From the NCBI GenBank assembly GCA_000063505.1, contig CT971583.1, positions 1,023,918 to 1,087,917 of the forward strand: DNA of 64,000 bases, written 5' to 3'. Shown piece after piece: positions 1 through 64,000 of the stretch. The DNA comes from Synechococcus sp. WH 7803 (lineage in GTDB: Bacteria > Cyanobacteriota > Cyanobacteriia > PCC-6307 > Cyanobiaceae). The notes beneath the pieces are model-generated. The model did not search any database. It worked only from the letters and a program-made list of their open reading frames with translations, and was not told where the DNA came from. Numbering within the stretch: position 1 is the stretch's first letter; every line of letters begins with the position of its first letter. A program made the translations under genes and the position numbers.

Positions 1-495
1 CTTGAGCTTTATGGGCGCCAACAGATTCCTGTCGCTCCTTATCACATTACGGCTCAGGTGAAAGGTAGCGAACGTTCCGAATTTCTACTTCTACAACCAC
101 TCACACCATTGGCTCGCCCGAACCTTTCGGCTTGGCTAGCCGCCCGCAGTGATGGGGAGCATTACGGCGAATTGATCCTGTTGCGATTCCCAAGCGATGT
201 TCCGATTTTTGGTCCTGAGCAGGTTCAGGCTTTAATCAATCAAGACCCTGAAATCAGTCAGCAATTCGGTTTGTGGGACAGGGCCGGGTCCCAGGTTGTT
301 CAGGGAAATCTCCTTGTGGTGCCTGTCGGCGATTCCCTGCTCTATGTGGAGCCGATCTATCTCAAAGCGCGCCTTGGCGGATTGCCGACGCTCACTCGAG
401 TGGTTGTCAGTGATGGGCGACGCGTGAAGATGGCCAATGATCTTGAGGCTGGGCTGAAGGCTCTTCTGAATCAATCTGCTGCAACGCAGCCATAA
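1..495 (+). CDS. UPF0182 family integral membrane protein, C-terminal part
   Basis: The reading frame is open from the first base of the window, so the start lies upstream and only about 164 C-terminal residues are visible. The segment resembles the soluble C-terminus of the UPF0182 (COG1615) family, large multi-TM proteins widespread in cyanobacteria and actinobacteria and of unknown function. Visible family-like stretches are RFPSDVPIFGPEQVQALINQ and the VEPIYLKA strand followed by LPTLTRVVVSDGRRVKM. No membrane segment is visible in this part, as expected for the family tail. It ends just before a hairpin shared with the convergent peroxiredoxin gene. Family assignment is from recall of conserved motifs. 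Confidence 0.8.
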   Translation, partial: LELYGRQQIPVAPYHITAQVKGSERSEFLLLQPLTPLARPNLSAWLAARSDGEHYGELILLRFPSDVPIFGPEQVQALINQDPEISQQFGLWDRAGSQVVQGNLLVVPVGDSLLYVEPIYLKARLGGLPTLTRVVVSDGRRVKMANDLEAGLKALLNQSAATQP

Positions 496-500
496 AAAAA

Positions 501-520
501 GGACCCACATGGGTGGGTCC
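501..520 (-). terminator. Rho-independent terminator of the peroxiredoxin gene
   Basis: An 8-bp perfect stem (GGACCCAC / GTGGGTCC) with a 4-nt loop is preceded on the + strand by seven A residues, giving a T-run after the hairpin when read leftward. It lies 22 nt past the stop of the leftward peroxiredoxin gene. It may also help stop rightward transcription, although there is no T-run on that side. Confidence 0.85.
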
Positions 521-542
521 CCAGTTGTCACTGACGTGGAGG

Positions 543-1145
543 TCAGTTCACAGCGGCGAAGAACTCCTTGCTTCCCACGGGATCAGGCTTCATGGTCTTC
601 TCGCCGGGAGTCCAGTTGGCGGGGCAGACCTCATCGGGGTGGGACTGCACGTACTGGAATGCCTGGAGAACGCGGAGCGTCTCGTCAACGTTACGGCCAA
701 CGGGGAGGTTGTTGATCGTGGCGTGCATGATCACACCCTCGGGGTCGATGATGAACAGGCCGCGCAGCGCAACACCTTCCTCGTCGTCCAGCACGTTGTA
801 GGCGCTAGCGATCTCTTTCTTGAGATCAGCGACCAGCGGGTAGTTGATGTCGCCGAGACCACCCTGGTTGCGGGGTGTCTGAATCCAGGCGAGGTGGCTG
901 AACTGGCTGTCCACGGACACGCCCAGAACCTCGGTGTTCTTGCTGGAGAAATCGGCGTAGCGATCGCTGAATGCCGTGATCTCCGTGGGGCACACGAAGG
1001 TGAAGTCGAGAGGGTAAAAGAACAGCACCACGTACTTGCCGCGGTACTGGGACAGGCTGATCTCCTTGAATTCCTGGTCAACCACTGCTGTGGCGGTGAA
1101 GTCGGGGGCTTGTTGGCCCACGCGCAGACAACCGTTGGCGGTCAT
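543..1145 (-). CDS. 2-Cys peroxiredoxin (thioredoxin-dependent peroxidase)
   Basis: This 200-residue protein belongs to the typical 2-Cys AhpC/Prx1 family, which reduces hydrogen peroxide and alkyl hydroperoxides with electrons from thioredoxins. The peroxidatic cysteine is Cys52 in the motif FTFVCPTE and the resolving cysteine is Cys174 in DEVCPANW. Length is normal for the family. It carries the GGLG motif ([12 protein letters not shown]), which in chloroplast and eukaryotic enzymes accompanies sensitivity to over-oxidation. The C-terminal helix has EFFAAVN rather than the usual YF motif. Cytoplasmic; monocistronic with its own terminator. The start is ATG at 1145, and 153 nt upstream are available for a promoter. 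Confidence 0.95.
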
Positions 1146-1298
1146 GATGAACGGGCGAAGGATGGCAAGGAAGCGTGAGGACCTAGCTCGAAGTCGTTAC
1201 GACTTCCATTTGCGCGCAACAATTTATCACGCCTGCGTGCGTCAAGGGCGTGCCTCGCTGCACCGAAGCACGGTGTCGTGGGCTTTTAAGATGAGTCG

Positions 1299-1589
1299 AT
1301 GATTCAATCATCCATGGCCTGGGATCAGGCATTGCTTCGCAAGTTCAGCAGCACTGGCCATTTCCGTTTGCTGAATCAAGTGCGTAGTGAGCTCAGCAGT
1401 CAGCCTTTGGTTCGCGATCCTTCGACCCGCGTTTTGTTGCTCAAGGCCAGGCCTCATCGCGGGCAGCCTGTTCGTCAACAGCGCAGGCCGAATGCCATCC
1501 CTGAAGGAATGGAGTCTCTCTCTGATGCCGTTGTCGCGTCGTCTCCGAAATCGTTCCGAGAGAGGCTGAACGCCATTGATATGCGCTGA
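1299..1589 (+). CDS. Conserved hypothetical protein
   Basis: A 96-residue basic protein of unknown function sits between the peroxiredoxin promoter region and tRNA-Met. It begins with ATG at 1299; an alternative ATG lies five codons further on (MAWDQALLRKF). The sequence is rich in Arg, Gln and Ser, with no signal peptide, membrane segment or recognisable domain. The N-terminal 35 residues look helical and the tail is probably disordered. Support for coding is its size, position and sense orientation in an otherwise empty interval; conservation could not be tested. I do not recognise the family. Confidence 0.6.
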   Translation: MIQSSMAWDQALLRKFSSTGHFRLLNQVRSELSSQPLVRDPSTRVLLLKARPHRGQPVRQQRRPNAIPEGMESLSDAVVASSPKSFRERLNAIDMR

Positions 1590-1637
1590 GGTTGTCCCCT
1601 CAAGATGTATGATGGCTTCTGGCCAAAAGGGCCTTTC

Positions 1638-1711
1638 GTCAGAGTAGCTCAGCTGGTTAGAGCACAGGATTCATAACCCTGAGGTCGAGAGTTCAAGTCT
1701 CTCCTCTGACA
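1638..1711 (+). tRNA. tRNA-Met (anticodon CAT)
   Basis: A 74-nt cloverleaf is visible. The 7-bp acceptor stem (GTCAGAG with CTCTGAC) is followed by discriminator A and no encoded CCA. The D arm is TAGCTCAGCTGGTTAGAGCA, the anticodon loop TTCATAA carries CAT at 1672-1674, and the T arm contains GTTCAAGTC. The 5' end pairs normally, which excludes an initiator tRNA. The top pair of the anticodon stem is an A-C mismatch. Elongator Met is most likely, but a lysidine-modified Ile(CAT) cannot be excluded from sequence alone. Confidence 0.93.
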
Positions 1712-1730
1712 TTTTCAACACTTAATTTGG

Positions 1731-1761
1731 TCCTCGCAATCGATCAATTGCGAGGATTTTT
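1731..1761 (+). terminator. Rho-independent terminator after tRNA-Met
   Basis: A 10-bp stem (TCCTCGCAAT / ATTGCGAGGA) encloses the 6-nt loop CGATCA and is followed directly by five T residues. It begins 19 nt after the tRNA 3' end. The convergent LysM/M23 gene stops at 1782, just beyond it. Confidence 0.88.
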
Positions 1762-1781
1762 GCTGTGATTAGCCTGATTGT

Positions 1782-2768
1782 TCAGCCTCTGCGGGAGGGA
1801 AGCATGGTCATCGGATCCATGGCAGCTCCTCCAGCTTTGCGGATTTCAAAATGAAGGTGGGGTCCAGTACTGCGACCCGTGCTTCCCATCAAAGCGATGC
1901 GGGCACCTTGAGGAACCAGTTGGCCTTTTTTCACGAACAGTCGGCTGCTGTGGGCGTAGCGAGTTGACGATCCATCGCCATGGGAGATTTCAACGAGGTA
2001 GCCATAGCCGCTGCTCCAGCCGGAGTAAGCAATCACGCCATCCTTGGCAGCCACAATCGGCGTCCCAACATTGTTGGCAATATCAATCCCTTTGTGCATC
2101 CTTCCCCAGCGCCATCCATATCCAGAGGTAAAGACCCCTTTGGTGGGCCAGATATAAGTTTGCGAGGCATCGAACTGTTGACTGCCGGGAAGAGCGGGAA
2201 GTTCGGGCCAGCTTGCCCCACCGGATCGCAGGGGCCTCACCGCCAGAACACTGGCTTTGGCAACCCGGACCTTGCTGCCCACCACAAGTTTGGAGAGCTC
2301 GACCCCAGGGTTAAACGATTCCAATTGCGTCAGTGTGATTCCGTGATCCCTCACGAGGGACATCAGGGATTGCTCGGGCTTGATTTCAACGACGTCCACC
2401 GGAGCGGGAGGCGTTTTCAGAGGAGGAGTGTCTCTGATTTCTGTTCCATCAAGGGCGGTCGATGCACTGATGGATTCAACGCTTGTTTCAGGAAGAACCA
2501 CCCAGGTTCCTGTTTCAAGAACAGCTTCGGCTTTGAACTCATTGAGTTCTTCGAGCTGACTCTCGCTCAGGTCGAGATCACGCGCCAACGTTTGCAGGTC
2601 GCTGCGTTCAATCAACCGGACCCAGATCTTGGTGGGCTCTGACGTCAGAGCCGAGAGAAGTTGCTTGGAGCTGATGTGGTCGGAATCTGCGAAACCCGAC
2701 GCCTGCGACATCGCGAACAAGGCGCTGCTGGATGCAACAGCGGTCACGGCGAGGAGCAGAGGCTTCAT
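1782..2768 (-). CDS. LysM / M23 family murein metallopeptidase
   Basis: This 328-residue secreted protein probably cleaves or remodels peptidoglycan. A signal peptide covers about residues 1-24. Two LysM-like segments follow: residues 30-92, where the TWVVLP ending is typical, and about 128-172, ending KLVVGSKVRV. A C-terminal M23 (LytM) domain occupies residues 205-320. The zinc-site residues of the family are visible: His225 and Asp229 (MHKGIDI), and the HLHFE motif with His306. A further His is in TRYAHSS. The domain therefore looks catalytically complete. Gene order places it alone, facing the tRNA terminator. LysM binding to glycan strands is family knowledge. Confidence 0.9.
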   Translation of the reverse strand: MKPLLLAVTAVASSSALFAMSQASGFADSDHISSKQLLSALTSEPTKIWVRLIERSDLQTLARDLDLSESQLEELNEFKAEAVLETGTWVVLPETSVESISASTALDGTEIRDTPPLKTPPAPVDVVEIKPEQSLMSLVRDHGITLTQLESFNPGVELSKLVVGSKVRVAKASVLAVRPLRSGGASWPELPALPGSQQFDASQTYIWPTKGVFTSGYGWRWGRMHKGIDIANNVGTPIVAAKDGVIAYSGWSSGYGYLVEISHGDGSSTRYAHSSRLFVKKGQLVPQGARIALMGSTGRSTGPHLHFEIRKAGGAAMDPMTMLPSRRG

Positions 2769-2877
2769 TCAGCGCGCAAGTGAAGAACAGATCCCAGACC
2801 GCCGCCACAGCACCGGACCGGGCTGAAAGTAGCGGGCTGAACACTGCTCTGCAAGGGTGCTCGTGGCAGATCATCGA

Positions 2878-3375
2878 TCACCACAGCTGCAGTTTCAGGC
2901 CTGCCTGAAAGCAGGCGATCGCGCAAGCGACAGACAGATTCAAACTGCGGACCCCGCCCTGGCCGTCACTGTCAGCACTGCAAGGCATTGGAATCGTCAA
3001 GATCTGATCGCACTGGTCACGCACTGGCTGCGGCAGCCCTGTGTCCTCTCGTCCGAACAGAAGAACATCGCCAGGTTCGAAGCAGAAACCCTGCAGCGCA
3101 ACGCCGTCCCTTCGGCTGCAGCCGATCACACGGAACGGTTTGGCGAGACTGTTTTTAAATGCTTGGAAATTGGTGTGAACCGAAAGGTTCACATGGGGCC
3201 AATAATCCAGTCCGGCTCGCTTGAGCTGCCGGTCATCGATCGAGAAGCCGAGGGGTTCGATCAACGACAACGGCAAGTCGAACGCTGCACAGGTTCGCGC
3301 GATGTTGCCTGTGTTCGGAGGAATGCGTGGTTCGAATAAGGCGACGCGAAGCGGGGATGGCTTGAGATGGGTCAC
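2878..3375 (-). CDS. trmL: tRNA (cytidine/uridine-34-2'-O)-methyltransferase TrmL
   Basis: This 165-residue SPOUT-class enzyme methylates the wobble 2'-OH of tRNA-Leu isoacceptors using SAM. The N-terminus VALFEPRIPPNTGNIARTCAA is the TrmL/YibK signature. The C-terminal knot motifs LLFGREDTGLP and ILTIPMP...RSLNLSVACAIACF are intact. Length equals that of minimal TrmL proteins. The start is GTG at 3375, overlapping the cobU stop by 4 nt (GTGA), so translation is probably coupled to cobU. Cytoplasmic. Confidence 0.92.
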   Translation of the reverse strand: MTHLKPSPLRVALFEPRIPPNTGNIARTCAAFDLPLSLIEPLGFSIDDRQLKRAGLDYWPHVNLSVHTNFQAFKNSLAKPFRVIGCSRRDGVALQGFCFEPGDVLLFGREDTGLPQPVRDQCDQILTIPMPCSADSDGQGGVRSLNLSVACAIACFQAGLKLQLW

Positions 3376-3926
3376 AGCGGAACGGCCTGTCCTAAAGCGT
3401 GAAGATCGAGAGCTCTGCCCTGAACGACGAGCCAGCTCCGATTGGCATGACTGGCCAATCGTTGAGCCAAGGCCCCCTGGCGATCGCGGAAGAGCCCGCC
3501 AATGGCGGTGGAGGGCACCACCCCCCAGCCTGTTTCTTCAATCACGATCACGACGGGCTCTTGGCGCTGTTTTAGAGAGGTGAGCAGCTCGATCTGAAGT
3601 GCATCCCACTCCTGTGCATCGGTCTGGAGATGGGCGGCCGTAAAGCCTCCGAGTGCATCAATTAGCAGCCCATGAGTCTGCGGCGCTTTTTGCAGCGCCG
3701 CCGTGAGCTGTCCCTCGCATTCGAGAAGACTCCAGTTCGCTGGCCGACGGTCTCGATGCAGGCGCAGTCGCTCCTGCCATGCAGCATCCCCCGGCAAGGA
3801 AGGCGAAGTGGCGATGTAAGTCACTTCAGAACAAACGGACACCAGATGCTCGGCCCACCTGCTTTTGCCGCCACGGCTAGGCCCGGAGACAAGAACAAGA
3901 CCTTCGGGATGATCAGCCGCCACCAT
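3372..3926 (-). CDS. cobU: Adenosylcobinamide kinase / adenosylcobinamide-phosphate guanylyltransferase
   Basis: A 184-residue bifunctional enzyme of late cobalamin assembly: it phosphorylates adenosylcobinamide and then transfers GMP to form adenosyl-GDP-cobinamide. A P-loop near the N-terminus reads VSGPSRGGKSRWAEHL, followed by VTYIATSP, RRPANWSLLE and the C-terminal FRDRQGALAQRLA motif typical of CobU. Size is normal. It overlaps the upstream pxcA by 14 nt and the downstream trmL by 4 nt, forming a leftward pxcA-cobU-trmL group. Marine cyanobacteria make pseudocobalamin, so retention of cobU fits. Confidence 0.92.
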   Translation of the reverse strand: MVAADHPEGLVLVSGPSRGGKSRWAEHLVSVCSEVTYIATSPSLPGDAAWQERLRLHRDRRPANWSLLECEGQLTAALQKAPQTHGLLIDALGGFTAAHLQTDAQEWDALQIELLTSLKQRQEPVVIVIEETGWGVVPSTAIGGLFRDRQGALAQRLASHANRSWLVVQGRALDLHALGQAVPL

Positions 3927-5061
3927 TCATGCCGCGAAGCGTCGCCACCGAGGAGGGGCTGACACGGTTGAGGTAGCGGAAAATCCAATATTTGAAGATC
4001 GTCGCCAGAATCACCGGGAAGGTGGCAATAAACAGAAGGATGAAATTCTCGCGCGCGGGGAATCCGAAATGATTCGCGATCCCATCGAGAAGAACCGTCC
4101 AACCTTCCGGGCTATGGAAGCCAACAAAAATGTCTGTGAAGAGAATGATGGCAAATGCCTTGGCTGAGTCACTGAGTCCATACACAGCTTCGTCGAAAAA
4201 TCCTCTCAGTACGCGTAATTCTTCCCGACTGAAGACACAGACCACTACAAACGCAACTGTGGCTGCAAGATCAGCGATCACATTCTTAACGGCATGGGTG
4301 CTTTCTGAATCGGCCTCCTGCTTTAACTCCTCCGCTTTTGCAGACAGTTTTTTCTGCAATTCTTCCTGTGTGGGTATCGAGTCGCCGCGCAAAAGTGCAT
4401 CAAATTCGATCTCGGCCTTATACACCCGCAGCTTCTCGACAGCCTGTTCCTCAAGTTGCGGTTTGGGGTAACTCAGAAAAGGCAAGTCCGGTGCGTAGCG
4501 ATCCACAGCTGGGCTAATGATGTAAGTGCGGCTCACTTGTTGCACCAAAAGGGGCACAAGGATGAGCAGCAGCAGCACCTTCAGTGAAATCAAAGTGGAA
4601 TCGCGACGTCGCCGGAATCCAGCCACCAGCGTTGCTTCTGCGGTGGGATTCAGCTGCCGCCGCAGCGTGTCGAAAATGCCGAGCAGAGAGCGTGGGAGCG
4701 GATCAGGAGATCGGCTGATGGTGGGAGCTGAGGCTGTTCGCCGCGGGCTGTAGCGGTTGACAACGCTCTCGATCAGCTGAAGCTGACGCAACTCCTGGGG
4801 ATCAAGCTCTCCCCGCTGATATTCGAGCTTGTCTAGAGAGGCCCGGCAGACGCTGATGGCTGCTCGGAATTTCCTCAGAACCGTTGCTTGCACTGAGCTG
4901 GGAACAGACAGTTCCAGATCGGGGCGGATCGGCCGGTCTCCGTAATATTCAAGCTCCAGGCTTTGAATCAACAGAGCGGCTTCATAGCCGCGATCGAGAT
5001 CGGCGTTCACATCGAGGGACTTGGCCCTTCCGAAGGTGTCGAGCCAGTTGCGTCCTGCCAT
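3913..5061 (-). CDS. pxcA: Proton extrusion protein PxcA (CemA family)
   Basis: A 382-residue inner-membrane protein of the CemA/PxcA family, needed in Synechocystis for light-dependent proton extrusion and linked to inorganic carbon uptake. The N-terminal half is soluble and helical (NADLDRGYEAALLIQSLELEYYGDRPI). The C-terminal half carries about four membrane segments: LKVLLLLILVPLLVQQV, ADLAATVAFVVVCVFS, AFAIILFTDIFVGFHSPEGW and FILLFIATFPVILATIFKYW. The GFHSPEGW motif is characteristic of CemA proteins. Start ATG at 5061; only 7 nt separate it from the TPM gene upstream, which suggests co-transcription. Confidence 0.92.
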   Translation of the reverse strand: MAGRNWLDTFGRAKSLDVNADLDRGYEAALLIQSLELEYYGDRPIRPDLELSVPSSVQATVLRKFRAAISVCRASLDKLEYQRGELDPQELRQLQLIESVVNRYSPRRTASAPTISRSPDPLPRSLLGIFDTLRRQLNPTAEATLVAGFRRRRDSTLISLKVLLLLILVPLLVQQVSRTYIISPAVDRYAPDLPFLSYPKPQLEEQAVEKLRVYKAEIEFDALLRGDSIPTQEELQKKLSAKAEELKQEADSESTHAVKNVIADLAATVAFVVVCVFSREELRVLRGFFDEAVYGLSDSAKAFAIILFTDIFVGFHSPEGWTVLLDGIANHFGFPARENFILLFIATFPVILATIFKYWIFRYLNRVSPSSVATLRGMNGGG

Positions 5062-5068
5062 CGTGCTG

Positions 5069-5752
5069 TTACCGGGAGAAAATCCACCAGGTGGCCATCG
5101 GAACTATCGTGCCGACCACGAGCAGAACGACAACCCAAGTGAAGGCATTGCTTTCCTCGGTTTGTTCAGCAGTTGGCACATTGGTGGGAAGCGCAACCCT
5201 CTCCACCTGAACGGGAGGACCTGGATCTTCGCCACCGTCGAGCACGACCTCAAGTCGCGTGATGCCGTCGAGCGTGGCTTGGCGGAAGCGATCGCCATCC
5301 CGCAAGGGTTGGCTCATGGTGGTTCGCCCTGTGCTCCGCAACAGGCTCTCCGGTAGTTGCTCTAAGAGGGCCGGTGAGGCAACAACCGTGGCCTGTTTGC
5401 TCTGGCTTTCCTCCAGGAACAGCAGAAGGGGTTTGTTGGAATCGGCTGTGCTCGAACTCCAACGACCGAGCAATTCCTCACCAAACGCTGGCAGGCTCAG
5501 GCCGTAATCAAGACGTCGCAGCGTTACGAGTCGAGCATCAACGTGAAAGCGATCCAGCTCCCCAAGTCGGCTGCTGATTTCGTTGCGACCAGAACGACTC
5601 AACACCTCAGCTGAATCGAGAACCAGCTCGTCGGGGGGCTGGGGTGGGAAGTCTTGGGGAGAGACGGCAAGTGCGATCGGCGTGCAGAAGAGCACGCAGA
5701 GAATGGCGGCAAAAATCCCGCCGGTGAGCTGGGTCAGGCGATTCATGGTCAT
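5069..5752 (-). CDS. TPM domain protein (Psb32/YgcG-like)
   Basis: A 227-residue protein with a signal peptide (residues 1-30, ending IALAVS), a TPM domain (about 38-150: VLDSAEVLSRSGRNEISSRLGEL onward) and a C-terminal membrane anchor (FTWVVVLLVVGTIVPMATWWIFSR). In cyanobacteria and plants related TPM proteins (Psb32, TLP18.3) act in photosystem II repair at the lumenal side; whether this copy does so is inference. Start ATG at 5752, with a second ATG two codons on. It is followed after 7 nt by pxcA. Confidence 0.82.
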   Translation of the reverse strand: MTMNRLTQLTGGIFAAILCVLFCTPIALAVSPQDFPPQPPDELVLDSAEVLSRSGRNEISSRLGELDRFHVDARLVTLRRLDYGLSLPAFGEELLGRWSSSTADSNKPLLLFLEESQSKQATVVASPALLEQLPESLLRSTGRTTMSQPLRDGDRFRQATLDGITRLEVVLDGGEDPGPPVQVERVALPTNVPTAEQTEESNAFTWVVVLLVVGTIVPMATWWIFSR

Positions 5753-5776
5753 GCTCAGCGTCGCAACAGTCTGCCT

Positions 5777-6208
5777 TTAAGCGGCAAGGCTGTCTCGGTT
5801 AAGGGCCATGATCGCTTCCAGCACCATCACAGCGCGTCCCTCAGGAAGATTCAGGCGTCCAGTCAGGTTGTTCAGAAAGCTTTTTTCTTCAGGGGTCACG
5901 TCCCGGTCGGCATGGGTGAGCTGAACAGCCACTGCCAGTGCTGTCTCTTGCTGGACGGGTGTCAGAACAGGCAGGGCGTCGTCGACCAGTTTTTCAACAC
6001 CGTCGCTGCGCAGCTGGGCCAGGAGGCGATCGAACAGGGTCGCCATCTCCTGCTCATTCCGATCTTTGTAAGGCGTTCGGTATTCGAGGGAGCGGCGCAG
6101 AGCGTGGGCTTCATCACGCCCGAGGGTGCCGTCGCAGGCCACTGCGGCAAGGGCGATGGCGGCAAAGGCTTCAGCGTCAGTCATCTCGGCTGGTCCGTGC
6201 ACACCCAT
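5777..6208 (-). CDS. TerB family tellurite-resistance-like protein
   Basis: A 143-residue helical protein whose centre reads FAAIALAAVACDGTLGRDEAHALRR and later AVQLTHADRDVTPEEKSFLNNL. These repeats, with acidic 'DG.L..DE' and 'ADRDVTPEE' turns, are the hallmark of TerB domains, predicted metal-binding membrane-associated helical bundles. The frame stays open further upstream; ATG at 6208 (MGVHGPAEMTDAEAF) is chosen because it leaves a short divergent promoter, and ATG at 6241 is the alternative. It is divergent to the CCB gene and 24 nt upstream of the TPM gene start. Specific function unknown. Confidence 0.75.
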   Translation of the reverse strand: MGVHGPAEMTDAEAFAAIALAAVACDGTLGRDEAHALRRSLEYRTPYKDRNEQEMATLFDRLLAQLRSDGVEKLVDDALPVLTPVQQETALAVAVQLTHADRDVTPEEKSFLNNLTGRLNLPEGRAVMVLEAIMALNRDSLAA

Positions 6209-6251
6209 TTGAGCAAGAGTGCGACGATCTGACCGCAGCATGTTGCAGACC

Positions 6252-6917
6252 ATGCCTGGCTCCGCTCGTCTTTGTCTGATCGCTGGGGTGCTGGTGCTGA
6301 GCCTGTCGCTCCTGAACGCCCTCACGGCTGGAGAATTTCCCCCGGCCCTGCAGCGGGCCGAGGTGCTGGCTGGAATGGCCTCCGTTGGCTTGATGTTGGT
6401 TGCCGCTCTGTGGACCCGGGCCATACCGCGTGCTGCTGAAGCAGCGAAACTCAGTGGTGAACAGGGATTTCAGATCAACGACGCGCTGGATGGCGCCTTG
6501 GCATTGGAGTTGGCCTGGGGAAGCCATCAGTTCCTCACCGCAACTTCAGCCGCCTCGATGTTGGTGATGTGGGATGGGCACGTGCTGCTTCGGCGGGGTC
6601 TGATCACTTCGGATGCCTTCGTGCCCGGTGCCATCTGTGCGCGGGCGCGCGAGCGTCAGGAGCTGATTTCGTTAGTGAAGACAGCGCTTTATCCAGGGCG
6701 CGAAGAATTTGATCCTGTGCTGCCGGGCTTGCCATCGCTGATGGTGCACCCCCTAGGGCAAAGGGGCTGGGTGGTGCTGGGTGGATGGTCCGAACGCTGC
6801 TTCACCCGATCGGATGAGCGTTGGTTGGCGGGGTGGTGTGAACGCCTCAGAACGACACTGGATTCGGTTGGCGGCGGGATCCAGGAGTCCCACCCCTGCC
6901 CTCAGCCGGGATCCTGA
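6252..6917 (+). CDS. Cofactor assembly of complex C subunit B (CCB2/CCB4-like)
   Basis: A 221-residue thylakoid membrane protein resembling the CCB2/CCB4 family, which in algae and plants attaches heme ci to cytochrome b6 of the b6f complex. Two N-terminal membrane segments are visible (LCLIAGVLVLSLSLLNAL and AGMASVGLMLVAALWTRA), then a soluble domain ending in the family-like GWVVLGGWSERCFTRSDERWLAGWCERL. Alternative in-frame starts lie at 6240 (ATG) and 6219 (GTG). Its 3' end overlaps the convergent lptC gene by 71 nt. Family placement is by motif recall. Confidence 0.78.
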   Translation: MPGSARLCLIAGVLVLSLSLLNALTAGEFPPALQRAEVLAGMASVGLMLVAALWTRAIPRAAEAAKLSGEQGFQINDALDGALALELAWGSHQFLTATSAASMLVMWDGHVLLRRGLITSDAFVPGAICARARERQELISLVKTALYPGREEFDPVLPGLPSLMVHPLGQRGWVVLGGWSERCFTRSDERWLAGWCERLRTTLDSVGGGIQESHPCPQPGS

Positions 6918-8034
6918 TTTCTGATTCCACCAGAGATCCGGGCGCAGTGAAGGAAATGCGTCCTTCCTTCCCAACCGTTCCCTCAAGCCGTGTGGCTCGG
7001 GTCACCTGATCGTTCTCATCCCTGCGCACGCGAACCTGCCCTTCGGCCAAGACGGCTTCACTGCTCCAGTTCCAGCGGCAACGTTCAGCTTTCAGCACTT
7101 CCCCTGGCTGGCGAATCTCACAGGCTCCCTCAACGTCGACGGTCGTGTCGCCGAGATCCGCCCTGAATCCCTCCCCCGTGATGCGCGTGCGGTCGAGATC
7201 AGCTTCAAAGGGTTCGGCGCTGCGAATCACCTGCTTCCGGAACAGCCAGGTTGTGGCTTGAGCCCGCAGCACACCTTTTTCACGCGGGATGCGCAGAGTC
7301 ACCGGAGACAGAACGGTGATCTCACCCTTCAGGGTGTTCCCATTCAGGGATTGGCCCTCGAGTTGCTCGAGAACGGTTCCCTCCTGATCTCTGCGCTGAC
7401 CAAGAACGGGCCCGTTGGCTTTGAGTTGTCCTGAATCAAGATTCCACTGCGCTTTGCCGCTGCGCAATGAGCTGTCAGGCGGGATGGTGCGGTCAGCACC
7501 AGACCAACGGTCGAGTTGAACGGTGCCCGTCAGGGTGAGTTCATTGGTGGTTTGTTGAAGAACGGCTGTTCGCGACGAAATCCGCGACTCCCGATCCGTG
7601 GCACGGGGCCGCTGCTCCATGGTCAACTCGCCTTGCTCAGGCCTCCAGCGCAATCGATCCCCCTGGATCAGCAGCTTCGCGCCGGTGAGTTGCTGGAGCT
7701 TGACATTCCCCTCCAACAGGATCTTTTCACCATCGTTGATCACTTGGGCTAGATCGGACTGAATCCGAAAGGAGGGCTTCCCATTCCGAAACAGGAGGCC
7801 AACGGGTTTGCGGGCACGAACCAAGCGTTTGTTCAGTTCGTAACGGGCTTCAGGGCTCGAGAGGGTCCAGTCTCTTTGGCCGTCACTGGATTTCTGTTCA
7901 AGCTCCAGTGAACGGAACACGAAAGGGGGTGCTTCGAGGGCGACTGGAGCTTCGGCATCGGCGCAACCGCCGAGAAGAGGGAGGCCTGCCAGCAGGCAGC
8001 TTGCAAGCCAGCCATGGCGTGAGGGCAAAGCCAT
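6847..8034 (-). CDS. lptC: LptC-like LPS export periplasmic protein
   Basis: A 395-residue protein, longer than E. coli LptC (191), with a lipoprotein-type signal (LLAGLPLLGGCADAEAP) and a beta-jellyroll repeat body: FRIQSDLAQVINDGEKILLEGNVKLQQLTGAKL and RISSRTAVLQQTTNELTLTGTVQ fit LptC/LptA (OstA-like) repeats. Cyanobacterial LptC proteins are typically long like this one. It would bridge inner-membrane LptBFG to the outer-membrane LptD for lipopolysaccharide transport. Translationally coupled to metG (TGATG overlap at 8034). The last 71 nt overlap the CCB gene on the opposite strand. Confidence 0.85.
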   Translation of the reverse strand: MALPSRHGWLASCLLAGLPLLGGCADAEAPVALEAPPFVFRSLELEQKSSDGQRDWTLSSPEARYELNKRLVRARKPVGLLFRNGKPSFRIQSDLAQVINDGEKILLEGNVKLQQLTGAKLLIQGDRLRWRPEQGELTMEQRPRATDRESRISSRTAVLQQTTNELTLTGTVQLDRWSGADRTIPPDSSLRSGKAQWNLDSGQLKANGPVLGQRRDQEGTVLEQLEGQSLNGNTLKGEITVLSPVTLRIPREKGVLRAQATTWLFRKQVIRSAEPFEADLDRTRITGEGFRADLGDTTVDVEGACEIRQPGEVLKAERCRWNWSSEAVLAEGQVRVRRDENDQVTRATRLEGTVGKEGRISFTAPGSLVESEIRIPAEGRGGTPGSRRQPNPVSF

Positions 8035-9578
8035 CAGAGGGGGGACTCAAGCTCAAGTCGCTGCATCACTGGCTCCGGTTTGGGCAGACCGACGCCTGGT
8101 TCCAGTTGTCCCCAGCGCAGTGCCTGGGTCCAGCCATCGTCGCTCGGTCGCTGATCGAGCTGGGCCAGGATCCTGGAACTGAGGCCTGGCACCAGGGGTT
8201 GAAGCAACAGGCCAATCACCCTGCAACATTCCAGAACGGCATAGAGATCATCCCCCACTTTTTCTTCGTGGCCTGGTTGTTTCATCAGGCTCCATGGCGC
8301 TTGTTCATTGAGATAACCGTTGGCTTCGATCGCCAGTTGCAACACGGCTTCGGCCGCGTCTTGAAACGCCAGTGCCGGGATCGACTGACGCACGCGCTCG
8401 ATTGTCTGTTCGGTGGGTTGTTTCAGCGGATGCTCAGAGCGCACATCTGGCGAGACGGGAGGGAGGGATGCCTCGAACCATTTGCGCGACATCGAGGCGG
8501 TTCGATTCAGAAGATTGCCGATCGTGTTGGCGAGATCGTTGTTCACGAGATCCATAAATCGTTGCTGCTGGAAATCGCCGTCTTCTCCAAATTGGATGTC
8601 TCTCAGCAAATACCAACGCACGGCATCGGTGCCGCAGCGCTCGAGCAGGATTTCAGGATCCAGCACATTGCCAAGAGCTTTTCCCATCTTCTGCCCCTCT
8701 CGGGTGAGAAAGCCATGCCCGAAAACACGTTTCGGAACGGGCAATCCCGCCGACATCAGCATGGCAGGCCAATAGACAGCGTGAAAGCGCAGGATGTCTT
8801 TCCCGATCACATGAACATCGGCAGGCCAGCCGATGTCAGCAAGGCGATCCAGGTCCACCGCTCCGCCGTCATCCAGCAGCGCTGTGAGGTAACCGAGCAG
8901 GGCGTCAAACCACACATAAAAGGTGTGTCCAGGATGTCCAGGGACGGGTAGGCCCCAGGACACATTCACCCTGGAAATGGAGAAATCACGTAGTCCTCCG
9001 GCGACGAAATTTTCGATTTCACGACGGCGACTGGCGGGAGCGATGAACTGAGGGTCTGCGATCAGGGTTTCAATGCGCTCTTGAAATTGCGAGAGGCAGA
9101 AGAACAGATTTTCCTCATCGCGCCATTCCAGCGGCTTGCGATGGATCGGGCAGTCGGGAGCCTTGGCATCGGCAGGATCATCTTTGAATTCCTCACAATC
9201 CACGCAGTACCAACCTTCCTGATGGCCGGTGCGGATGTGTCCTGCAGCTTCGCAGCGCTGGAAAAAGGCCTGCACCAGGGGAAGATGGCGAGGGCTTGTG
9301 GTGCGAACGAAACGATCGTTGCTGATGTGCCAACGCGTCCAGAGGTCGGAATACAACGCCGAAATGCGATCGCAATGATCGATTGGGCTGATGTTCTGCG
9401 TTTCGGCCGTGCGTTGAATCTTCTGGCCGTGTTCATCAACCCCGGTGATGAACACAACGTCTTGGCCTTCCAGACGCTGAAAACGAGCGAGCGCATCACA
9501 GGCGAGCGTGGTGTAAACGCTTCCGAGGTGGGGTTTGGCGTTGACGTAGTAGAGCGGCGTTGTGAGGCTGTAGGTCAT
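8034..9578 (-). CDS. metG: Methionyl-tRNA synthetase
   Basis: A 514-residue class I aminoacyl-tRNA synthetase that charges tRNA-Met. The HIGH-equivalent is PHLGS near residue 16 (TPLYYVNAKPHLGSVYTTLACD). The KMSKS-equivalent is KMGKALGN. The Cys-containing insertion (WYCVDCEEF...DCPIHR) matches the zinc-knuckle region. The anticodon-binding domain follows (FMDLVNNDLANTIGNLLNR) and there is no C-terminal EMAPII-type tRNA-binding domain. ATG at 9578 (MTYSLTTPLYYV) is the natural start; the frame extends further but without homology. Directly coupled to lptC. Confidence 0.96.
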   Translation of the reverse strand: MTYSLTTPLYYVNAKPHLGSVYTTLACDALARFQRLEGQDVVFITGVDEHGQKIQRTAETQNISPIDHCDRISALYSDLWTRWHISNDRFVRTTSPRHLPLVQAFFQRCEAAGHIRTGHQEGWYCVDCEEFKDDPADAKAPDCPIHRKPLEWRDEENLFFCLSQFQERIETLIADPQFIAPASRRREIENFVAGGLRDFSISRVNVSWGLPVPGHPGHTFYVWFDALLGYLTALLDDGGAVDLDRLADIGWPADVHVIGKDILRFHAVYWPAMLMSAGLPVPKRVFGHGFLTREGQKMGKALGNVLDPEILLERCGTDAVRWYLLRDIQFGEDGDFQQQRFMDLVNNDLANTIGNLLNRTASMSRKWFEASLPPVSPDVRSEHPLKQPTEQTIERVRQSIPALAFQDAAEAVLQLAIEANGYLNEQAPWSLMKQPGHEEKVGDDLYAVLECCRVIGLLLQPLVPGLSSRILAQLDQRPSDDGWTQALRWGQLEPGVGLPKPEPVMQRLELESPL

Positions 9579-9652
9579 CGCGTCGGCTCTCCTCTGAAGC
9601 CCCTGGCTCTGGGGCTGGATCTTAACGACCCCCTTTTCCCCCCCTGGAATCG

Positions 9653-10297
9653 ATGACGTCCTCAATCCAACGCGCAGAGCTTCGGCGTGTGTGGTTGTCG
9701 GCCCTGCACCAACTGGCTCTTGCTGACGGCGATTTCAGCGAAGAAGAGCGCCGAACGCTGGCCGATCACCTGGCGGCCACCCTGCCCAACGCCGAACTCG
9801 ACTGGGAGGGCTTGCCCCCTGTTCAAGACAGAGATCTGGCCGGGGCTTTTGCGGAAGATCCGACCCTCGCCGAGCAGTTTCTGCGCTCGGCTGTTGTGGT
9901 GTCGTTGGCCGATGGTCATCTCAGTGACAAGGAATTGGCTCTGCTCCATCACTGGGCAGACTTGCTCGGCTGTGATCAGTCAGCGTTGAAGGGATTGCAG
10001 CCGTGTGATGCTCCAACAAGCGCCCTGAACCTTCATCCGCTTGAACCTCTGAAGCATTGGTTGGATGCGCTCGACCCCAGCGACCAAGCCGTTGCCGGCT
10101 TCATCGTCAGCCTGATCCCCGCGCAATGTCCTTTTGAGAGGGACATCGTGCTGTTTGGCCACAAACTCGTGCACATTCCGCCCATGTGCCAATTGAATCC
10201 GCTCTACGACCAACTCGTGGGTCTGCGCTTCCGCTGCCTGAGCCGCCTCCCGCAGGACGAGCAGTTGCGGATCAGTCGCAGGGACTGCAGCGCGTGA
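9653..10297 (+). CDS. TerB-like / Mo-dependent nitrogenase C-terminal domain protein
   Basis: A 214-residue two-domain protein. Residues 1-120 form a TerB-like helical region (LALADGDFSEEERRTLADHL and VVVSLADGHLSDKELALLHHW). Residues about 130-205 match the family called Mo-dependent nitrogenase C-terminus (Mo-nitro_C): LKHWLDALDPSDQAVAGFI, then IPAQCPFERDIVLFGHKL and IPPMCQLNPLYDQL. Cys and His positions (CPFERD, FGHK, PMCQLNP) are intact and could bind metal. Despite the name, the family occurs in many non-fixing cyanobacteria, and no nif gene is visible here. It ends in a TGATG overlap with the FAD oxidoreductase gene. Function unknown. Confidence 0.8.
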   Translation: MTSSIQRAELRRVWLSALHQLALADGDFSEEERRTLADHLAATLPNAELDWEGLPPVQDRDLAGAFAEDPTLAEQFLRSAVVVSLADGHLSDKELALLHHWADLLGCDQSALKGLQPCDAPTSALNLHPLEPLKHWLDALDPSDQAVAGFIVSLIPAQCPFERDIVLFGHKLVHIPPMCQLNPLYDQLVGLRFRCLSRLPQDEQLRISRRDCSA

Positions 10298-12084
10298 TGA
10301 CCACGTCCATCGATGCGGTTGATGTGCTCGTTTGGGGGGGCGGCACTGGTGGCGTGGCCGCTGCCATTCAGGCCGCACGCGGGGGGGCCTCCACCCTTCT
10401 GCTCACCCCTGGCAGCTGGCTTGGGGGAATGGTGAGCGCCGCCGGGGTGTGCTGTCCGGATGGCAACGAGCTCAGCCCCTGGCAGACGGGCCTGTGGGGT
10501 GCCTTCCTGCGGGAGCTGGAGCGGCGTGAGCCGGAGGGGCTCGATCACAACTGGGTGAGCTGCTTCGGCTATCGCCCCACCACGGCAGAACAGATCCTCC
10601 AGGATTGGGTGGCGGCCGAAGCCAAGCTGCTCTGGCGTTCCGGTTGCCGCTTGCTGGCGGTGGAGCGCGAGGGGGCGCTGATCACGGCGGTGCGCGTTGA
10701 CGTTGACGGAGAGCCGCGTCGGGTTGGCTGCCAGGTGGTGATCGATGGCAGCGACCGCGGCGACCTCTTGCCCCTTGCAGAGGTTCCCTTCCGCTTCGGC
10801 TGGGAAGCCCAGGAGCAATGGAATGAACCCAGTGCCCCAAGCCGCGCCCGGCTGGAAGCGGAACCCTTTTTCAGTGAGCATCCGCTGCAATCGCCCACCT
10901 GGGTGGTGATGGGGCAACTGCAAAGCGACCATCTGGAGGCGGATCCAGCCCGCACGATCGGATCCAGCGCTTTCCCCCAGCTGCCAGCTCCGTTCGAGCG
11001 GGCCTGTGAGGCCTTCGGCTTGGAGCGCACCCTCACCTATGGGCGCCTGCCCGGTGGGTTGGTGATGCTCAACTGGCCCTTGCATGGCAACGATTGGCAC
11101 TGGGGGCTGAGTCGGGCCTTTGGCGCTGACCCCAAGCAAGAAGCGGCGTTGTACGAAGAGATGCAGGCCCACAGCCTGCGGTTTGCTGAAGCCCTCAAGG
11201 AAGCCAGCGATGGCTGGCTGCAGCTTGGCCACGCCTTCCCCGCTGAGTCCGGCAGTCCGGCTCCCTGGCTGGCGGCCATGCCCTATTGGCGAGAGGGGCG
11301 GCGTTTGGTGGGGCGCGCCACGGTGATCGAGCAAGACCTGTTGCCAGTTGGCGATGGTGCCTCGTGCGCCGCTTTGCCGCGAGATTCCGCCGGCGTGATG
11401 CAGTCGATCGCGGTGGGCAATTACGCCAACGACCATCACTATCCCGGGCCGGATTGGCCCCTGGCGCCAAAGAGCTGCCGCTGGGGTGGGCGCTGGACGG
11501 GCACACCGTTCTGCATCCCCTACGGCGCGCTGGTGAGCGCGGAGATCGACAATCTGATGGCGGCCGACAAGGCGATCAGCACAAGCCACATGGCGAATGG
11601 CGCCACGCGGCTGCAGCCGTTGGTGTTGAACGTGGGTCAGGCGGCGGGAGCCGCTGCCGCGCTGGCGGTAGCCCAGGCCGTGCCACCGGCGCACTGTTCA
11701 GTGCCCCAGCTCCAGGAGCTGTTGATCAATGATCGAAGGGCACCTGCAGCGGTGGTTCCGAACTGGACCTTGGCTTGGAGGGATCCGTTCTGGAACGACC
11801 TCCAGCACAAGGCACTGCGTGGGTTTTCGGCGCAAACTGATGCAACGCAGGCCGCGGCCCCTGCACCCCCCAGCCACAGAGATGCTGTGTTGAGGGGATG
11901 GATTCATCCCTGCGGCGACGGAGGATTTCGGCTTGAGACGCCCGATGGGGATGCCTGGCCGGTGATCACCCTCGAGCCATCGGTTCAGGTCTGGATGACC
12001 ACCGTGAAGGAGCCGACTGCCGTGGCCCTGCGAGGAATCCTCAACCCCTGGGGGCCCTGGTTGAGGGTGACAGGCTGGGGCTGA
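10297..12084 (+). CDS. FAD-dependent oxidoreductase (FAD_oxidored family)
   Basis: A 595-residue flavoprotein. The N-terminal Rossmann fold has the dinucleotide motif VLVWGGGTGGVAAAIQAARGG, then LLLTPGSWLGGMVSAAGVCC, typical of the FAD_oxidored (PF12831) family with a Cys after the flavin loop. Further conserved segments are VVIDGSDRGDLLPLAEVPFRFG, GAASCAALPRDSAG-type motifs and the C-terminal NLMAADKAISTSHMANGATRLQP, which closes the FAD site. ATG at 10297 overlaps the preceding stop (TGATG), so it is translated with the Mo-nitro_C protein. Substrate unknown. Its stop abuts the ilvD stop exactly (TGATCA). Confidence 0.88.
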   Translation: MTTSIDAVDVLVWGGGTGGVAAAIQAARGGASTLLLTPGSWLGGMVSAAGVCCPDGNELSPWQTGLWGAFLRELERREPEGLDHNWVSCFGYRPTTAEQILQDWVAAEAKLLWRSGCRLLAVEREGALITAVRVDVDGEPRRVGCQVVIDGSDRGDLLPLAEVPFRFGWEAQEQWNEPSAPSRARLEAEPFFSEHPLQSPTWVVMGQLQSDHLEADPARTIGSSAFPQLPAPFERACEAFGLERTLTYGRLPGGLVMLNWPLHGNDWHWGLSRAFGADPKQEAALYEEMQAHSLRFAEALKEASDGWLQLGHAFPAESGSPAPWLAAMPYWREGRRLVGRATVIEQDLLPVGDGASCAALPRDSAGVMQSIAVGNYANDHHYPGPDWPLAPKSCRWGGRWTGTPFCIPYGALVSAEIDNLMAADKAISTSHMANGATRLQPLVLNVGQAAGAAAALAVAQAVPPAHCSVPQLQELLINDRRAPAAVVPNWTLAWRDPFWNDLQHKALRGFSAQTDATQAAAPAPPSHRDAVLRGWIHPCGDGGFRLETPDGDAWPVITLEPSVQVWMTTVKEPTAVALRGILNPWGPWLRVTGWG

Positions 12085-13755
12085 TCAGGGCTGGTCGGTG
12101 ACCGCACCCTGGCTGCTGGAACTCACAAGCCGGGCATATTTGCCGAGGATCCCCGTGCGGTACTTCGGCACTGGTGCCGACCATGCACTCCGCCTCCGCT
12201 CCAGCTCAGCCTCCTCCACATTCAGTTGCAGCAGCAGCTGATTGGCGTCCACGGTGATGCTGTCTCCTTCCTCGATCAAACCGATGGTTCCGCCCACGGC
12301 CGCTTCGGGGGCTACATGGCCAATCACGAGGCCATAGGAGCCACCTGAAAAGCGTCCGTCGGTGATCAGCGCCACCTTGTCGAGTAGCCCTTGTCCCACG
12401 ATCGCGGACGTGGGACTGAGCATCTCGCGCATGCCCGGTCCGCCGACCGGGCCTTCATTGCGCACCACCACCACATCACCGGCCTTGATCTGATTGTCGA
12501 GAATCGCTTCAAGACAGCTTTCTTCGCTCTCAAACACCCTTGCTGGACCGGTGATCACCGGATTCTTCACACCACTGATCTTCGCGACAGCTCCTTCGGA
12601 AGCCAGATTGCCCTTAAGGATGGCCAGGTGGCCCTTGGCATAAAGGGGATTGGAGAGCGGCCGAATCACATCCTGATCCGCGGGCGGAGTGGAGGGCACA
12701 TCGGCAAGCAGCTCCTTCAGGGTTTTGCCTTCGATGGTGCGGCAATCACCGTGGAGGAGTCCGGCATCCAGCAGCAGTTTCATCACCTGGGGAATTCCAC
12801 CGGCGCGGTGGAGGTCCACCGTGACGTAACGGCCACTGGGTTTGAGGTCGCAGATCACTGGAACGCGCTGGCGGATCCGTTCAAAGTCGTCGATGGCGAG
12901 CTCCACCCCAGCAGTGCGGGCAATGGCGAGCAAATGCAGCACGGAATTGGTGGAACCACCCACCGCCATGATCACGCTGATGGCATTTTCGAAGGCCTCA
13001 CGGGTCATCAGGTCGAGGGGGCGGATGCCGGATTCGATGGCCTGCACCAACACCTCCGCCGATCGGGCTGCGCTCTCGGCCTTCTCTTCATCTTCAGCAG
13101 CCATGGTGGAGCTGTGCGGAAGGCTGAGTCCCATCGTTTCGATGGCGGCGCTCATGGTGTTGGCGGTGAACATGCCGCCGCAGCTGCCAGCCCCGGGGCA
13201 GGCATTTTTCTCGATGGCCGTGAGCTGCTCCTCGTCGATCTTGCCGCTGGTGATCTGACCGACCGCTTCAAAAGCACTGACCACGGTGAGGTCGCAGCCG
13301 CCGAGTTTTCCGGGCTTGATGGTGCCGCCGTACACGAAGATCGCCGGGATGTTCATCCTCGCCATCGCGAGCATGGCTCCAGGCATGTTCTTGTCGCAGC
13401 CGCCCACGGCCAACACGCCGTCCATGCTCTGGCCATTGCAGGCTGTTTCGATGGCGTCGGCGATCACTTCCCGGCTCACCAGGGAATATTTCATTCCCTC
13501 TGTTCCCATCGAGATCCCGTCGCTGACGGTGATGGTCCCGAACGTTTGAGGCATACCTCCCGCTAGGCGGGCCGCCTCTTCGGCACGCCTGGCGAGATCA
13601 TCGAGCCCAACGTTGCAGGGCGTGATCGTGCTGTAGCCGTTGGCGATGCCAATGATTGGTTTTCCGAAGTCCTGATCGCCGAAACCGACGGCTCGCAGCA
13701 TCGCCCGATTGGGTGAGCGCTGAATCCCCTTGGTAACGGCATCGGAGCGGAGCAT
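12085..13755 (-). CDS. ilvD: Dihydroxy-acid dehydratase
   Basis: A 556-residue iron-sulfur enzyme of branched-chain amino acid synthesis that dehydrates 2,3-dihydroxy-isovalerate and its methylvalerate homologue. Cluster ligand motifs are seen in [12 protein letters not shown] and [16 protein letters not shown]. The substrate and Mg motifs [21 protein letters not shown] and [12 protein letters not shown] are complete. N-terminus [25 protein letters not shown] is typical. It is monocistronic; the 3' end abuts the convergent oxidoreductase gene with no intergenic space. Confidence 0.97.
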
Positions 13756-13808
13756 GGATCAGGCCGTCATCCGGCGTGAAACTGAAAGCAACCTACCGGC
13801 CGCGCTGG

Positions 13809-14105
13809 TCACCCCTTCGAGCCAAGGTCTTCCAGCTGCTTGCGTACATCGGCGATCGCGGCATTCAGCTGATCAACGCGAGCCTCCAGCTGGCTGTCGG
13901 CATCCAGAGGCTGGCGCTCTCCAGGGCCCAACGCCTCACTGCCGTCCTGCATGCGTGGGGCGTACAACATCGAGCGTTTGTAGCGCAGACGCCGGCGACG
14001 GTCCGCCTCGGAGATCAGCCACCAGCCAAGGCCGGCTGCACCGAGGACAGCGCCGCTGACGAGTGTCGCCAGGGTTGCCGATGTTGACTCTTGCTGACGC
14101 GCCAT
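13809..14105 (-). CDS. Small membrane protein with C-terminal coiled coil
   Basis: A 98-residue protein of unknown function. One membrane segment is near residues 10-31 (TLATLVSGAVLGAAGLGWWLI), followed by a basic stop-transfer stretch (EADRRRRLRYKRS), a Pro/Gly linker, and a predicted coiled coil (DSQLEARVDQLNAAIADVRKQLEDL) whose heptads carry Leu, Val and Ile. This layout suggests a membrane-anchored scaffolding peptide. It lies 53 nt from the ilvD start and 24 nt from the upp start, all leftward. No family recognised. Confidence 0.7.
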   Translation of the reverse strand: MARQQESTSATLATLVSGAVLGAAGLGWWLISEADRRRRLRYKRSMLYAPRMQDGSEALGPGERQPLDADSQLEARVDQLNAAIADVRKQLEDLGSKG

Positions 14106-14129
14106 GGCCCTCGAATCCTTGAATGAACA

Positions 14130-14747
14130 CTAGGTGTCTTGGGATGATCTGATCCCGAGCCTTAGCAAGGGGTCACCGATTCCAGGAAGAATCTGATTGT
14201 CTTCATTGAGGTCGGCATCGATGCAGGCGGTGTGAAGGGTGATGTCGGGGAAGGCCTCACCGATGCGCTTCAACCCCGGGCTTGCACAAACCGTGGTGAT
14301 CACGCGCAGGCGACGCCCATCCACCCCTTCCTGATGCAACCGACTCAGGATTGAGACCACAGCCTCACCATCGTCGATCTGATCGAGAAGCACCATCACG
14401 CCAGCCTTGCTTTCGATGCTGGAGGGCACGCCATCGAGGCATAGGTCAGCATTCGGCAGAACCTGACGCGCACCTTCCCAGAGATGCAGGCCACCTGGAA
14501 GCAGTGGGATGGCCAGCAGGGGAACGCTTGTTTCAATCATCGTTCCTTCCGTGCTCGCCAAAGGTGTCTTCACCACCTCCCTGCGGTGCGGCAACCAATC
14601 GCGAAGCGCTTCATAACTCAGCCATCGGCCGAGCTCCTCCATGGCTGTGCGGTAGAGAGCTGCTGGAGTTCCCTCGTGGCGCAACACTGTCAACCAGTGG
14701 GCGATGAGGGGGTGGGGCGGAACCACCACTCGAAGAGTCTTGGCCAT
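14130..14747 (-). CDS. upp: Uracil phosphoribosyltransferase-like protein, atypical PRPP loop
   Basis: A 205-residue protein of the Upp family, which converts uracil and PRPP to UMP. N-terminal HPLIAHWLTVLRHEGTPAALYRTAMEELG and C-terminal TTVCASPGLKRI and ILPGIGDPLLRLG match Upp well. The canonical PRPP-binding loop DPMLATGGS is not present; the corresponding region (residues 117-131) reads VMVLLDQIDDGEAVV. This may alter or abolish activity, so the protein could have a changed role. Cytoplasmic. Start ATG at 14747, divergent to the pentapeptide gene over an 85-nt promoter region. Confidence 0.8.
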   Translation of the reverse strand: MAKTLRVVVPPHPLIAHWLTVLRHEGTPAALYRTAMEELGRWLSYEALRDWLPHRREVVKTPLASTEGTMIETSVPLLAIPLLPGGLHLWEGARQVLPNADLCLDGVPSSIESKAGVMVLLDQIDDGEAVVSILSRLHQEGVDGRRLRVITTVCASPGLKRIGEAFPDITLHTACIDADLNEDNQILPGIGDPLLRLGIRSSQDT

Positions 14748-14832
14748 GACACGTGGCTGGGCAGATCTCTGCCATAACGTGACCGTTCAAATTACGGCAG
14801 TTGCTTCAGGCACCCGCCGAGCGTCCTCCCCC

Positions 14833-15363
14833 ATGCCAGTCCCTGCGTTTCTTCGCCACTCGCTGCGACAACTGACCACGGCCCTGCTCGCCGGCTTGTT
14901 GGTGCTCTCATCCGTTCTCATCGGTGGACTTTCCGCAGAGGCAATCACCGCACCGGAGTTGCGCGGTCAGCGTGCTGTGCAGGACATCTCCTCCAACATG
15001 CACGGACGGGATCTCAAGGAAAAGGAATTTCTCAAGGCCGACCTGCGCGAGGTTGATCTGGGGGATGCCGATCTGCGCGGGGCTGTGATCAACACATCGC
15101 AACTCCAGGGTGCTGATTTACGCGGAGCCGACCTGGAAGATGTGGTGGCGTTCTCCAGCCGTTTCGATGGAGCCGACCTTCGCGATGCGAACTTCACCAA
15201 CGCGATGCTGATGCAGAGCCGATTTAACGATGCACAGATCGAAGGGACCGATTTCACAAACGCCGTGATCGACCTTCCCCAGCTCAAAGCGCTCTGTGGA
15301 CGCGCCAGTGGGGTGAATAGTCTCAGTGGTGTGAGCACAAAAGAATCACTCGGATGCCGTTGA
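14833..15363 (+). CDS. Pentapeptide repeat protein, thylakoid lumen or periplasm
   Basis: A 176-residue exported protein. The signal peptide spans about residues 1-38 (LTTALLAGLLVLSSVLIGGLSAEA). About ten pentapeptide repeats follow with the A(D/N)Lxx pattern (ADLREVDLGDADLRGAV, ADLRGADLEDVV, ADLRDANFTNAM), predicting a right-handed quadrilateral beta-helix. The C-terminus has two Cys (ALCGRAS and SLGCR) that could pair. Lumenal pentapeptide proteins are common in cyanobacteria and plants (TL15/TL17 type). ATG at 14833 is chosen because the signal peptide starts there. It overlaps the CobW gene (TGATG). Confidence 0.85.
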   Translation: MPVPAFLRHSLRQLTTALLAGLLVLSSVLIGGLSAEAITAPELRGQRAVQDISSNMHGRDLKEKEFLKADLREVDLGDADLRGAVINTSQLQGADLRGADLEDVVAFSSRFDGADLRDANFTNAMLMQSRFNDAQIEGTDFTNAVIDLPQLKALCGRASGVNSLSGVSTKESLGCR

Positions 15364-16490
15364 TGGCTAAACGACTTCCCGTGACGGTGATCACCGGCTT
15401 TCTCGGCGCCGGTAAAACCACTGTTCTCCGACATTTGCTTACCCAGAGCGGTCAACGACTTGCCGTGATGGTCAATGAGTTCGGAACGGTTGGCTTGGAT
15501 GGCGATCTGATTCGCAGTTGCGGTTTCTGTCCAGAGGAGGAGGTGGAAGGTCGCCTTGTGGAACTGAATAACGGCTGTTTGTGTTGCACCGTTCAGGACG
15601 ATTTCCTGCCCACGATGGAAACGCTTCTGCAACGCTCCGATCAGCTCGACGGCATTGTCGTTGAAACGAGCGGTCTGGCTCTTCCCCGTCCCCTACTCCA
15701 GGCTCTTGAGTGGCCAGCCATCCGTCGCCGTGTGCACGTGAATGGGGTTGTCACGGTGGTGGATGGCGAAGCCCTCAGTGGCGGCAGTCCCGTTGGCGAT
15801 CCCGAGGCCCTGGAACGTCAGCGGCAGGAGGATCAGAGCCTCGATCACCTCACCGCCATCGAAGATCTGTTCGAGGACCAACTTGAGGCAGCGGATCTGG
15901 TGCTGATCAGCCGTTCCGATTGTCTGCAGCCTTCCCAGCTGGACAGCGTGCTGGAGGGGATCCAGCCGCGTTTGCGTCCAGGGGCAGGCACTCTGGCCAT
16001 CAGCCAAGGGCAGGTTGATCCAGCCCTGGTGCTTGGTCTTGAGTCGTCCGAGTCCACCCATCGCGCTCACCAGCCTGATGATGCCGGTGACCACGATCAC
16101 GACCACGGCCATCACGATCACAGCCATCACGATCACAGCCATCACGATCACAGCCATCACGACCACGGCCATCACGATCACAGCCACGTGGAGGCGATCA
16201 GCGGTCAGATCCGTCTGGAAGGCTCTTTTGATCGCAGCTTGCTCGAGCAACTCTTACCGGAGTTCGCCCGCACCCACCACGTCATCCGCCTCAAAGGCCG
16301 TGTCTGGCTTCCAGGCAAAACCCTTCCTCTGCAGATCCAGATGGTGGGTCCCAGATTGGACAGCTGGTTTGAGGCCGCTCCGGAGCAGGCCTGGACACCT
16401 CCCTCAGGGGCCGGTCTTGAGCTCGTCGTGATTGGCCTTGAAGCTGGCGCGGCAGAACGTCTTGAAACCAGGCTTGTGGCCAATCGCTAG
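15363..16490 (+). CDS. CobW/P47K family GTP-binding protein with His-rich metal tract
   Basis: A 375-residue G3E-family GTPase. Walker A is GFLGAGKTT (residues 12-20). The metal-binding CxCC motif is NNGCLCC (69-75). The Walker B/ETSG segment is IVVETSGLALP. A His/Asp tract at residues 243-275 (repeating HHDHS) probably holds several Zn, Co or Ni ions. A CobW C-terminal domain follows (FARTHHVIRLKGRVWLPGKTLPLQIQMVGPR). Relatives act as zinc or cobalt metallochaperones (ZNG1, YeiR, NHase activator). Target here unknown. ATG at 15363 couples it to the pentapeptide gene; its TAG stop shares CTAG with the convergent transporter. Confidence 0.9.
   Translation: MAKRLPVTVITGFLGAGKTTVLRHLLTQSGQRLAVMVNEFGTVGLDGDLIRSCGFCPEEEVEGRLVELNNGCLCCTVQDDFLPTMETLLQRSDQLDGIVVETSGLALPRPLLQALEWPAIRRRVHVNGVVTVVDGEALSGGSPVGDPEALERQRQEDQSLDHLTAIEDLFEDQLEAADLVLISRSDCLQPSQLDSVLEGIQPRLRPGAGTLAISQGQVDPALVLGLESSESTHRAHQPDDAGDHDHDHGHHDHSHHDHSHHDHSHHDHGHHDHSHVEAISGQIRLEGSFDRSLLEQLLPEFARTHHVIRLKGRVWLPGKTLPLQIQMVGPRLDSWFEAAPEQAWTPPSGAGLELVVIGLEAGAAERLETRLVANR
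16095..16184 (+). repeat. 15-nt tandem repeat coding the His-rich tract
   Basis: Six 15-nt units lie head to tail inside the CobW gene. The consensus is CATCACGATCACAGC. Units at 16110, 16125, 16140 and 16170 match exactly, the unit at 16155 is CATCACGACCACGGC, and the unit at 16095 is a further variant. In frame each encodes H-H-D-H-S-type residues. Near-identity at DNA level suggests recent slippage or unequal exchange. Confidence 0.9.
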
Positions 16491-17854
16491 CTCGGCAAAA
16501 GGCGCGTCCGCACCCTGTTCCAGTCGCGCATGACCCAAAGAGAGAGCATGACCAAACCAGCGGGAATCAACCCCATGCTCATTCGGATCATGACCAGAGC
16601 TCGATCGGGCTGGGCTTCCCCCAGGGATGCTTCGTAACCACTCCAGCTGAGCATGAGGCCCAGCAGGAACACCGAAGCGGCACTGCCAAGCTTCTGGATC
16701 TGCACCATGAAGGCTGTGATCAGACCGGCGGGATGATTTGGCTCTGCATCAACGGCATCTGGAAGAAAAGCCCAAGGAAGCAGATAGGCCGTGGCAGCGC
16801 AGAGACCGAGCAGCACCAGGGTGACCAGCAAGGCGAGAAGCTGGCCCCGGTTGGCAGCGGCCAGGGCGTTGCCGCTGACCGGAAGCGCTGGCAGCACCAG
16901 CGCAAGGATGCAAAACACGATCCAGCCACAACCACCAACCTGAAGCGCAACCAGGCGGCTGCATTGCGCGGCCACCCGATTCCAGATCCAGAGTCCTGCC
17001 AGGGCGCTGATCTGAAACGGGATGAGCAAGAACGTGCTCCAACGATGGGGGAGATGCAGTGCATCCGAGAGGTAGATGATCGACACGGGCTGCATCAGCT
17101 GAAGAGCACCCCAGCCCAGCAGGTACATCGCCACCACGCGCACAAACAGACCGTTGGTCTTGAGGCTGCGCAGCTGAGGGATGAGGGCCTGATGCGTCGG
17201 GGAAGGACGCTTGCAACGGGCCGCCGCAGGCGCCAACCCAAGCGCACTGGACACACTGCCGAACGTCAGGATCAGGCCCGTGGCCAGACCGATCTGCAGA
17301 TATCCAGGTGCACCTTGATGGCTCAGGGCAGCGCCGAGCAGAAGCCCGAGAAGGCTGGCCAGAACAGACCCTGTGAAGCGGTAGGCATTGAGGCGTGTGC
17401 GCAGCTTTTCATCCTCCGTCAACTCCGTTGCCAGGGCTGAGTAGGGCAGGTTCACGCCGGAGTAGGTGCTCTGAAAGATTGCTGCCACCGCAACAAACCA
17501 GAGAAACCGCCAGGGATCAGCGAATGGAGGCACCCACCACATCAGGGTCATGGACACCCCCAGGGGGACCGCACTGGAGATCATCCAGGGCAAACGCGGG
17601 CCCCAGCGTCCACCTGTGCGATCGCCGAGCCAGCCGATGAGCTGATCACTCAAGACATCCCATACGCGCACCACCATCAGCACCGTTCCCGCCAGCCATG
17701 CGGGCAATCCAGCGACTGCGGTGTAAAAAACAAAAAGGTAGAAGCCAACGACCGCTGAGGCCATGCCGGTGCCGGCATCACCGATGCCGTAGGCACGCAG
17801 CACCCTGCGTTTCAGCGGAGCTGGGACATCGCGAAGATCCAGCGCAGCGCCCAT
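16487..17854 (-). CDS. MFS transporter, glycoside-pentoside-hexuronide:cation (MelB-like) type
   Basis: A 455-residue integral membrane protein with about twelve membrane segments. The N-terminus RRVLRAYGIGDAGTGMASAVVGFYLFVFYTAVAGL and the loop VRVWDVLSDQLIGWLGDRTGGRWGPRLPW (the D..D..G...D motif of GPH symporters) identify a MelB-like carrier for sugars or related solutes with Na+ or H+. Substrate unknown. The open frame extends to 18085 but no homology lies upstream of ATG 17854. It follows the L,D-transpeptidase gene by 38 nt. The stop codon overlaps the CobW stop in CTAG. Confidence 0.85.
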   Translation of the reverse strand: MGAALDLRDVPAPLKRRVLRAYGIGDAGTGMASAVVGFYLFVFYTAVAGLPAWLAGTVLMVVRVWDVLSDQLIGWLGDRTGGRWGPRLPWMISSAVPLGVSMTLMWWVPPFADPWRFLWFVAVAAIFQSTYSGVNLPYSALATELTEDEKLRTRLNAYRFTGSVLASLLGLLLGAALSHQGAPGYLQIGLATGLILTFGSVSSALGLAPAAARCKRPSPTHQALIPQLRSLKTNGLFVRVVAMYLLGWGALQLMQPVSIIYLSDALHLPHRWSTFLLIPFQISALAGLWIWNRVAAQCSRLVALQVGGCGWIVFCILALVLPALPVSGNALAAANRGQLLALLVTLVLLGLCAATAYLLPWAFLPDAVDAEPNHPAGLITAFMVQIQKLGSAASVFLLGLMLSWSGYEASLGEAQPDRALVMIRMSMGLIPAGLVMLSLWVMRDWNRVRTRLLPS

Positions 17855-17892
17855 GACCGGTTCAGTCTTGTCCTCGCTCTCTAGCGAACGAA

Positions 17893-18501
17893 TCAGTTCT
17901 TCACCACAAGGCGCTCGGTTCCAGACCGTTCGATCAGCGCAGAGAGATTGAGCATGTCGTTGCGGTTCACCAGGCCAATGCAGCCAAGGGTGCCGCTCTG
18001 GGAATTCAGGCGGCCGGCACTTGGGTCTTGGTGGATTCCCAGAACTCTGCGCCCCGTTGTGAACGTGGGTTCGATGCTGATCCACACAGGGCCCAGTTCG
18101 GGATAGGCCCCGTCGGCAAGGGGTTCCACCGGACCGACGCTGTAGGTGCCTGCCGGTAGGGGAGCCCGGCTCCCCATGCGGTCGCGGTCCGCGTTCTGAC
18201 GATTGGCCCGTCCACTGACGGCGTCGAAGCGACGGGTGGGCTCGCCTGGAATCTCGAGCCTCAGATCCCAGATTGGATCCCCGGTTGAGGCGATGCGGCG
18301 CCCGGTCCTCTCCAGGACGAGGGTGGGGACCGGCTCCACCTGCGGTTGCACGGGCTCGAGCAGGGCCATCAGGGACGAACGCTCTCCATCCTCACGATCA
18401 GCCCGGGCTGCGGACGTCACTCCCAGTCCGAGCAACGCTGTGGCCAGCACCGTTCGTGCAAGGCAACGGCGGAGGGTTCGGCGGTCCCGGACGATTTGCA
18501 T
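17893..18501 (-). CDS. L,D-transpeptidase-like (YkuD) exported protein
   Basis: A 202-residue exported protein. Signal peptide at about residues 1-34 (TVLATALLGLGVTSAARA). The C-terminal part resembles the YkuD catalytic core: PLPAGTYSVGPVE, WISIEP, GIHQDPSAGRLNSQSGTLGCIGL. The catalytic Cys lies in GTLGCIGL and the preceding His in GIHQDP. The canonical Arg after GC(I/V) is replaced by Gly, so activity is less certain. Such enzymes make 3-3 peptidoglycan crosslinks or anchor proteins. ATG at 18501 (MQIVRDRR) is preferred; ATG 18537 is possible. Upstream of the MFS gene by 38 nt. Confidence 0.78.
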   Translation of the reverse strand: MQIVRDRRTLRRCLARTVLATALLGLGVTSAARADREDGERSSLMALLEPVQPQVEPVPTLVLERTGRRIASTGDPIWDLRLEIPGEPTRRFDAVSGRANRQNADRDRMGSRAPLPAGTYSVGPVEPLADGAYPELGPVWISIEPTFTTGRRVLGIHQDPSAGRLNSQSGTLGCIGLVNRNDMLNLSALIERSGTERLVVKN

Positions 18502-18570
18502 CCCGCTGACAGAAAAACGACCCTGTCCTACGGGCAAACATTATCGGCTCAGGAATGAATAAACGGTTTG

Positions 18571-19119
18571 TCAGCCGGACCTTGGTGCCCGCCAGTCGAG
18601 GCCTGGGACGTGCGCCACGATCGCCGCTGTGGTTGTCATGTAGTGCGCGTAGTTGGGGCAGCACTGGAGCAATTGACGCTCTTCCCGGTGTGCTTTCCCC
18701 GTGAGGACAGCCACCAGTGCGACAAACAGAGCCATGTGCAAAAGACTTCCCCAGGCGAGGGTCACTCCCAAGGAACACACCAAAACAGCTCGGTAAAGAG
18801 GATGGCGGCATTGGGCATAAACGCCTGTGGTCACCAGTGCGGCCCCCTGTTTTGGTTCTGGAAGCGGCGAGAGACTGGGTCCTAGGGCACGGAATCCCTG
18901 AACCGCCAATCCCAGTCCCCCAGCGAGGATGATCAGCCCACTGAGGGTCATCACCGCTGGCCAATGGACCCCGAGGGAGTCAGGGGCCGGCCAAGCCGGC
19001 GCTAAATGCCCCACGATCAGCAGCAGCTGGGCCACCAGCCACCACTCCCCCTGCTGATTGCTGAACAGGCTTGACCAGCTCAGATTCCAGCCTTGGAACG
19101 CTTGTTTCCAGTCCTCCAT
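18571..19119 (-). CDS. Isoprenylcysteine carboxylmethyltransferase / PEMT-like membrane methyltransferase
   Basis: A 182-residue membrane protein with about four hydrophobic segments (WLVAQLLLIVGHLAPAW, VMTLSGLIILAGGLGLAV, AVLVCSLGVTLAW, HMALFVALVAVLTG). The cofactor-binding signature of the ICMT/PEMT superfamily is present: ALVTTGVYAQCRHPLYRAVLVCSLG, then GKAHREERQLLQCCPNYAHYM (the R-E-E...Y..Y motif). Bacterial homologues methylate lipids or small molecules using SAM; the substrate here is unknown. ATG at 19119 starts the clear homology. Divergent from the SDR gene by 30 nt. Confidence 0.78.
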   Translation of the reverse strand: MEDWKQAFQGWNLSWSSLFSNQQGEWWLVAQLLLIVGHLAPAWPAPDSLGVHWPAVMTLSGLIILAGGLGLAVQGFRALGPSLSPLPEPKQGAALVTTGVYAQCRHPLYRAVLVCSLGVTLAWGSLLHMALFVALVAVLTGKAHREERQLLQCCPNYAHYMTTTAAIVAHVPGLDWRAPRSG

Positions 19120-19149
19120 GGGGTTTGCTTCCTCGACGTCCCCCCCACT

Positions 19150-19854
19150 ATGCGAACGGTTCTGATCACAGGTGCGAGTCGAGGCATCGGCCGGTCGATC
19201 GCCACCTTGCTGCTGTCCCAGGGACATCGCCTCTGCTTGGCTGTCCGCGACCCGGACGGCCTACGCGACACCGCTCTGGATCCCCGACTCCATGGGGATG
19301 CCCTCTCGCTTTGTCGCTACGACGCCAGGGATCCAGACGCTGCCGAGCGCGCTGTGCAGGCGGTTCAGCAGGCGTATGGATCACTCGACACGCTGATCCA
19401 TTGCGCCGGAATCCTCAGAAGCACCCCCTTGTTGTTTGGGGATGCGCAGAGCGATGAGCCCGATGAACTTTGGCGTGTGAATGTGAAAGCGCCCTGGCTG
19501 CTAACGCGAGCTGCCTGGTCAGCACTTGTGGCGTCCCAGGCAGGACGGATTCAGGTTCTGGTCTCCATGAGCGGAAAACGTTGCAAGGGCAAGTTGGCGG
19601 GTTATTCCGCCAGCAAGTTCGCCTTGATGGGCCTCTGCCAGGCGATGCGCAACGAAGGTTGGGACAAGGGAATTCGCGTGACCGCCATTTGCCCAGGCTG
19701 GGTGAACACTGAGATGGCCAGAGGAATCAGTCCTCTGGCACCGGAGTTGATGACCCAGCCAGACGACATTGCATCCCTCTGCGCCCAACTGCTCAAGCTG
19801 CCGGCATCCGCTGTGCCCTTTGAACTCGCGCTGAATCCCACATTGGAAAGCTGA
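19150..19854 (+). CDS. Short-chain dehydrogenase/reductase
   Basis: A 234-residue classical SDR. The nucleotide-binding motif is TGASRGIG (residues 7-14), the strand before the active site is LIHCAGIL, and the catalytic motif YSASK follows a Ser-containing MSGK stretch, giving an intact Ser-Tyr-Lys set. IRVTAICPGWVNTEM is the usual PG motif. Cofactor is probably NADP(H), given Arg after the first strand (AVRDP). Substrate cannot be predicted. ATG at 19150 gives the normal SDR N-terminus. It ends 2 nt before the stop of the opposing small secreted protein. Confidence 0.9.
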   Translation: MRTVLITGASRGIGRSIATLLLSQGHRLCLAVRDPDGLRDTALDPRLHGDALSLCRYDARDPDAAERAVQAVQQAYGSLDTLIHCAGILRSTPLLFGDAQSDEPDELWRVNVKAPWLLTRAAWSALVASQAGRIQVLVSMSGKRCKGKLAGYSASKFALMGLCQAMRNEGWDKGIRVTAICPGWVNTEMARGISPLAPELMTQPDDIASLCAQLLKLPASAVPFELALNPTLES

Positions 19855-19856
19855 CC

Positions 19857-20204
19857 TCAATCGAGCGGGATGTTGCCGCGGGCGCAGACCGTGTTCCAGC
19901 AGAGCGAACCATCGGGGGTCCAGCGCCCCTGCACCTTGGTCCAAGCGCTTTGCTCGCCAATTTGCATCTCGATCGTGCCGCTGCCGTCGTGCTGAAACCG
20001 CACGATCTGATCGTTGAACGCCAGCTCCCAGCGTGCCCCCGGTTGTTCACTCACGACGTTGCACGGAGACCACACCTGATGGGCATGGCGGCATTCCATG
20101 GAGATGGCCGCAGTCGATTCAGCTCGCGCCGGATCGCCCAAGGCTGCCACTGAGACCATCAGCAGAGCGACGGATCGAAGAACAGCAAGGCTGGTGCCAG
20201 TCAC
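19857..20204 (-). CDS. Small exported protein of unknown function
   Basis: A 115-residue protein with a signal peptide (LAVLRSVALLMVSVAALGDPARAES) and a mature part with four Cys (MECRH, SPCNVV, LCWNTVC) that could form two disulfides. The mature domain is beta-rich (RWELAFNDQIVRFQHDGSGTIEMQIG). GTG start at 20204. It is convergent with the SDR gene and divergent from purS. No family recognised; similar small Cys-containing periplasmic proteins are common in marine Synechococcus. Confidence 0.7.
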   Translation of the reverse strand: MTGTSLAVLRSVALLMVSVAALGDPARAESTAAISMECRHAHQVWSPCNVVSEQPGARWELAFNDQIVRFQHDGSGTIEMQIGEQSAWTKVQGRWTPDGSLCWNTVCARGNIPLD

Positions 20205-20301
20205 ACGTTGTCGGTTTCAACGCACTGTCTTCAACGTGCAGTCGGCCGCGATTGAGCGGACCCCTGGCCTGTCAAGATTTAACAATTCCCGTTCAGAGCT
20301 C

Positions 20302-20556
20302 GTGCCGCGTTTTCAAGCCCGCGTTCTGGTGCAACTGCGCCCATCGGTCCTCGATCCTGCAGGAGAGGCAGCCAGTGCCGCTGCCCAGCGTCTTGGTGTG
20401 GATGGAATTGCCCATCTCCGCATCGGCAAGGCTGTGGAACTTGAATTGGAAGCACCTGACGAGGCCGAAGCGCGGCGCCGGGTTGAACTGCTCAGCGATC
20501 GTCTTCTGGCCAATCCTGTGATCGAGAACTGGACTCTGGAGCTCTCGCAGTCATGA
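20302..20556 (+). CDS. purS: Phosphoribosylformylglycinamidine synthase subunit PurS
   Basis: An 84-residue small subunit of FGAM synthase (PurLQS complex), which in purine synthesis bridges PurQ and PurL. The sequence [29 protein letters not shown], then [17 protein letters not shown] and [14 protein letters not shown], is typical PurS. The start is GTG at 20302 (VPRFQ read as Met); the frame extends upstream without homology. It overlaps purQ by ATGA, so the two subunits are translationally coupled. Cytoplasmic. Confidence 0.93.
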
Positions 20557-21206
20557 CCATCGGGGTTGTCGTTTTCCCAGGATCAAACTGTGACCGCGAT
20601 GTTCGCTGGGCCACAGAAGGGTGTCTCGGTCTTCCGACCCGGTACCTCTGGCATGAAGATCGGGATCTCAGCGGCTTGGACGCCGTCGTGCTGCCGGGGG
20701 GATTCAGCTACGGCGACTACTTGCGTTGCGGCGCCATCGCCCGCTTTGCACCCGTGCTCGACTCCTTGAAACGTTTCGCGGCCGATGGCGGCCGTGTGCT
20801 GGGAATCTGCAATGGATTTCAGGTGCTGACGGAACTCGGTCTGCTCCCTGGCGCCCTCACACGCAATCGTCATCTCCATTTCATCTGCGAGTCCACCCCT
20901 CTGGCGGTCGTCAGTGATCGCAGCCCTTGGCTGGCGACCTGCGCACGCGACGACCAGTTCTCCCTGCCGATCGCTCACGGGGAGGGCCGTTTTCAGTGCA
21001 GTGACGACACCCTTAAAAAGCTGCAGGACGATGACGCCATTGCCCTGCGCTACTGCCGTAATCCCAATGGGTCTGTTGCCGACATCGCCGGCATCACCAA
21101 CGCCCAGGGCAACGTGCTGGGTCTGATGCCCCATCCGGAGCGTGCCTGTGATCCGGTGACCGGGAGCACATCTGGTCGCGCGATCCTGGAGGCTCTGCTC
21201 TCCTAG
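20553..21206 (+). CDS. purQ: Phosphoribosylformylglycinamidine synthase, glutaminase subunit PurQ
   Basis: A 217-residue class I glutamine amidotransferase that supplies ammonia to PurL. The N-terminus [16 protein letters not shown] is characteristic; the nucleophile Cys is in [21 protein letters not shown]; the catalytic His and Glu are in [11 protein letters not shown]. Length matches bacterial PurQ. The start codon overlaps the purS stop (ATGA). The LD-carboxypeptidase gene begins 3 nt after its stop, so the operon may extend. Confidence 0.96.
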
Positions 21207-21209
21207 GTC

Positions 21210-22187
21210 ATGCGCCGTCGATCGCTGCTGGAGCTGGCTTCGCTTGCGGTCGGTTCCGGGGCGATGGCCTCACTCTGGCCTGGAGAGGGGAGGGCACGCC
21301 AAACCTCCCGAGCGCTTCAAGCTCCGCGACCGCTCAGAAAAGGCTCACGCTTGCGCGCTCTCAATCCAGGAACCTGGATGGATCCAGACACGGATTTCAA
21401 TCCCCTCGTTCAACGCTGTGAGGCCCAGGGGTGGATCCTGGAGGTTCCGGAGCATGTGCGTGGTCAGTGGCAGTGGTTTTCTGCACCTGACGCTCAGCGA
21501 TGCCAAGTGATTGAGCAGGCCTGGAACGATCCCACGCTGGACGGGGTGTTGTACGTGGGGGGCGGCTGGGGAGCGGCCAGGGTGTTGGAAGCGGGTGTTC
21601 AGTTTCCGAAACGATCCTTTTGGTCGCTGGGTTTTTCCGACAGCAGCGCCCTGCTGCTAGCGCAGTGGAACGCCGGTCTTCTTGGCGCCATTCATGGCTC
21701 CACCGGTGGACCGGAGGAGCAGTGGTCACGCACAGTGTCGCTTCTGAACGGTGCGCCGACAGCACCACTGCAGGGGCGTGCGCTGCGCGCCGGCATCGTT
21801 CAGGGTCCCCTGGTGGTGAGCAATCTCACGGTGGCCACGCACCTGATCGGCACCCCTTGGTTTCCGTCCCTTCAGGGATCTGTGTTGGTGCTGGAGGATG
21901 TCGGCGAAGCTCCCTACCGCGTAGACCGGATGTTGACGCAGTGGCGCAGTGCAGGGCTGTTGAACAGCGTTGCGGGTGTGGCTTGCGGTCGTTTCAGCTG
22001 GAAGGAGGACGACATCCTTCCCGGTGATTTTTCGATGGCTGGGATTCTCGAGGAGAGGCTCGGTGATCTCGGCGTCCCCCTACTGCTCGATCTGCCCTTA
22101 GGCCATGGATTACCCAACCAATCCCTGCCTCTTGGCGTGAAGGCACAGCTCAACGGGAACGACGGCACCCTGCAACTTCTTCGCTGA
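21210..22187 (+). CDS. LD-carboxypeptidase (S66 family, LdcA-like)
   Basis: A 325-residue serine peptidase of the S66 family, which removes the terminal D-Ala from tetrapeptides in murein recycling. The N-terminus MRRRSLLELASLAVGSGAMASL looks like a Tat or Sec signal, suggesting a non-cytoplasmic copy. The body has SRLRALNPGTWMD, the nucleophile region LYVGGGWGAARVLEAG...SLGFSDSSALLLAQW, IHGSTGG and the C-terminal LPLGHGLPNQSLPLGVKAQL. The usual nucleophile context GYSD is GFSD here. It sits 3 nt after purQ and 9 nt before the AldC-like gene. Confidence 0.87.
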   Translation: MRRRSLLELASLAVGSGAMASLWPGEGRARQTSRALQAPRPLRKGSRLRALNPGTWMDPDTDFNPLVQRCEAQGWILEVPEHVRGQWQWFSAPDAQRCQVIEQAWNDPTLDGVLYVGGGWGAARVLEAGVQFPKRSFWSLGFSDSSALLLAQWNAGLLGAIHGSTGGPEEQWSRTVSLLNGAPTAPLQGRALRAGIVQGPLVVSNLTVATHLIGTPWFPSLQGSVLVLEDVGEAPYRVDRMLTQWRSAGLLNSVAGVACGRFSWKEDDILPGDFSMAGILEERLGDLGVPLLLDLPLGHGLPNQSLPLGVKAQLNGNDGTLQLLR

Positions 22188-22196
22188 CACACCACC

Positions 22197-23327
22197 ATGG
22201 CCGACCTCACTATTGCCAACAGTGTCTGTGATCTGATCCTTGGCGATGTCCGCGAACATCTGCCTTTCGAGCGCATCCCGCTCGACGGTGATGTGCTGGG
22301 TCTGGGCACAACCACGAGTGTCGACAATGGAGAACTGACGTTCCTGCGCGATGGCGATCAGCAGTCCGCCATCTGGCGCTGCGTCGCCCATGACGGCAGC
22401 ATCCGCAGGCTCACGTCTGGTGATGGCAGCGGCCATTTCCCCTATGTGTGCTTCACCGGTGATGCCACGGCTCTGCGACGACCCGCCGACCTCGCAGCCC
22501 TCGGAGATCCGCAGGGCCGACCGCTGCAAGCCCTGGTGCAGCAAGCCATCGCCCATGGACAGCGTCTTGGCAACTTGGAAAGCGCACCGATCTATGGGGT
22601 GCGTTTGATCGCCCACTGGCATGAACTCGTGATCACCGTGGCCTCCAAGCTCTGCATGGGACAGCAGCGCAGAAACCTTGGAATCGCCACGAGTGAGGCT
22701 GGAACCACTGCTGCGGGCCTCAGCATCTACGACATGCTGCAGCATTACCGGCTCGCTCCACTGCCCCCAGACCCGGGCAACACGGACGATCCGATCCGCT
22801 ATTTCGGCCGCTCCATGCACTGGGATTGCTGCGGATTCTTCGATACGGAGCCGGAACAGGGACGGGTGACCGTGCCACAGCCGGGTGCCCATCTGCATCT
22901 GCATGGCTGCAGCACCGACCTGGCCTTTGGTGGTCATCTCCACCATGAACATCCGTCAACGCGCTTGGAGCGCCTGGACAGTCTTTGGCTTTACCCGCTG
23001 CGCAGCATCACCTCTCTGGCCAGCGATCTGGCCATTCAGCACCTCGCCTTCAGAGAGGGTGAACTCCGATTCCGTGTCAGCAATATCGGCAGCATGGATG
23101 TCAGTGATGTAGGGGTCGCTGTTGTGATCGATGACCGCTACAGCAACCATCGCTACGTGCGCATCCCTTGGCTCAAAGCCGCTGAAGGCGAGGACTTCAC
23201 GATGCCCCTGGATCTGCCTGTGGGTGATCACCGGATCTCTGTGATCGCTGACCCCGAACAGATGGTGATTGAAGCTGACGAATGCAGGACCAACAATCGG
23301 ATGGACCTGGATGTGGTGATTGCTTAA
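22197..23327 (+). CDS. Acetolactate-decarboxylase-like domain fused to a CARDB-like domain
   Basis: A 376-residue protein without a signal peptide. Residues 1-260 resemble alpha-acetolactate decarboxylase (AldC): GLGTTTSVDNGELTFLRDG with Glu46, FPYVCF, NLESAPIYGVRL, and PGAHLHLHGCSTDLAFGGH. His234, His236 and His247 have the spacing of the AldC zinc ligands (H-x-H then 11 residues). Residues about 275-376 resemble a CARDB beta-sandwich (LRFRVSNIGSMDVSDVGVAVVID...PVGDHRISVIADPEQMVIEADE..NN). The fusion is unusual. Substrate could be acetolactate or something else. Co-directional with purS-purQ-LdcA. Confidence 0.7.
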   Translation: MADLTIANSVCDLILGDVREHLPFERIPLDGDVLGLGTTTSVDNGELTFLRDGDQQSAIWRCVAHDGSIRRLTSGDGSGHFPYVCFTGDATALRRPADLAALGDPQGRPLQALVQQAIAHGQRLGNLESAPIYGVRLIAHWHELVITVASKLCMGQQRRNLGIATSEAGTTAAGLSIYDMLQHYRLAPLPPDPGNTDDPIRYFGRSMHWDCCGFFDTEPEQGRVTVPQPGAHLHLHGCSTDLAFGGHLHHEHPSTRLERLDSLWLYPLRSITSLASDLAIQHLAFREGELRFRVSNIGSMDVSDVGVAVVIDDRYSNHRYVRIPWLKAAEGEDFTMPLDLPVGDHRISVIADPEQMVIEADECRTNNRMDLDVVIA

Positions 23328-23359
23328 CCACAAAAAAAGGGGCCTTGCGGCCCCTGTGG
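23328..23359 (-). terminator. Rho-independent terminator of fba
   Basis: Inner stem GGGGCC / GGCCCC (23339-23344 and 23349-23354) with a TTGC loop, preceded on the + strand by A7 and enclosed by a second CCAC/GTGG pair (23328-23331, 23356-23359). Read leftward, a G/C hairpin is followed by a T-run. It lies between the convergent AldC-like gene and fba, and serves fba. Confidence 0.85.
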
Positions 23360-23381
23360 ATGGATCAATTGATCGAAATGA

Positions 23382-24455
23382 TCAGGCAGCGACGGCAGCC
23401 TTGGGATCGAGAGCGCCTTTGGCGTAGAGGCCGGCGTAGTGGGTGATGCTGGCTTGCTTGATCTTGCTGGCGTTGCCGGCGGCCCAGAACTGCTGGTAGC
23501 GGTCGAGGCACACCTGCTTCATGTACTTGCGAGCCGGCTTGTTGAAGTGGCGGGGATCGAAGTTGGCGGGATCAGCCATGGCTGCTTCGCGAACAGCAGC
23601 GGTGAAGGCCAGACGGTTGTCGGTGTCGATGTTCACCTTGCGCACACCATTGCGGATGCCTTCCTGGATCTCTTCGACGGGAACGCCGTAGGTCTCAGGG
23701 ATGGAACCACCGTGCTTGTTGATCATTTCCAGCCATTCCTGGGGAACGGAGGAGGAGCCGTGCATCACCAGGTGGGTGTTGGGGATGGCTTTGTGGATCT
23801 CAGCAATGCGGCTGATGGCCAGCACTTCACCGGTGGGCTTGCGGGTGAACTTGTAAGCGCCGTGGCTGGTGCCGATGGCGATGGCCAGGGCGTCGCACTT
23901 GGTCTTGGCAACGAAGTCAGCGGCTTCAGCAGGATCGGTGAGCAGCATGTCCTTGGACAGCTCACCTTCGAAGCCGTGGCCGTCCTCGGCTTCGCCCTTA
24001 CCGGTTTCCAGGGAGCCCAGGCAGCCCAGCTCACCCTCAACGCTCACACCCACGGAGTGGGCGAAATTCACCACTTGCTTGGTAACAGCCACGTTGTACT
24101 CGTAGCTGGCAGGGGTTTTGGCGTCGGCTTCCAGGGAGCCGTCCATCATCACGGAGGTGAAGCCGTTGATGGCAGCGGAGTAGCAGGTGTCAGGAGCGTT
24201 GCCGTGGTCCTGGTGCATCACCACGGGGATGTGGGGATAGGTCTCGGTCGCGGCCAGGATCAGGTGACGCAGGAAGATCTCACCGGCGTAGTTACGGGCG
24301 CCGCGGGAGGCCTGGAGGATCACGGGGCTGTCGGTCTCATCAGCCGCTTCCATGATGGCCTGAACCTGCTCCAGGTTGTTCACGTTGAACGCAGGGATGC
24401 CGTAGCCGTTCTCAGCGGCGTGGTCGAGCAGGAGCCGAAGCGGAACGAGCGCCAT
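23382..24455 (-). CDS. fba: Fructose-1,6-bisphosphate aldolase, class II
   Basis: A 357-residue Zn-dependent aldolase used in the Calvin cycle, where it also handles sedoheptulose-1,7-bisphosphate, and in gluconeogenesis. N-terminus [24 protein letters not shown]; catalytic and zinc segment [33 protein letters not shown]; later zinc/phosphate motifs [34 protein letters not shown] and [17 protein letters not shown]. All key His and Asp residues are visible. This is the long CbbA form typical of cyanobacteria. It has its own terminator, and the codon choice looks strongly biased, as expected for high expression. Confidence 0.97.
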
Positions 24456-24541
24456 GGGAAAGATCCTCGAAGTGGAACGTCTTTAAGACGAATGGGGGCG
24501 AATCTACCGGATCTAACCCCAGGATTCCTGTCTCCCCTCAA

Positions 24542-25627
24542 TCATGGCTCCAAGGCCATCGCGAGGCAGCGGTCGCAGGCCTTCTGACTGGCCAGCCCTT
24601 CCAGCAGACCAGGCACCATCGGCCGGCCGCTGCGGATGCTTTCGGCCCACCAACCCTGCAGCCGGGCGACTGGGGCCACACGACCATCGCTCCACGTTGT
24701 CGCAAAGCGGAACTCCTCATCCGCCTGAATGCTGCGAGCTGGCTCGCCGTCCCGCTGAAGGGTGAGGGAGAACCCATGCACATAGTCCTTCTGGTTTTCA
24801 CTGCCCAGCTTCAAACTTCCCTCTGATCCGTAGACCTCCAGCCAGCACCCCCTGCCATTGCGCGCCACCGATGCCAGGGCCACCTGGGCGGCCAGTGGTG
24901 CTCCCTGATGGGTTGTGAGGGTGGTGTTGATCAGGGCGATGTCTTCGGCGGTCACGGCCTGGAATTCGCCGCTGGCATCCGGCCTGTGGGCGATGGCGGT
25001 TTGCGTGATGGATTGCAGGGTCTGAACCGGGCCGATCAGCCAGGCCAGCATGTCGAAGGCATGGGTTCCGAGTGCACCCAGTACACCGCCGCCTTCATCG
25101 GTTTTGGCGTACCAGTTCCAAGGGCGCTGGGGATTGGCTCGGCTGCTCATCAGCCAATCCAGCTTTGCCAGCCAGGGTGTGCCGATCGCGCCGCTGCTCA
25201 GAAGCCGTTCTGCCTGCTGGAAGAGCGGTACAGCTCGATATTCGAAATCCACAGCCACCGAGAGGCCCGATGCCAAGGCTGTGCGTTGCAGGTCAGCCAC
25301 CTGGTCGGCATTCAAGGCAACCGGCTTTTCAAGCAACAGATGCTTTCCTGCGGCAAGAGCACGCTGGGCGAGGTCGTAGCGAGGCCCAGGAGGCGTGGCG
25401 ATGATCACAGCCTCCACATCAGGATCTCCGAGCAGGGCATCGAAGTCGTCGTAACCCCTCAGACCCTGGTCACCAACCACTTGATCAAGGCGCTCTCGGC
25501 GGGGGTGCCAGAGCGCAACGGACTTGAGATCAGGATTCGCTTCGAGGGCGGGCAGGTGAACCGCGGCTCCGAAACCGAGCCCGGCGACGGCAACACCAAT
25601 GGGTTCTCGACTAGAGCGCAAAGCCAT
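24542..25627 (-). CDS. Gfo/Idh/MocA family NAD(P)-dependent oxidoreductase
   Basis: A 361-residue dehydrogenase. An N-terminal Rossmann fold reads IGVAVAGLGFGAAVHLPALEANPDL (GLGFGA dinucleotide motif), followed by IIATPPGPRYDLAQRALAAGKHLLLEKPVALN with the family EKP motif. The C-terminal substrate domain contains GGGVLGALGTHAFDMLAWLIG (the G..HxxD segment of catalytic residues). Substrate is a sugar or sugar-like compound that cannot be named. It lies 32 nt after the small exported protein gene and reads toward fba. Confidence 0.9.
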   Translation of the reverse strand: MALRSSREPIGVAVAGLGFGAAVHLPALEANPDLKSVALWHPRRERLDQVVGDQGLRGYDDFDALLGDPDVEAVIIATPPGPRYDLAQRALAAGKHLLLEKPVALNADQVADLQRTALASGLSVAVDFEYRAVPLFQQAERLLSSGAIGTPWLAKLDWLMSSRANPQRPWNWYAKTDEGGGVLGALGTHAFDMLAWLIGPVQTLQSITQTAIAHRPDASGEFQAVTAEDIALINTTLTTHQGAPLAAQVALASVARNGRGCWLEVYGSEGSLKLGSENQKDYVHGFSLTLQRDGEPARSIQADEEFRFATTWSDGRVAPVARLQGWWAESIRSGRPMVPGLLEGLASQKACDRCLAMALEP

Positions 25628-25659
25628 GGAGGATCAGGGGGTCAGACAACACGATGGGA

Positions 25660-26055
25660 TCAAGCCAATCCAGAGCTGCACACGGCGTCGATCACTTCGC
25701 TGATCAGATCGTCGTCAGCTGGCGCTTCCCAGGAGGCCTGGAAGCGGGGAAGACCGTTTTTCTGCGTGTCCCGATAGAGCCGTTGGTCGCAATCGATGTC
25801 CATCACGACCAGGGTGCCGAGGGCTGGTGATTCGTCCTCCGTTCTCAGGCTGTAGCGGCTGAGAACGGACACGGTGCCGTCCCGTGTGCGCCGAACACTG
25901 CCGGCGTCCCACCACTGCTGGCCTTCAGAGCTGGATGGAACCTCGCGCCAATCCACTGGGCCGGCCAGAACGGGACCGCCAAGCAGAAGCAGCAGGAGTG
26001 GAACGACCACAACGACGATCCACCGGGAGGGTGTGAAACGGGGGATCGGGTTCAT
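25660..26055 (-). CDS. Exported or membrane-anchored hypothetical protein
   Basis: A 131-residue protein with a strongly hydrophobic N-terminal segment (IVVVVVPLLLLLLGGPVLAGP) acting as signal peptide or anchor, and a small soluble domain (VDWREVPSSSEGQQWWDAGSVRRTRDGTVSVLSRYS...LVVMDIDCDQRLYRD) with two Cys, typical of small cyanobacterial periplasmic proteins related to surface-exposed adhesin E-like domains. ATG at 26055 overlaps the accD stop as TGATG, so it is translationally coupled to accD; a TTG one codon upstream is the alternative. Confidence 0.75.
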   Translation of the reverse strand: MNPIPRFTPSRWIVVVVVPLLLLLLGGPVLAGPVDWREVPSSSEGQQWWDAGSVRRTRDGTVSVLSRYSLRTEDESPALGTLVVMDIDCDQRLYRDTQKNGLPRFQASWEAPADDDLISEVIDAVCSSGLA

Positions 26056-26933
26056 CAAACTGCCGCACTCCCCTGCAGGCAGCCATGCAGCTTCATCAGA
26101 TTGGCAAGCGTGGACTTCAGCTGGGTGCGAGGAACGATCGTGTCCACGAATCCATGGTCCTGAAGGTATTCAGCTGTTTGGAAGTTGTCGGGCAACTTTT
26201 CCCGCAGGGTCTGTTCGATCACCCTGCGGCCAGCGAAGCCGATCAAGGCTTTCGGTTCCGCCAGGATTAGATCACCGAGCATGGCGAAACTGGCGGTCAC
26301 CCCTCCGGTGGTGGGGTGGGTAAGCAGGGGCATGTAGAGCACGCCGGCTTGGCGATGACGCTCCAAAGCCCCTGAAATCTTGGCCATCTGCATCAGGCTG
26401 AGCATGCCCTCCTGCATGCGCGCTCCACCTGAGGCGCACACGATCAGCAGCGGCAGGCGCTTGGCTGTGGCCTGTTCCACCAGGCGCGTCAGCTTCTCCC
26501 CCACCACGGATCCCATGGATCCGCCCATGAAGCGGAAATCCATCACCGCCAGGGCCATGGGGATGCCATCCACGCGGCACATGCCCGTGATCACGCCATC
26601 GCGGAGTCCCGTTCCGGACTGGGTCTCACGCAGCCGGTCGGCATAGGCGCGACGGTCTTTGAAACCGAGAGGATCGGTGGGAGCCAACGCTTCGTCCATC
26701 GCTTCAAAACTGCCTTCATCGGCAATCAGGGCGATGCGCTCTGCGCTGTTGATCCGATGGTGATGGCCGCAATTGCTGCAAACACTGGCATTGGCAAGCA
26801 GATCCTTGCGATACACCACCTGGCCGCATTCAGGACATTTGCTCCAGAGGCCGTCGCCTTCTTCGGGCTCCTGGGCAACCTTCACGACGGACTGTTCCTT
26901 GCGGCGATCAGCGAACCAGTCGAATAGCGACAC
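26055..26933 (-). CDS. accD: Acetyl-CoA carboxylase carboxyltransferase subunit beta
   Basis: A 292-residue subunit that, with AccA, transfers the carboxyl group from biotin to acetyl-CoA in fatty-acid synthesis. N-terminal zinc ribbon with Cys33, Cys36, Cys52 and Cys55 (KCPECGQVV...[12 protein letters not shown]). Carboxyltransferase core motifs are [60 protein letters not shown] and [19 protein letters not shown]. All conserved. The start appears to be GTG at 26933. It precedes the small exported protein (TGATG) and follows pilD by 36 nt. Confidence 0.97.
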
Positions 26934-26969
26934 GCATTGCCTTCCACTGGAACCATTTAAGACGACCCA

Positions 26970-27785
26970 TCAGGTTCCTCCCATCAGGGCAAGCCAGCGT
27001 TGCCACCACCACGGCGCACCCATCAGCCATGTCATCCAGATCCCAAAGGCGATGAAGGGACCGAAGGGGAAGGGTTGCCTGGGCCCGAGACGGCCCGTCC
27101 AGCGGCCCAGTGTCCCCACCGCGGCACCGGAGAACACAGCCAGAGCCATGGAGATCCCGAGGCCGCCCAGACCGAGCCAGGCCCCAGCCATCGCAGCCAG
27201 CTTGGCGTCACCGAGACCAAGGGCAGGTTGGCCCAGAAGTCGTTCAGCTAGCGCGCTGAGTCCCTCCATCACCAGCAGTCCGGCCGCGCTGGCGATCAGG
27301 TGATTCAGGAGAACCGATTCCGGGCGCTCGCTGCCACCCCCCCAGGCCAGGAGGGCTGTCGCAAGAACACCGCTGATCACCCCTGCCCTGCAGATCGGCT
27401 CCGGCAACCACAAATGGTCAAGATCGATCAGCACCAGGGGCAGCAGGAGGCTCACGAGCACAAGCCCCATCAGCAGCGTGATCAGCAGCGTGTTGCTGCT
27501 ACGAAGTGCCGGTATCAGGGCGCTGAGCCACAGGAAGCCACTGAAGGCTTCCACGATTGGGTAACGGGCAGAGATCGCTGCTGTGCAATCGCGACAGCGG
27601 CCGCGCAACAGCAACCAACCCAGAACGGGAACGTTGTCATGCCAACGCACGGGGTGACCGCAGCTCGGGCAATGACTTCCTGGCCAAATCGGTGATTCCT
27701 GCCTTGGCAGACGCCACACCACAACGTTGGTGAAACTGCCGATGCAGGCACCGAAGAGGGCCAGGACAAGCAGCATGAGCGTCAC
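26970..27785 (-). CDS. pilD: Type IV prepilin peptidase / N-methyltransferase
   Basis: A 271-residue inner-membrane aspartic peptidase that cleaves and methylates type IV prepilins. The N-terminal methyltransferase part has GSFTNVVVWRLPRQESPIWPGSHCPSCGHPVRW and a four-Cys zinc site (Cys39, Cys42, Cys64, Cys67). Catalytic aspartates are in the membrane motifs LIDLDHLWLPEP and GLGDAKLAAMAG (GxGD). About seven to eight membrane segments. GTG at 27785 overlaps the preceding stop by 4 nt; ATG at 27776 is the alternative. It implies type IV pili or competence in this organism. Confidence 0.93.
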   Translation of the reverse strand: MTLMLLVLALFGACIGSFTNVVVWRLPRQESPIWPGSHCPSCGHPVRWHDNVPVLGWLLLRGRCRDCTAAISARYPIVEAFSGFLWLSALIPALRSSNTLLITLLMGLVLVSLLLPLVLIDLDHLWLPEPICRAGVISGVLATALLAWGGGSERPESVLLNHLIASAAGLLVMEGLSALAERLLGQPALGLGDAKLAAMAGAWLGLGGLGISMALAVFSGAAVGTLGRWTGRLGPRQPFPFGPFIAFGIWMTWLMGAPWWWQRWLALMGGT

Positions 27786-28078
27786 GAGAACGCTCCCCCC
27801 CTCGCGCGATCCTTCGTGACCCTGGGGCGCTTGAGCCTGAGGCCAATCAGCTCAGCACTGATGAATTGCTCCTCGGGCAGCAAGGTCGGCATTTCGAACA
27901 CCACGCGACCGTCATCGTGCTGACCATTCACCACCACACCCAAGGGATCAAGGCTGTACCCATTCGTGGTCAGGTGCTTGAAATAAACCTTTCGCGCAAC
28001 GGCGATCAAGCGCCGGCTGTCCACTCGATCCCAGCGTGGTGTCAGTGCGGGGTTGCTGCCCCCAGCACCTGCAATCAC
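27782..28078 (-). CDS. Conserved hypothetical protein upstream of pilD
   Basis: About 98 residues, mostly beta and basic: DSRRLIAVARKVYFKHLTTNGYSLDPLGVVVNGQHDDGRVVFEMPTLLPEEQFISAELIGLRLKRP. No domain recognised, no membrane segment. Its stop overlaps the pilD start by 4 nt (GTGA), which supports a real, coupled gene. The start is uncertain: GTG at 28078 is listed because the longer GTG at 28132 would place the first codons inside the hairpin that seems to terminate prk; other starts further in are possible. Confidence 0.6.
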   Translation of the reverse strand: MIAGAGGSNPALTPRWDRVDSRRLIAVARKVYFKHLTTNGYSLDPLGVVVNGQHDDGRVVFEMPTLLPEEQFISAELIGLRLKRPRVTKDRARGGAFS

Positions 28079-28102
28079 AAAGGACGGTGAATACGAAGAA
28101 AT

Positions 28103-28130
28103 GGGTTCACCTGATCGTTCAGATGAACCC
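28103..28130 (-). terminator. Inverted repeat after prk, probable terminator or attenuator
   Basis: A 12-bp stem with one mismatch (GGGTTCACCTGA / TCAGATGAACCC) and a TCGT loop starts 38 nt past the prk stop. The sequence after it in the leftward direction is ATTTCTTCG, a weak T-run, so termination may be partial and allow read-through into the pilD group. Confidence 0.55.
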
Positions 28131-28168
28131 ACGATAGATCGATTCAGCGTGACTGGAACAGGGCAGAA

Positions 28169-29071
28169 TCAGCCCAGCTTTTTCTTTTCCTCAATCATCC
28201 GGTGGATGATTGGCGTGAGGATGAGTTCCATGGCGAAGCCCATCTTGCCGCCGTTCACCACAATGCTGGTGGGGCTCGACATGAATGAGTCGTGAATCAT
28301 GCTCAGAAGGTAGGAGAAGTCGATTCCCCACTTTTCACGTGCTCCCTTGCGGAAGTGGATGATCACGAAGCTTTCATCTGGCGTTGGAATGTTTCTGCAG
28401 ATGAAAGGGTTGGACGTGTCCACCGTGGGCACCCGCTGGAAATTGATATCCGTGCGGCTGAATTGCGGACAGATGTGATTGATGTAATCAGGCATCCTGC
28501 GCAGGATGGTGTCCACGATGGCTTCGGCGGAATAGCCGCGCTCGGCATTGTCCCGGTGGATTTTCTGGATCCACTCCAAGTTGGTGATGGGCACCACACC
28601 CACCAGCAGGTCGGCGAGGGCAGCCACGTCGTAGGACTCGCCCTGAACGCCACCGTGGAGGCCTTCGTAGAAGAGAAGGTCGGTTCCACTGGGGATGTCT
28701 TCCCAGGGGGTGAACTGGCCAGGGTCGAGCTCGACGCCGAGACGGGCGTTGTGTTCGGCTGCTTCTTCGGGGCTGTGCAGGTAGTAGCGCTTCTGCCCGC
28801 CGCCGGTTTCGCCGTAAACCCGGAACAGCTCCTCGAGCTTGTCGAACAGGTTGGCCTCAGGGCCGAAATGGGAGAAGTTTTCTCCTTTGGAGAGAGCCTC
28901 TGCCATGGCCTTTTTCATCTCCATCCGCTCGAAGCGGTGGTAGCTGTCACCCTCAACGACAGCCGGGGTGATGCTTTCACGGGCGAAGATGTGCTCGAAG
29001 GCACGCTTCACGGTGCTGGTTCCTGCGCCGGAGGAACCAGTAACAGCCACGACAGGGTGACGCTTCGACAT
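28169..29071 (-). CDS. prk: Phosphoribulokinase
   Basis: A 300-residue kinase unique to the Calvin cycle, making ribulose-1,5-bisphosphate from ribulose-5-phosphate and ATP. The P-loop VTGSSGAGTSTVKRAF sits at residues 10-25. EGDSYHRFERMEMKKAMAEA, FSHFGPEANLFDKLEELF, LFYEGLHGGVQGESYDVAALADLLVGVVPI and ERGYSAEAIVDTILRRMPDYINHICPQF match proteobacterial-type (class I) PRK, as used by Form IA RuBisCO cyanobacteria. It lacks the redox Cys pair of the plant and beta-cyanobacterial enzyme N-terminus, so CP12/thioredoxin control would differ. ATG at 29071 (MSKRHPVVAV) is the family start. Confidence 0.96.
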   Translation of the reverse strand: MSKRHPVVAVTGSSGAGTSTVKRAFEHIFARESITPAVVEGDSYHRFERMEMKKAMAEALSKGENFSHFGPEANLFDKLEELFRVYGETGGGQKRYYLHSPEEAAEHNARLGVELDPGQFTPWEDIPSGTDLLFYEGLHGGVQGESYDVAALADLLVGVVPITNLEWIQKIHRDNAERGYSAEAIVDTILRRMPDYINHICPQFSRTDINFQRVPTVDTSNPFICRNIPTPDESFVIIHFRKGAREKWGIDFSYLLSMIHDSFMSSPTSIVVNGGKMGFAMELILTPIIHRMIEEKKKLG

Positions 29072-29146
29072 CGACGGAGGCAGATCTGGCCCGACGAGTT
29101 TGGCAGGTCGAAGGGCCAAAACCGAATTTTCGTTGGCGCAACGTGT

Positions 29147-30220
29147 TTAGAGCGCCTTACGAAGCTCTTCGCCCATGGCCTGGCATCCCAGAGGTGTGCA
29201 TCCCTCGGCCATCAGGTCACCGGTGCGGAAACCGCCGGCCAGCACACGGTCGACGGCCTGTTCAAGGGCATCAGCGGCGGCTTTCTGCTTGAGACCAATC
29301 CGAAGCATCATGGCCGCAGACAACACCATGGCCATGGGATTGGCCTTGTCTTCTCCGGCGATATCCGGAGCGGATCCATGCACCGGTTCAAACAGTCCCG
29401 GGCCATCGCTGCCCAGGGATGCTGAGGGGAGCATGCCGATGGAGCCGGTGAGCATGGCGGCCTCGTCACTGAGGATGTCGCCAAACAGGTTGCCGGTGAG
29501 CAGCACATCAAACTGCCGAGGTGCTCGCACCAGCTGCATGGCTGCGTTGTCCACATAAAGATGACTCACCTCCACATCGGCGTAGGAGGGGGCCATGGCA
29601 TCCACCCGATCGCGCCACAGCTGGCTCACATCCAACACATTGGCTTTGTCCACAGAGCAAAGTCGCCCTCCTCGCTCCCTGGCCAGTTCAAACGCCACCC
29701 TGGCAATGCGATCCACCTCTGATGCCGAATACGTCATGGTGTTGAAACCGCGTTCCTCTCCGTCGGCTTCGACCCTCCCCTTGGGCTGACCGAAGTAGAT
29801 GCCTCCGGTGAGTTCGCGCACCACCATCAGATCCACACCTTGAATCACTTCGGCCTTCAGGCTGCTGGCTTCGATCAGGGCGGGCACGATCTTCACCGGC
29901 CGGAGATTGGCAAACAGGTTCAGCCCCGACCGCAAGGCGAGAAGGCCGCTTTCAGGTCTCTTCTCCCGCGGGAGCGTGTCAAACCGCGGACTGCCGATCG
30001 CCGCCATCAGCACCGCATCCGCCGATCGGCAGGCGTCCAGAGTTTTGTCGGGCAGAGGCTCGCCGGTGGCATCGATCGCAGCCCCTCCGATCAACTGGTC
30101 ATCAAAGTCCAGCTGGAAGCCGTGGTGATCGGCCACCACGTCGAGCAGCTGGCGAGTCACTGCTGTGATTTCAGGGCCGATGCCATCACCCGGAAGCAGG
30201 ACGACGCGATGGTGAGTCAT
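29147..30220 (-). CDS. leuB: 3-Isopropylmalate dehydrogenase
   Basis: A 357-residue NAD-dependent enzyme of leucine synthesis that oxidatively decarboxylates 3-isopropylmalate. N-terminus [23 protein letters not shown]; substrate Arg region [17 protein letters not shown]; signature [29 protein letters not shown] with the Mg-binding Asp; and [21 protein letters not shown]. Length is normal. It lies 75 nt upstream of prk and 29 nt downstream of lpxD, in the long leftward block. Confidence 0.97.
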
Positions 30221-30249
30221 GGAGCCGGGCGAGAAGGATGGTGCTGAGA

Positions 30250-31326
30250 TTACTGATCGGCTTCGATCGATCCTCCGGTCGCTTCTGAAGACACTTGCTT
30301 CTTGAGTTCGCGCAGCTGCTTCGCCATCTCAGGCAACTTGGAGAAGGCTGCTGAGCAGCGCAACCAGAGCCGGTTGGGAATGGCTGGGTAGCCGCTGACC
30401 ACCTCGCCTGCGGCCACTTCTCCATGGATCCCGCTTTTGGAGCTTGCGATGGCACGATCGCCAATCACAGCTCTGTTGGCGACGCCCACCTGGCCGGCGA
30501 GGATGACCCCATGGCCCAATTGGGCGCCACCGGCGATCCCCACCTGAGAAGCCAGGGCGCAGCCGCGGCCTGTCACCACGCCGTGGCCGATCTGCACCAG
30601 GTTGTCGATCTTTGTACCGCTGCCGATCCGGGTTTCACCGACGGAAGGCCGGTCGATCGTGCTGCCGCAGCCCACTTCAACGCCGTCTTCCAGCACGACA
30701 AGGCCAGTCTGGGGCATCTTGCGCCACCCCTTGGCGGTGGGCACAAAGCCGAAGCCTTCGGATCCCACCACGGCATTGGAATGCACCACGCAGCGATCAC
30801 CGATTCGGCTTCCGGGATGGAGAACAGCGTTGGCATGGAGCTCGCAGCCCTCACCAATGTCCACATTTCCGTAGATCACCACCCCCGGATGGATCACGGT
30901 GCGTGGACCGATCCGGGTGTCATCGCCGATGCAAACCCGCGCACCGATGCTCACACCGGCGCCAAGTTGCACGCGGTCGGCAATGACCGCACTGGCGTGG
31001 ATTCCCGCCTGGGGGGAGGGTTTGGGGTGCAGTTGTTCGAGGGCTTCGGCAAAGGCCAGTCGTGGGTCACCACACACCGCCCAGGCCAGCTGAAGCCGCT
31101 CGGCGAGCTCCCTGAGCTCCTGTTGATCGGGAATCAGGACGGCGCCAGCTTCACTGCTTTCCAGGCTGCCGACGAGCGCGTTTCCCTTTTCGAGAAAACT
31201 GAGTTGATCCGCCGTCGCCCGCTCCAGGGAGGCAGCACCCCGCAGCTCGGGGTCCCGGCCTTCAGACGTGGAGAGAACGCCTGCATCACCGTTCTTGAGC
31301 ACGGCGATCAATTGGCTGAATCGCAT
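30250..31326 (-). CDS. lpxD: UDP-3-O-acylglucosamine N-acyltransferase
   Basis: A 358-residue left-handed beta-helix acyltransferase of lipid A synthesis. The N-terminal uridine-binding domain has [18 protein letters not shown] long hexapeptide-repeat region follows ([58 protein letters not shown]). The catalytic His segment is [22 protein letters not shown] and the C-terminal helix ends KQLRELKKQ. With lptC in the same window it supports an LPS-containing outer membrane. Four nt separate it from proB. Confidence 0.93.
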
Positions 31327-31330
31327 GGGT

Positions 31331-32446
31331 TCAGGAGGCTGGCTGGCGGATCGTAGGGGTGATCAGCACCATGGCGTCACGGTGAATCACCACGGGGGAG
31401 CCTCCAAGGGTGCCGGGTTTGGAGGTTTGGTTCAGGCGAAACGCGAGTTGCTCACTGTCCATGGATGTCAGCCCACGGGCGATCTCCTGGCCATCGGGGT
31501 CGAGCACGCGCACGGCCTGATTGGCGCTGAACTGACCCTCAACAGCGGTGATTCCCACCAGAAGCAGGGAGGCACCGCGTTGTCTCACGGCCCTGCAGGC
31601 ACCACTGTCGATGGACAGACTTCCTGTGGGCTGGAGGGCATGGACCAACCAGCTTTTGCGGTTGCCCAGCGGTTCGGGGTGGGGATGGAAGACCGTGCCA
31701 CCCCGCCCCCCCTGGAGGATCTGCCGCAGTCCCTCGGGGTTGCGTCCGTCGCCGAGATGCACGGTGATGCCGCTGGCCGTAGCGATGCGTGCCGCTGCCA
31801 GTTTGGTGGTCATCCCACCGGTTCCCCAGCGGCCGCCGTCCCCGGCGCCCTCCTCCAGCTCGGCGATTTCCGAGGGATGCAGCACATCGGTGATCGGAGT
31901 GGCTGCGCTGTCACTGCGGGGGTCAGCGGTGTAGAGGCGGTCCACATCCGTGAGCAGAATCAATTCATCGGCACCCACGGCCGCAGCCACGAGCGCCGAC
32001 AAGGTGTCGTTGTCGCCGAAGCGCAGCTCGGCTGATGACACCGTGTCGTTCTCATTCACCACCGGCAGTACACCCCACTGGAGCAGTTGGTGCAGGGTTG
32101 CCGAGGCGTTGTGGTAACTCCGGCGATCAGCGAGATCTGAGCGCGTCAAGAGCACCTGGGCCACCGGAACCGAGCGTTGCGCTAAGGCTTTCTCGTAGAG
32201 GCTCATCAGATGGCCTTGGCCGATGGCTGCAGCGGCTTGCAGGCCAGAAACGCTCGTGGGTCGGTGGGGCATCCCCAGGCGTTGACAGCCCAGCCCCACG
32301 GCCCCGGAGGTCACAAGAACCACCTGGTCCCCGTTGTGAATGCTCTCCGCCAGGCTGTTGGCCAGACGTGCGATCGCATCTCCCGTTGTGGCATTCGGAC
32401 GTTCCCGGAGCAGGCTGGTGCCGACCTTCACAACCCTGAGCATCAT
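31331..32446 (-). CDS. proB: Glutamate 5-kinase
   Basis: A 371-residue kinase, the first step in proline synthesis and usually feedback-inhibited by proline. N-terminal amino-acid-kinase fold: [106 protein letters not shown]-terminal PUA domain about residues 285-360 ([32 protein letters not shown]). Start ATG at 32446 or the adjacent ATG at 32443. It overlaps the yqeG stop by 4 nt. Confidence 0.95.
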
Positions 32447-32952
32447 CGTGCGGCGCTCCCCAGCAGCCGTGCCAGGCGGCGTTCCAGGCGCTGAACGCGA
32501 TCGTTCGGACAGGGGAATCCCTCCGCATTCGGCGGCCTGACGAGCACCGTGAACAGCCCCAGACGATTGCCTGCCAGGACGTCGGTGAAGACCCGATCGC
32601 CAACCATGGCGATCTGGGTGGGCGGGGTCGGCAGCCGCTCGATGATTCGGCTCATGGCTCGCCTGCGCGGCTTGGAGGCTGCGCAGGTGAAGTCAACCCC
32701 GATCTGATCGGCAACCGCCTTCACCCTTTGTCTGGAGGGGTTGTTGCTGACCAGGTGCAGATGCAGTTGCCGGGAGGCGTCATCCAGCCAGCGGCGGATG
32801 GCCGGGGGGAGCACCACATCCTTTCCGGGAAGGAGTGTGCGATCCACATCCAGGAGCAGCACCTTGATCCCCCGCCCCAGCAATGGTTCCAGTGGTAAGT
32901 GGGCCAGGGTGAGACCGGGATCCCAGTCGGGCCGCAACCAATGACGCTGCAT
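32443..32952 (-). CDS. YqeG family HAD IIIA-type phosphatase
   Basis: A 169-residue HAD phosphatase. Motif I is VLLLDVDRTLLPGKD (DxDxT), motif II LHLVSNNPSRQRVKAV, and motif III/IV IAMVGDRVFTDVLAGNRLGLFTVLV (GDR.FTD). YqeG proteins may dephosphorylate phosphatidylglycerophosphate; plant relatives (PTPMT/PGPP1) do so, hence a link to membrane lipid synthesis is possible by inference. ATG at 32952 overlaps the DUF3727 stop as TGATG; GTG at 32955 is possible. Part of a proB-yqeG-DUF3727-ruvX-GNAT chain with coupled starts. Confidence 0.88.
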   Translation of the reverse strand: MQRHWLRPDWDPGLTLAHLPLEPLLGRGIKVLLLDVDRTLLPGKDVVLPPAIRRWLDDASRQLHLHLVSNNPSRQRVKAVADQIGVDFTCAASKPRRRAMSRIIERLPTPPTQIAMVGDRVFTDVLAGNRLGLFTVLVRPPNAEGFPCPNDRVQRLERRLARLLGSAAR

Positions 32953-33494
32953 CACTCCGGGAGGTCACGCTCGTCGAGTTCAGCCTCGATTCTGGGCTGG
33001 ATCCTGTCGAAGTCCTCTCCTTCCACGAGAACGGCACAGCCGTCGTCCATGCGCGCAACAACGAAGAAGGGATCGAGGGGGATGTAGAGCCCGTATTCCT
33101 GATTCTCAACAAGGAAACTCACCAAGAGTTCATAGGTCTCGGATTCGTCGTCTCCCTCTTCATCGTCGGGGTCCTCTGGTTCGGGTTCGTCCAATTCCCC
33201 GTTCACGGTGAGCGTGACGGCCGAACGCACCAGCGTGAGGTCATGTTCCTGCAGCACGACATCAGCAACCGAGAGAATTGGCTCGCTGCTGGTGATGCTG
33301 TCGATCAGCTGGGGATCGTCGCCATCGCGGAGCTTGAACAGGCACACCGGCGTGTCCACCGGCGTGAGCAGGGCATAGTCCTTGCCATCAAGAGGGATGA
33401 GCTGCTCAAGGAAACAGAGCAGGTCGCGTCCCTCGCTGTCTTTCACGAGAACGGTGGGAACTTCACCGCTAGACGATGGGCCGCTTGAACTCAT
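32952..33494 (-). CDS. DUF3727 domain protein
   Basis: A 180-residue acidic protein with the cyanobacterial/plastid DUF3727 layout. The N-terminal half VLVKDSEGRDLLCFLEQLIPLDGKDYALLTPVDTPVCLFK resembles DUF1292-like domains. A very acidic linker follows (ELDEPEPEDPDDEEGDDESE), then a second domain YELLVSFLVENQEYGLYIPLDPFFVVARMDDG. Plant homologues are plastid-targeted; molecular function unknown. Its start overlaps the ruvX stop (ATGA) and its stop overlaps the yqeG start. Confidence 0.85.
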   Translation of the reverse strand: MSSSGPSSSGEVPTVLVKDSEGRDLLCFLEQLIPLDGKDYALLTPVDTPVCLFKLRDGDDPQLIDSITSSEPILSVADVVLQEHDLTLVRSAVTLTVNGELDEPEPEDPDDEEGDDESETYELLVSFLVENQEYGLYIPLDPFFVVARMDDGCAVLVEGEDFDRIQPRIEAELDERDLPE

Positions 33495-33970
33495 GGGGAC
33501 GGGTGTGGATGTGAACAGGATCCTTCATCAACCCCATTCCCGCCACGTTCATCGGGTGTCGCGTTAACCGGTTCGACATCCGGGCCCTCGGCGAGCCACT
33601 GCTCCAGCAGCAAGGCGGCGGCGGCACTGTCGAGTCGTCCGCTGCGATCTCCCTGAAGTCCGTGGCGCTCCGCTGCCGCCCAGCTGCTGCTGTGTTCATT
33701 CACAAAGGCAAGGGGAAGCCCGAGATCTCGGGCGATGCGTTGCCCATAGCGATGGCAGTGGTGAGCCTGATCGGTGCGCTGTCCCTGATCATCGAGGGGA
33801 AGACCCACCACCAGTCCCTGCACGTTGCGCTGATGGCAAAGGTTTCGCAGGTGCTGCAGATTCTGCGCATGGGAGCCACGGTGCAGAGCCGGAAGCGATG
33901 ACACCGTCAGCCCCAGGGGGTCGCACCCAGCAAGACCGATGCGGCGTCGTCCGACGTCGAGACTGAGCAT
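33491..33970 (-). CDS. ruvX: Putative pre-16S rRNA nuclease / Holliday junction resolvase-like RuvX (YqgF)
   Basis: A 159-residue RNase-H-fold nuclease that in E. coli matures the 5' end of 16S rRNA. Motifs are LSLDVGRRRIGLAGCDPLGLTVSSLPAL (first catalytic Asp), VVGLPLDDQGQRTDQ, FVNEHSSSW and LDSAAAALLLEQWL (last catalytic Asp). ATG at 33970 directly precedes the first strand; a TTG at 33997 would overlap the GNAT stop and is the alternative. The C-terminal 25 residues are Pro/Asp-rich and probably disordered. It overlaps DUF3727 by ATGA. Confidence 0.9.
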   Translation of the reverse strand: MLSLDVGRRRIGLAGCDPLGLTVSSLPALHRGSHAQNLQHLRNLCHQRNVQGLVVGLPLDDQGQRTDQAHHCHRYGQRIARDLGLPLAFVNEHSSSWAAAERHGLQGDRSGRLDSAAAALLLEQWLAEGPDVEPVNATPDERGGNGVDEGSCSHPHPSP

Positions 33971-33993
33971 GGAGCGGGGTTTGGGCCTGGGAT

Positions 33994-35058
33994 TCAACGC
34001 CTCGGTGCCAGGGTTGGGGTGGGAAGGGGTGGATGCTGCGGTTGCAGATGGCCCAGCATGGTTTCCAAGGAGCGAAGGCCCGCCGGTTCCCGTTGACTCA
34101 CCCGCCGCCAGAGGCTGCGGCCCAGCAGAAGCTCCGATCCCCCCGATGTCCAGCCGAGACGTTCCAACTCGCCCTGCATGCTGTGATCGTCTTCATTCAC
34201 AAGTAGTTCAAGGGGCCGGCCTCGCATCCCCCAGCGTTGGAGGATGGCACTGAACGCCGCACTGATGCGTGCATCCCAGGCGGGGGCGCGCACGAATTCA
34301 TAGCGGGATGCGTCCAACCCCCAAGGACGGTTGAGGAGCCCGGCGATGGCCACCGGTTCCCGATCGACTCCTGCCATCAGCACCAGCGATCCCTGCCGGC
34401 GATCCAGGAGGTCAATCCACTGCCTGTCGATGATCTGGCGGTGTTGAGGACTGATACTGCTCTGTTCAAGGGAGAGCAACGGCTTCACGTTGCTGCGCGA
34501 GACCGGCATCCATTGGATGCCTTCAGGGCATGCCAGGGATGGCTGCTCTGAAGGGGCTGAGGACGTCTCGGGGGCCCTCCAGATGCGGCGTTGCAGCAAG
34601 GGTTGAAAGCCAGACTCACGCAAGACATCCAGCGTGATGCGATCCAAGGGGTCGCAGCGCACCAACCAGCTGGGCGATTGAGCGACCGGATCCTTCATTG
34701 CACCCTGGATTAGCAGTTGCAGGGCCTGTGAGCGGCTGAAACGCTCAGGGGTTCGCACTTGAAGAAGATCGAGCTGCCAGCAGGTTGAGCGGCGATTGCC
34801 GGGGCGCAGCAGCGCCAGCGCCAGGAGTTGGTCTTGTTGGCTGGAGGCGGTTTCAAGCAGCGTCAGCACCCGGAGTGTGCGGGTGGTGAGCGGCGAGCGA
34901 ATCAATCCACCCAAGCCACTCACCCAGTTCTGCACCAACAGGGTTTGAAGCGTCGATGGCGGCAGCATTGCCTGGTGCTCTCCACCCTGGGGATAGTTGG
35001 TGACGTGAGCCGCCTTCAGTGGTTCGATCCGAAGCCGAAATCCCGCTGACTGTCCCAC
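33994..35058 (-). CDS. GNAT-like N-acetyltransferase domain protein
   Basis: A 354-residue protein with weak similarity to cyanobacterial GNAT-like acyltransferases. The N-terminal half has alternating strands and helices (DQLLALALLRPGNRRSTCWQLDLLQV...SRSQALQLLIQGAMKD; LDVLRESGFQPLLQRRIWR) as in an acetyl-CoA-binding GNAT fold. The C-terminal half has a second, similar unit (GSLVLMAGVDREPVAIAGLLNRPWG...FSAILQRWGMRGRPLELLVNEDDHSMQGELERLGW). Two tandem GNAT-like folds are plausible. The tail is Pro-rich. GTG start at 35058. First gene of the coupled run ending with proB. Substrate unknown. Confidence 0.7.
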   Translation of the reverse strand: MGQSAGFRLRIEPLKAAHVTNYPQGGEHQAMLPPSTLQTLLVQNWVSGLGGLIRSPLTTRTLRVLTLLETASSQQDQLLALALLRPGNRRSTCWQLDLLQVRTPERFSRSQALQLLIQGAMKDPVAQSPSWLVRCDPLDRITLDVLRESGFQPLLQRRIWRAPETSSAPSEQPSLACPEGIQWMPVSRSNVKPLLSLEQSSISPQHRQIIDRQWIDLLDRRQGSLVLMAGVDREPVAIAGLLNRPWGLDASRYEFVRAPAWDARISAAFSAILQRWGMRGRPLELLVNEDDHSMQGELERLGWTSGGSELLLGRSLWRRVSQREPAGLRSLETMLGHLQPQHPPLPTPTLAPRR

Positions 35059-35109
35059 CGCAGGCCTCCTGCTTCATCCAAATGTATCGCCGCGGATCTC
35101 CCTTTGTGT

Positions 35110-36276
35110 TCAAGCAGGGCGGACCAACACCAGTGGGGTGCGCTCGTTGGCATTGCCAGCGGGATTCGGTTTGAGTGCGCGCTGAAGCAGGTCTTCATCG
35201 CATCCACGGCTCGACGCCAGCACCTTCACGCGTCCGAGATCATTCACATCAACGATGGCCACGGAAACGCCGAGGGCTGCCGCTGCTTGATCACAAAGCT
35301 GTTCCGGATCCTGGGGTCCGAGAACGATCGTTTGGTCGTAAGGAGGCGTCGTACCGGTGATGTCATCAATCAAGCGGGCCTGGTCTCCAGCCAGCCGATA
35401 GAACCAGCCCCGCTGGCCAAGCGGTTTGAGCAGGGAACCGACCAGCCAGGCCAGCAACACCCGGGTCGGCCCCACCTGGTTGATCAGGGTCTGCAGCCCG
35501 CAGGCGGTGGCCAGGCTGCTGGTGGGGTGAAACACGCGACAGAGCAGGCGGGCCAGCCATCCCGGATTGATCGTGGAGGGATGGGCATAACGCCCCTGGA
35601 TCACGGCCACCGGTGTTTCACCGATCGTGAGGATGTCGCCCTTCTGAAGCAGATCAGCGCTGTAGTGACGCAAGACCTCGATGCAGTCGTCGAGAGGTCC
35701 GAGCAGGTGGGTCTTCAACGGCAGCACCGAGCATTGATCCCCCGATCGGAACTCAGCCTGAGCGGCCGTCGTCACGGCTGGTCGGCGCAGCGGCACCGCC
35801 ACCCCCTGGCGACGGCTCAAGCGTCCGAACGGTCCGTAGTTCACCCAGTGCACATCCACCCAGACCGTGTCCACACGCTCACCAACCGGTGCCGGTGCAG
35901 TCCCGCTCAGGGTGATCGCTACGTGCACCCTGGTGCTCTTGTGACCCTTCACGATGTACGCCGGCCAATAGCCATCGGCCCTTGTCTCTTCATCGGGATG
36001 GTGCGGTGTGATCCGGGTGGAGGTCACGATGTCGCGCAGATCGGCACTGCCGATCAGGGTGGGCTGAACCTCAAGTTCCGGAACCATCACTTCCATGCGC
36101 CCGTGAGGATTGCTGATGTCCAGCCACCCTTCCATTTCTAGAGATGCTCCGTTCTGGGTCGCAGACCAGTCGCTCTGGCGCAGCTCCAGGGGGGACGCGG
36201 GCCAGAGTCGATGCCGTGCTTCGATCCAAGCGATTGCTAGCCCCAGCAGCAGGAGAATCAGCAGGAGGCATTCCAT
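35110..36276 (-). CDS. F420-0:gamma-glutamyl ligase-like (CofE family) protein
   Basis: A 388-residue protein anchored by one N-terminal membrane segment (LLLILLLLGLAIAWIEA). The first part is beta-rich (residues 40-190). The C-terminal 200 residues resemble the cyanobacterial CofE-like family: LQKGDILTIGETPVAVIQGRYAHP, GDQARLIDDITGTTPPYDQTIVLGP and VSVAIVDVNDLGRVKVLASS. CofE adds glutamates to coenzyme F420; no other F420 gene is visible here, and cyanobacterial homologues are unassigned. Lies 51 nt upstream of the GNAT gene. Confidence 0.75.
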   Translation of the reverse strand: MECLLLILLLLGLAIAWIEARHRLWPASPLELRQSDWSATQNGASLEMEGWLDISNPHGRMEVMVPELEVQPTLIGSADLRDIVTSTRITPHHPDEETRADGYWPAYIVKGHKSTRVHVAITLSGTAPAPVGERVDTVWVDVHWVNYGPFGRLSRRQGVAVPLRRPAVTTAAQAEFRSGDQCSVLPLKTHLLGPLDDCIEVLRHYSADLLQKGDILTIGETPVAVIQGRYAHPSTINPGWLARLLCRVFHPTSSLATACGLQTLINQVGPTRVLLAWLVGSLLKPLGQRGWFYRLAGDQARLIDDITGTTPPYDQTIVLGPQDPEQLCDQAAAALGVSVAIVDVNDLGRVKVLASSRGCDEDLLQRALKPNPAGNANERTPLVLVRPA

Positions 36277-36337
36277 GGAATCGCCGGTCCAGAACCGGAA
36301 GCAATGGCGCGCAGCGTAAGGCGTCTGAGCCGAGAGC

Positions 36338-36874
36338 TCAGCGGGAGATCACCTCGGTGTTGAGCTCGTTGAAACTCAGCGTTGTGCTTCCTCCTGTGGG
36401 GGCGGGGATTCCGGTCGCAGCACTGATCGCTGCATTGATCTCTTCGAGCGGCACCTGTCCCACGGAATCGAGAAGCACGGATCCGCTGCCGTCGAGCACC
36501 ACCACCTGAGGCACGATCCCTTTCCAATAATGGGCAGGGTCGGTCTGTCCTTGATCGCCGCGATCCTGCAGGGCATCGGTGGTGAGGGGAAGCAGGTCCA
36601 CGCTGTTGCCCCAGAGGCGCTGAATTTCCGACACGGATGAGGAGAACACCTTGCTGGTGCTGCTGTCATCGAGGTAGTAGACCAGCACGCTGGTTCGGCC
36701 TGCTGCCTGGGATTCGGCCAGGGTTGTGGCCGGCGGAACCAGAGAGCCGTTGCCTGCGTACAGAGCAAAAATATTGCCGTCGTAACTGTCGGTGTCCCTG
36801 GCGGCCTCTCCAGGAAGGGCGATCAGAACCAGAGCAAGAACCAGCGAAAGGCAGCGAAGCAGAAACCCAGCCAT
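36338..36874 (-). CDS. Thioredoxin-like thylakoid protein (photosystem I accumulation factor type)
   Basis: A 178-residue exported or membrane-anchored protein (hydrophobic N-terminus LLRCLSLVLALVLIALPGEA). The mature part has a thioredoxin-like fold: RTSVLVYYLDDSSTSKVFSSSVSEIQRLWG, then PQVVVLDGSGSVLLDSVGQVPLEEINAAI. It lacks a CxxC motif, as does the Slr1796-type family of thylakoid thioredoxin-like proteins, which promotes photosystem I accumulation. Family assignment is by recall of this layout. It lies between the CofE-like and DUF3685 genes, all leftward, with about 60-nt gaps. Confidence 0.72.
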   Translation of the reverse strand: MAGFLLRCLSLVLALVLIALPGEAARDTDSYDGNIFALYAGNGSLVPPATTLAESQAAGRTSVLVYYLDDSSTSKVFSSSVSEIQRLWGNSVDLLPLTTDALQDRGDQGQTDPAHYWKGIVPQVVVLDGSGSVLLDSVGQVPLEEINAAISAATGIPAPTGGSTTLSFNELNTEVISR

Positions 36875-36934
36875 GGTTCAGCACGAAAGACGAGCATTCT
36901 GAACCCTTCTCTATGCAAGGCGTCAGCTCTGCAC

Positions 36935-38551
36935 TCAGCTGCGCCCGAAGCTGCGCCCCATCCCCTGGGCAATGCCCCTGCCGATCAGCCCGATCGCGCG
37001 ACCGACCACCTGGGTGAGAATGACCACCATCAGATCACCGAACCGTTTCACCAGACTCTGCACCTGAGGAGCGATGGCATCGCGCGCTTCGACCAGAAGC
37101 GCGACCTGCTGTTGCCACCATTGCAGCGTTTTCAGTTCCTCATCTCTTGTTTCGGTGAGCAGCAGGGGTTCGATCTGGCCTGCGTGCAGTCTGTACAGCA
37201 ATCGCCGACTTTCATACAGGCGGATCGGTCGTTCAATCCACTCCTGCCAACGGGACTGGCTGTTGAGCTGGTTGCGCAGCCGCTCCAGTTCGCGGGTGGA
37301 AATCAACGCTTGATCCAGCAGGTAACGGCGCAGTTCAGGCCACTCACCGCAGACACCCAGCAACTCGCCACCGATCAATTCCGCTGTGCGCACGAGCCAG
37401 TTGCTGATGAGCGTTTCGAGTTGAAGCAAGGCTCTGGGATCGTCAGCGGGAAGCAGCTGTCCGTCGACCAGAACGGGTTGGTCCTGCACCAACGCCGCGA
37501 GCATGGTCATGGGGTCGGGAAGTTCCTCATCGCCTCGCAAGAGGTCGGTGCGTTGCAGCAGCTCATCGGCCACCGGTTGCATGGCATCGCCAAGCGGCAA
37601 GCGCACGTAGCTTCCTGCCACGCTGCGCAATGCCTGCTCGCGGACCTCTGGCTGCAGAGCATTCCAGCGCGTTTTCAGGTCCTGCTGGCCCGATGGGGCT
37701 GAAGGGTCGTCCTGGCGCAGGCGCAGCAGCACGGCGTGCAATTGTTTGAGCAGGGCGAGGAGCAGGTCGCGGCGACGCTCTGGATGCAGACCCTCGATCG
37801 CGAGCAATTGGCCGGTGCCATTGCCCAGGCCTCCGCTGACGGCTGTTTGTAAACGGTCTTGGATGGCCTCCCACACCGCTTCGCTGTTGCGTTCCCTCAG
37901 GCTGAGACTGATGCTCTCTTTGGGTTCTGAAAGGGAAACGGCATCATCGAGCCCCACTTGAAGAGGCCCCCAGAGCCACAGCAGCAGATTGCGTGCACTG
38001 AGCAATTCCCGCCGGCGTCCCTCGAGCAGCAAACGCAAAAGCGACTGGTCGGGTGGCGGATTCAAGAGGGTTTCGATCACCTGCAGATCGGCACTGATCT
38101 GCTGCAGACCGCTCAGCAGCAGCCAACTGGCAACACCAACAGGCTGGCCTGGATGCTCAGCCGCCGAAGCGCGGGATTCGAATGTGAGCACCCGGCCCCC
38201 CTGCAACAGGCGATGGATGGCGGTTCGCAAACCCTCCAGATCGGGATCCTGAAGAATTCCCTCACAGTTCAAAGCCAAAAGCTCCCGGGGATCACGGCTG
38301 AAATCCGAGGGAAGAAGGAGCAGGATCGGAGCTGGAGTCCAGCGTTGTTGGAGCTGGAGAATCTCCCGATCAAGCAGCAAGGACTGGCTGCGGCTGGGGA
38401 GCGACCAAATCACCAGATCAGGATGGCCTTCGAGAGCTTCGCTGCTGCGCCGGATGCTCAGGGGATGCTCAGCCGTTGAAAGTTCAGCAGCCAGGCTTTC
38501 ACCGAGAAGGTCGGGAGCGAAAAGCAGAATCTCCCTGGCCTGAACGTTCAC
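36935..38551 (-). CDS. DUF3685 (Ycf55-like) protein with degenerate receiver-like N-terminus
   Basis: A 538-residue cyanobacterial protein. Residues 1-115 resemble a response-regulator receiver (REILLFAPDLLGESLAAEL, DLVIWSLPS, APILLLLPSDF, EGILQDPDLEGLRTAIHRLLQGG) but the phospho-acceptor Asp position carries no acidic residue (VIWSLP). The rest is alpha-helical and matches the DUF3685/Ycf55 layout, ending with a hydrophobic region near the C-terminus (GDLMVVILTQVVGRAIGLIGRGIAQGMGRSFG) that may be membrane-associated. GTG start at 38551. Function unknown; plastid Ycf55 is found in red algae. Confidence 0.8.
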   Translation of the reverse strand: MNVQAREILLFAPDLLGESLAAELSTAEHPLSIRRSSEALEGHPDLVIWSLPSRSQSLLLDREILQLQQRWTPAPILLLLPSDFSRDPRELLALNCEGILQDPDLEGLRTAIHRLLQGGRVLTFESRASAAEHPGQPVGVASWLLLSGLQQISADLQVIETLLNPPPDQSLLRLLLEGRRRELLSARNLLLWLWGPLQVGLDDAVSLSEPKESISLSLRERNSEAVWEAIQDRLQTAVSGGLGNGTGQLLAIEGLHPERRRDLLLALLKQLHAVLLRLRQDDPSAPSGQQDLKTRWNALQPEVREQALRSVAGSYVRLPLGDAMQPVADELLQRTDLLRGDEELPDPMTMLAALVQDQPVLVDGQLLPADDPRALLQLETLISNWLVRTAELIGGELLGVCGEWPELRRYLLDQALISTRELERLRNQLNSQSRWQEWIERPIRLYESRRLLYRLHAGQIEPLLLTETRDEELKTLQWWQQQVALLVEARDAIAPQVQSLVKRFGDLMVVILTQVVGRAIGLIGRGIAQGMGRSFGRS

Positions 38552-38596
38552 AGTGGTCAGCTCGATTGCCTACAGGCGTCAAGGTAACGGTCCTTC

Positions 38597-39082
38597 TCAG
38601 GATCCTCCAGTGCCGCCTCCGCGCCGGCCACTGAGCTGAAGCGTGTAGGTCTCGATCGTGTAACCGGTGCGCTGTTCAATCTCCTGAAGCAGGTCGAGGG
38701 GAAGTTCAACGTCGAGATCCTCAATCGCGCCGCTGTCCAGGCACGTGATGTGGCTGTGGGGGTCGTTGCGATAGCCGTAAAGACGACCACTGGCACGGTC
38801 GAGACATTCGATCACTCCAGCGCTCTGCAAGGCCTCGAGATTTTGATAAACCGACGTGTGGCCAATGCTCCGACCGCGCTGGTTCAATTTTTCAAAAATA
38901 TCCCTCGCACTGAGATGGGTGCCCTCGCTCCAGAGCAGATCCAGCACCATGCGGCGTTGCCGGCTCAAGCGCATGCCGAGCGTTCGACACTGCTCGAATG
39001 CCTGCTGAAGGCTCCTGCGTCTGCCTCCGTCTTGAGTGAGGGGTGGCACGAAAGCAGACTCCACAGCGGTAGTCGGAATCAC
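38597..39082 (-). CDS. Fur family transcriptional regulator
   Basis: A 161-residue metalloregulator. The N-terminal winged helix reads CRTLGMRLSRQRRMVLDLLWSEGTHLSARDIFEKLNQRGRSIGHTSVYQNLEALQSAGVI. The dimer domain has RLYGYRNDPHSHITCLDSGAIEDLD. The structural Cys pair of most Fur/PerR/Zur proteins is broken: CLDS instead of CxxC, and no second CxxC is seen at the C-terminus. His109, His111 and Asp residues for the regulatory metal remain. It may be PerR- or Fur-like in role. GTG start at 39082; Gly-rich C-terminus. 36 nt separate it from the hisA stop. Confidence 0.9.
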   Translation of the reverse strand: MIPTTAVESAFVPPLTQDGGRRRSLQQAFEQCRTLGMRLSRQRRMVLDLLWSEGTHLSARDIFEKLNQRGRSIGHTSVYQNLEALQSAGVIECLDRASGRLYGYRNDPHSHITCLDSGAIEDLDVELPLDLLQEIEQRTGYTIETYTLQLSGRRGGGTGGS

Positions 39083-39118
39083 TTCACATTAAATCCCTCC
39101 TGGGGAGGCCGCATCGTG

Positions 39119-39889
39119 TCAAGCGAAATCCTGCAGCAGGTCTGATGGCGGGTCTTGAAGCCGGCTTTCGGCCAGCGCTTTGCGTGCTTCGCCCAGATCA
39201 ATGCGTCCGTCGTAGAGCGCACGGCCAACGATGACGGCCTCGACTCCGAGGGGCTCCAACGTGAGCAGGGCCAGGAGATCGCCCATGCATCCCACCCCAC
39301 CGGAGGCAATCACGGGGACGGAACTGGCTTCTGCCATCTCGCGCAGGGCCTGGAGGTTCGGTCCCTCCAAGGTGCCGTCGGTACTGATGTCGGTGCTGAT
39401 GATCGCTGCGATGGCCGAGGCGCTGAAGCGCTGAGCCAGCGCGGTGGCCTCCGTGTTGCTGTCCTCGATCCATCCCTTGGTGGCCACCTTCCCGTGGCGA
39501 GCATCGATTCCCACCACAACCCGTCCGGGATGGCGATCGGCCAGCTCCACCACCAGCTGGGGCTGCTCCAGCGCCACGGTGCCGAGGATCACCCTGTCGA
39601 GACCACAGGCCAGCAAGGTGTCCGCCCGCTCCGCCGTGCGCACACCTCCACCGAGTTGCACGGGAATCGTGAGGGCGGACGTGATCGCACGGATAGCGCT
39701 GTCGTTGGCGGGTTCCCCTGTGCGGGCTCCATCGAGATCGACCAGATGCAACCGCTCCGCTCCCTGCTCCTGCCATTGCAAGGCCTGGGCCACAGGGTCA
39801 TCACTGAAGCGTGTGACCTTGTCGTAATCACCTTGATGCAGACGAACGCAGCTGCCCCCCAGCAGATCGATGGCGGGAATGATCTGCAT
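39119..39889 (-). CDS. hisA: Phosphoribosylformimino-5-aminoimidazole carboxamide ribotide isomerase HisA
   Basis: A 256-residue (beta/alpha)8 isomerase of histidine synthesis. N-terminus MQIIPAIDLLGGSCVRLHQGDYDKVTRFSDDP carries the catalytic Asp8; the second catalytic Asp is in VVVGIDARHGKVATKGW. Phosphate-binding loops are LGGGVRT and VIASGGVGCMGDL. ATG at 39889 is the family start although the frame is open to 39943. Divergent from the CSP41-like gene across 79 nt. Confidence 0.96.
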   Translation of the reverse strand: MQIIPAIDLLGGSCVRLHQGDYDKVTRFSDDPVAQALQWQEQGAERLHLVDLDGARTGEPANDSAIRAITSALTIPVQLGGGVRTAERADTLLACGLDRVILGTVALEQPQLVVELADRHPGRVVVGIDARHGKVATKGWIEDSNTEATALAQRFSASAIAAIISTDISTDGTLEGPNLQALREMAEASSVPVIASGGVGCMGDLLALLTLEPLGVEAVIVGRALYDGRIDLGEARKALAESRLQDPPSDLLQDFA

Positions 39890-39968
39890 GGTCGACGGGG
39901 GAAACAACCCCCATCCTGCATGGCTGGGTTGAGCACGCTTCAATGGCTGCCGATCCGCTGGACTGACT

Positions 39969-40892
39969 GTGCAAATCCTGTTGATGGGTGGGACCCGCTT
40001 CGTTGGGAAACCCCTCGTGAGCCGCCTTTTGCAACAAGGTCACCAGCTCACCCTGTTCACCCGCGGCCGGCAGCCCCTGCCTGAGGGGGTGGAGTCCTGC
40101 ATTGGTGATCGCCAGGACGCCGCCGCCCTGGAGCAGCTTCGGGGTCGCCGCTTCGAGGTGGTGATCGACAGCTCCGGTCGCACCCTGGCTGACAGCCAAA
40201 AGGTGATTGAACGCACTGGAGCTCCCTCCCACCGTTTCCTCTACGTGAGCTCCGCCGGTGTTTACGCCGGCAGCGACACCTGGCCACTGGATGAGCAGAG
40301 CCCCCTGGATCCGCAGAGTCGTCATGCCGGCAAGGCTGAAACCGAAGCTTGGCTGATGCGTGAGGGGATTCCCTTTACGAGTTTCAGGCCCACCTACATC
40401 GTTGGACCCGGTAACTACAACCCGGTGGAGCGTTGGTTTTTCGATCGCATCGTGAACCAGCGCCCGGTTCCGCTCCCTGGTGATGGAACCACAATCACCC
40501 AGGTTGGCCATGTGGAGGATCTGGCTGAGGCCATGGCCCGCAGTCTTGAGGTGGATGCCGCCTGCAACCGTGTCTACAACTGTTCGTCCCACCGCGGAAT
40601 CACTTTTCGAGGCCTGATTGCTGCGGCCGCCAAGGCCTGTGGCCGCGAGCTCGCTGATCTGGATCTGCGCTCGTTCGACCCCAGTGGTCTCGATCCGAAA
40701 GCGCGCAAGGCGTTCCCCCTGCGGCTCAGTCACTTTCTGACCGATGTCTCCAGGGTGGAGCGCGAATTGGCCTGGATGCCCCGTTTTGATGCGGCCACGG
40801 CGATGGCGGACAGTTTTCAACGGGATTACCAGCTGAACCCCACGCCCAGTCCGGATTTCAGCGGCGACGAGGCCCTGTTTTCCCAGGGTTGA
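39969..40892 (+). CDS. NAD-dependent epimerase / CSP41-like RNA-binding protein
   Basis: A 307-residue extended-SDR protein. The Rossmann motif is ILLMGGTRFVGKPLVSRLL (GGTxxxG) and a catalytic-like stretch is FLYVSSAGVYAGSD. FRPTYIVGPGNYNPVERWFFDRIV and QVGHVEDLAEAMARSLE match the cyanobacterial/plastid CSP41 group. CSP41 proteins bind and stabilise plastid mRNAs and rRNA; whether the bacterial version is an epimerase, RNA-binding, or both is unresolved. The start is GTG at 39969. Overlaps the convergent pgsA-like gene by 35 nt. Confidence 0.88.
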   Translation: MQILLMGGTRFVGKPLVSRLLQQGHQLTLFTRGRQPLPEGVESCIGDRQDAAALEQLRGRRFEVVIDSSGRTLADSQKVIERTGAPSHRFLYVSSAGVYAGSDTWPLDEQSPLDPQSRHAGKAETEAWLMREGIPFTSFRPTYIVGPGNYNPVERWFFDRIVNQRPVPLPGDGTTITQVGHVEDLAEAMARSLEVDAACNRVYNCSSHRGITFRGLIAAAAKACGRELADLDLRSFDPSGLDPKARKAFPLRLSHFLTDVSRVERELAWMPRFDAATAMADSFQRDYQLNPTPSPDFSGDEALFSQG

Positions 40893-41406
40893 TGTAAGCC
40901 AGCCCAGACCAGAGGGCCAGCCCAAGGGCTGGCCAATACAGGCTCCAGCCCAGCTGATGCAAGCCCGCAACCACTGAATCGACCCCCCACGTTGGCGGCC
41001 AGATCAGCAGAAACAGGCTGAGGAACTGCAGGGTGGTTTTTGTTTTGCCAAGCCAGGACGCCGGCGCTCCGCTCTGGCTTGCTGAGCGCCAACCGGAAAT
41101 CAGGAGTTCCCTGGCCATCAGCAGCCAGACCGACCAAAGGGGCAGCACCTGCTCGGCGGCGAGCCAGATCAAGGGGGCACTGATCAGCAGTTTGTCCGCC
41201 AGGGGATCGAGCCGCGCTCCCCAGCTGCTGCCACCGTCGGCTTTGCGAGCCATCCAGCCATCAGCCCAGTCACTGAGAGCACCGAGGAGGAGCAGGATCC
41301 ATGCTGTGGAGAACTGTTCGGCGGCAAGCGCCAGCAGCACAGGGGCTCCAAGAACAGCACGGAGAAGGGTGAGTCGATCCGCCCAGGATCGCCATGGAGA
41401 GACCAA
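40858..41406 (-). CDS. pgsA: CDP-diacylglycerol--glycerol-3-phosphate 3-phosphatidyltransferase
   Basis: A 182-residue membrane enzyme that commits phosphatidylglycerol synthesis, PG being essential for photosystems. The CDP-alcohol phosphatidyltransferase motif D-x2-D-G-x2-A-R-x8-G-x3-D-x3-D is complete in SDWADGWMARKADGGSSWGARLDPLADK. N-terminal ADRLTLLRAVLGAPVLLAL and about five membrane segments fit. Length is standard. The apparent start is TTG at 41406, so the exact N-terminus is uncertain. The 3' end overlaps the CSP41-like gene. Confidence 0.9.
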   Translation of the reverse strand: MVSPWRSWADRLTLLRAVLGAPVLLALAAEQFSTAWILLLLGALSDWADGWMARKADGGSSWGARLDPLADKLLISAPLIWLAAEQVLPLWSVWLLMARELLISGWRSASQSGAPASWLGKTKTTLQFLSLFLLIWPPTWGVDSVVAGLHQLGWSLYWPALGLALWSGLAYINPGKTGPRRR

Positions 41407-41437
41407 GGCTCAGAATGCGTGCAGTTGATTAGGTCCC

Positions 41438-41908
41438 ATGGTGCTCCAGCAGACGGTCGGGGAGGTGATGTCCGCTCCGGTGCTGACCGTCACCCCAGAG
41501 ACGCCGCTGAAGGATGCCGTGACCCTGTTGAGCGATCACCACATCAGCGGTGTGCCTGTGGTTGGTGATGACGGCACGCTTGTGGGCGAACTCACCGAAC
41601 AGAACCTGATGGTGCGGGAGAGCGGGGTGGATGCCGGGCCTTACGTGATGCTTCTCGATAGCGTGATCTACCTGCGCAATCCGCTCAACTGGGACAAGCA
41701 GGTTCACCAGGTGCTGGGCAACACGGTGGCCGACCTCATGAGTCGTGACAGCCATTCCTGTGCCCATTCCCTGCCATTGCCAAAAGCGGCATCGATGCTC
41801 CACGAGAAGGGAACGCAGCGATTGATCGTGATCGATGACGAGCGCCGGCCCGTTGGCATGCTCACCCGCGGTGATGTGGTGAGAGCCTTGGCGTCCGCCC
41901 AGCCCTAG
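41438..41908 (+). CDS. Tandem CBS domain protein
   Basis: A 156-residue protein made of two CBS motifs: residues 5-60 (TVGEVMSAPVLTVTPETPLKDAVTLLSDHHISGVPVVGDDGTLVGELTEQ) and 95-152 (TVADLMSRDSHSC...AASMLHEKGTQRLIVIDDERRPVGMLTRGDVVRAL). Such pairs bind adenine nucleotides or SAM and regulate partner proteins; no effector domain is attached. Cytoplasmic. Its stop shares CTAG with the convergent duplicated secreted protein. Starts 31 nt from the divergent pgsA start. Confidence 0.9.
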   Translation: MVLQQTVGEVMSAPVLTVTPETPLKDAVTLLSDHHISGVPVVGDDGTLVGELTEQNLMVRESGVDAGPYVMLLDSVIYLRNPLNWDKQVHQVLGNTVADLMSRDSHSCAHSLPLPKAASMLHEKGTQRLIVIDDERRPVGMLTRGDVVRALASAQP

Positions 41909-43101
41909 CGCTGGGCCAGGGGCTGGATGCGGATGGCGATCGGCTTGATCAGCCTGAACTCCACCATGTCGCCCACCTTGAGGTCAGCGAATACCTCGTC
42001 CTCGAGTTCAGGACGAATATCGAGTTTGTGGATCTTTCCGAGAGGGCCGCGCAGGGTCACTTTGTGATCGGTGCGCGACAGCCGAACCACTTCTGCGGTT
42101 CCGGTTGCCATGGCGACCCGAGTCCCTGAAGGGAGCGGACCGAAGGCGTTGCCGAGCCGGCGATCTTCCCGCTGGAAGCTGAGCGTGGTCTGGTTCGAGG
42201 GTCTGAGATCCACCACCAGGCCTTGGAGAAGCTCGATGGAGACCTGATCTCCAGGTTTGAGGCCCGCAGCTGTGGGATCGATGGCACTGGTCAGCAGGCT
42301 GGTGTGCCCCTGGGCGCCCTTCACCTCGAGCACTTTCTGTCCGGGAACGATCCGTTGAATCGTGGCCTTCAGCTGAGCCAGTTCGAAGGCTTCAAGCAGT
42401 TCGCTCTTGAGGGCCGCGCCGTCATCGATCACGGTGCTGACCATCGGTGCCTGACCGTTGACTCTGTAGCTCTGGGCCGCGGCTTGCGACGCAGGCAGTT
42501 TCTGCACATCGATGGCCAGGGGCTGGATCAGCCGGAAGTCCACGGTGTCTCCAACCTTGAGGCGGTCAAAGGGATTCACTCCCGGAGTGGGAACAACATC
42601 AAGGTTGTTGATTCCGCCGAGAGGTCCCAGCAGATCAATGGAGTTGTCCTTGGCATCAATGCGGATCACCCGGCCGGTCCCCGAGGCCAGGGCCACGCGC
42701 ATGCCCTTTTTGAGCCTGCCCATATCCATGGGCAGGATGATGTCTTCGCGGTTGAAGCTCAAATCTTTGCTGGAACTGGGTTCCAGCTCCACCACCAGGC
42801 CATCGAGGATGGAGAGGCTGACTTCATCCCCCGCTTTCAGACCCAGGGGCGCGAGATCCATGCCCACCGTCAGAATCTCTTTGTGACCGTGAGGGTCGAT
42901 CACCTCGATCACCTTTTCTTTAGGGAGCGCGGTGGTCACCGTGGCCCGCATTTCGGTGACCTCAAACGCAGCCAGCTCTTCAGGTGAGAACCCCGCGTGA
43001 GCGCCGGGAGCGAGCAAAGCCGTGAGTCCAAGGCTTGCGCCGATCACACCGCGCAAGGGTCCGCAGCGGAGCAGGGATCGGAGAGCGGAAGTGGGGGACA
43101 C
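41905..43101 (-). CDS. Exported protein with internally duplicated beta domain
   Basis: A 398-residue exported protein: signal region LRGVIGASLGLTALLAPGAHAGFS, then two homologous halves. Half one (about residues 45-210) and half two (about 235-395) share GLKAGDEVSLSILDGLVVELEPS / GLKPGDQVSIELLQGLVVDLRPS, LSFNRED / LSFQRED, LASGTGRVIRI / MATGTAEVVRL, and LKVGDTVDFRLIQPLAI / LKVGDMVEFRLIKPIAI. A beta-rich periplasmic adaptor is likely; I know no function. The start is placed at GTG 43101 because an ORF running further upstream lacks signal-like or homologous sequence. Stop in shared CTAG with the CBS gene. Confidence 0.8.
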   Translation of the reverse strand: MSPTSALRSLLRCGPLRGVIGASLGLTALLAPGAHAGFSPEELAAFEVTEMRATVTTALPKEKVIEVIDPHGHKEILTVGMDLAPLGLKAGDEVSLSILDGLVVELEPSSSKDLSFNREDIILPMDMGRLKKGMRVALASGTGRVIRIDAKDNSIDLLGPLGGINNLDVVPTPGVNPFDRLKVGDTVDFRLIQPLAIDVQKLPASQAAAQSYRVNGQAPMVSTVIDDGAALKSELLEAFELAQLKATIQRIVPGQKVLEVKGAQGHTSLLTSAIDPTAAGLKPGDQVSIELLQGLVVDLRPSNQTTLSFQREDRRLGNAFGPLPSGTRVAMATGTAEVVRLSRTDHKVTLRGPLGKIHKLDIRPELEDEVFADLKVGDMVEFRLIKPIAIRIQPLAQR

Positions 43102-43152
43102 GGAAGGCGGTGGTAAGTGGGGAGACGCTAGCCCGACCCGATGTGGGTCACA

Positions 43153-43650
43153 ATGACGCGCAAACGCGGTTCCGTTATGTCCATCCCTTCCTGGCGCATC
43201 GCCCTGCCGGCGGGAATGGCCCTGTTGTCCTTGGGACTGGCTCCGATGCAGGCGCGGGCGGAAAAAACCATTGAGATCAGCCTTAAACAGAGATATCTCA
43301 CCCTTCTCGACAACGGCAAAGTTGTGGAGCGCTTCCCCGTTGCCATCGGGGCTCCAGAATCGCCGACCCCTTCCGGCAGTTACGCGATTACGCGCAAAGA
43401 GGAAGCACCGGTGTATCACAAGGGCGGCAAGGTCATCGCGCCTGGACCCAAGAATCCAGTGGGTGTTCGCTACATGGCTTATTTCCAGATCGGCTCTGGC
43501 GAATACGCGATTCACGGCACCGCCTGGCCGAACTGGGTGAAGCTGCGGGCTGCCGTCAGCCTGGGGTGCATCCGCATGCTCAACAAAGATGTCGTCACCC
43601 TCTTCAAGCAAGTGGATGTCGGCACTCCTGTGGTCGTGACCTCCAACTGA
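43153..43650 (+). CDS. L,D-transpeptidase (YkuD family)
   Basis: A 165-residue exported enzyme. The signal peptide (WRIALPAGMALLSLGLAPMQARA) is followed by a YkuD domain: IEISLKQRYLTLLDNGKVVERFPVAIG, PTPSGSYAITRKE, and the catalytic segment YAIHGTAWPNWVKLRAAVSLGCIRM with the full HGT...S.GC(I)R motif. It should form 3-3 peptidoglycan crosslinks or attach proteins. Starts at 43141, 43153 and 43177 are all in frame; 43153 is listed, 43177 is equally reasonable. Followed after 17 nt by a small exported protein. Confidence 0.9.
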   Translation: MTRKRGSVMSIPSWRIALPAGMALLSLGLAPMQARAEKTIEISLKQRYLTLLDNGKVVERFPVAIGAPESPTPSGSYAITRKEEAPVYHKGGKVIAPGPKNPVGVRYMAYFQIGSGEYAIHGTAWPNWVKLRAAVSLGCIRMLNKDVVTLFKQVDVGTPVVVTSN

Positions 43651-43667
43651 ATTTCAGCCATTCCGCC

Positions 43668-43949
43668 ATGTTCAACCGTTTGCTTCCCTCGCTGCTGATC
43701 ACAGGCTGTGCCGCGTTGACTGCGTCGCCAATTGTGGCCTCTGCGCTGAAGGAGATGCCGGAACAGAAGTTTCTCGATCAGGTCGAGGGCCCCGGTCACG
43801 TTCTGATCACCGCCAAAGGGGTGGAGGCTGTGAATGCGGAAGCGCGTCGCCAAGGACTGCGTTTCCCTGCGATCGGCTACTGGTCCCCAGAAAATGTGTG
43901 TTTCTCCAAGCCGCCTCGTGGGGACTGCAACGGCATCTTCCGCCGCTGA
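43668..43949 (+). CDS. Small exported protein
   Basis: A 93-residue protein with a clear signal peptide (LLPSLLITGCAALTASPIVASA; the TGCAAL could also be a lipoprotein-like site). The mature part ALKEMPEQKFLDQVEGPGHVLITAKGVEAVNAEARRQG ends with two Cys (VCFSKPPRGDC). No domain recognised. ATG at 43668 (MFNRLL) is the start that gives a signal peptide. Likely co-transcribed with the upstream L,D-transpeptidase. Ends 2 nt before the stop of the convergent Pro-rich protein. Confidence 0.75.
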   Translation: MFNRLLPSLLITGCAALTASPIVASALKEMPEQKFLDQVEGPGHVLITAKGVEAVNAEARRQGLRFPAIGYWSPENVCFSKPPRGDCNGIFRR

Positions 43950-43951
43950 TT

Positions 43952-45448
43952 TCAGGGCAGAGGTGGGGGTAACAGCGGTGGAGGTGGTGCTCCCACGAAC
44001 GTTTCCGTTGCATCGTTCTTGCTGTCATCAGCATCCGTCGTGACAGGTGCCGATGCGCTTTCAGCCGGAGTGGTGGGGAGCTCCTCCTGCAATCGGGGCT
44101 CAATCACCTCAGGTGGGGGCAGATCGGGGGGCAGACCCGTGTCGATCGGCGGCAGCGTTGGCTCCAGCGGTGCGGAACGCTCATTTCCGCCTGGTTGTTC
44201 GAGTAGCACGAGTGGATCCGCAGTGATTGGCGGTTCCGGAAGGGGTGAACGTGTGCCGATCCCAGGTGAGGCCGTTGGCGCCGTGTCGGACTCACGGGAG
44301 GACGGTTTCGGCGTCCAGATCATGCGGGCGATCGGTTCCACACCCTGTTCCATCACACGATTGAGCCCGGCCAAGGCTCGGTCAGCCAAACGCGTCCCTG
44401 CCATCCGCGCACAATCGACAGGGCCGTCGCAGGATGCCTGGGACTGCAGACGCTCTGAGAGGTTGGCAACCAGGCCGCCCTGCAGTTGATTGCGTCGCTC
44501 GCTGAGGCGAAGGAGGTAGGGAACGTGCACGAAACTGGTTGCTCCGCCGCTGATCCAGTTGGCATCTTCTTCGGTGAATCCCTTCACGCCTGGAATGATC
44601 AGACGGCTCTTGGAAGCATGGTCGGGCATGTAAGCCGCGACCAAGCCCCGTCGCCGTGCGAGTTCTTTCGTCTGCTCCAGGGTGAGGCCGTCCTTGCTCA
44701 TCAGCATCTCCAGCCTTCCGTCGCTGCGCAGGCCGAAGATCATTCGGATCCGCGGCAGGTAGTAACGGATTCTTTGCCCCATGCTGATGCTGTAAGCGCC
44801 TTTGTAGCTCTCGGGGGGGGTCTCAAGATCGTTGTAGATGCTGTGCAGTCCGCCGATGAACATGTCGTAGGTCTGCTCGCGTTCAGGGGTCAGTTCCCCG
44901 TAGCCGAAGTCCACGCGGCCGTCGTCTCGGATTCCAACGAAAGCCCTTTGGCGGGACGCTGTGCGGTTTCGACCTCTCCAGATGCGTTGACCGAACTTCA
45001 GGTCCCCCAGGGGAACGGTGATCTCCTGACCGCCGTTATCGATGTGTCGCTCGTACATCGGCCCGGACACATAAGCCAGTGCGGCCGAGTCCTCGAATGC
45101 ATCCTGTTCGCGATCCCAGCCCTCAAGGAGTCCCAGCCTGACTTTGCGCGGGTCGAAATCAAGGGCATACACCTCATCATCGGGTTGATAGCGGAAGGGA
45201 CCGAGCGCATCTCCCTTGAGCTGTTGGTCCGTGCGGGGTGTGGGCTCAGGCTTGGGTGTGCCGGGTGCGAGTGCCAGCAATCCTGCAAAGACGACGACCG
45301 GAAAGCCAAGAATCAGCCAGCGTTTGCGCACCCCCAACCCTCTGCGTCGTCGCGGACGCCTCCGACGTTTCTGGTCGGTCGTGGGCGCAGGCTTCCGCTT
45401 CACCGGGCGTGCCGTCGCTTTCCTTGTTGGGGTTCGGGAGTGAGCCAC
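43952..45448 (-). CDS. Large membrane-anchored or exported protein with Pro-rich tail
   Basis: A 498-residue protein. Residues 1-43 are extremely basic (Arg/Lys repeats such as RRRRPRRRRGLGVRKR) and precede a single membrane segment (WLILGFPVVVFAGLLALAP). The ectodomain (about 80-370) has a conserved-looking core: VRLGLLEGWDREQDAFEDSAALAYVSG, KFGQRIWRGRNR, RAFVGIRDDGRVDFGYGEL, MIFGLRSDGRLEMLMSKDGLTLEQ. The last ~110 residues are Pro/Glu/Thr-rich. The FVGIRDDGRV and FGLRSDGRLEM strands vaguely recall NAGPA phosphodiester glycosidases, but I would not assign that. GTG start at 45448. Overlaps pdeM by 49 nt. Confidence 0.72.
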   Translation of the reverse strand: MAHSRTPTRKATARPVKRKPAPTTDQKRRRRPRRRRGLGVRKRWLILGFPVVVFAGLLALAPGTPKPEPTPRTDQQLKGDALGPFRYQPDDEVYALDFDPRKVRLGLLEGWDREQDAFEDSAALAYVSGPMYERHIDNGGQEITVPLGDLKFGQRIWRGRNRTASRQRAFVGIRDDGRVDFGYGELTPEREQTYDMFIGGLHSIYNDLETPPESYKGAYSISMGQRIRYYLPRIRMIFGLRSDGRLEMLMSKDGLTLEQTKELARRRGLVAAYMPDHASKSRLIIPGVKGFTEEDANWISGGATSFVHVPYLLRLSERRNQLQGGLVANLSERLQSQASCDGPVDCARMAGTRLADRALAGLNRVMEQGVEPIARMIWTPKPSSRESDTAPTASPGIGTRSPLPEPPITADPLVLLEQPGGNERSAPLEPTLPPIDTGLPPDLPPPEVIEPRLQEELPTTPAESASAPVTTDADDSKNDATETFVGAPPPPLLPPPLP

Positions 45449-46080
45449 GGAACGATGGCGCCCTCAGCCACCAGCCATTTGCGGTAACGGTGACCGCAGT
45501 CATGCCCTCCCGTCAACTCTCCAAAGGCAGGAATCAGCATTCGCTGCTCGAGTTCGTCGTAGGCAAAACATGGAAGCCGCAGGCGATCGGCACCCTGGCG
45601 CAGTGTCGTTGCCGGATGAATATGACCGCAGAGATTGAGCAGGATGGCCGAGTCTGGGCCGCGTTCAGGTTCGTGGCTTAGCCAGAGACTGCCCAGACGG
45701 AATGAGGGGTTGCGGGGAAGCACCGGCAATCGCAGGTCTCGGTCGTGATTGCCCCCAACCAGAAGGATCTGGGCGCCAAGCTGTTCAGGCAGCGTGGCGA
45801 GGTCGTGCAGCAATCGGGGGGTGAGCCCCTGGCGACCGTGGATCAGGTCGCCCAAGATGATCACCCTCTCGGGTTTGCAGGAGCTGCAGACCTGCGCGAG
45901 ACGGCTCAGGGTTCCGCGATCCTCATCACTCGGCAGTGGAATCCCAAAGGCCTGAAACACCTCCGCCTTGCCGAGGTGAAGATCGGCCACCAGCAGGTCT
46001 CGGCTCGCCTCTCTCCAGATCGCCCGATCGGGAAGCAGCACCAGGTGCTCCTCCCGCCAACGCCAACCGCAGCCGCCCAT
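45400..46080 (-). CDS. pdeM: Ligase-associated DNA damage response metallophosphoesterase PdeM
   Basis: A 226-residue calcineurin-like phosphoesterase. Metal-site motifs are VADLHLGKAE (D-x-H), ILGDLIHGRQG (GD), VGGNHDRDLR (GNHD), LWLSHEP and CGHIHP (GHxH), a complete dinuclear site. This arrangement matches the PdeM family, which in many bacteria lies beside a DEXH helicase, an exonuclease and an ATP-dependent ligase. Here a helicase and ligase of the matching type are 10 and 17 kb away. ATG at 46080 is chosen; the open frame extends upstream to 46353. Its 3' end overlaps the Pro-rich protein gene start by 49 nt. Confidence 0.88.
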   Translation of the reverse strand: MGGCGWRWREEHLVLLPDRAIWREASRDLLVADLHLGKAEVFQAFGIPLPSDEDRGTLSRLAQVCSSCKPERVIILGDLIHGRQGLTPRLLHDLATLPEQLGAQILLVGGNHDRDLRLPVLPRNPSFRLGSLWLSHEPERGPDSAILLNLCGHIHPATTLRQGADRLRLPCFAYDELEQRMLIPAFGELTGGHDCGHRYRKWLVAEGAIVPWLTPEPQQGKRRHAR

Positions 46081-46167
46081 CGGAAACGCCGAATTCGTCT
46101 CTGTAGCGTCGATGGCAGCCAAAGAATCCCTCCTTCGTGCAATGTCACCGCATTGTGGGTCGGTCGA

Positions 46168-46356
46168 ATGGCAAGCGCTTCCCAACCCCTGGCTCCTGCG
46201 GGAGAAACTCTGTACTGGCTCCAGCGCCGGCTGATGTCCCTTGAGCGGCAAGAGCGCTTCGAATGTGCCTATGCGCTGCGGATGGAGGTGGCGGAGTGGA
46301 TTCTCGGGGCTGAAGATGGCAACCTCAGGGTTCCACGCTTCCCTGAGCCTCAATGA
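46168..46356 (+). CDS. Small conserved hypothetical protein
   Basis: A 62-residue protein, probably helical: ETLYWLQRRLMSLERQERFECAYALRMEVAEWILGAEDGN. No signal peptide or membrane segment. ATG at 46168 is the first plausible start downstream of the divergent pdeM gene, 87 nt away; an internal ATG lies at MSLERQ. Its stop overlaps a 27-codon membrane ORF (ATGA), suggesting a small operon with that ORF and possibly the receptor channel gene. Confidence 0.65.
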   Translation: MASASQPLAPAGETLYWLQRRLMSLERQERFECAYALRMEVAEWILGAEDGNLRVPRFPEPQ

Positions 46357-46436
46357 CCCTCGCCTTGCTTCTGGCCCTGCTCGGTTCGCTGGTCGCCATG
46401 GGTGTCATCGTGCGCCGGCTTGAGAACAACGGCTGA
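46353..46436 (+). CDS. Putative 27-residue single-span membrane protein
   Basis: An open frame of 27 codons begins with ATG overlapping the previous stop (ATGA) and ends one nt before the first candidate start of the channel gene. The product is one membrane helix (TLALLLALLGSLVAMGVIV) with a basic C-terminus (RRLENNG). Topology resembles photosystem or b6f micro-subunits, but the sequence does not match any I know. Support is the exact ATGA overlap and uninterrupted packing; expression is unproven. Confidence 0.45.
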   Translation: MTLALLLALLGSLVAMGVIVRRLENNG

Positions 46437-46437
46437 A

Positions 46438-47511
46438 GTGGTGCGCGTGAACGTTGCATTCCTGCTGGCAGGTCTGACGGCGCTGGTTTGGCCGGGCCCT
46501 TCTCTTGCCCAGGCGCTTCGCGTAGGAGTGAGTGGTTCTCCCCCTTTCCTGATGAAGGATGGCGTCGCCTTGGAGGGGATCAGTGTTCAGATCTGGGATG
46601 AAACGGCCGATCGTCTGAACCGCACCTACGAGCTGATCCAGTTCCCAACAACGGAAGCCAATATCGACGCCGTGGTGAATGGAAAGGTGGATCTGGCGAT
46701 CGGACCGATCAGCATCACCCCCGATCGTCTGGCCAACCCCAAGATCGACTTCACCCAGCCGTATTTCCACGGCACTGAAGACCTGCTGCTGCCCTTGCGA
46801 GCACCGGGTCTCTTCGCGCGGCTTCGTCCCTTTTTCGGTTGGGCTGCCTTGTCCTCAGCCGGAGGCTTGATGCTGCTGTTGTTTGTGGTGGGCAATCTGA
46901 TCTGGTTGGCGGAACGCCGGCGGAATGCAGCTCAATTCCCCCGGCACTACCTGAAAGGTGTGGGCAATGGCATGTGGTTTGCTCTGGTCACGCTCACCAC
47001 CGTTGGCTATGGCGATCGGGCCCCGCTGTCCAAAACCGGTCGCACCATTGCAGGGGTCTGGATGGTGATGTCGCTTCTGGCGCTGTCATCGATCACGGCG
47101 GGCCTGGCCTCAGCCTTCACGGTGTCGTTGACGCGCCTTGACCCCACAGGAATTCGCGAAAGCTCTGATCTGCGGGGCAAATCCGTTGCCGTGGTGGATG
47201 GCACGACCAGCGAAACCTGGGCGAAGATCTATGGCGCTCGGGCAAAGACGGCCCCAACACTGAATGCAGCCATTGCCCTGCTCGGCAAGGGTGCTGTGGA
47301 GGGGGTGATTTTTGATGGTTCGCCCCTGCGCTACTACCTCCAGAACAACCCTGAGGCGCCGTTCAAGATTGCTCCTTTCAGCCTGGCCAATCAGACCTAC
47401 GGCTTTGTTCTGCCCATCGACAGTCCCTTGCGCACGCCCATCGATGTGGTGTTGCTCGATCTGCAGCGCAAGGGTGAGGTGAAAACGATCACGGACGCGT
47501 TGTTGCAATGA
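46438..47511 (+). CDS. GluR0-like prokaryotic ionotropic glutamate receptor, K+-type pore
   Basis: About 357 residues. Signal peptide (VAFLLAGLTALVWPGPSLAQA) is followed by a periplasmic amino-acid-binding lobe S1 (LRVGVSGSPPFLMKDGVALEGISVQIWDE...KVDLAIGPISITPDR). Next are M1 (GGLMLLLFVVGNLIWLAE), a pore loop with the selectivity filter WFALVTLTTVGYGDRAP, M2 (WMVMSLLALSSITAGLASAFTVSL), and the second lobe S2 (LRGKSVAVVDGTTSETWAKIYG...EGVIFDGSPLRYYLQNN). This is the GluR0 arrangement (S1-M1-P-M2-S2) with a potassium-channel TVGYGD filter. Ligand is an amino acid by family knowledge; Asp/Arg ligand contacts such as ISITPDR are visible. Starts GTG 46438, 46441 or 46447. Confidence 0.9.
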   Translation: MVRVNVAFLLAGLTALVWPGPSLAQALRVGVSGSPPFLMKDGVALEGISVQIWDETADRLNRTYELIQFPTTEANIDAVVNGKVDLAIGPISITPDRLANPKIDFTQPYFHGTEDLLLPLRAPGLFARLRPFFGWAALSSAGGLMLLLFVVGNLIWLAERRRNAAQFPRHYLKGVGNGMWFALVTLTTVGYGDRAPLSKTGRTIAGVWMVMSLLALSSITAGLASAFTVSLTRLDPTGIRESSDLRGKSVAVVDGTTSETWAKIYGARAKTAPTLNAAIALLGKGAVEGVIFDGSPLRYYLQNNPEAPFKIAPFSLANQTYGFVLPIDSPLRTPIDVVLLDLQRKGEVKTITDALLQ

Positions 47512-47534
47512 ACTGGATCGCTTCGAAGCCGCGG

Positions 47535-47771
47535 TTAGTGCAGGGTTCCGTGCCTGCGTAAACCATCCTCGATCAAGAAGGTGGCGAGGCTGCTGCAGCT
47601 GCGCCCTTCGGCGAGTGCCTGCTGCTTGAGGCGATTCATCACACCGGCAGGAAGGGTGACATTGACCCGTTCGGACTCAGCGGCTTCGGCAACCTGTCCA
47701 GCGCTGATCTCCTGATGTTCAGACTGCAGCTGATCCTGGAGTTCCCGGAGCAGATCCTGGAGAAATGACAC
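47535..47771 (-). CDS. Ribbon-helix-helix (CopG-like) regulator
   Basis: A 78-residue protein. The C-terminal half matches a ribbon-helix-helix DNA-binding domain: the beta-strand RVNVTLPAGV, helix MNRLKQQALAEGRS, turn and helix CSSLATFLIEDGLRRHG. The N-terminal helix (FLQDLLRELQDQLQSE) is probably for oligomerisation. GTG start at 47771. Just upstream two copies of CGTAACGC are spaced by 11 bp, typical for an RHH operator, so autoregulation is plausible. Convergent with the channel gene, 23 nt apart. No partner toxin is seen. Confidence 0.78.
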   Translation of the reverse strand: MSFLQDLLRELQDQLQSEHQEISAGQVAEAAESERVNVTLPAGVMNRLKQQALAEGRSCSSLATFLIEDGLRRHGTLH

Positions 47772-47787
47772 GTTCTTGTACCGAATG

Positions 47788-47806
47788 CGTAACGCAATCG
47801 TAACGC
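47788..47806. promoter_or_regulatory. Direct-repeat operator candidate CGTAACGC x2
   Basis: The octamer CGTAACGC occurs at 47788-47795 and 47799-47806, start to start 11 bp, i.e. one helical turn. It lies 17-35 bp upstream of the ribbon-helix-helix gene start and between it and the divergent PPC-glutaredoxin gene. RHH dimers bind such same-face direct repeats, so it may regulate both genes. Confidence 0.5.
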
Positions 47807-47858
47807 GAAGCCGCTTGGTTGGCTGGCGTTATTCTGTTGCCGCTCTCTCGGGACCTGC

Positions 47859-48455
47859 ATGGACACCCTGACCCTCAATTTGGAACCCGGTCAGGATCTT
47901 CACCAATCCCTCCATCAACTCGCCTCCGATCAGCAGCTCAGCGGATTTGTTCTCGGTGTGGTCGGCGATCTTTCTGAGGCCTGCTTTCAGTGCCCTGGTC
48001 AGCCCCAACCAACGAGGATGCAAGGCGTTCTTGAAGTGATCACGCTGAATGGCACGGTGTCACCCCAAGGTGTGCACCTCCATCTCAGTCTTTCCGATGG
48101 TGCCTGTCAGGTTTGGGGCGGGCATCTCGAAGCAGGAACCACCGTCCATAAGGGCGTACAGCTGCTGCTCGGGCTGGATGCAGCAACAGCACAAACCGCT
48201 CCAATCTCCCAGGAACGGGTTGAGCTCGCGGTTCTTCCGGGCTGTCCCTTTTGCCACCGTGCACGCCAGCTGCTTGAGCGGCAGGGGATTCCCCACACCA
48301 TCATCTCTGTCGAGTCCGACAGCGTTTTTGAAGCCTGCCAGAAGCGCAGCGGCCTCCGGGTGTTCCCCCAGATATTCGTTGATGGGGACTACTTCGGCGA
48401 TTACACCGCTCTCCAACAGCTGCATCAGAGTGGCCAGATTGAGTCTCTGCGATGA
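47859..48455 (+). CDS. PPC/DUF296 domain fused to glutaredoxin
   Basis: A 198-residue fusion. Residues 1-110 match the PPC (DUF296) fold: LNLEPGQDLHQSLHQLASDQQLSGFVLGVVGDLSEA, EVITLNGTVSPQGVHLHLSLSD and VWGGHLEAGTTVHKGVQLLL, with His73, His75 and His89 likely binding metal. Residues 120-198 form a glutaredoxin: VLPGCPFCHRARQLLERQGIPHTI, CPFC active site at 129-132, cis-Pro segment FPQIFVDGDYFGDY. Dithiol glutaredoxins use glutathione. The pairing suggests redox-linked signalling or metal handling. Its stop overlaps the next gene (ATGA). ATG at 47859. Confidence 0.88.
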   Translation: MDTLTLNLEPGQDLHQSLHQLASDQQLSGFVLGVVGDLSEACFQCPGQPQPTRMQGVLEVITLNGTVSPQGVHLHLSLSDGACQVWGGHLEAGTTVHKGVQLLLGLDAATAQTAPISQERVELAVLPGCPFCHRARQLLERQGIPHTIISVESDSVFEACQKRSGLRVFPQIFVDGDYFGDYTALQQLHQSGQIESLR

Positions 48456-48664
48456 CTGAGACGACTGACACCGATCTGTGGTCGCACAAGCCATGGTGGT
48501 GTCAGCCATGGACAATCGTTCTCACCGGCCTGCTCGTGGTGGCTGGTAGTTGGTTGGTGCTTCACCGGCTCTGGATTACAGGTCCAGTGGCGTTGGCCGT
48601 GGCGTGCTGGTGGTGGTTGTTTCTCGTGATTGCACCTTCCGCGTATCGCAATCAGTCGCGCTGA
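48452..48664 (+). CDS. Small two-span membrane protein (DUF6737-like)
   Basis: A 70-residue protein with two membrane helices (IVLTGLLVVAGSWLVL and ITGPVALAVACWWWLFLVIAP) after the N-terminal SHKPWWCQPW. It resembles the DUF6737 family of small cyanobacterial membrane proteins (family name by recall). The start overlaps the PPC-glutaredoxin stop by 4 nt, which couples their translation. Its last 13 nt overlap the stop end of the next gene on the opposite strand. Confidence 0.75.
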   Translation: MTETTDTDLWSHKPWWCQPWTIVLTGLLVVAGSWLVLHRLWITGPVALAVACWWWLFLVIAPSAYRNQSR

Positions 48665-48849
48665 GCGGCGCGAAAGCGTTGCTTCTCCTCGAGTAATTCA
48701 GTTTCCAACTGTTCAATCAGTTGGGTCACGAGGGCCTGAAATTCAGGCTGGCATCCGCGGAATGCCGCCTTGTGCCGGATCGGTTCATTGCGCGTGCGCA
48801 GATCGGTCAGCATCAGCTGAAGAGCATCGATTCTGGCGTTGCTGTTCAA
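48652..48849 (-). CDS. Small helical hypothetical protein
   Basis: A 65-residue protein: NARIDALQLMLTDLRTRNEPIRHKAAFRGCQPEFQALVTQLIEQLETELLEEKQRF. It appears all-helical with coiled-coil potential at both ends and one central Cys. The start is TTG at 48849, so the exact N-terminus is uncertain. It reads leftward 48 nt after the porin stop. No family recognised. Real-gene support is the coding-like composition and the fitted gap. Confidence 0.6.
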   Translation of the reverse strand: MNSNARIDALQLMLTDLRTRNEPIRHKAAFRGCQPEFQALVTQLIEQLETELLEEKQRFRAAQRD

Positions 48850-48897
48850 GACGTCACGTCGTGCGCGAGGCGAGGTTATGACATCGGGTGCCGCAGA

Positions 48898-50379
48898 TCA
48901 GAATCGCAGGGTTGTTTTCATGAACACACCAAGCTGGCTCAGGGATGTGCCCTGGGGGGTATCCGCTCCCAAGGGTCGGCTGAGGTAAAACAGCGCGGGC
49001 GTCACGCTGATCGCATCTGAAATCTGCACCATCATCCAGCCCTCCATGGCGTAACCGGCGTCGTCAGGTGTTGCTCCTCCCTTCAATGCGGTCGCAAAGA
49101 TCGGCTGGCCCACAGCCATCCCCATGGACGTGTCCTCCCACAGCCAATCGCTCCACTGCAAAGCCACCGTCCATGACTGGGAGATCGACACCAGTCCGTC
49201 GCTGTTCACGCTCTGGCGGTAGCGCGTGCTGTTCCACCCCCACCCGGCACTGATTGAAGGGACCCATCCGTTCCTATCGGGTTGCCAATACCCGCTCAGT
49301 GCTGTGCCTGTGGTGATGCCGGGTTGGTTGAAGCTGCGCAGGGTAAAGGGGCTTGCGTAATCAATGATGTTGAAGCCGTTTTGGATGGTCGCCAGCGCTG
49401 CGGCGATTCCCCACGTCTCGGCGGCGTAGCCCACCTGTGCGGTAGCGCTGCTGCCTGCATCCACCCCGATCATTCCCGATCCGGAAAACCCGTTCTCACC
49501 GTTTCCGGCGATGTAATTCAGGCTGAAGCTCAGCGGTCCTCGCTCCCACATCACACCACCACCGGCGCCGAGATTGCTGCTGTAGGCCCCTGAAGCACCG
49601 GCCTGGGTGAACAGATCCAACACGGTGTCGTCGGGGTAGACACTGGGCCACATCGCCAACATCACGCTTTGGTTCACCCGGCTACCGACGGTGAAGGTCC
49701 AGTTCTCACCCACTGGGAACTGATACCAGGCGCGATTGACACCGAGGCGGTCTGCGACGAGTCCTTGCTGAAACGCCACCTCCAATTCCGAGAGTTGGCT
49801 TGGTCCGCCGCCACCGAATGCATTTCGGTCTGAATCGAGATCGCCAGCTCTCAAGCGGAGATTGAGCAGATCCTTGCCCGTGAAGCTCGTTCGCAGAATC
49901 AGCTTCTCGTCGTAGCCAACGATCGATCCACCGAAGCTGCTGCGGAGGTCGTTGTTCAGCGTGTCGGAGGAGCCAGAGAAGGCATTGCCTCCGATGATGA
50001 ATGTGGTGACGCCCTTTAAACGCGTTGTTGGAGAGAACGCTGTTGCCTCCAGGCTCTCGACGGACGCACTGAGCTGATTCACCCGGTCGCGACGCAGCTG
50101 AATCAGTTCATGGCTGAGTTCGCTGAGCAATCTCCTTACTGCTTCGTGTGCCGATCCCTGAAGTTGCCAACAGTCCTCCAGCAGTGCGGCTGCCTGGAAG
50201 CGATCGAGTGTTTGCTCAGGAGCGATCTCCGTTCTGCAGCCGGCGTCCTTGAGCAGCTGCTCGAGAGAGGGGGGCACAGGTACAGATGCACGTGCCGCAC
50301 TGAAACGTTCCGAGCGAGCCGCGCTGGTGTGCACCACACTCAGGAGGCCAAGGAGCGCCAGCGGCATCAAGGGTTTCAT
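48898..50379 (-). CDS. SLH-type outer-membrane porin (SomA/SomB-like)
   Basis: A 493-residue outer-membrane protein. Signal peptide at residues 1-21 (LMPLALLGLLSVVHTSAA). A degenerate SLH-like region follows (PPSLEQLLKDAGCRTEIAPEQTLDRFQAAALLEDC), then a coiled-coil spacer (LSHELIQLRRDRVNQLSASVESLEATAF). A long beta-barrel ends in Phe (GVFMKTTLRF), as BAM substrates do. TFIIGGNAFSG and the repeated aromatic strands match cyanobacterial Som porins, which carry ions and small solutes and tie the outer membrane to peptidoglycan. ATG at 50379. Confidence 0.9.
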   Translation of the reverse strand: MKPLMPLALLGLLSVVHTSAARSERFSAARASVPVPPSLEQLLKDAGCRTEIAPEQTLDRFQAAALLEDCWQLQGSAHEAVRRLLSELSHELIQLRRDRVNQLSASVESLEATAFSPTTRLKGVTTFIIGGNAFSGSSDTLNNDLRSSFGGSIVGYDEKLILRTSFTGKDLLNLRLRAGDLDSDRNAFGGGGPSQLSELEVAFQQGLVADRLGVNRAWYQFPVGENWTFTVGSRVNQSVMLAMWPSVYPDDTVLDLFTQAGASGAYSSNLGAGGGVMWERGPLSFSLNYIAGNGENGFSGSGMIGVDAGSSATAQVGYAAETWGIAAALATIQNGFNIIDYASPFTLRSFNQPGITTGTALSGYWQPDRNGWVPSISAGWGWNSTRYRQSVNSDGLVSISQSWTVALQWSDWLWEDTSMGMAVGQPIFATALKGGATPDDAGYAMEGWMMVQISDAISVTPALFYLSRPLGADTPQGTSLSQLGVFMKTTLRF

Positions 50380-50405
50380 GACCGCTTGGCTCTGAATCGC
50401 AAGGA

Positions 50406-51215
50406 TTATGCCGGCAAGACCTGACGGTAACCACCGGATTCCAAAACCCTCAAAGGCGTTTGGAACAGCTCCGACAGCACGCGATCGTTGAGAACCTCTG
50501 TGGGCGCGCCATCCACAACGACACCTCCTTGGCGCATCCCCACCACACGTGAGATCTCAGGAATGATCGCGTCGATCTGGTGGGTGATCAGAATCACCGT
50601 GGTGCCCGCCCTGCAGAGCTGTCTGAGCTGCGCCAGCAACCCGTGCTTCGCGCGCAGGTCGAGGGCATTGGTCGGTTCATCAAGCACCAACACCTGTGGT
50701 TGATGCACCATGGCCCTTGCAATCAGCACGCTGCGTTTCTGTCCATCGGAAAGACGGCCGAATCGGCAGGTGGCCAGGTCTGAGAGGTTGAATTGCTCCA
50801 GAGCGTCAGCGGATTGCTGAATGTGCTCGGCGCTGGGATCGAGCCCGCGTCTGAGTCCGATGGCGCCGTAGAAAGCGGAGAGCAGCAGCTCGCGGCAAGG
50901 GATTCCGTCGGGGATGCGCTGCTGCAGTTCCGTATCCACCACACCCAAGCGCTCACGCAACGACCAGAGATTGATGCGTTCCTCTCCGAAGAGCCGCAGG
51001 TGGGACTGCGGTTGCACCACGGGATGAAGGCAGCGGCTGATGAGCTTGACGAGCGTGCTTTTACCGGCTCCGTTGGGTCCAAGAATGGCTGTGGATTCGC
51101 CCACCCAGAGCCGCAGGGACAAGTCTTCGACAATGCGTTGACCTCCGGCCCAAGCCTCGATGGCTTGAAGGTCCAGCCAAGGTGGGTTGTGCCGGCTTGC
51201 GTGCTGAAGGGCCAT
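50406..51215 (-). CDS. ABC transporter ATP-binding protein
   Basis: A 269-residue ABC ATPase. Walker A GPNGAGKST; Q-loop region LGVVDTELQQRI; signature RLSDGQKRSVLIARAMVH; Walker B VLVLDEPTNALD; H-loop LITHQIDAIIPEI. The signature LSDGQ and the C-terminal GGVVVDGAPTEVLND resemble YlmA/ModF-like ATPases linked to molybdate or metal uptake, but no permease or binding protein is adjacent, so the substrate is open. Follows the porin gene by 26 nt in the same direction. Start ATG at 51215. Confidence 0.88.
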   Translation of the reverse strand: MALQHASRHNPPWLDLQAIEAWAGGQRIVEDLSLRLWVGESTAILGPNGAGKSTLVKLISRCLHPVVQPQSHLRLFGEERINLWSLRERLGVVDTELQQRIPDGIPCRELLLSAFYGAIGLRRGLDPSAEHIQQSADALEQFNLSDLATCRFGRLSDGQKRSVLIARAMVHQPQVLVLDEPTNALDLRAKHGLLAQLRQLCRAGTTVILITHQIDAIIPEISRVVGMRQGGVVVDGAPTEVLNDRVLSELFQTPLRVLESGGYRQVLPA

Positions 51216-51250
51216 GGGGTGATTGTGGCTGCTGAGCCGATGGGATCTCG

Positions 51251-51466
51251 ATGACCAGCCGTTGCAGCCGATGCGGATCCACCAGTTTTCGCGCCGATCG
51301 TTCCCTCGGCGGTCGTCTCGTTTGCTCCCATTGCGGGACGCCGGTCGATCAACGCGGGGGAAGGGTGCGCAGAGCTGCGGTGACCTCAGGGCAGAAGGGT
51401 CTGGCTTTCTGGTTGGTGGTTGCAGCGATCGCCTTGCTGCTGGTGATTGTGATTCAGTCGATCTAA
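51251..51466 (+). CDS. Zinc-ribbon membrane protein
   Basis: A 71-residue protein. The N-terminal zinc ribbon [25 protein letters not shown] carries four Cys in two CxxC pairs. A basic linker ([13 protein letters not shown]) leads to one C-terminal membrane helix ([22 protein letters not shown]), a tail-anchored layout. Start ATG at 51251, divergent from the ABC gene by 35 nt. Its TAA stop overlaps the Nudix stop in CTAA. Function unknown. Confidence 0.8.
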
Positions 51467-51882
51467 GCGATCGCGTCGAGTTCGGCCGTGATGCGTGTCA
51501 ACGTCGGCGCCAGCGGACGGGTTTGCTTCAGTTTTGGGCTGAGGATTCGGCCAAACCGCAGTTCCGCTGCAGTGGCCAGAACCATGTCCTGGCCTTCATT
51601 CAGTACAAGCTGGTCAAGATCTCGCTGAAGCTCGCCCACGAACACGTGGGCTCTGCGCACGGCGGTGATGTGGCTGAGCCACGGCCTGAGCTTGTCAGGG
51701 CACCAGCCGATTTCTTCCTCGAGCTCCCGGCGCAGTGCTTCCTCGGGAGACTCTCCGGGTTCGAGATGACCGCCGAAGAGTCCCCAGCATCCCGGTGCTG
51801 CGATGCCATCGATGTCATCGCGAAGTTGAAGCAACCAGCGATCACGCCTCCGCAACATGGCCAGCGCAACAGCGAATGGCAT
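51463..51882 (-). CDS. Nudix hydrolase
   Basis: A 139-residue pyrophosphohydrolase. The Nudix box (G-x5-E-x7-REUXEE-x-G-U) is complete in [23 protein letters not shown]. The preceding GCWGLFG and strands [18 protein letters not shown] are typical. Substrate, a nucleotide diphosphate derivative, cannot be named. ATG at 51882 ([10 protein letters not shown]) begins the fold, although the frame is open to 51978 through the neighbouring gene. It lies 7 nt after the stop of the small Cys-rich protein, so the two may be co-transcribed. Confidence 0.9.
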
Positions 51883-51889
51883 CGAACGC

Positions 51890-52141
51890 TCAGAAGATTC
51901 CCAGGGTCTTCTTCTTGCAGTAGCCAGCACCGATGTTGATCCAGCCAGAGCGGCAGGCTTTGCCATAGGTGGGAGCAACCTCGTAGTAAATGGGTGATAC
52001 GCAGGTGCTGCCCAGGGTGTTCACGTAACCCAGAGGGCATTGGTCATGGCCAGGAGCCTTGGGAATTTCCTTCTGAGCCAAGGCAGAAGGGGTGAGCATG
52101 AAGGGGGTGACCATCGCGGCCAGCCAGAGCAACCGTTGCAT
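51890..52141 (-). CDS. Small exported Cys-rich protein
   Basis: An 83-residue protein with a signal peptide ([20 protein letters not shown]) and a mature 60-residue part with four Cys ([36 protein letters not shown]) arranged as two similar C-x(2)-G-(x)n-C units, probably two disulfides. The repeated C...GY/W...G..C pattern suggests a small duplicated knot. Similar short exported proteins are frequent in marine Synechococcus. ATG at 52141. The 345-nt AT-rich gap lies upstream. Confidence 0.75.
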
Positions 52142-52486
52142 GACGCAATAGGCTTCATTCAGACTGGGAAGTTAACAGAGACTTTGCACTTCAATCGTTT
52201 CCCTAGAAACTAAATTGATGCCTCCTCACATGCAGGTGCCCGCCGCGGTTGTCCTGAAGGGACTCACGCTTGCGGGGGCGATCCATTACGGTGAACCCTT
52301 TGATCCATAGCAACAATGATTCCAGAGCCCTACGAACTGTTCGATATCGACAGGGGTTCAGACAAGTTTTTTCTGATCGGAACAACATGGATTGTTCTTT
52401 TCTTATTTCTTCTTTGAGCGCTGCTTTAAACGGCAGTTTGAGTAAAAATTTATAAAATAATAACCAATTTCATATAATTCACCTGA
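52142..52486. other. AT-rich gene-free interval
   Basis: This is the longest gap without a convincing gene. It should contain the promoter of the Cys-rich protein gene. Frames of about 60 codons exist on both strands but have poor codon choice and no domain. The right half (about 52380-52480) is clearly AT-rich, unlike the rest of the window. Visible elements are CTCCTCACA at 52221-52229, a CTGC/GCAG hairpin near 52430, and the palindrome at its right edge. A small RNA is possible but not shown. Confidence 0.5.
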
Positions 52487-52494
52487 TCAGGTGA
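52479..52494. repeat. 16-bp perfect palindrome at the end of the fibrillin gene
   Basis: TCACCTGATCAGGTGA is a perfect palindrome that includes the TGA stop of the leftward fibrillin/PAP gene (52487-52489). There is no loop and no T-run, so it is not a classic terminator. It may be a protein-binding site or a transcript-end hairpin. Confidence 0.7.
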
Positions 52495-53008
52495 AGAACG
52501 ATTCAAGGTTGAGATCGTGGCGTCGCAATAACGCAAACGTTGTTCCTGCATTGCCTCTGCAAATGCGCAGCGTTTCATTCAGGGCTGTGATGTCAAGCCA
52601 GGCTGGAAAGGCCTGATTCACTGTTTTCATCAAGGCCAGGCGGCCTCCTCCTGGCAATCCAGGACCGACCCAGCCCCCTTTGCGGAAACAAACCGAAACG
52701 CGGGTGGCACTGGCGATCGAGAGGTCTGCTTCCACTGTGATCGCCGCCAAACGTGCAAGCGGACCGTTGAACCTCAGCACGTTCATGCCTCGGCTGCGTT
52801 CTGGGTCGAGGATCTGCAGATTGTCCAACCATGGTGCTTGCTTCAGCCAGGGTTGGCTGGCGCTGCTCCAGCGCAAATCCCAGACTCCGCTGAGTTGTGC
52901 GCTCTGCTGATTGAGGTTCACCTCAAAAGCAGCTTCTGCTCCCTTGATCAACTCCGGGATGGACGGGTCATTGGGATGGTCTTGAAGCAACCGGATCAGT
53001 GTCTCCAT
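52487..53008 (-). CDS. PAP/fibrillin family protein
   Basis: A 173-residue lipocalin-like protein of the plastid-lipid-associated protein (fibrillin) family. The core features are ELIKGAEAAFEVNLNQQSAQLSGVWDLRWSSASQPWL near the N-terminus (the GxWxLxY/W-type motif), NVLRFNGPLARLAAITVEADL, VSVCFRKGGWVGPGL and the C-terminal WLDITALNETLRICRGNAGTTFALLRR (LxITYLDxxLRIxRGxxG-type). Fibrillins associate with thylakoid lipid and plastoquinone-related structures. ATG at 53008; 4 nt separate it from the DUF427 gene. Stop lies within a palindrome. Confidence 0.85.
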   Translation of the reverse strand: METLIRLLQDHPNDPSIPELIKGAEAAFEVNLNQQSAQLSGVWDLRWSSASQPWLKQAPWLDNLQILDPERSRGMNVLRFNGPLARLAAITVEADLSIASATRVSVCFRKGGWVGPGLPGGGRLALMKTVNQAFPAWLDITALNETLRICRGNAGTTFALLRRHDLNLESFFT

Positions 53009-53012
53009 CGGT

Positions 53013-53483
53013 TCAGATCAGCTCCGGGTGCTTGGGATCCCCTTTGAATGGCCCTTCAACAGCTGATGTGATCCACCCACCGTAAAAACCTCCTGGCTGG
53101 GGAATCACCGGTTCAGCATTCACCCAGCATCCCTGCATCAAACCCGGATACAGCGCGAACCATCCAGCGATGGCCTGAAACGATGGTGTGGGCGATGGAT
53201 AACGCCACACTGCGCGATGAATCCTGCCCTTGGCTGTGACCACATCGAAGTACTCCGCCACCCCTTTCCATTCGCAGAAACTTCGTCCTGCTGCGGGGGA
53301 CAACAAGGCCCTGGCGATCCCCGTCGGCGGCAAGTAGTAAGTGGGAGGGTGAAAGGTTTCGAGCACGCGTTGGCATCCCTTGCCATCGAAGAGCACCTCA
53401 CCGCCAACAGTGATCAGAACGTGATCGTCGCTGGGCTCCAGTCGTGGTGGCCTGGGGTAGTCGGCGACCCTTTCCGGTGCCAT
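53013..53483 (-). CDS. DUF427 domain protein
   Basis: A 156-residue beta-sandwich protein of the DUF427 family. Motifs are HVLITVGGEVLFDGKGCQRVLETFHPPTYYLPP, then SFCEWKGVAEYFDVV with the conserved CEWKG core, and AIAGWFALYPG. Cyanobacterial members are unassigned, and a link to small-molecule binding has been proposed. It precedes the fibrillin gene by 4 nt, so co-transcription is likely. ATG at 53483, divergent from the lipase-like gene across about 50 nt. Confidence 0.88.
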   Translation of the reverse strand: MAPERVADYPRPPRLEPSDDHVLITVGGEVLFDGKGCQRVLETFHPPTYYLPPTGIARALLSPAAGRSFCEWKGVAEYFDVVTAKGRIHRAVWRYPSPTPSFQAIAGWFALYPGLMQGCWVNAEPVIPQPGGFYGGWITSAVEGPFKGDPKHPELI

Positions 53484-53536
53484 GGCGCGCTGATCGTCTG
53501 CTCTGATGATGGCGTTGAAACCCCTGCACTGCAGTG

Positions 53537-54238
53537 ATGCAACCCGTCGACCCCCATCAGCCGGTGGTGATCCTTGGTGGATTTCTGATCACTGAGGAGG
53601 CGTATCAGCCGATGGCTGACGCCATCAGGCAATCCGGCGTGGCGGATGTGGTGGTCGTTCCGGTGAGTCGCCTCGACTGGCTGCTGACCAGCTGGGGATT
53701 TGGCTGGCGGCGCGTGCTCGACCGTGTGGCAGCAGCGGTTGAGCAGCAACAGACCCTGTCCACAAGTGGGCGGGTCACGTTGGTCGGCCACAGCTCCGGG
53801 GGTGTCATGTTGCGCCTCTATCTCAGTGATGACGCCTTCCAGGGTCGCCGTTATGGCGGCTCTGATCGCTGCAACCGCCTGGTCACGCTCGGCAGTCCCC
53901 ATCAGGCCATCCGCGCCACCCCCCTGCGCGCCATGGTGGATCGCCGCTACCCGGGTTGCCATCAAGCCGGAGTGGACTACGTGGCTGTTGCCGGCGAGCT
54001 GGATCTCAGTGCTGCCATGGCCTCAGCCTTCAGTCGGCGCAGTGCCGGCGGCAGCTACAAGAGCATCGTCGGGGATGCTGCAGTGACAGGAGATGGCCTC
54101 GTGCCGGTCTGTTCGGCTCTTTTGAAGGATGCGCGTCATCTCGTGCTGAACGCCACCGCCCATGGTGGGCTGTTCGGTGCGCCCTGGTACGGAAGCCCTG
54201 AGCGCGTTCAGTCCTGGTGGCGGTTCGCTCAGGGTTGA
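53537..54238 (+). CDS. Alpha/beta hydrolase, lipase-like
   Basis: A 233-residue hydrolase. The nucleophile elbow is LVGHSSGGVMLRLYL (GHSSG). The strand VVILGGFLITEEAYQPMADAIRQSG and loop VVVVPVSRLDWL precede it. Catalytic partners are probably Asp in VTGDGLVPVCSALL (the acidic residue near the D-G-L-V-P strand) and His in ATAHGGLFG. The pattern fits a lipase or esterase of the PGAP1/lipase class 2 type, as in plants and cyanobacteria; substrate unknown. The start ATG at 53537 is preceded by GTG at 53534. Confidence 0.85.
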   Translation: MQPVDPHQPVVILGGFLITEEAYQPMADAIRQSGVADVVVVPVSRLDWLLTSWGFGWRRVLDRVAAAVEQQQTLSTSGRVTLVGHSSGGVMLRLYLSDDAFQGRRYGGSDRCNRLVTLGSPHQAIRATPLRAMVDRRYPGCHQAGVDYVAVAGELDLSAAMASAFSRRSAGGSYKSIVGDAAVTGDGLVPVCSALLKDARHLVLNATAHGGLFGAPWYGSPERVQSWWRFAQG

Positions 54239-54245
54239 CGTTGCA

Positions 54246-54851
54246 TCAGATCACCGCTTCCGGCCTTGGCCTCGGCAATCGGCCATCAATGCGCCAGTAG
54301 CCGAACCAGTCAGGCGTCAGATCCGTCTCCGCTGCATTGGGCACGAACTCCAAGCTGATCCGCCATCCGCTGATGCCGTCGATCGGCAAACAATCATCGA
54401 CGTCGCCAACTGAGTCGATCCCATGCAGATCATCCTTGTGAACTTGCAGGGATGCCTTCAACCATCGGGCTTTGGCCCGGGCCTTGGCGGCCTGCTGAGA
54501 TCTGGCCACCACTAGGCCGAATTGATGCTGTTCTTGAAGCGAGTTCCGCGCATAACCGCCGAGATTCACGAACCACAAGCGATCCACTGGGCCGGACTGA
54601 TCACGCTTTGAGGGCTCTACCTGGGCCATGGCTGACGGAACCAGGTGAATTGCAAAGCCATCCACATGGGTGATGGCCTTGTAGCTATCCACATGCAGTC
54701 CCTTCTGCAAGCCGAACCATTCGCGTTTCAGCGCTGGAATGGTGTCTTCAATGCAGGTCCCCACCACCCAGCGCACATCGTGGAGTTCCACGTGGCATGT
54801 CGCCGTGCGTCCTCCGAGGACGACAAGAAACAGGGTCGGTTGATGGCTCAT
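54246..54851 (-). CDS. DUF1543 domain protein
   Basis: A 201-residue protein of the DUF1543 family: LFLVVLGGRTATCHVELHDVRWVVGTCIEDTIPALKREWFG at the N-terminus, containing the G.......HD..F.VG..I....p.L...WFG motif, followed by HVDGFAIHLVP, DRLWFVNLGGYARNSLQEQHQFGLVVA. Function unknown, probably cytoplasmic. The C-terminal part is an extra, less conserved domain. ATG at 54851 overlaps the chrA stop (ATGA), so its translation is coupled to chrA. Ends 8 nt past the lipase-like gene's stop. Confidence 0.85.
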   Translation of the reverse strand: MSHQPTLFLVVLGGRTATCHVELHDVRWVVGTCIEDTIPALKREWFGLQKGLHVDSYKAITHVDGFAIHLVPSAMAQVEPSKRDQSGPVDRLWFVNLGGYARNSLQEQHQFGLVVARSQQAAKARAKARWLKASLQVHKDDLHGIDSVGDVDDCLPIDGISGWRISLEFVPNAAETDLTPDWFGYWRIDGRLPRPRPEAVI

Positions 54852-56035
54852 GACGAGAGGGCAAAGCCTCCCACCAGGCCGCAAATCAGAACGACCCGCC
54901 AGGCCGGTTGCTTCCAACCCACCAGAAGCACGAAGGCCACCAACGCCAGACTGAAATCGGCACTGGTCTTGATGCCGGCGAGCCAAACCGGTTGAAACAG
55001 AGCTGCCAGCAGCACGCCTACCACTGCAGCGTTGATGCCCTTCAGGGCGCGTCGCATCGCTTGCAGTGTGCCGAGGTCGCTCCAGAACGGCAAAACGCCT
55101 CCGATCAATAAAAAAGCCGGAAGAAACAGGGCCAGAAGCGCGATCAGCGCGCCGCCGATGCCCTGCAACCCGCCGCGAAGATCAAAGCCGAGAAAGGCGG
55201 CAAAGCTAAACATGGGCCCGGGGACAGCCTGAGCTGCTCCATAGCCGGCCAGAAACTGATCAAGGCTGATCCACCCAGGAGGAACCAGGGACTGCTCCAG
55301 CAGGGGCAATACGACATGCCCTCCACCGAACACCAGAGAGCCGGCTTGAAGAAACCCTGCCACTTGCTGGATCGCCACCGGTCGTGCCTCCGCTGTGAGC
55401 CAGGGCAGGGCGATCAGCAAACCCACCAGCACCAGCAGCAGAAGAATCGACACGCTTCGGCGTACGGGGACAGTGAGTCGTTCGTGGCCCAAGGCGCGAT
55501 CGTCGGGTGGAGACAGCAAGGTCAGCCCTGCGACCGCGCCGATCAGCAAGGCAAGAAGCTGAACCCAGGCCAGAGGCACCAGCAACACCAACACAGCTGC
55601 AAAAGCCATCAGGCTGGCGCGGCCCCGATCCGGTGCCAGCTTTCGCTGCATGCCGAGCACGGCCTGCGCCACCACGGCAACGGCGGCCACTTTCAAGCCC
55701 TGAATCCAACCTCCTGCCAGCCACTCCGGATTGGCTGACAGCACAGCCGACGCCAGCACCAGCAGGATCGCCGATGGAAACGTGAATCCGATCCAGGCTG
55801 CCAAGGCGCCCGGCCACCCTGCGCGCAGTAAGCCAATGCCCATCCCAACCTGGGAGCTGGCGGGGCCAGGCAGAAACTGGCAGAGGGCCACAAGGTCGGC
55901 GTAGGCCGCGTCGGTGAGCCACTGCTCCCGTTGCACGAAACGCTCTCGGAAATAGCCGAGGTGGGCCACTGGACCCCCGAACGAGGTGCATCCGAGCAGC
56001 AGAAACTGGCGGAACACTTCAAGCACGCGCGCCAT
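54848..56035 (-). CDS. chrA: Chromate transporter ChrA family protein
   Basis: A 395-residue membrane protein of the CHR family with two homologous halves and about ten to twelve membrane segments. The N-terminal half has FLLLGCTSFGGPVAHLGYFRERFVQREQWLTDAAYADLVALCQFLPGPASSQVGMGIG; the second half has FLQAGSLVFGGGHVVLPLLEQSLVPPGWISLDQFLAGYGAAQAVPGPMFSFAAFLG. The FGG(P)..H and (L)PGP motifs are diagnostic. Homologues export chromate; in cyanobacteria they may serve sulfate-related or chromate detoxification. ATG at 56035; 27 nt separate it from the stop of the helicase gene. Confidence 0.93.
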   Translation of the reverse strand: MARVLEVFRQFLLLGCTSFGGPVAHLGYFRERFVQREQWLTDAAYADLVALCQFLPGPASSQVGMGIGLLRAGWPGALAAWIGFTFPSAILLVLASAVLSANPEWLAGGWIQGLKVAAVAVVAQAVLGMQRKLAPDRGRASLMAFAAVLVLLVPLAWVQLLALLIGAVAGLTLLSPPDDRALGHERLTVPVRRSVSILLLLVLVGLLIALPWLTAEARPVAIQQVAGFLQAGSLVFGGGHVVLPLLEQSLVPPGWISLDQFLAGYGAAQAVPGPMFSFAAFLGFDLRGGLQGIGGALIALLALFLPAFLLIGGVLPFWSDLGTLQAMRRALKGINAAVVGVLLAALFQPVWLAGIKTSADFSLALVAFVLLVGWKQPAWRVVLICGLVGGFALSS

Positions 56036-56062
56036 GGCCAGGATCAGCTGGATGAGCGGAAC

Positions 56063-58453
56063 CTAGTCAGCTTCCACGCGCAATGCCTCCCGCATCATCC
56101 GTTGCACGCGTTCCTGCACGGATTCGTTGGTCATCCGATTGTTCAAGCGTTCCACCAGCAGGGGGAAGGCGAGTGGGCCCGGTCGGGGTGTTGGGCAGTG
56201 CAGGGTGTCCCCTCGGCGGATTCGCCTCAGAGCAGAGCGCAGTCGGGGCAGCTCGAGCTGCTCCTGCAACACCTCGTCTCTGGCTTGCCGAAGCAGAAGG
56301 TTGTTGGGTTCGTGTTTGCTGAACACTTCCCACAGCAGCGAACCGCTGATCTGAAGTTGGCCCGTGGATTTGTTCTTGCCGGGGTATCCCTGCACCAGCA
56401 GCCCCGCCACCTGGGCAATGCTGCGAAACCGGCGTCGGCACAATTCCGAAAGGTTCAGGGCCTGCTCCAGATCCTCTTCCAGTGATGCGTCATCGAGGAG
56501 CGTGTCGAGATGGTCCTCCAGCAGCTGATCGATGGGATAGCCCCTCGGTGCCAGCAGTTCAAATCCGTAATCGTTCACCGACACTGTGATCGTTCCCCTC
56601 TGCACGCGCGTGAGGCGCGTCGCCCACAGGAAGCCGAGTCCCTCATGCACGAAGCGGCCTTCAAAGGGGTAGGCGTAGAGGTGAACCCCCTCTCGAGTCC
56701 GGCAGGTTTCGATCAGCATCTGATCGCTTGCGGGCAGGGTGGAGAGATCCATCTGCCGCTCAAACAACGGTTCCAGGGCCTTGAGTTCCGGTGTGTCGAG
56801 CTCCCCGCGCCCGGCCCGAGCGACTTCCTCGCGCAGATGGTGGGTGAGCAGATCAGACAGCGACATCTGCCCGCCAGCCCAGGCTGGAACCGCCGTGCTT
56901 TTTTTGGTGGTGCTTTTCACATAAGCCGTCATTTCGCGCAGACGCACGAACTCCAACTGGCGTCCGGCAAAAAAGAACACATCCTTGGGCTTGAGCTGGC
57001 TGATGAAACTTTCTTCCACGTGACCGAGCACCGAGCCGCGCACGAAGCGCACGCGAATGGACGGAGCGGAGGTGATCGTGCCGATGTTGAAGCGGTGCAG
57101 CCTGGCGATGGCCGTCTCGCGGATCACGAAGCGTCCGTCGTCTGTGGCTTCCAATTTCCGGTAGCGGGGATACGCCCCGAGGCAATCGCCCCCCTGCTCG
57201 AGAAAGCGCAGGCACCAGTCCCAGTCGCTTTGCGTCAGTTGCCCGTAGCTGGCGGTGGCACGAATGGCCTCCAGGGTTGATGTCGGACAGAAACCCGGTC
57301 CGCAGGCGAGGGTGGTGAGGTGCTGCAACAGCACATCCAAGGGGGCATGGGGTGGGCGTCGTTCCTCCACCAAGCCGTTCTCCAGTCCGCGGCGCACGGC
57401 ACTGAGCTCCAGCAGTTCAAGAGCGTTGGTTGGCATGAACAACACCTGGGAGGTTCCCCCAGGCAGGTGGGCCGAACGCCCGGCTCTCTGCAGCAGGCGG
57501 GCCAGATTCTTGGGAGATCCGATCTGCACCACCTGTTCCACCGGCTGGAAATCAACCCCCAAATCCAGGGAGCTGGTGCAGACCACCCAAAGCATGGTCC
57601 CTGCTTTCACCGAGGCTTCAATCGCCTCGCGCTCGCTGCGATCCAAAGCGCTGTGATGGAGAGCCAGCAGTCCCTCCATCTCAGGGCAGGCATAGCGCAG
57701 GCATTGAAACCAGCGTTCCGCCTGGTTGCGGGTGTTGGTGAAGAGCAGCGTGCTGGTGGTGGGAACCAGGGATCCCACCAGGTCTTCGTAGCGTCTGAGG
57801 CCGAGATGTCCTCCCCAGGGAAAGCCATCAATGCTGTCCGGGAGAATGCTGCTCACGCTTAGTCCCCGCTTGGGGGCTCCGGTGATCAGACAGGGTTCAC
57901 ATCGGTCTCCGAGGGCATGCCGTGCCGATTCCTCCAGATTGCCGATGGTGGCGCTGATGGCCCAGGTCTGCAGCCCGGGGCGTTGTTGCCGCAACCAACT
58001 GAGCGCCAGTTCTGCCTGAATCCCTCGCTTGCTGCCGATCAGTTCATGCCATTCATCGAGGATGACGGTGTCGAGGGTCTGAAACAGGCGCTCGCAGTGT
58101 CGACCAGCCAGAAGCACGCAGAGCGACTCAGGCGTGGTGATCAGAATCTCTGGTGGCGATTTGATCTGGCGTGAGCGTTCGGCCGTTGGCGTGTCTCCAT
58201 TGCGGATGGCGACCCTCAAGGGCCATTGCATGGCGTCGATCGGATTTTGAATCGCCAGGGCGAGGTCGCGGCTCAGGGCCCGCAGGGGCGTGATGTAGAG
58301 GAGTCGAACGCCCTTTGCTTCGGAGGGTGACGCGAGCATGTGGGCGATGGGCCCCATCACGGCGGCGTAGGTCTTCCCCGAACCGGTGGGCACCTGAATC
58401 ACCCCGCTGCGACCCTCGAGATGGGCCGCCCAGGTGGACCGTTGGAAGGGCAT
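56063..58453 (-). CDS. Ligase-associated DEXH-box helicase (Lhr-like)
   Basis: A 796-residue (or slightly longer) superfamily 2 helicase. Motifs are I GVIQVPTGSGKTYAAV, II VILDEWHELIG (DEWH), III WAISATIGN, V VVCTSSLDLGVDFQPVEQVVQIGSP and VI LQRAGRSAH. The C-terminal DUF1998-like region fits Lhr proteins. It belongs to the family found with ATP-dependent ligase, exonuclease and PdeM. Homology appears to extend 5' of ATG 58453 (RWFARQGWTPMPFQR), but no ATG, GTG or TTG is found there before the neighbouring gene; CTG at 58498 or ATT at 58489 are candidates. Followed by chrA in the same direction. Confidence 0.92.
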   Translation of the reverse strand: MPFQRSTWAAHLEGRSGVIQVPTGSGKTYAAVMGPIAHMLASPSEAKGVRLLYITPLRALSRDLALAIQNPIDAMQWPLRVAIRNGDTPTAERSRQIKSPPEILITTPESLCVLLAGRHCERLFQTLDTVILDEWHELIGSKRGIQAELALSWLRQQRPGLQTWAISATIGNLEESARHALGDRCEPCLITGAPKRGLSVSSILPDSIDGFPWGGHLGLRRYEDLVGSLVPTTSTLLFTNTRNQAERWFQCLRYACPEMEGLLALHHSALDRSEREAIEASVKAGTMLWVVCTSSLDLGVDFQPVEQVVQIGSPKNLARLLQRAGRSAHLPGGTSQVLFMPTNALELLELSAVRRGLENGLVEERRPPHAPLDVLLQHLTTLACGPGFCPTSTLEAIRATASYGQLTQSDWDWCLRFLEQGGDCLGAYPRYRKLEATDDGRFVIRETAIARLHRFNIGTITSAPSIRVRFVRGSVLGHVEESFISQLKPKDVFFFAGRQLEFVRLREMTAYVKSTTKKSTAVPAWAGGQMSLSDLLTHHLREEVARAGRGELDTPELKALEPLFERQMDLSTLPASDQMLIETCRTREGVHLYAYPFEGRFVHEGLGFLWATRLTRVQRGTITVSVNDYGFELLAPRGYPIDQLLEDHLDTLLDDASLEEDLEQALNLSELCRRRFRSIAQVAGLLVQGYPGKNKSTGQLQISGSLLWEVFSKHEPNNLLLRQARDEVLQEQLELPRLRSALRRIRRGDTLHCPTPRPGPLAFPLLVERLNNRMTNESVQERVQRMMREALRVEAD

Positions 58454-58506
58454 CGGGGTCCAGCCCTGACGCGCAAACCAGCGCTCAATCGGGTTCAGAG
58501 AATGGG

Positions 58507-58716
58507 TCAGACCAGAATCACGCTGACGACAACAGCTGTCACAGCGAGCACAACAGCTGCAACAACAATGCCCGCTGCGATGTTGCCCTTGCGAATCTCG
58601 CCTCGGTAGTCGAGAGGGGTCAGGCGATCAAACAACCAAACCCCCCCAACGATTAACAGCACCCCAGCGACTGTCCAGAGAAGACTGAGCAGCAGCTGGG
58701 CAATCGGTCCCGGCAT
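58507..58716 (-). CDS. DUF350 membrane protein (YjfL-like, one repeat)
   Basis: A 69-residue protein with two membrane helices (LLLSLLWTVAGVLLIVGGVWLFDRL and NIAAGIVVAAVVLAVTAVVVSVILV). The linker DRLTPLDYRGEIRKGNIAAGIV is the DUF350 signature. Bacterial YjfL has two such repeats; this one has a single unit. In other bacteria DUF350 genes accompany PspA-like, spermidine synthase-like and DUF4178 genes, and those last two are divergently encoded here, so it belongs to the adjacent cluster. Just upstream of the helicase gene. Confidence 0.87.
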   Translation of the reverse strand: MPGPIAQLLLSLLWTVAGVLLIVGGVWLFDRLTPLDYRGEIRKGNIAAGIVVAAVVLAVTAVVVSVILV

Positions 58717-58774
58717 CGGTCGTGACGTGGAAGTTGTAGTAGTAATTTAGGACCGGGCAGCCTGTAGGAAATTC

Positions 58775-59761
58775 ATGCAGCAGACTGCTTCAGCCTCGTC
58801 AACGGGTTCGGGCCTCAAGGCGCCAGTTTCATCGCTCACGCTTCGGCCTCTTTCGGTTCTTTTAATTCCCGTTGGGCTTCTTGTTGCCACATTCTTCGAT
58901 CGCCCTTCGACGATCACCAACCTGAGTGTGCAGGTTCCCCGCGCTGACCAGCCGGTGGTCTCGAAACCTTTCGAGCTGCCCAATACCAACCATCGAGTCA
59001 CGGTCAGGTACCAGTTTTCCGTTCCTGCCAAAACATTCGTATTTCTTTCCACAGAGTTAATAGACGACAAGGGTGTCGTTCAGTTTCAATACGACAGGGA
59101 AGGCCAAAGTCGCTCAAAGAATGATGGATTTCTCGAGTTCAGGCCAAACAAGCCCGGGCGTTTTCGCTTTCGCTTCGAGGTGTATCTTCCTAAAGACGAA
59201 CTAGCGCAGCCCACCCAACTCACAGCGCCAGTTGTTGTCGACAGTGCCATCACAAAAGATCCCTTCGATTCGGGTGCACTTGTTTATGGATTTTGGTCGA
59301 CCTTGATTGTCAGCCTGCTGTATCTGTCACAGGTGTATTTTCGTGGAGATCTTCAATGTTCTGGTTGGTGTACGAGTGAGTCCGAATTGAAGCGCGCCAC
59401 CCGTGGCGAGTATCGAAGTGGATTGCTCAGAGTGCGCTTGCGTGGATCCTATGAAGTTCCAGATCGATGGTATGCACCGGAGCATCAGGCCATACAAATG
59501 GAGATTCGCAATGGTTTAGGCTGTTTGATTTTTCAGGGAACGATTCCTTGTCGATTCACGCGTGATAGCGAAGATTCTGATACCTATACCCTATGTGCTG
59601 AGCCCCAGCTGTTCGATCTCACTCGGGATAGCTTTTTACGCTTTGACGTGAGTCTTCCCACTGTTCTTAATAACCTCGATCCTGAACGCATCGGTATTCA
59701 GATCTGCGATCGGGTCATCCTCCCCTGGAACCAAGACATTCGAGCCCGCTTGAATCCATGA
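58775..59761 (+). CDS. Membrane-anchored beta-domain protein of unknown function
   Basis: A 328-residue protein. A hydrophobic N-terminal segment (LSVLLIPVGLLVATFF) is followed by a beta-sandwich-like ectodomain (YQFSVPAKTFVFLSTELIDDKGVVQFQYDRE...GFLEFRPNKPGRFRFRFEVYLP), a second membrane segment (SGALVYGFWSTLIVSLLYLSQVYF) and a C-terminal soluble part. It is the first gene of a rightward four-gene operon: this gene, Gly-rich peptide, spermidine-synthase-like protein, DUF4178. Stop and next start overlap by ATGA. No family recognised. Base composition is slightly more AT-rich than the neighbours, which may mean transfer. Confidence 0.75.
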   Translation: MQQTASASSTGSGLKAPVSSLTLRPLSVLLIPVGLLVATFFDRPSTITNLSVQVPRADQPVVSKPFELPNTNHRVTVRYQFSVPAKTFVFLSTELIDDKGVVQFQYDREGQSRSKNDGFLEFRPNKPGRFRFRFEVYLPKDELAQPTQLTAPVVVDSAITKDPFDSGALVYGFWSTLIVSLLYLSQVYFRGDLQCSGWCTSESELKRATRGEYRSGLLRVRLRGSYEVPDRWYAPEHQAIQMEIRNGLGCLIFQGTIPCRFTRDSEDSDTYTLCAEPQLFDLTRDSFLRFDVSLPTVLNNLDPERIGIQICDRVILPWNQDIRARLNP

Positions 59762-60033
59762 CCAAGCTCCTTTTGCTGCTTCTCAATGGAGGGATTGCTG
59801 CTCTGGCCCTCAGTGCAGCGTTGACGAACGACAGTGTGAACCAAGTGGGTTCGAGCCTTTTGCCACAAACCGATAGCCAAGGTGAGTTCCGCGGCTCCTA
59901 TGTGGGTGGTCGTTGGGTTAGCCGAAGCTCTCGCTTGGAAACAAATCGACTGCTGTACTACGGAGGCAGTGGTGGCTCTGGAGGTTCGTCCTACGGCGGT
60001 GGGTATGGCGGTGGTGGATGGAGCGGCAAATAA
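59758..60033 (+). CDS. Small exported Gly/Ser/Tyr-rich protein
   Basis: A 91-residue protein with a signal peptide (LLLLLLNGGIAALALSAALT) and a C-terminal low-complexity tail (YYGGSGGSGGSSYGGGYGGGGWSGK) after the basic stretch GGRWVSRSSRLE. It resembles in layout, not in proven homology, the Gly-rich exported proteins (DUF4247 or DUF1190/YgiB type) that accompany DUF350 and DUF4178 genes in other bacteria. It overlaps the preceding gene by ATGA and the spermidine-synthase gene by 16 nt. A possible substrate for modification or a membrane-associated linker; function unknown. Confidence 0.7.
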   Translation: MTKLLLLLLNGGIAALALSAALTNDSVNQVGSSLLPQTDSQGEFRGSYVGGRWVSRSSRLETNRLLYYGGSGGSGGSSYGGGYGGGGWSGK

Positions 60034-61607
60034 CCGCCGCTGATCTCAGTCCCGTCCAGGTGCGGGTGCTGTTGGTGACGGCCATGGTGTCCTCAGCGGC
60101 TGGCCTAACGCTGGAGCTGCTTCTGGTCGCCCAGGCGAGTTACCTGATGGGTGATGCAACCCTGGCCACTGGTGTGGTGGTGGGCACGTTTCTCGCGGCT
60201 ATGGGGCTGGGTGCCTGGTTGACCGAATTCATCGGCACGAAGAGGCAATCCCTGGTGCGATTGCTTCGGGCGTTGATGCTGGTGGAACTCTGCCTATTTC
60301 CCCTCTGTTTGCTTGGACCTCTGGCGTTGTTCTGGTTGTTCTCGCGCAATGCGCCGCTCTGGTTGGCGACCGTCGTGCTCACTGTGCTTGTGGGGTTGCT
60401 TGGCGGCATGGAGCTGCCGCTGATCACGCGCATGCTCGAAACCCAGGATCAATTGCGCCGCGCCCTTGCGAGGGTTCTTGCGCTGGATTACCTGGGGTCT
60501 CTCGTCGGTGCCCTTGCTTTCCCCCTGGTGCTGCTGCCCTGGCTCGGTCTGCTTCCATCCGCCGCGGCGTTGTCGCTCGTTCCGGTGGGGTGCAGCCTGG
60601 CCCTGGCCTCGGTTTTCCCAAGCCTGCGGCGCTGGCGCTACCCCTTGCTGGCCCTGTTCCCCCTGGCATCGGTCGCGGGTGTGCTGATCGCACCGCTGGG
60701 TGATCGCATCGAGGATCGCTTTTATGGGGCGCGGGTAATTGAAAGGAAGCAATCGCGATTTCAGCGCATCGTGTTGACCCGCCAGGGTGCCGACCTCAGG
60801 CTTTTCCTGGATGGAGATCTGCAGTTTTCAAGCCTTGATGAGTACCGCTATCACGAAGCGTTGGTGCATCCTGCGTTGGCTTGGCACCCAGCACCGCGAC
60901 GCATTCTTTTGATGGGCGCAGGCGATGGCTTGGCCCTCAGGGAAATCCTTCGTTGGCCTGATGTTGAGAAGGTCGATGTGGTGGAACTTGATCCAGAGGT
61001 GGTCAAGTTGGCGCGTCGTCATCCCATGCTTCGGCGTCTCAATGCTGACAGCCTCCAGGATCCAAGGGTTCAGGTTCATCTCGGTGATGCCTATGCCCAT
61101 CTGCGTTCCCTGCCCAACCAATACGACGTGGTGATTGCTGATTTTCCCGATCCGGATACGTTGCCCGTCGCTCGCCTCTACAGCGTGGGTTTCTATGGCA
61201 CCTTGCGCCAACGGCTCAATCCAGGCGCTGTGGTTGTCACGCAGGCCAGTACACCCTTTCTCGCACCCCGCGTTCTGGCCTCGATTGAAGCTGCATTGCG
61301 GGAGGTGGGTTTGCTGACGCGTCCTTACTCAGTGGCGATTCCAAGTTTTGGACCCTGGGGATTCGTGATGGCCCATGAGAACAACGGGTCCGATCGTTTC
61401 CGCCCGATACCGTTCGCCACGCGTTGGCTGGATGCCGATCAGCTTTCTGCATTGTTTGCCTTCCCCCGTGATTTGCGGCCTGAGGCCTCGGATACAGTTC
61501 AACCCAATCGAATGACGCGCCCGGTTCTGCTCGACTATCTAAGGAATGATCGCCGCCGCAGGCTGCAACAACCTCGTCTGCTGATTCCTATGACCCCTGG
61601 GTTCTAA
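60018..61607 (+). CDS. Spermidine synthase-like methyltransferase with N-terminal membrane domain
   Basis: A 529-residue protein. The first about 230 residues contain about seven membrane segments (AGLTLELLLVAQASYLM, VVGTFLAAMGLGAWL, LMLVELCLFPLCLLGPLALFWLF, VVLTVLVGLLGGMELPL). Residues 240-470 form a spermidine-synthase (SpeE) fold: LFLDGDLQFSSLDEYRYHEALVHPAL, RRILLMGAGDGLALREILRW, VVELDPEVVKLARRH, VHLGDAYAHLR and the active-site-like VVIADFPDP. This membrane form is the one found with DUF350/DUF4178. Whether it makes spermidine or modifies another amine is unknown. Translation is coupled to DUF4178 (TAATG). Confidence 0.88.
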   Translation: MERQITAADLSPVQVRVLLVTAMVSSAAGLTLELLLVAQASYLMGDATLATGVVVGTFLAAMGLGAWLTEFIGTKRQSLVRLLRALMLVELCLFPLCLLGPLALFWLFSRNAPLWLATVVLTVLVGLLGGMELPLITRMLETQDQLRRALARVLALDYLGSLVGALAFPLVLLPWLGLLPSAAALSLVPVGCSLALASVFPSLRRWRYPLLALFPLASVAGVLIAPLGDRIEDRFYGARVIERKQSRFQRIVLTRQGADLRLFLDGDLQFSSLDEYRYHEALVHPALAWHPAPRRILLMGAGDGLALREILRWPDVEKVDVVELDPEVVKLARRHPMLRRLNADSLQDPRVQVHLGDAYAHLRSLPNQYDVVIADFPDPDTLPVARLYSVGFYGTLRQRLNPGAVVVTQASTPFLAPRVLASIEAALREVGLLTRPYSVAIPSFGPWGFVMAHENNGSDRFRPIPFATRWLDADQLSALFAFPRDLRPEASDTVQPNRMTRPVLLDYLRNDRRRRLQQPRLLIPMTPGF

Positions 61608-62212
61608 TGGCTGGCCTTATTTTTATTTTTCTCCTTATTGCCCTGCTTCTGTGGCTTTGGTCTCGCTACAGCATGGGCACATGGCATCGTCCTCCGGTGG
61701 GATCAATGCCTCAGCAGCGCACCTTGTTCAATCTTCAGGTGGGTGATGTTGTTCAGCATCTTTCACGCGATTGGATCGTTGAAAACACCCTTGTTTTTGA
61801 TCAAGAAGGTTTCCAGTGGCAGGAGTATTACCTAAGGGACGGAGCAGAGGGGGTTTGGCTGGTTGTTGTTGATGACGACCGAATTGAACTGTCTTGGATG
61901 CATCAGGTGCCTCCGGAAGAGGTCTCTGTCCTGTTCCCCCTCCGTGATGAGCTTGTGTACCAAGGCATCCGTTATCGATTGGCGGAAAAGGGGATCGCTA
62001 ACTACCGCAAAACGTCCCGAGGCAGTCAGCAGGGAGGTCCCTGTCGTTTCTACGACTATGCGGCGCCGTTCGATCGGGTTCTCAGCGTGGAGATTTACTC
62101 CGCTTCTGAACTTCTTGCTGATAGTGGTGAGATTGAAATGTGTGTTGGAGTTCGCATTACTCCAGAGGCTCTCACTTTGCTACCGGGAGATGGTCGTAGC
62201 GTTTACTCCTAA
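61607..62212 (+). CDS. DUF4178 domain protein
   Basis: A 201-residue protein with one N-terminal membrane segment (GLIFIFLLIALLLWLWSRY). The cytoplasmic or periplasmic domain is beta-rich: FNLQVGDVVQHLSRDWIVENTLVFDQEGFQWQEYYLRDG, VVDDDRIELSWMHQ, and RYRLAEKGIANYRKTSRGS, matching DUF4178. The family is known from clusters with DUF350, spermidine synthase-like and PspA-like proteins. ATG overlaps the preceding TAA. Its own TAA overlaps the ligase stop as CTAA. Last gene of the cluster. Confidence 0.85.
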   Translation: MAGLIFIFLLIALLLWLWSRYSMGTWHRPPVGSMPQQRTLFNLQVGDVVQHLSRDWIVENTLVFDQEGFQWQEYYLRDGAEGVWLVVVDDDRIELSWMHQVPPEEVSVLFPLRDELVYQGIRYRLAEKGIANYRKTSRGSQQGGPCRFYDYAAPFDRVLSVEIYSASELLADSGEIEMCVGVRITPEALTLLPGDGRSVYS

Positions 62213-63906
62213 ACAGCGCGTTGCGCCTCGCACAGTTGCACGGCGTCGATGAGTGTATTGGCACTTTGCGCGGTGCGGTCATGGCGCCAGCGCAGAATTC
62301 TGGGGAAGCGAACAGCCAGTCCGCATTTGTGGCGTTTGGATGGCTGAATGCCCTCAAACCCGATTTCAAACACCAGATCGGGAGTCACCGATCGCGTTGG
62401 TCCGAATCGTTCCACTGTGTTGGATCGAATCCAACGATCGAGCTCGAGAATTTCACGATCGTTCAGGCCGGAATAGGCCTTGGCAAAGGTCACAAGCTGA
62501 TGCTGATCAGGATCAGCTGCGTGGCGATCCCAGAGGGCAAAGGTGTAGTCGGTGAACAGATTGGCGCGGCGTCCACGTCCTGCCTGGGCGTAGATCAGCA
62601 CGGCGTCCAGGGTCATGGGATCGCGTTTGTGTTTCCACCAATGGCCGCGTTTGCGTCCACTCAGGTAGGGGGATTGCCTCTGCTTCAGCATCAGCCCCTC
62701 CGCTCCTTCACGCACGGCCTGCTGGCGCAGGGTGTCGAGCTCATCCCAGGAGCTGAGTGCTTCCCCAGCGCTGATGCGCAGCTGTCCCGTGGATCGAGCC
62801 TCCTGCATGGAGTCCAGCAGCAGGTTCATTGCCGCGAGGCGCTCGTCCAGGGGGCTGTTGCGACGATCCTCTCCACCGGATTCGAGCAGGTCGTAGGCCA
62901 CGAAACAGGCCGGGCAGTCCTCTCGAAGTTTCCGGCCCACGCTCTTTCGACCCAGGCGGCGTTGCAGGTCGCTGAAGGGTCGCGGTCGGTCGTCTTCGGC
63001 AGCCCAGCAGATCACCTCACCGTCAAGCACGGTGTCATCGGCCAGGGACGCGGCCATCGCAATCAGCTCCGGAAACTGTTCATTGATCAGTTCCTCCCCA
63101 CGACTCCAGAGATAGGTACCGCTGTTGCGTTGGATCAGCTGCCCGCGGATCCCGTCCCATTTGTGCTCCACCCACCACTGTTGTGCCGGCGTCTCCCGCA
63201 GGGAGTCCAGTTGCAGGGGACTGGCCAGAAAAAACGGATAGGGCACCGGTCCCCGATTGGTGCGTTCCGTTGTGGGTGTTGCGGTGAGCGCTTCAAACCA
63301 GCTCCGTGACGGTTCGCTCGGGGCCATCAGCCGCTCCAGCACCAGGGCCTCCTCCAGGGCAAACCCCTTGGCGATCGCCTTCACCACAAGCCCCCTGGCA
63401 ACGCCGATCCGAAACCCTCCTGTGAGCAGCTTGTTGAATAAAAAATGCCGCTCATCCGGTACAGAGCTCCAGATTGTGAGCAGGGCTGCACTCTGAGTGG
63501 TCGGCTCGAGCAGCGCCAGTTCCGGCAACAGCTCTTCCATCCACCAGTGCAGGGGCGGGTTGGTTGCGATGGTTTCGATCCAGGCGTTCAACCTGTCGTT
63601 AACAGCCTGAACCGGAACGGACCCTTTGAGCTGCGGCCACAGCAGCGCGAGGGTCTCTGCGGAATCACCAACATGGCTCTGACAATCGTCGAAGAGCCAG
63701 TCGGGAATGGCGTCGCACGCCTGCAAAATCTCGCGAAGCCGGCGACCGGTGATCAGGCGTCGCCGCTTTTCACCCATCAGAAGCAACACGCTCCAGGCGC
63801 TGTCGTGGGACTCGCCAGCACGGAGATGGTCGGCAATCAGCGCGACCTTGCGCGCCGTGCCCGTGCATTGATCCAGGGCATCGATCAGCGTTGCGAAATC
63901 ATTCAT
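62209..63906 (-). CDS. ATP-dependent DNA ligase (ligase-associated repair type)
   Basis: A 565-residue ATP ligase. The adenylation lysine motif is VEHKWDGIRGQLI (KxDGxR). Further motifs are LDGEVICW (motif III), LMLKQRQSPYLSGRKRGHWWKHKRDPMTLDAVLI (motif V, K..H...K), and the OB-fold segment RSVTPDLVFEIGFEGIQPSKRHKCGLAVRFPRILRWRHD. The N-terminal helical domain about residues 1-180 is as in bacterial LigB/LigC-type enzymes that function with the helicase and PdeM. ATG at 63906; the same frame is open to the window edge but without homology I recognise. Stop shares CTAA with DUF4178. Confidence 0.93.
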   Translation of the reverse strand: MNDFATLIDALDQCTGTARKVALIADHLRAGESHDSAWSVLLLMGEKRRRLITGRRLREILQACDAIPDWLFDDCQSHVGDSAETLALLWPQLKGSVPVQAVNDRLNAWIETIATNPPLHWWMEELLPELALLEPTTQSAALLTIWSSVPDERHFLFNKLLTGGFRIGVARGLVVKAIAKGFALEEALVLERLMAPSEPSRSWFEALTATPTTERTNRGPVPYPFFLASPLQLDSLRETPAQQWWVEHKWDGIRGQLIQRNSGTYLWSRGEELINEQFPELIAMAASLADDTVLDGEVICWAAEDDRPRPFSDLQRRLGRKSVGRKLREDCPACFVAYDLLESGGEDRRNSPLDERLAAMNLLLDSMQEARSTGQLRISAGEALSSWDELDTLRQQAVREGAEGLMLKQRQSPYLSGRKRGHWWKHKRDPMTLDAVLIYAQAGRGRRANLFTDYTFALWDRHAADPDQHQLVTFAKAYSGLNDREILELDRWIRSNTVERFGPTRSVTPDLVFEIGFEGIQPSKRHKCGLAVRFPRILRWRHDRTAQSANTLIDAVQLCEAQRAV

Positions 63907-63931
63907 TCCAAGGGAAGGACGGTGCTCCCCG

Positions 63932-64000
63932 TCAGTAGCTCCAGCGGTTGAGATTGCTGTTGGCAGGGCCTGTGACCTGAACGTTGCAACCGGGAACCTT
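63932..64000 (-). CDS. C-terminal fragment of an unidentified gene
   Basis: Reading leftward from the window edge, a frame gives about 22 residues ending RWSY (KVPGCNVQVTGPANSNLNRW and on) before a TGA at 63932-63934, 25 nt from the ligase start. Its codons are more like those of real genes in this window than those of a second frame that ends in ATGA overlap with the ligase. The gene lies mostly outside the window; the expected neighbour in related systems is an exonuclease, but this fragment cannot confirm that. Confidence 0.35.
   Translation of the reverse strand, partial: KVPGCNVQVTGPANSNLNRWSY

Follow-up and report, generated by a model that had tools for sequence, protein, structure and literature searches.

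The operon type closest to the cluster studied here comprises, in the section of PMC11237479 that treats it, genes for PspA, CesT/Tir, a 7TM spermine-synthase fusion, YjfL (DUF350), the Ctha_1186 lipoprotein and DUF4178. That section leaves the substrate of the 7TM-SpeE fusion open and does not mention a terminal lysine, and as far as could be found no substrate has been named in the literature for the 7TM enzyme of this operon type. The 7TM-SpeE enzyme, DUF350, DUF4178 and a small exported protein are common to that operon and to the window, the stretch of 64,000 nucleotides of Synechococcus sp. WH 7803 analysed here. The two differ in that PspA and CesT/Tir are not adjacent in the window, where a helicase gene and a DNA ligase gene flank the cluster, in the presence instead of a 328-aa protein with two beta domains, and in DUF350, which has a 69-aa form.

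A second relevant protein is the fungal NHMT, which consists of a 7TM part and a SpeE-like domain and methylates the N-terminal histidine of exported LPMOs (PMC10349129, relevant section). In the window enzyme, too, seven helices at the N-terminus precede a SpeE-like domain. According to the same section, the acidic residue of the GxG(D/E)G motif distinguishes aminopropyl from methyl transfer; NHMT, a methyltransferase, has Ile in its place, whereas the window enzyme keeps Asp, and an NHMT-like methyltransferase was rejected for this reason. The action of a 7TM enzyme on the terminal residue of an exported protein, which we propose for the window enzyme, would have a precedent in NHMT.

Polyamine-derived groups on lysine side chains are known from deoxyhypusine on eIF5A, where an NAD enzyme transfers an aminobutyl group from spermidine onto an internal lysine. 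The modification proposed here would also place a polyamine-derived group on a lysine side chain, but on a C-terminal lysine and as an aminopropyl group from decarboxylated AdoMet (dcAdoMet). A 2019 study by Li and colleagues reportedly described an MFS-SpdSyn fusion linked with AdoMetDC and DUF350, and is said to have concluded that its substrate differs from putrescine, naming none; fusion-type enzymes reportedly occurred in many phyla, with their substrate an open question. The enzyme fusion and the DUF350 link attributed to that study are the same as in our locus, whereas a Lys-tailed protein is proposed only here. Fusions of the 7TM-SpeE type reportedly fail to complement an speE mutant. 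DUF350 is also shared with the system of the peptide-spermidine ligases YgiC and YjfC of E. coli, which includes YgiB/YjfM of the DUF1190 family (RefSeq names) and which Pederick reportedly treated in 2023. The partner protein there, as in the window, is exported and Gly-rich with an RGGFG/RGGG-like tail, and the outcome would be a C-terminal polyamine in both cases. However, the YgiC/YjfC enzyme is an ATP-grasp protein, while the window enzyme is a 7TM-SpeE protein, and partners of the YgiC/YjfC type end in Gly-Gly, while the window partner ends in Gly-Lys.

The cluster had been described gene by gene in a sequence-only reading, and ORF calling together with Pfam and NCBIfam searches showed this description, including overlaps of 1-16 nt, to be real (Table 1). 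The DUF350 gene (-) is divergent, across a gap of 58 nt, from four genes (+) that overlap by 4, 16 and 1 nt. We found no ATP-grasp or PspA gene among the seven proteins scanned with Pfam and NCBIfam, as that reading had also said. The module is flanked on both sides by DNA-repair genes, and a count for the insertion site between them gave 27 genomes with 21 short gaps. The spacing between helicase and ligase is, for example, 3.8 kb in genomes that carry the module, compared with 0.1 kb in close relatives that lack it.

Table 1. Features of the cluster and its flanks, in window coordinates
Feature	Position	Strand	Evidence or remark
Ligase-associated DEXH helicase (TIGR04121), flank, outside the system	56063..58453	-	NCBIfam; marks insertion site
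DUF350 protein of 69 aa, predicted to span the membrane twice	58507..58716	-	PF03994, E 4.3e-13 (Pfam)
328-aa membrane protein, two beta domains, no known family	58775..59761	+	ORF, model
Proposed substrate: exported Gly-rich protein of 91 aa with a hydrophobic segment at the N-terminus and the C-terminus ...GGGGWSGK	59758..60033	+	ORF, homologues
529-aa 7TM aminopropyltransferase (PRK03612 family)	60018..61607	+	Pfam, NCBIfam, model
Codons Ser-Gly-Lys, last three residues of the 91-aa protein	60022..60030	+	Sequence; Lys proposed to accept the aminopropyl group
DUF4178 protein of 201 aa with a hydrophobic segment at the N-terminus	61607..62212	+	PF13785, E 7.7e-30 (Pfam)
ATP-dependent DNA ligase (TIGR04120), flank, outside the system	62209..63906	-	NCBIfam; marks insertion site

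With DUF4178 as a marker, the cluster was detected in 28 of 201 sampled genomes of the family, the window's own included. DUF350 and the 7TM enzyme were each present in 26 of the 27 corresponding regions from other genomes, and a homologue of the 328-aa protein was detectable by BLASTP in 20. This conserved grouping is more than chance, and the neighbourhood does recur in other cyanobacteria, a point on which the sequence-only reading had made its interpretation depend. The system is not confined to cyanobacteria, however: operons with the 7TM enzyme occur in many bacterial phyla. The association with PspA genes that this reading had named as known exists in the operon type presented in PMC11237479 (section cited above), and the PspA family PF04012 is present at one of our loci (L154), but PspA is not beside the window cluster.

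Neither the 328-aa nor the 91-aa protein had any Pfam or NCBIfam match up to E 1. The AlphaFold model of the former (pLDDT 88.3) consists of a helix (residues 25-41), a beta domain (about 45-162), another helix (166-187) and a second beta domain (about 192-326). Foldseek returned only generic beta-sandwich matches with a TM-score of at most about 0.28, which do not indicate a function. Homologues of this protein, 26 sequences of which form alignment A3, were seen only in cyanobacterial loci, the systematic search being confined to the cyanobacterial side.

The 529-aa protein matched Spermine_synth (PF01564, E 2.8e-39) in Pfam and, above the cut-off, PRK03612, polyamine aminopropyltransferase, in NCBIfam (E 6e-166). 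In its AlphaFold model (pLDDT 93.4) seven N-terminal helices extend up to residue 236 and an aminopropyltransferase domain starts at about residue 239. The best Foldseek match was 1uir (E 5e-18), and the nearest solved folds are the Thermus triamine/agmatine aminopropyltransferase and thermospermine synthase. No match to the 7TM part itself was found among the best 50 PDB matches listed, all of which are soluble aminopropyltransferases. The catalytic motifs GAGDG, YHE and DFPDP contain both the acidic GxG(D/E)G residue and the Asp pair of DxxDP; the GxGDG, YHE and DxPDP columns, compared also with the soluble SpeE of the genome, are invariant in an alignment of 55 sequences. As this separate SpeE and a SpeD are both encoded elsewhere in the genome, the 7TM copy is dispensable for spermidine.

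The main observation, which is new here, concerns the C-terminus of the Gly-rich partner of the 7TM enzyme: it is a lysine in all 27 loci of the family that have the enzyme. When we took the family ORFs ending at the enzyme start, 25 of 26 ended in Lys and covered 25 of the 27 loci; the remaining one is an additional ORF at L049 that is out of frame, and the two loci missed by this filter (L057 and L070) have partners that nevertheless end in Lys. We extended the comparison to 80 enzyme loci from many phyla, with ORFs picked blind to their last residue. All 25 exported Gly-tailed ORFs ended in Lys, as did 31 of 35 under looser limits, with three of the four exceptions lying within the enzyme gene. 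The background at the same 80 loci was 80 terminal lysines among 535 ORFs of at least 200 aa. A separate listing of tails, with Lys in 58/58 and Gly in 56/58 rows, is not a test, since the rows were chosen for terminal Lys with a preceding Gly favoured; for L237 it shows the wrong ORF, as the correct one ends in YYHK. The shared tail is roughly RGGG(P/T)xxGK-COOH and is carried by otherwise unrelated proteins, namely short peptides, DUF4247 proteins and DUF4178 fusions. In the window the codons of the Ser-Gly-Lys end sit inside the 16-nt overlap with the start of the enzyme gene. The lysine as a by-product of this overlap was rejected, because in many loci the peptide gene is apart from the enzyme gene, across DUF350 or on another contig.

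The survey of the 80 enzyme loci resulted in 58 with a local Lys-tailed protein, one probable case (L233), five with the Lys-tailed protein encoded at a DUF4178 locus elsewhere in the genome, and 16 in which none was found. The Lys-tailed partner of L162 is supplied by L146. Nine of the 16 are proteobacterial and had no tailed partner at the enzyme locus or the DUF4178 locus (two contigs end early); eight of these nine are titled Dechloromonas, Accumulibacter, Propionivibrio or beta proteobacterium. One Burkholderia plasmid locus, cyanobacterial L135 and actinobacterial L293 also had no Lys-tailed partner. At L136-L141, where SpeE-like proteins of cyanobacteria that lack the N-terminal 7TM part adjoin DUF4178, no Lys-tailed ORF was noticed in the ORF listings, which were read without a rule-based search. 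In some lineages a gene for a Tat-type amine oxidase directly follows the enzyme gene, and its product could use the tail as a substrate outside the cytoplasm.

In operons of the ATP-grasp peptide-spermidine ligase, the partner ends in Gly-Gly in 8/8 examined loci that have a partner; six of these came from neighbours that carry an annotation or from genes already known, while the remaining two (Arthrobacter and Methylobacterium) were found by a pattern requiring Gly-Gly. Such an end is what ligation to the carboxylate needs. Among 147 plasmid records containing a YgiC relative, seven were inspected, and the relative on an Azospirillum plasmid (28% identity) had no Gly-Gly-type partner.

Taken with the motifs of the enzyme, the terminal-lysine pattern makes it reasonably probable that the 7TM enzyme transfers an aminopropyl group from dcAdoMet to the C-terminal lysine of the 91-aa protein. 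The acceptor would be this lysine, encoded by the overlapping upstream gene, and not free putrescine, whose aminobutyl end the Lys side chain also offers. The flexible Gly-rich tail would let the lysine into the active site, the donor would come from the SpeD encoded elsewhere in the genome, and the reaction would yield an exported protein, held at the membrane, whose last residue is N6-(3-aminopropyl)lysine, in effect a polyamine tail. At the membrane, this tailed protein may be assembled, held or used by DUF350, DUF4178 and the 328-aa protein. What we infer is the reaction, the atom that accepts the group, the membrane side and the roles of the other genes. The charge distribution suggests that the catalytic domain faces outside, and this counts against aminopropyl transfer, as the supply of dcAdoMet there is left without explanation. 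Also against it are the 16 enzyme loci that yielded no Lys-tailed partner and the hosts in which no SpeD was recognised. The sequence-only reading had considered an aminopropyl-based modification of either membrane or peptide; the lysine pattern points to the Gly-rich peptide, and nothing was found toward membrane lipids as substrate.

The conserved lysine could act in binding instead of modification. The tail would then be a ligand or polyamine mimic that docks in the enzyme or DUF350 and regulates production or export of free polyamine, which we consider unlikely. A cationic tail does resemble a polyamine, the acidic residues E33, E132 and D157, in or near the membrane helices, show little or no variation in the 55-sequence alignment, and the operon section of PMC11237479 proposes that such systems monitor the polyamine level. 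However, the genome encodes a soluble SpeE as well, and binding would tolerate a terminal Arg or an internal Lys, whereas the tail ends exactly at Lys. The reported failure of such fusions to complement an speE mutant also speaks against this reading.

It is improbable that the tail lysine receives another AdoMet-derived group, 3-amino-3-carboxypropyl or methyl. Of 50 genomes examined for SpeD (PF02675), 43 have it and in seven it was not found; it was also not found in two of four actinobacteria, nor in Corynebacterium glutamicum, a control with PRK03612 and DUF4178, and the two actinobacterial enzymes from SpeD-less hosts have YTE...VY where others have YHE...VH, which would fit such a group. 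In contrast, SpeD is present in the window genome, the acidic residue of GxGDG is retained in the window enzyme (the criterion in the cited section of PMC10349129), and some lineages carry SpeD within the operon, as in Novosphingobium (L297) and, by coordinates, at L180, L183, L190 and L240.

Aminopropylation of a membrane lipid or other envelope component, with the Lys-tailed protein a mere scaffold, has quite a low probability, even if the enzyme is membrane-anchored and PspA accompanies it in other lineages (PMC11237479, operon section; PF04012 as above). This would leave the lysine at the very end, and the Gly-Gly of the ATP-grasp operons, without explanation. An ordinary second, membrane-tethered spermidine synthase, as the family name and the conserved catalytic residues would have it, is very improbable and was rejected, being redundant with the soluble SpeE and at odds with the recurring partners (DUF350, DUF4178 and the tailed protein) and with the reported complementation failure.

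The operon type is already known (PMC11237479, in the section cited), and our data suggest as a new proposal that its Lys-tailed partner is the substrate. Aminopropyl transfer to this lysine would tell what the 7TM aminopropyltransferase family works on, and the conservation of the residue across otherwise dissimilar carriers specifies one substrate, one atom and a predicted mass shift (57.058 Da, C3H7N) to test. We see about even chances that C-terminal polyamine-tailing of exported Gly-rich proteins is widespread in bacteria, with two routes sharing DUF350: an ATP-grasp enzyme joining spermidine to a C-terminal Gly-Gly and the 7TM enzyme building the polyamine on a C-terminal Gly-Lys. If true, a protein C-terminus carrying N6-(3-aminopropyl)lysine would represent a new kind of post-translational modification, the pairing of DUF350 with two unrelated enzymes would be explained by both making a polyamine-ended envelope protein, and polyamine chemistry would be tied to the membrane-stress genes that adjoin these operons in other bacteria.

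The ORF listing returned five ORFs at the positions where the sequence-only reading had placed a DUF350 gene and four overlapping plus-strand genes. Pfam and NCBIfam support the identities of DUF350, DUF4178 and the 529-aa membrane aminopropyltransferase of the PRK03612 family (the 7TM enzyme), and neither database gave a match for the 328-aa and 91-aa proteins. Successive plus-strand genes share 4, 16 and 1 nt, and a 58-nt gap separates them from the divergent DUF350 gene. According to NCBIfam, the flanking genes encode a ligase-associated DEXH helicase and an ATP-dependent DNA ligase.

Coordinates of the module and of features at homologous loci (L numbers)
Feature	Sequence	Position	Remark
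Module insertion	window	58453-62209	exactly between ligase-associated helicase and DNA ligase
Transposase-like ORF	L130, cyanobacterium	6721-7893	390 aa, recognised by eye
7TM enzyme with YTE...VY	L291, actinobacterium	5241-6908	
7TM enzyme with YTE...VY	L292, actinobacterium	5538-7118	
FAD amine-oxidase-like gene	L297	7442-9058	PF01593
Gene named tRNA-dihydrouridine synthase	L304, Arthrobacter plasmid	1868-2374	Gly-rich, ending ...GGHGG

DUF4178 was found in 28 of the 201 sampled genomes of Cyanobiaceae, and the 328-aa protein was detected in 16, every one of them among these 28. In the 27 fetched family regions, counted without the window, DUF350 and the 7TM enzyme were each present in 26, a homologue of the 328-aa protein passed BLASTP in 20, and helicase and ligase both lay on the fetched stretch in 20. 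The insertion site was studied in the 27 of 31 genus genomes with helicase and ligase on the same contig. Their spacing is 80-288 bp in 21 genomes and 3.76-4.97 kb in six, the window genome among them; the module was directly seen in two of these six (G000 and G141) and deduced from the gap in the other four. Given these two spacing classes, the module is gained or lost as one block in the genus. Three family loci (L051-L053) carry about 2 kb extra between enzyme and DUF4178, with reverse-strand frames open there.

When small ORFs in front of the enzyme gene were listed, every family locus proved to encode a signal-anchored Gly-rich protein with lysine at its end. The usual tail is ...GFQGRGPGxAK; the window and L049 have ...GGGWSGK instead. 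A filter on ORF position and hydrophobicity that ignored the last residue selected 26 ORFs in 25 of the 27 loci, of which 25 end in Lys; L049 contributes the exception, an additional ORF that is out of frame. L057 and L070, the pair of loci missed by this filter, contain Lys-ended ORFs according to other listings. At the class level, the Lys-tailed protein was present in six cyanobacterial loci (L128-L131, L133 and L134) and not found in L135. It was also present in all seven enzyme loci of the cyanobacterial group f31 (L153-L156, L158-L160) and in all eight opened genomes of groups f32-f35 (L143, L144, L146, L147, L149, L151, L152, L161), in three of which the enzyme was not seen on the same contig. 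In L130, the transposase-like ORF interrupts the 7TM enzyme gene and the Lys-tailed peptide is intact.

To compare phyla, we scanned genome contigs with 14 enzyme sequences as query; of the 583 loci that were confirmed, the 80 best were analysed. A strict filter (30-250 aa, a hydrophobic segment, at least five Gly in the 15 residues preceding the last) selected ORFs in 25 of these 80 loci, and all 25 end in Lys. With looser limits, 31 of 35 did; of the others, three fall within the coding sequence of the enzyme and the fourth lies 2.7 kb upstream. The background among ORFs of at least 200 aa in the same loci was 80 of 535. Locus-by-locus reading of the best 80, in which some frames were read by eye and related loci are not independent, revealed a local Lys-tailed protein in 58 and a probable one in L233; in five more (L162, L175, L191, L217, L228) the genome encodes it elsewhere, at a DUF4178 locus apart from the enzyme, and for 16 none was found. 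The titles of positive loci among these 80 include Bacillota classes, Bacteroidetes, Armatimonadetes, Campylobacterota families, Nitrospirota, Anaerolineae, Acidobacteria, Gastranaerophilales, Proteobacteria, Myxococcales and Coriobacteriaceae. For nine proteobacterial loci with the 7TM enzyme (L188, L192, L200, L213, L225, L231, L234, L235, L238) no Lys-tailed protein was found at either the enzyme or the DUF4178 locus; their DUF4178 gene adjoins DUF350 and a protein starting MALMDFIKKQF. Among 100 actinobacterial genomes the enzyme occurs in five, including that of the query, and three of the four new ones encode the Lys-tailed protein, which is absent in the fourth. Ten plasmid records contain the enzyme; of the five opened, four have the Lys-tailed protein and it was not found in the Burkholderia record.

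The same tail is borne by otherwise dissimilar carriers, such as DUF4247 proteins (L184, L291), a DUF4178 protein that also has a membrane segment (L172) and short peptides of no family, and in many Bacillota loci by the DUF4178 protein itself. A single protein combines DUF4178, a membrane segment and the Lys tail in L164, L167-L174, L178, L180, L183, L190 and L240; in the last four of these loci, by coordinates, SpeD, the source of decarboxylated AdoMet, belongs to the operon. The Novosphingobium operon reads SPFH, DUF4178, DUF4178, a 48-aa protein (...TGPSHK), DUF350, enzyme, amine oxidase, SpeD. An FAD amine-oxidase-like gene directly follows the enzyme in L297, L207, L210, L211, L219, L229 and L233. 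By eye, the N-termini of these oxidases resemble Tat signals, so the tail may be their target outside the cytoplasm.

The predicted model of the enzyme (mean pLDDT 93.4) has seven N-terminal helices, 12-44 through 201-236, and an aminopropyltransferase domain. Among solved structures, those of the Thermus triamine/agmatine aminopropyltransferase and of a plant thermospermine synthase come closest; both enzymes use acceptors longer than putrescine. An alignment of 55 sequences shows no variation in GxGDG, YHE and DxPDP. PMC10349129 states that the acidic residue of GxG(D/E)G is required for binding decarboxylated AdoMet and that the 7TM methyltransferase NHMT has Ile in its place; side by side, the window enzyme, unlike NHMT, retains Asp. 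Charge counts in the 55 sequences assign the loops after helices 2, 4 and 6 to the cytoplasm, which weakly suggests that the catalytic domain would face outside. In other cyanobacteria (L136-L141), a SpeE-like protein that lacks the 7TM N-terminus adjoins DUF4178; the one in L139 is altered in the DP of DxPDP and in the RE motif.

The window genome encodes SpeD as well as a second, soluble SpeE with 36% identity to the 7TM enzyme. Among the carrier genomes, a set of 50 with many MAGs, 43 had SpeD (PF02675), as did two of the four actinobacteria with the enzyme; it was not found in the C. glutamicum control, which has DUF4178 and the enzyme. The enzymes of the two SpeD-less actinobacteria have YTE...VY where others have YHE...VH, and judging from these substitutions their donor may be different.

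The situation differs in ATP-grasp systems, where in the eight examined loci with a partner of the ligase it ends in Gly-Gly, whereas the window partner of the 7TM enzyme ends in Gly-Lys; this contrast speaks for a chemical role of the tail. DUF350 is found with both enzyme types. RefSeq annotates E. coli YgiC and YjfC as peptide-spermidine ligases, a naming that reportedly goes back to work by Pederick et al. in 2023. The proteins paired with them, YgiB and YjfM, terminate in Gly-Gly, as do partners from plasmid loci of Rhizobium, Sulfitobacter, Pseudomonas and Deinococcus and those in Arthrobacter and Methylobacterium, which were found by a pattern requiring Gly-Gly; in Azospirillum, the ninth ligase locus, a Gly-Gly partner was absent. 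The Arthrobacter gene named tRNA-dihydrouridine synthase lies just before the ATP-grasp ligase, and this label is probably wrong. A Gly-Gly partner fits a ligase that amidates a carboxylate, and a Gly-Lys partner fits an enzyme that moves aminopropyl to an amine; both routes would yield a C-terminal polyamine.

We consider it fairly likely that the terminal lysine is aminopropylated by the 7TM enzyme. The operon type with PspA, including the idea of aminopropylating other substrates, is already described in PMC11237479. In a collection of open-access papers, searched for DUF4178, aminopropyl-lysine, C-terminal lysine aminopropylation and peptide-polyamine ligases, no description of the lysine tail turned up, so any priority would be provisional. 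The sequence-only reading had proposed a polyamine- or aminopropyl-based membrane or peptide modification system; its observation stands and its direction was right in part. What is new is a specific, testable candidate substrate for the enzyme, the Lys-tailed protein.
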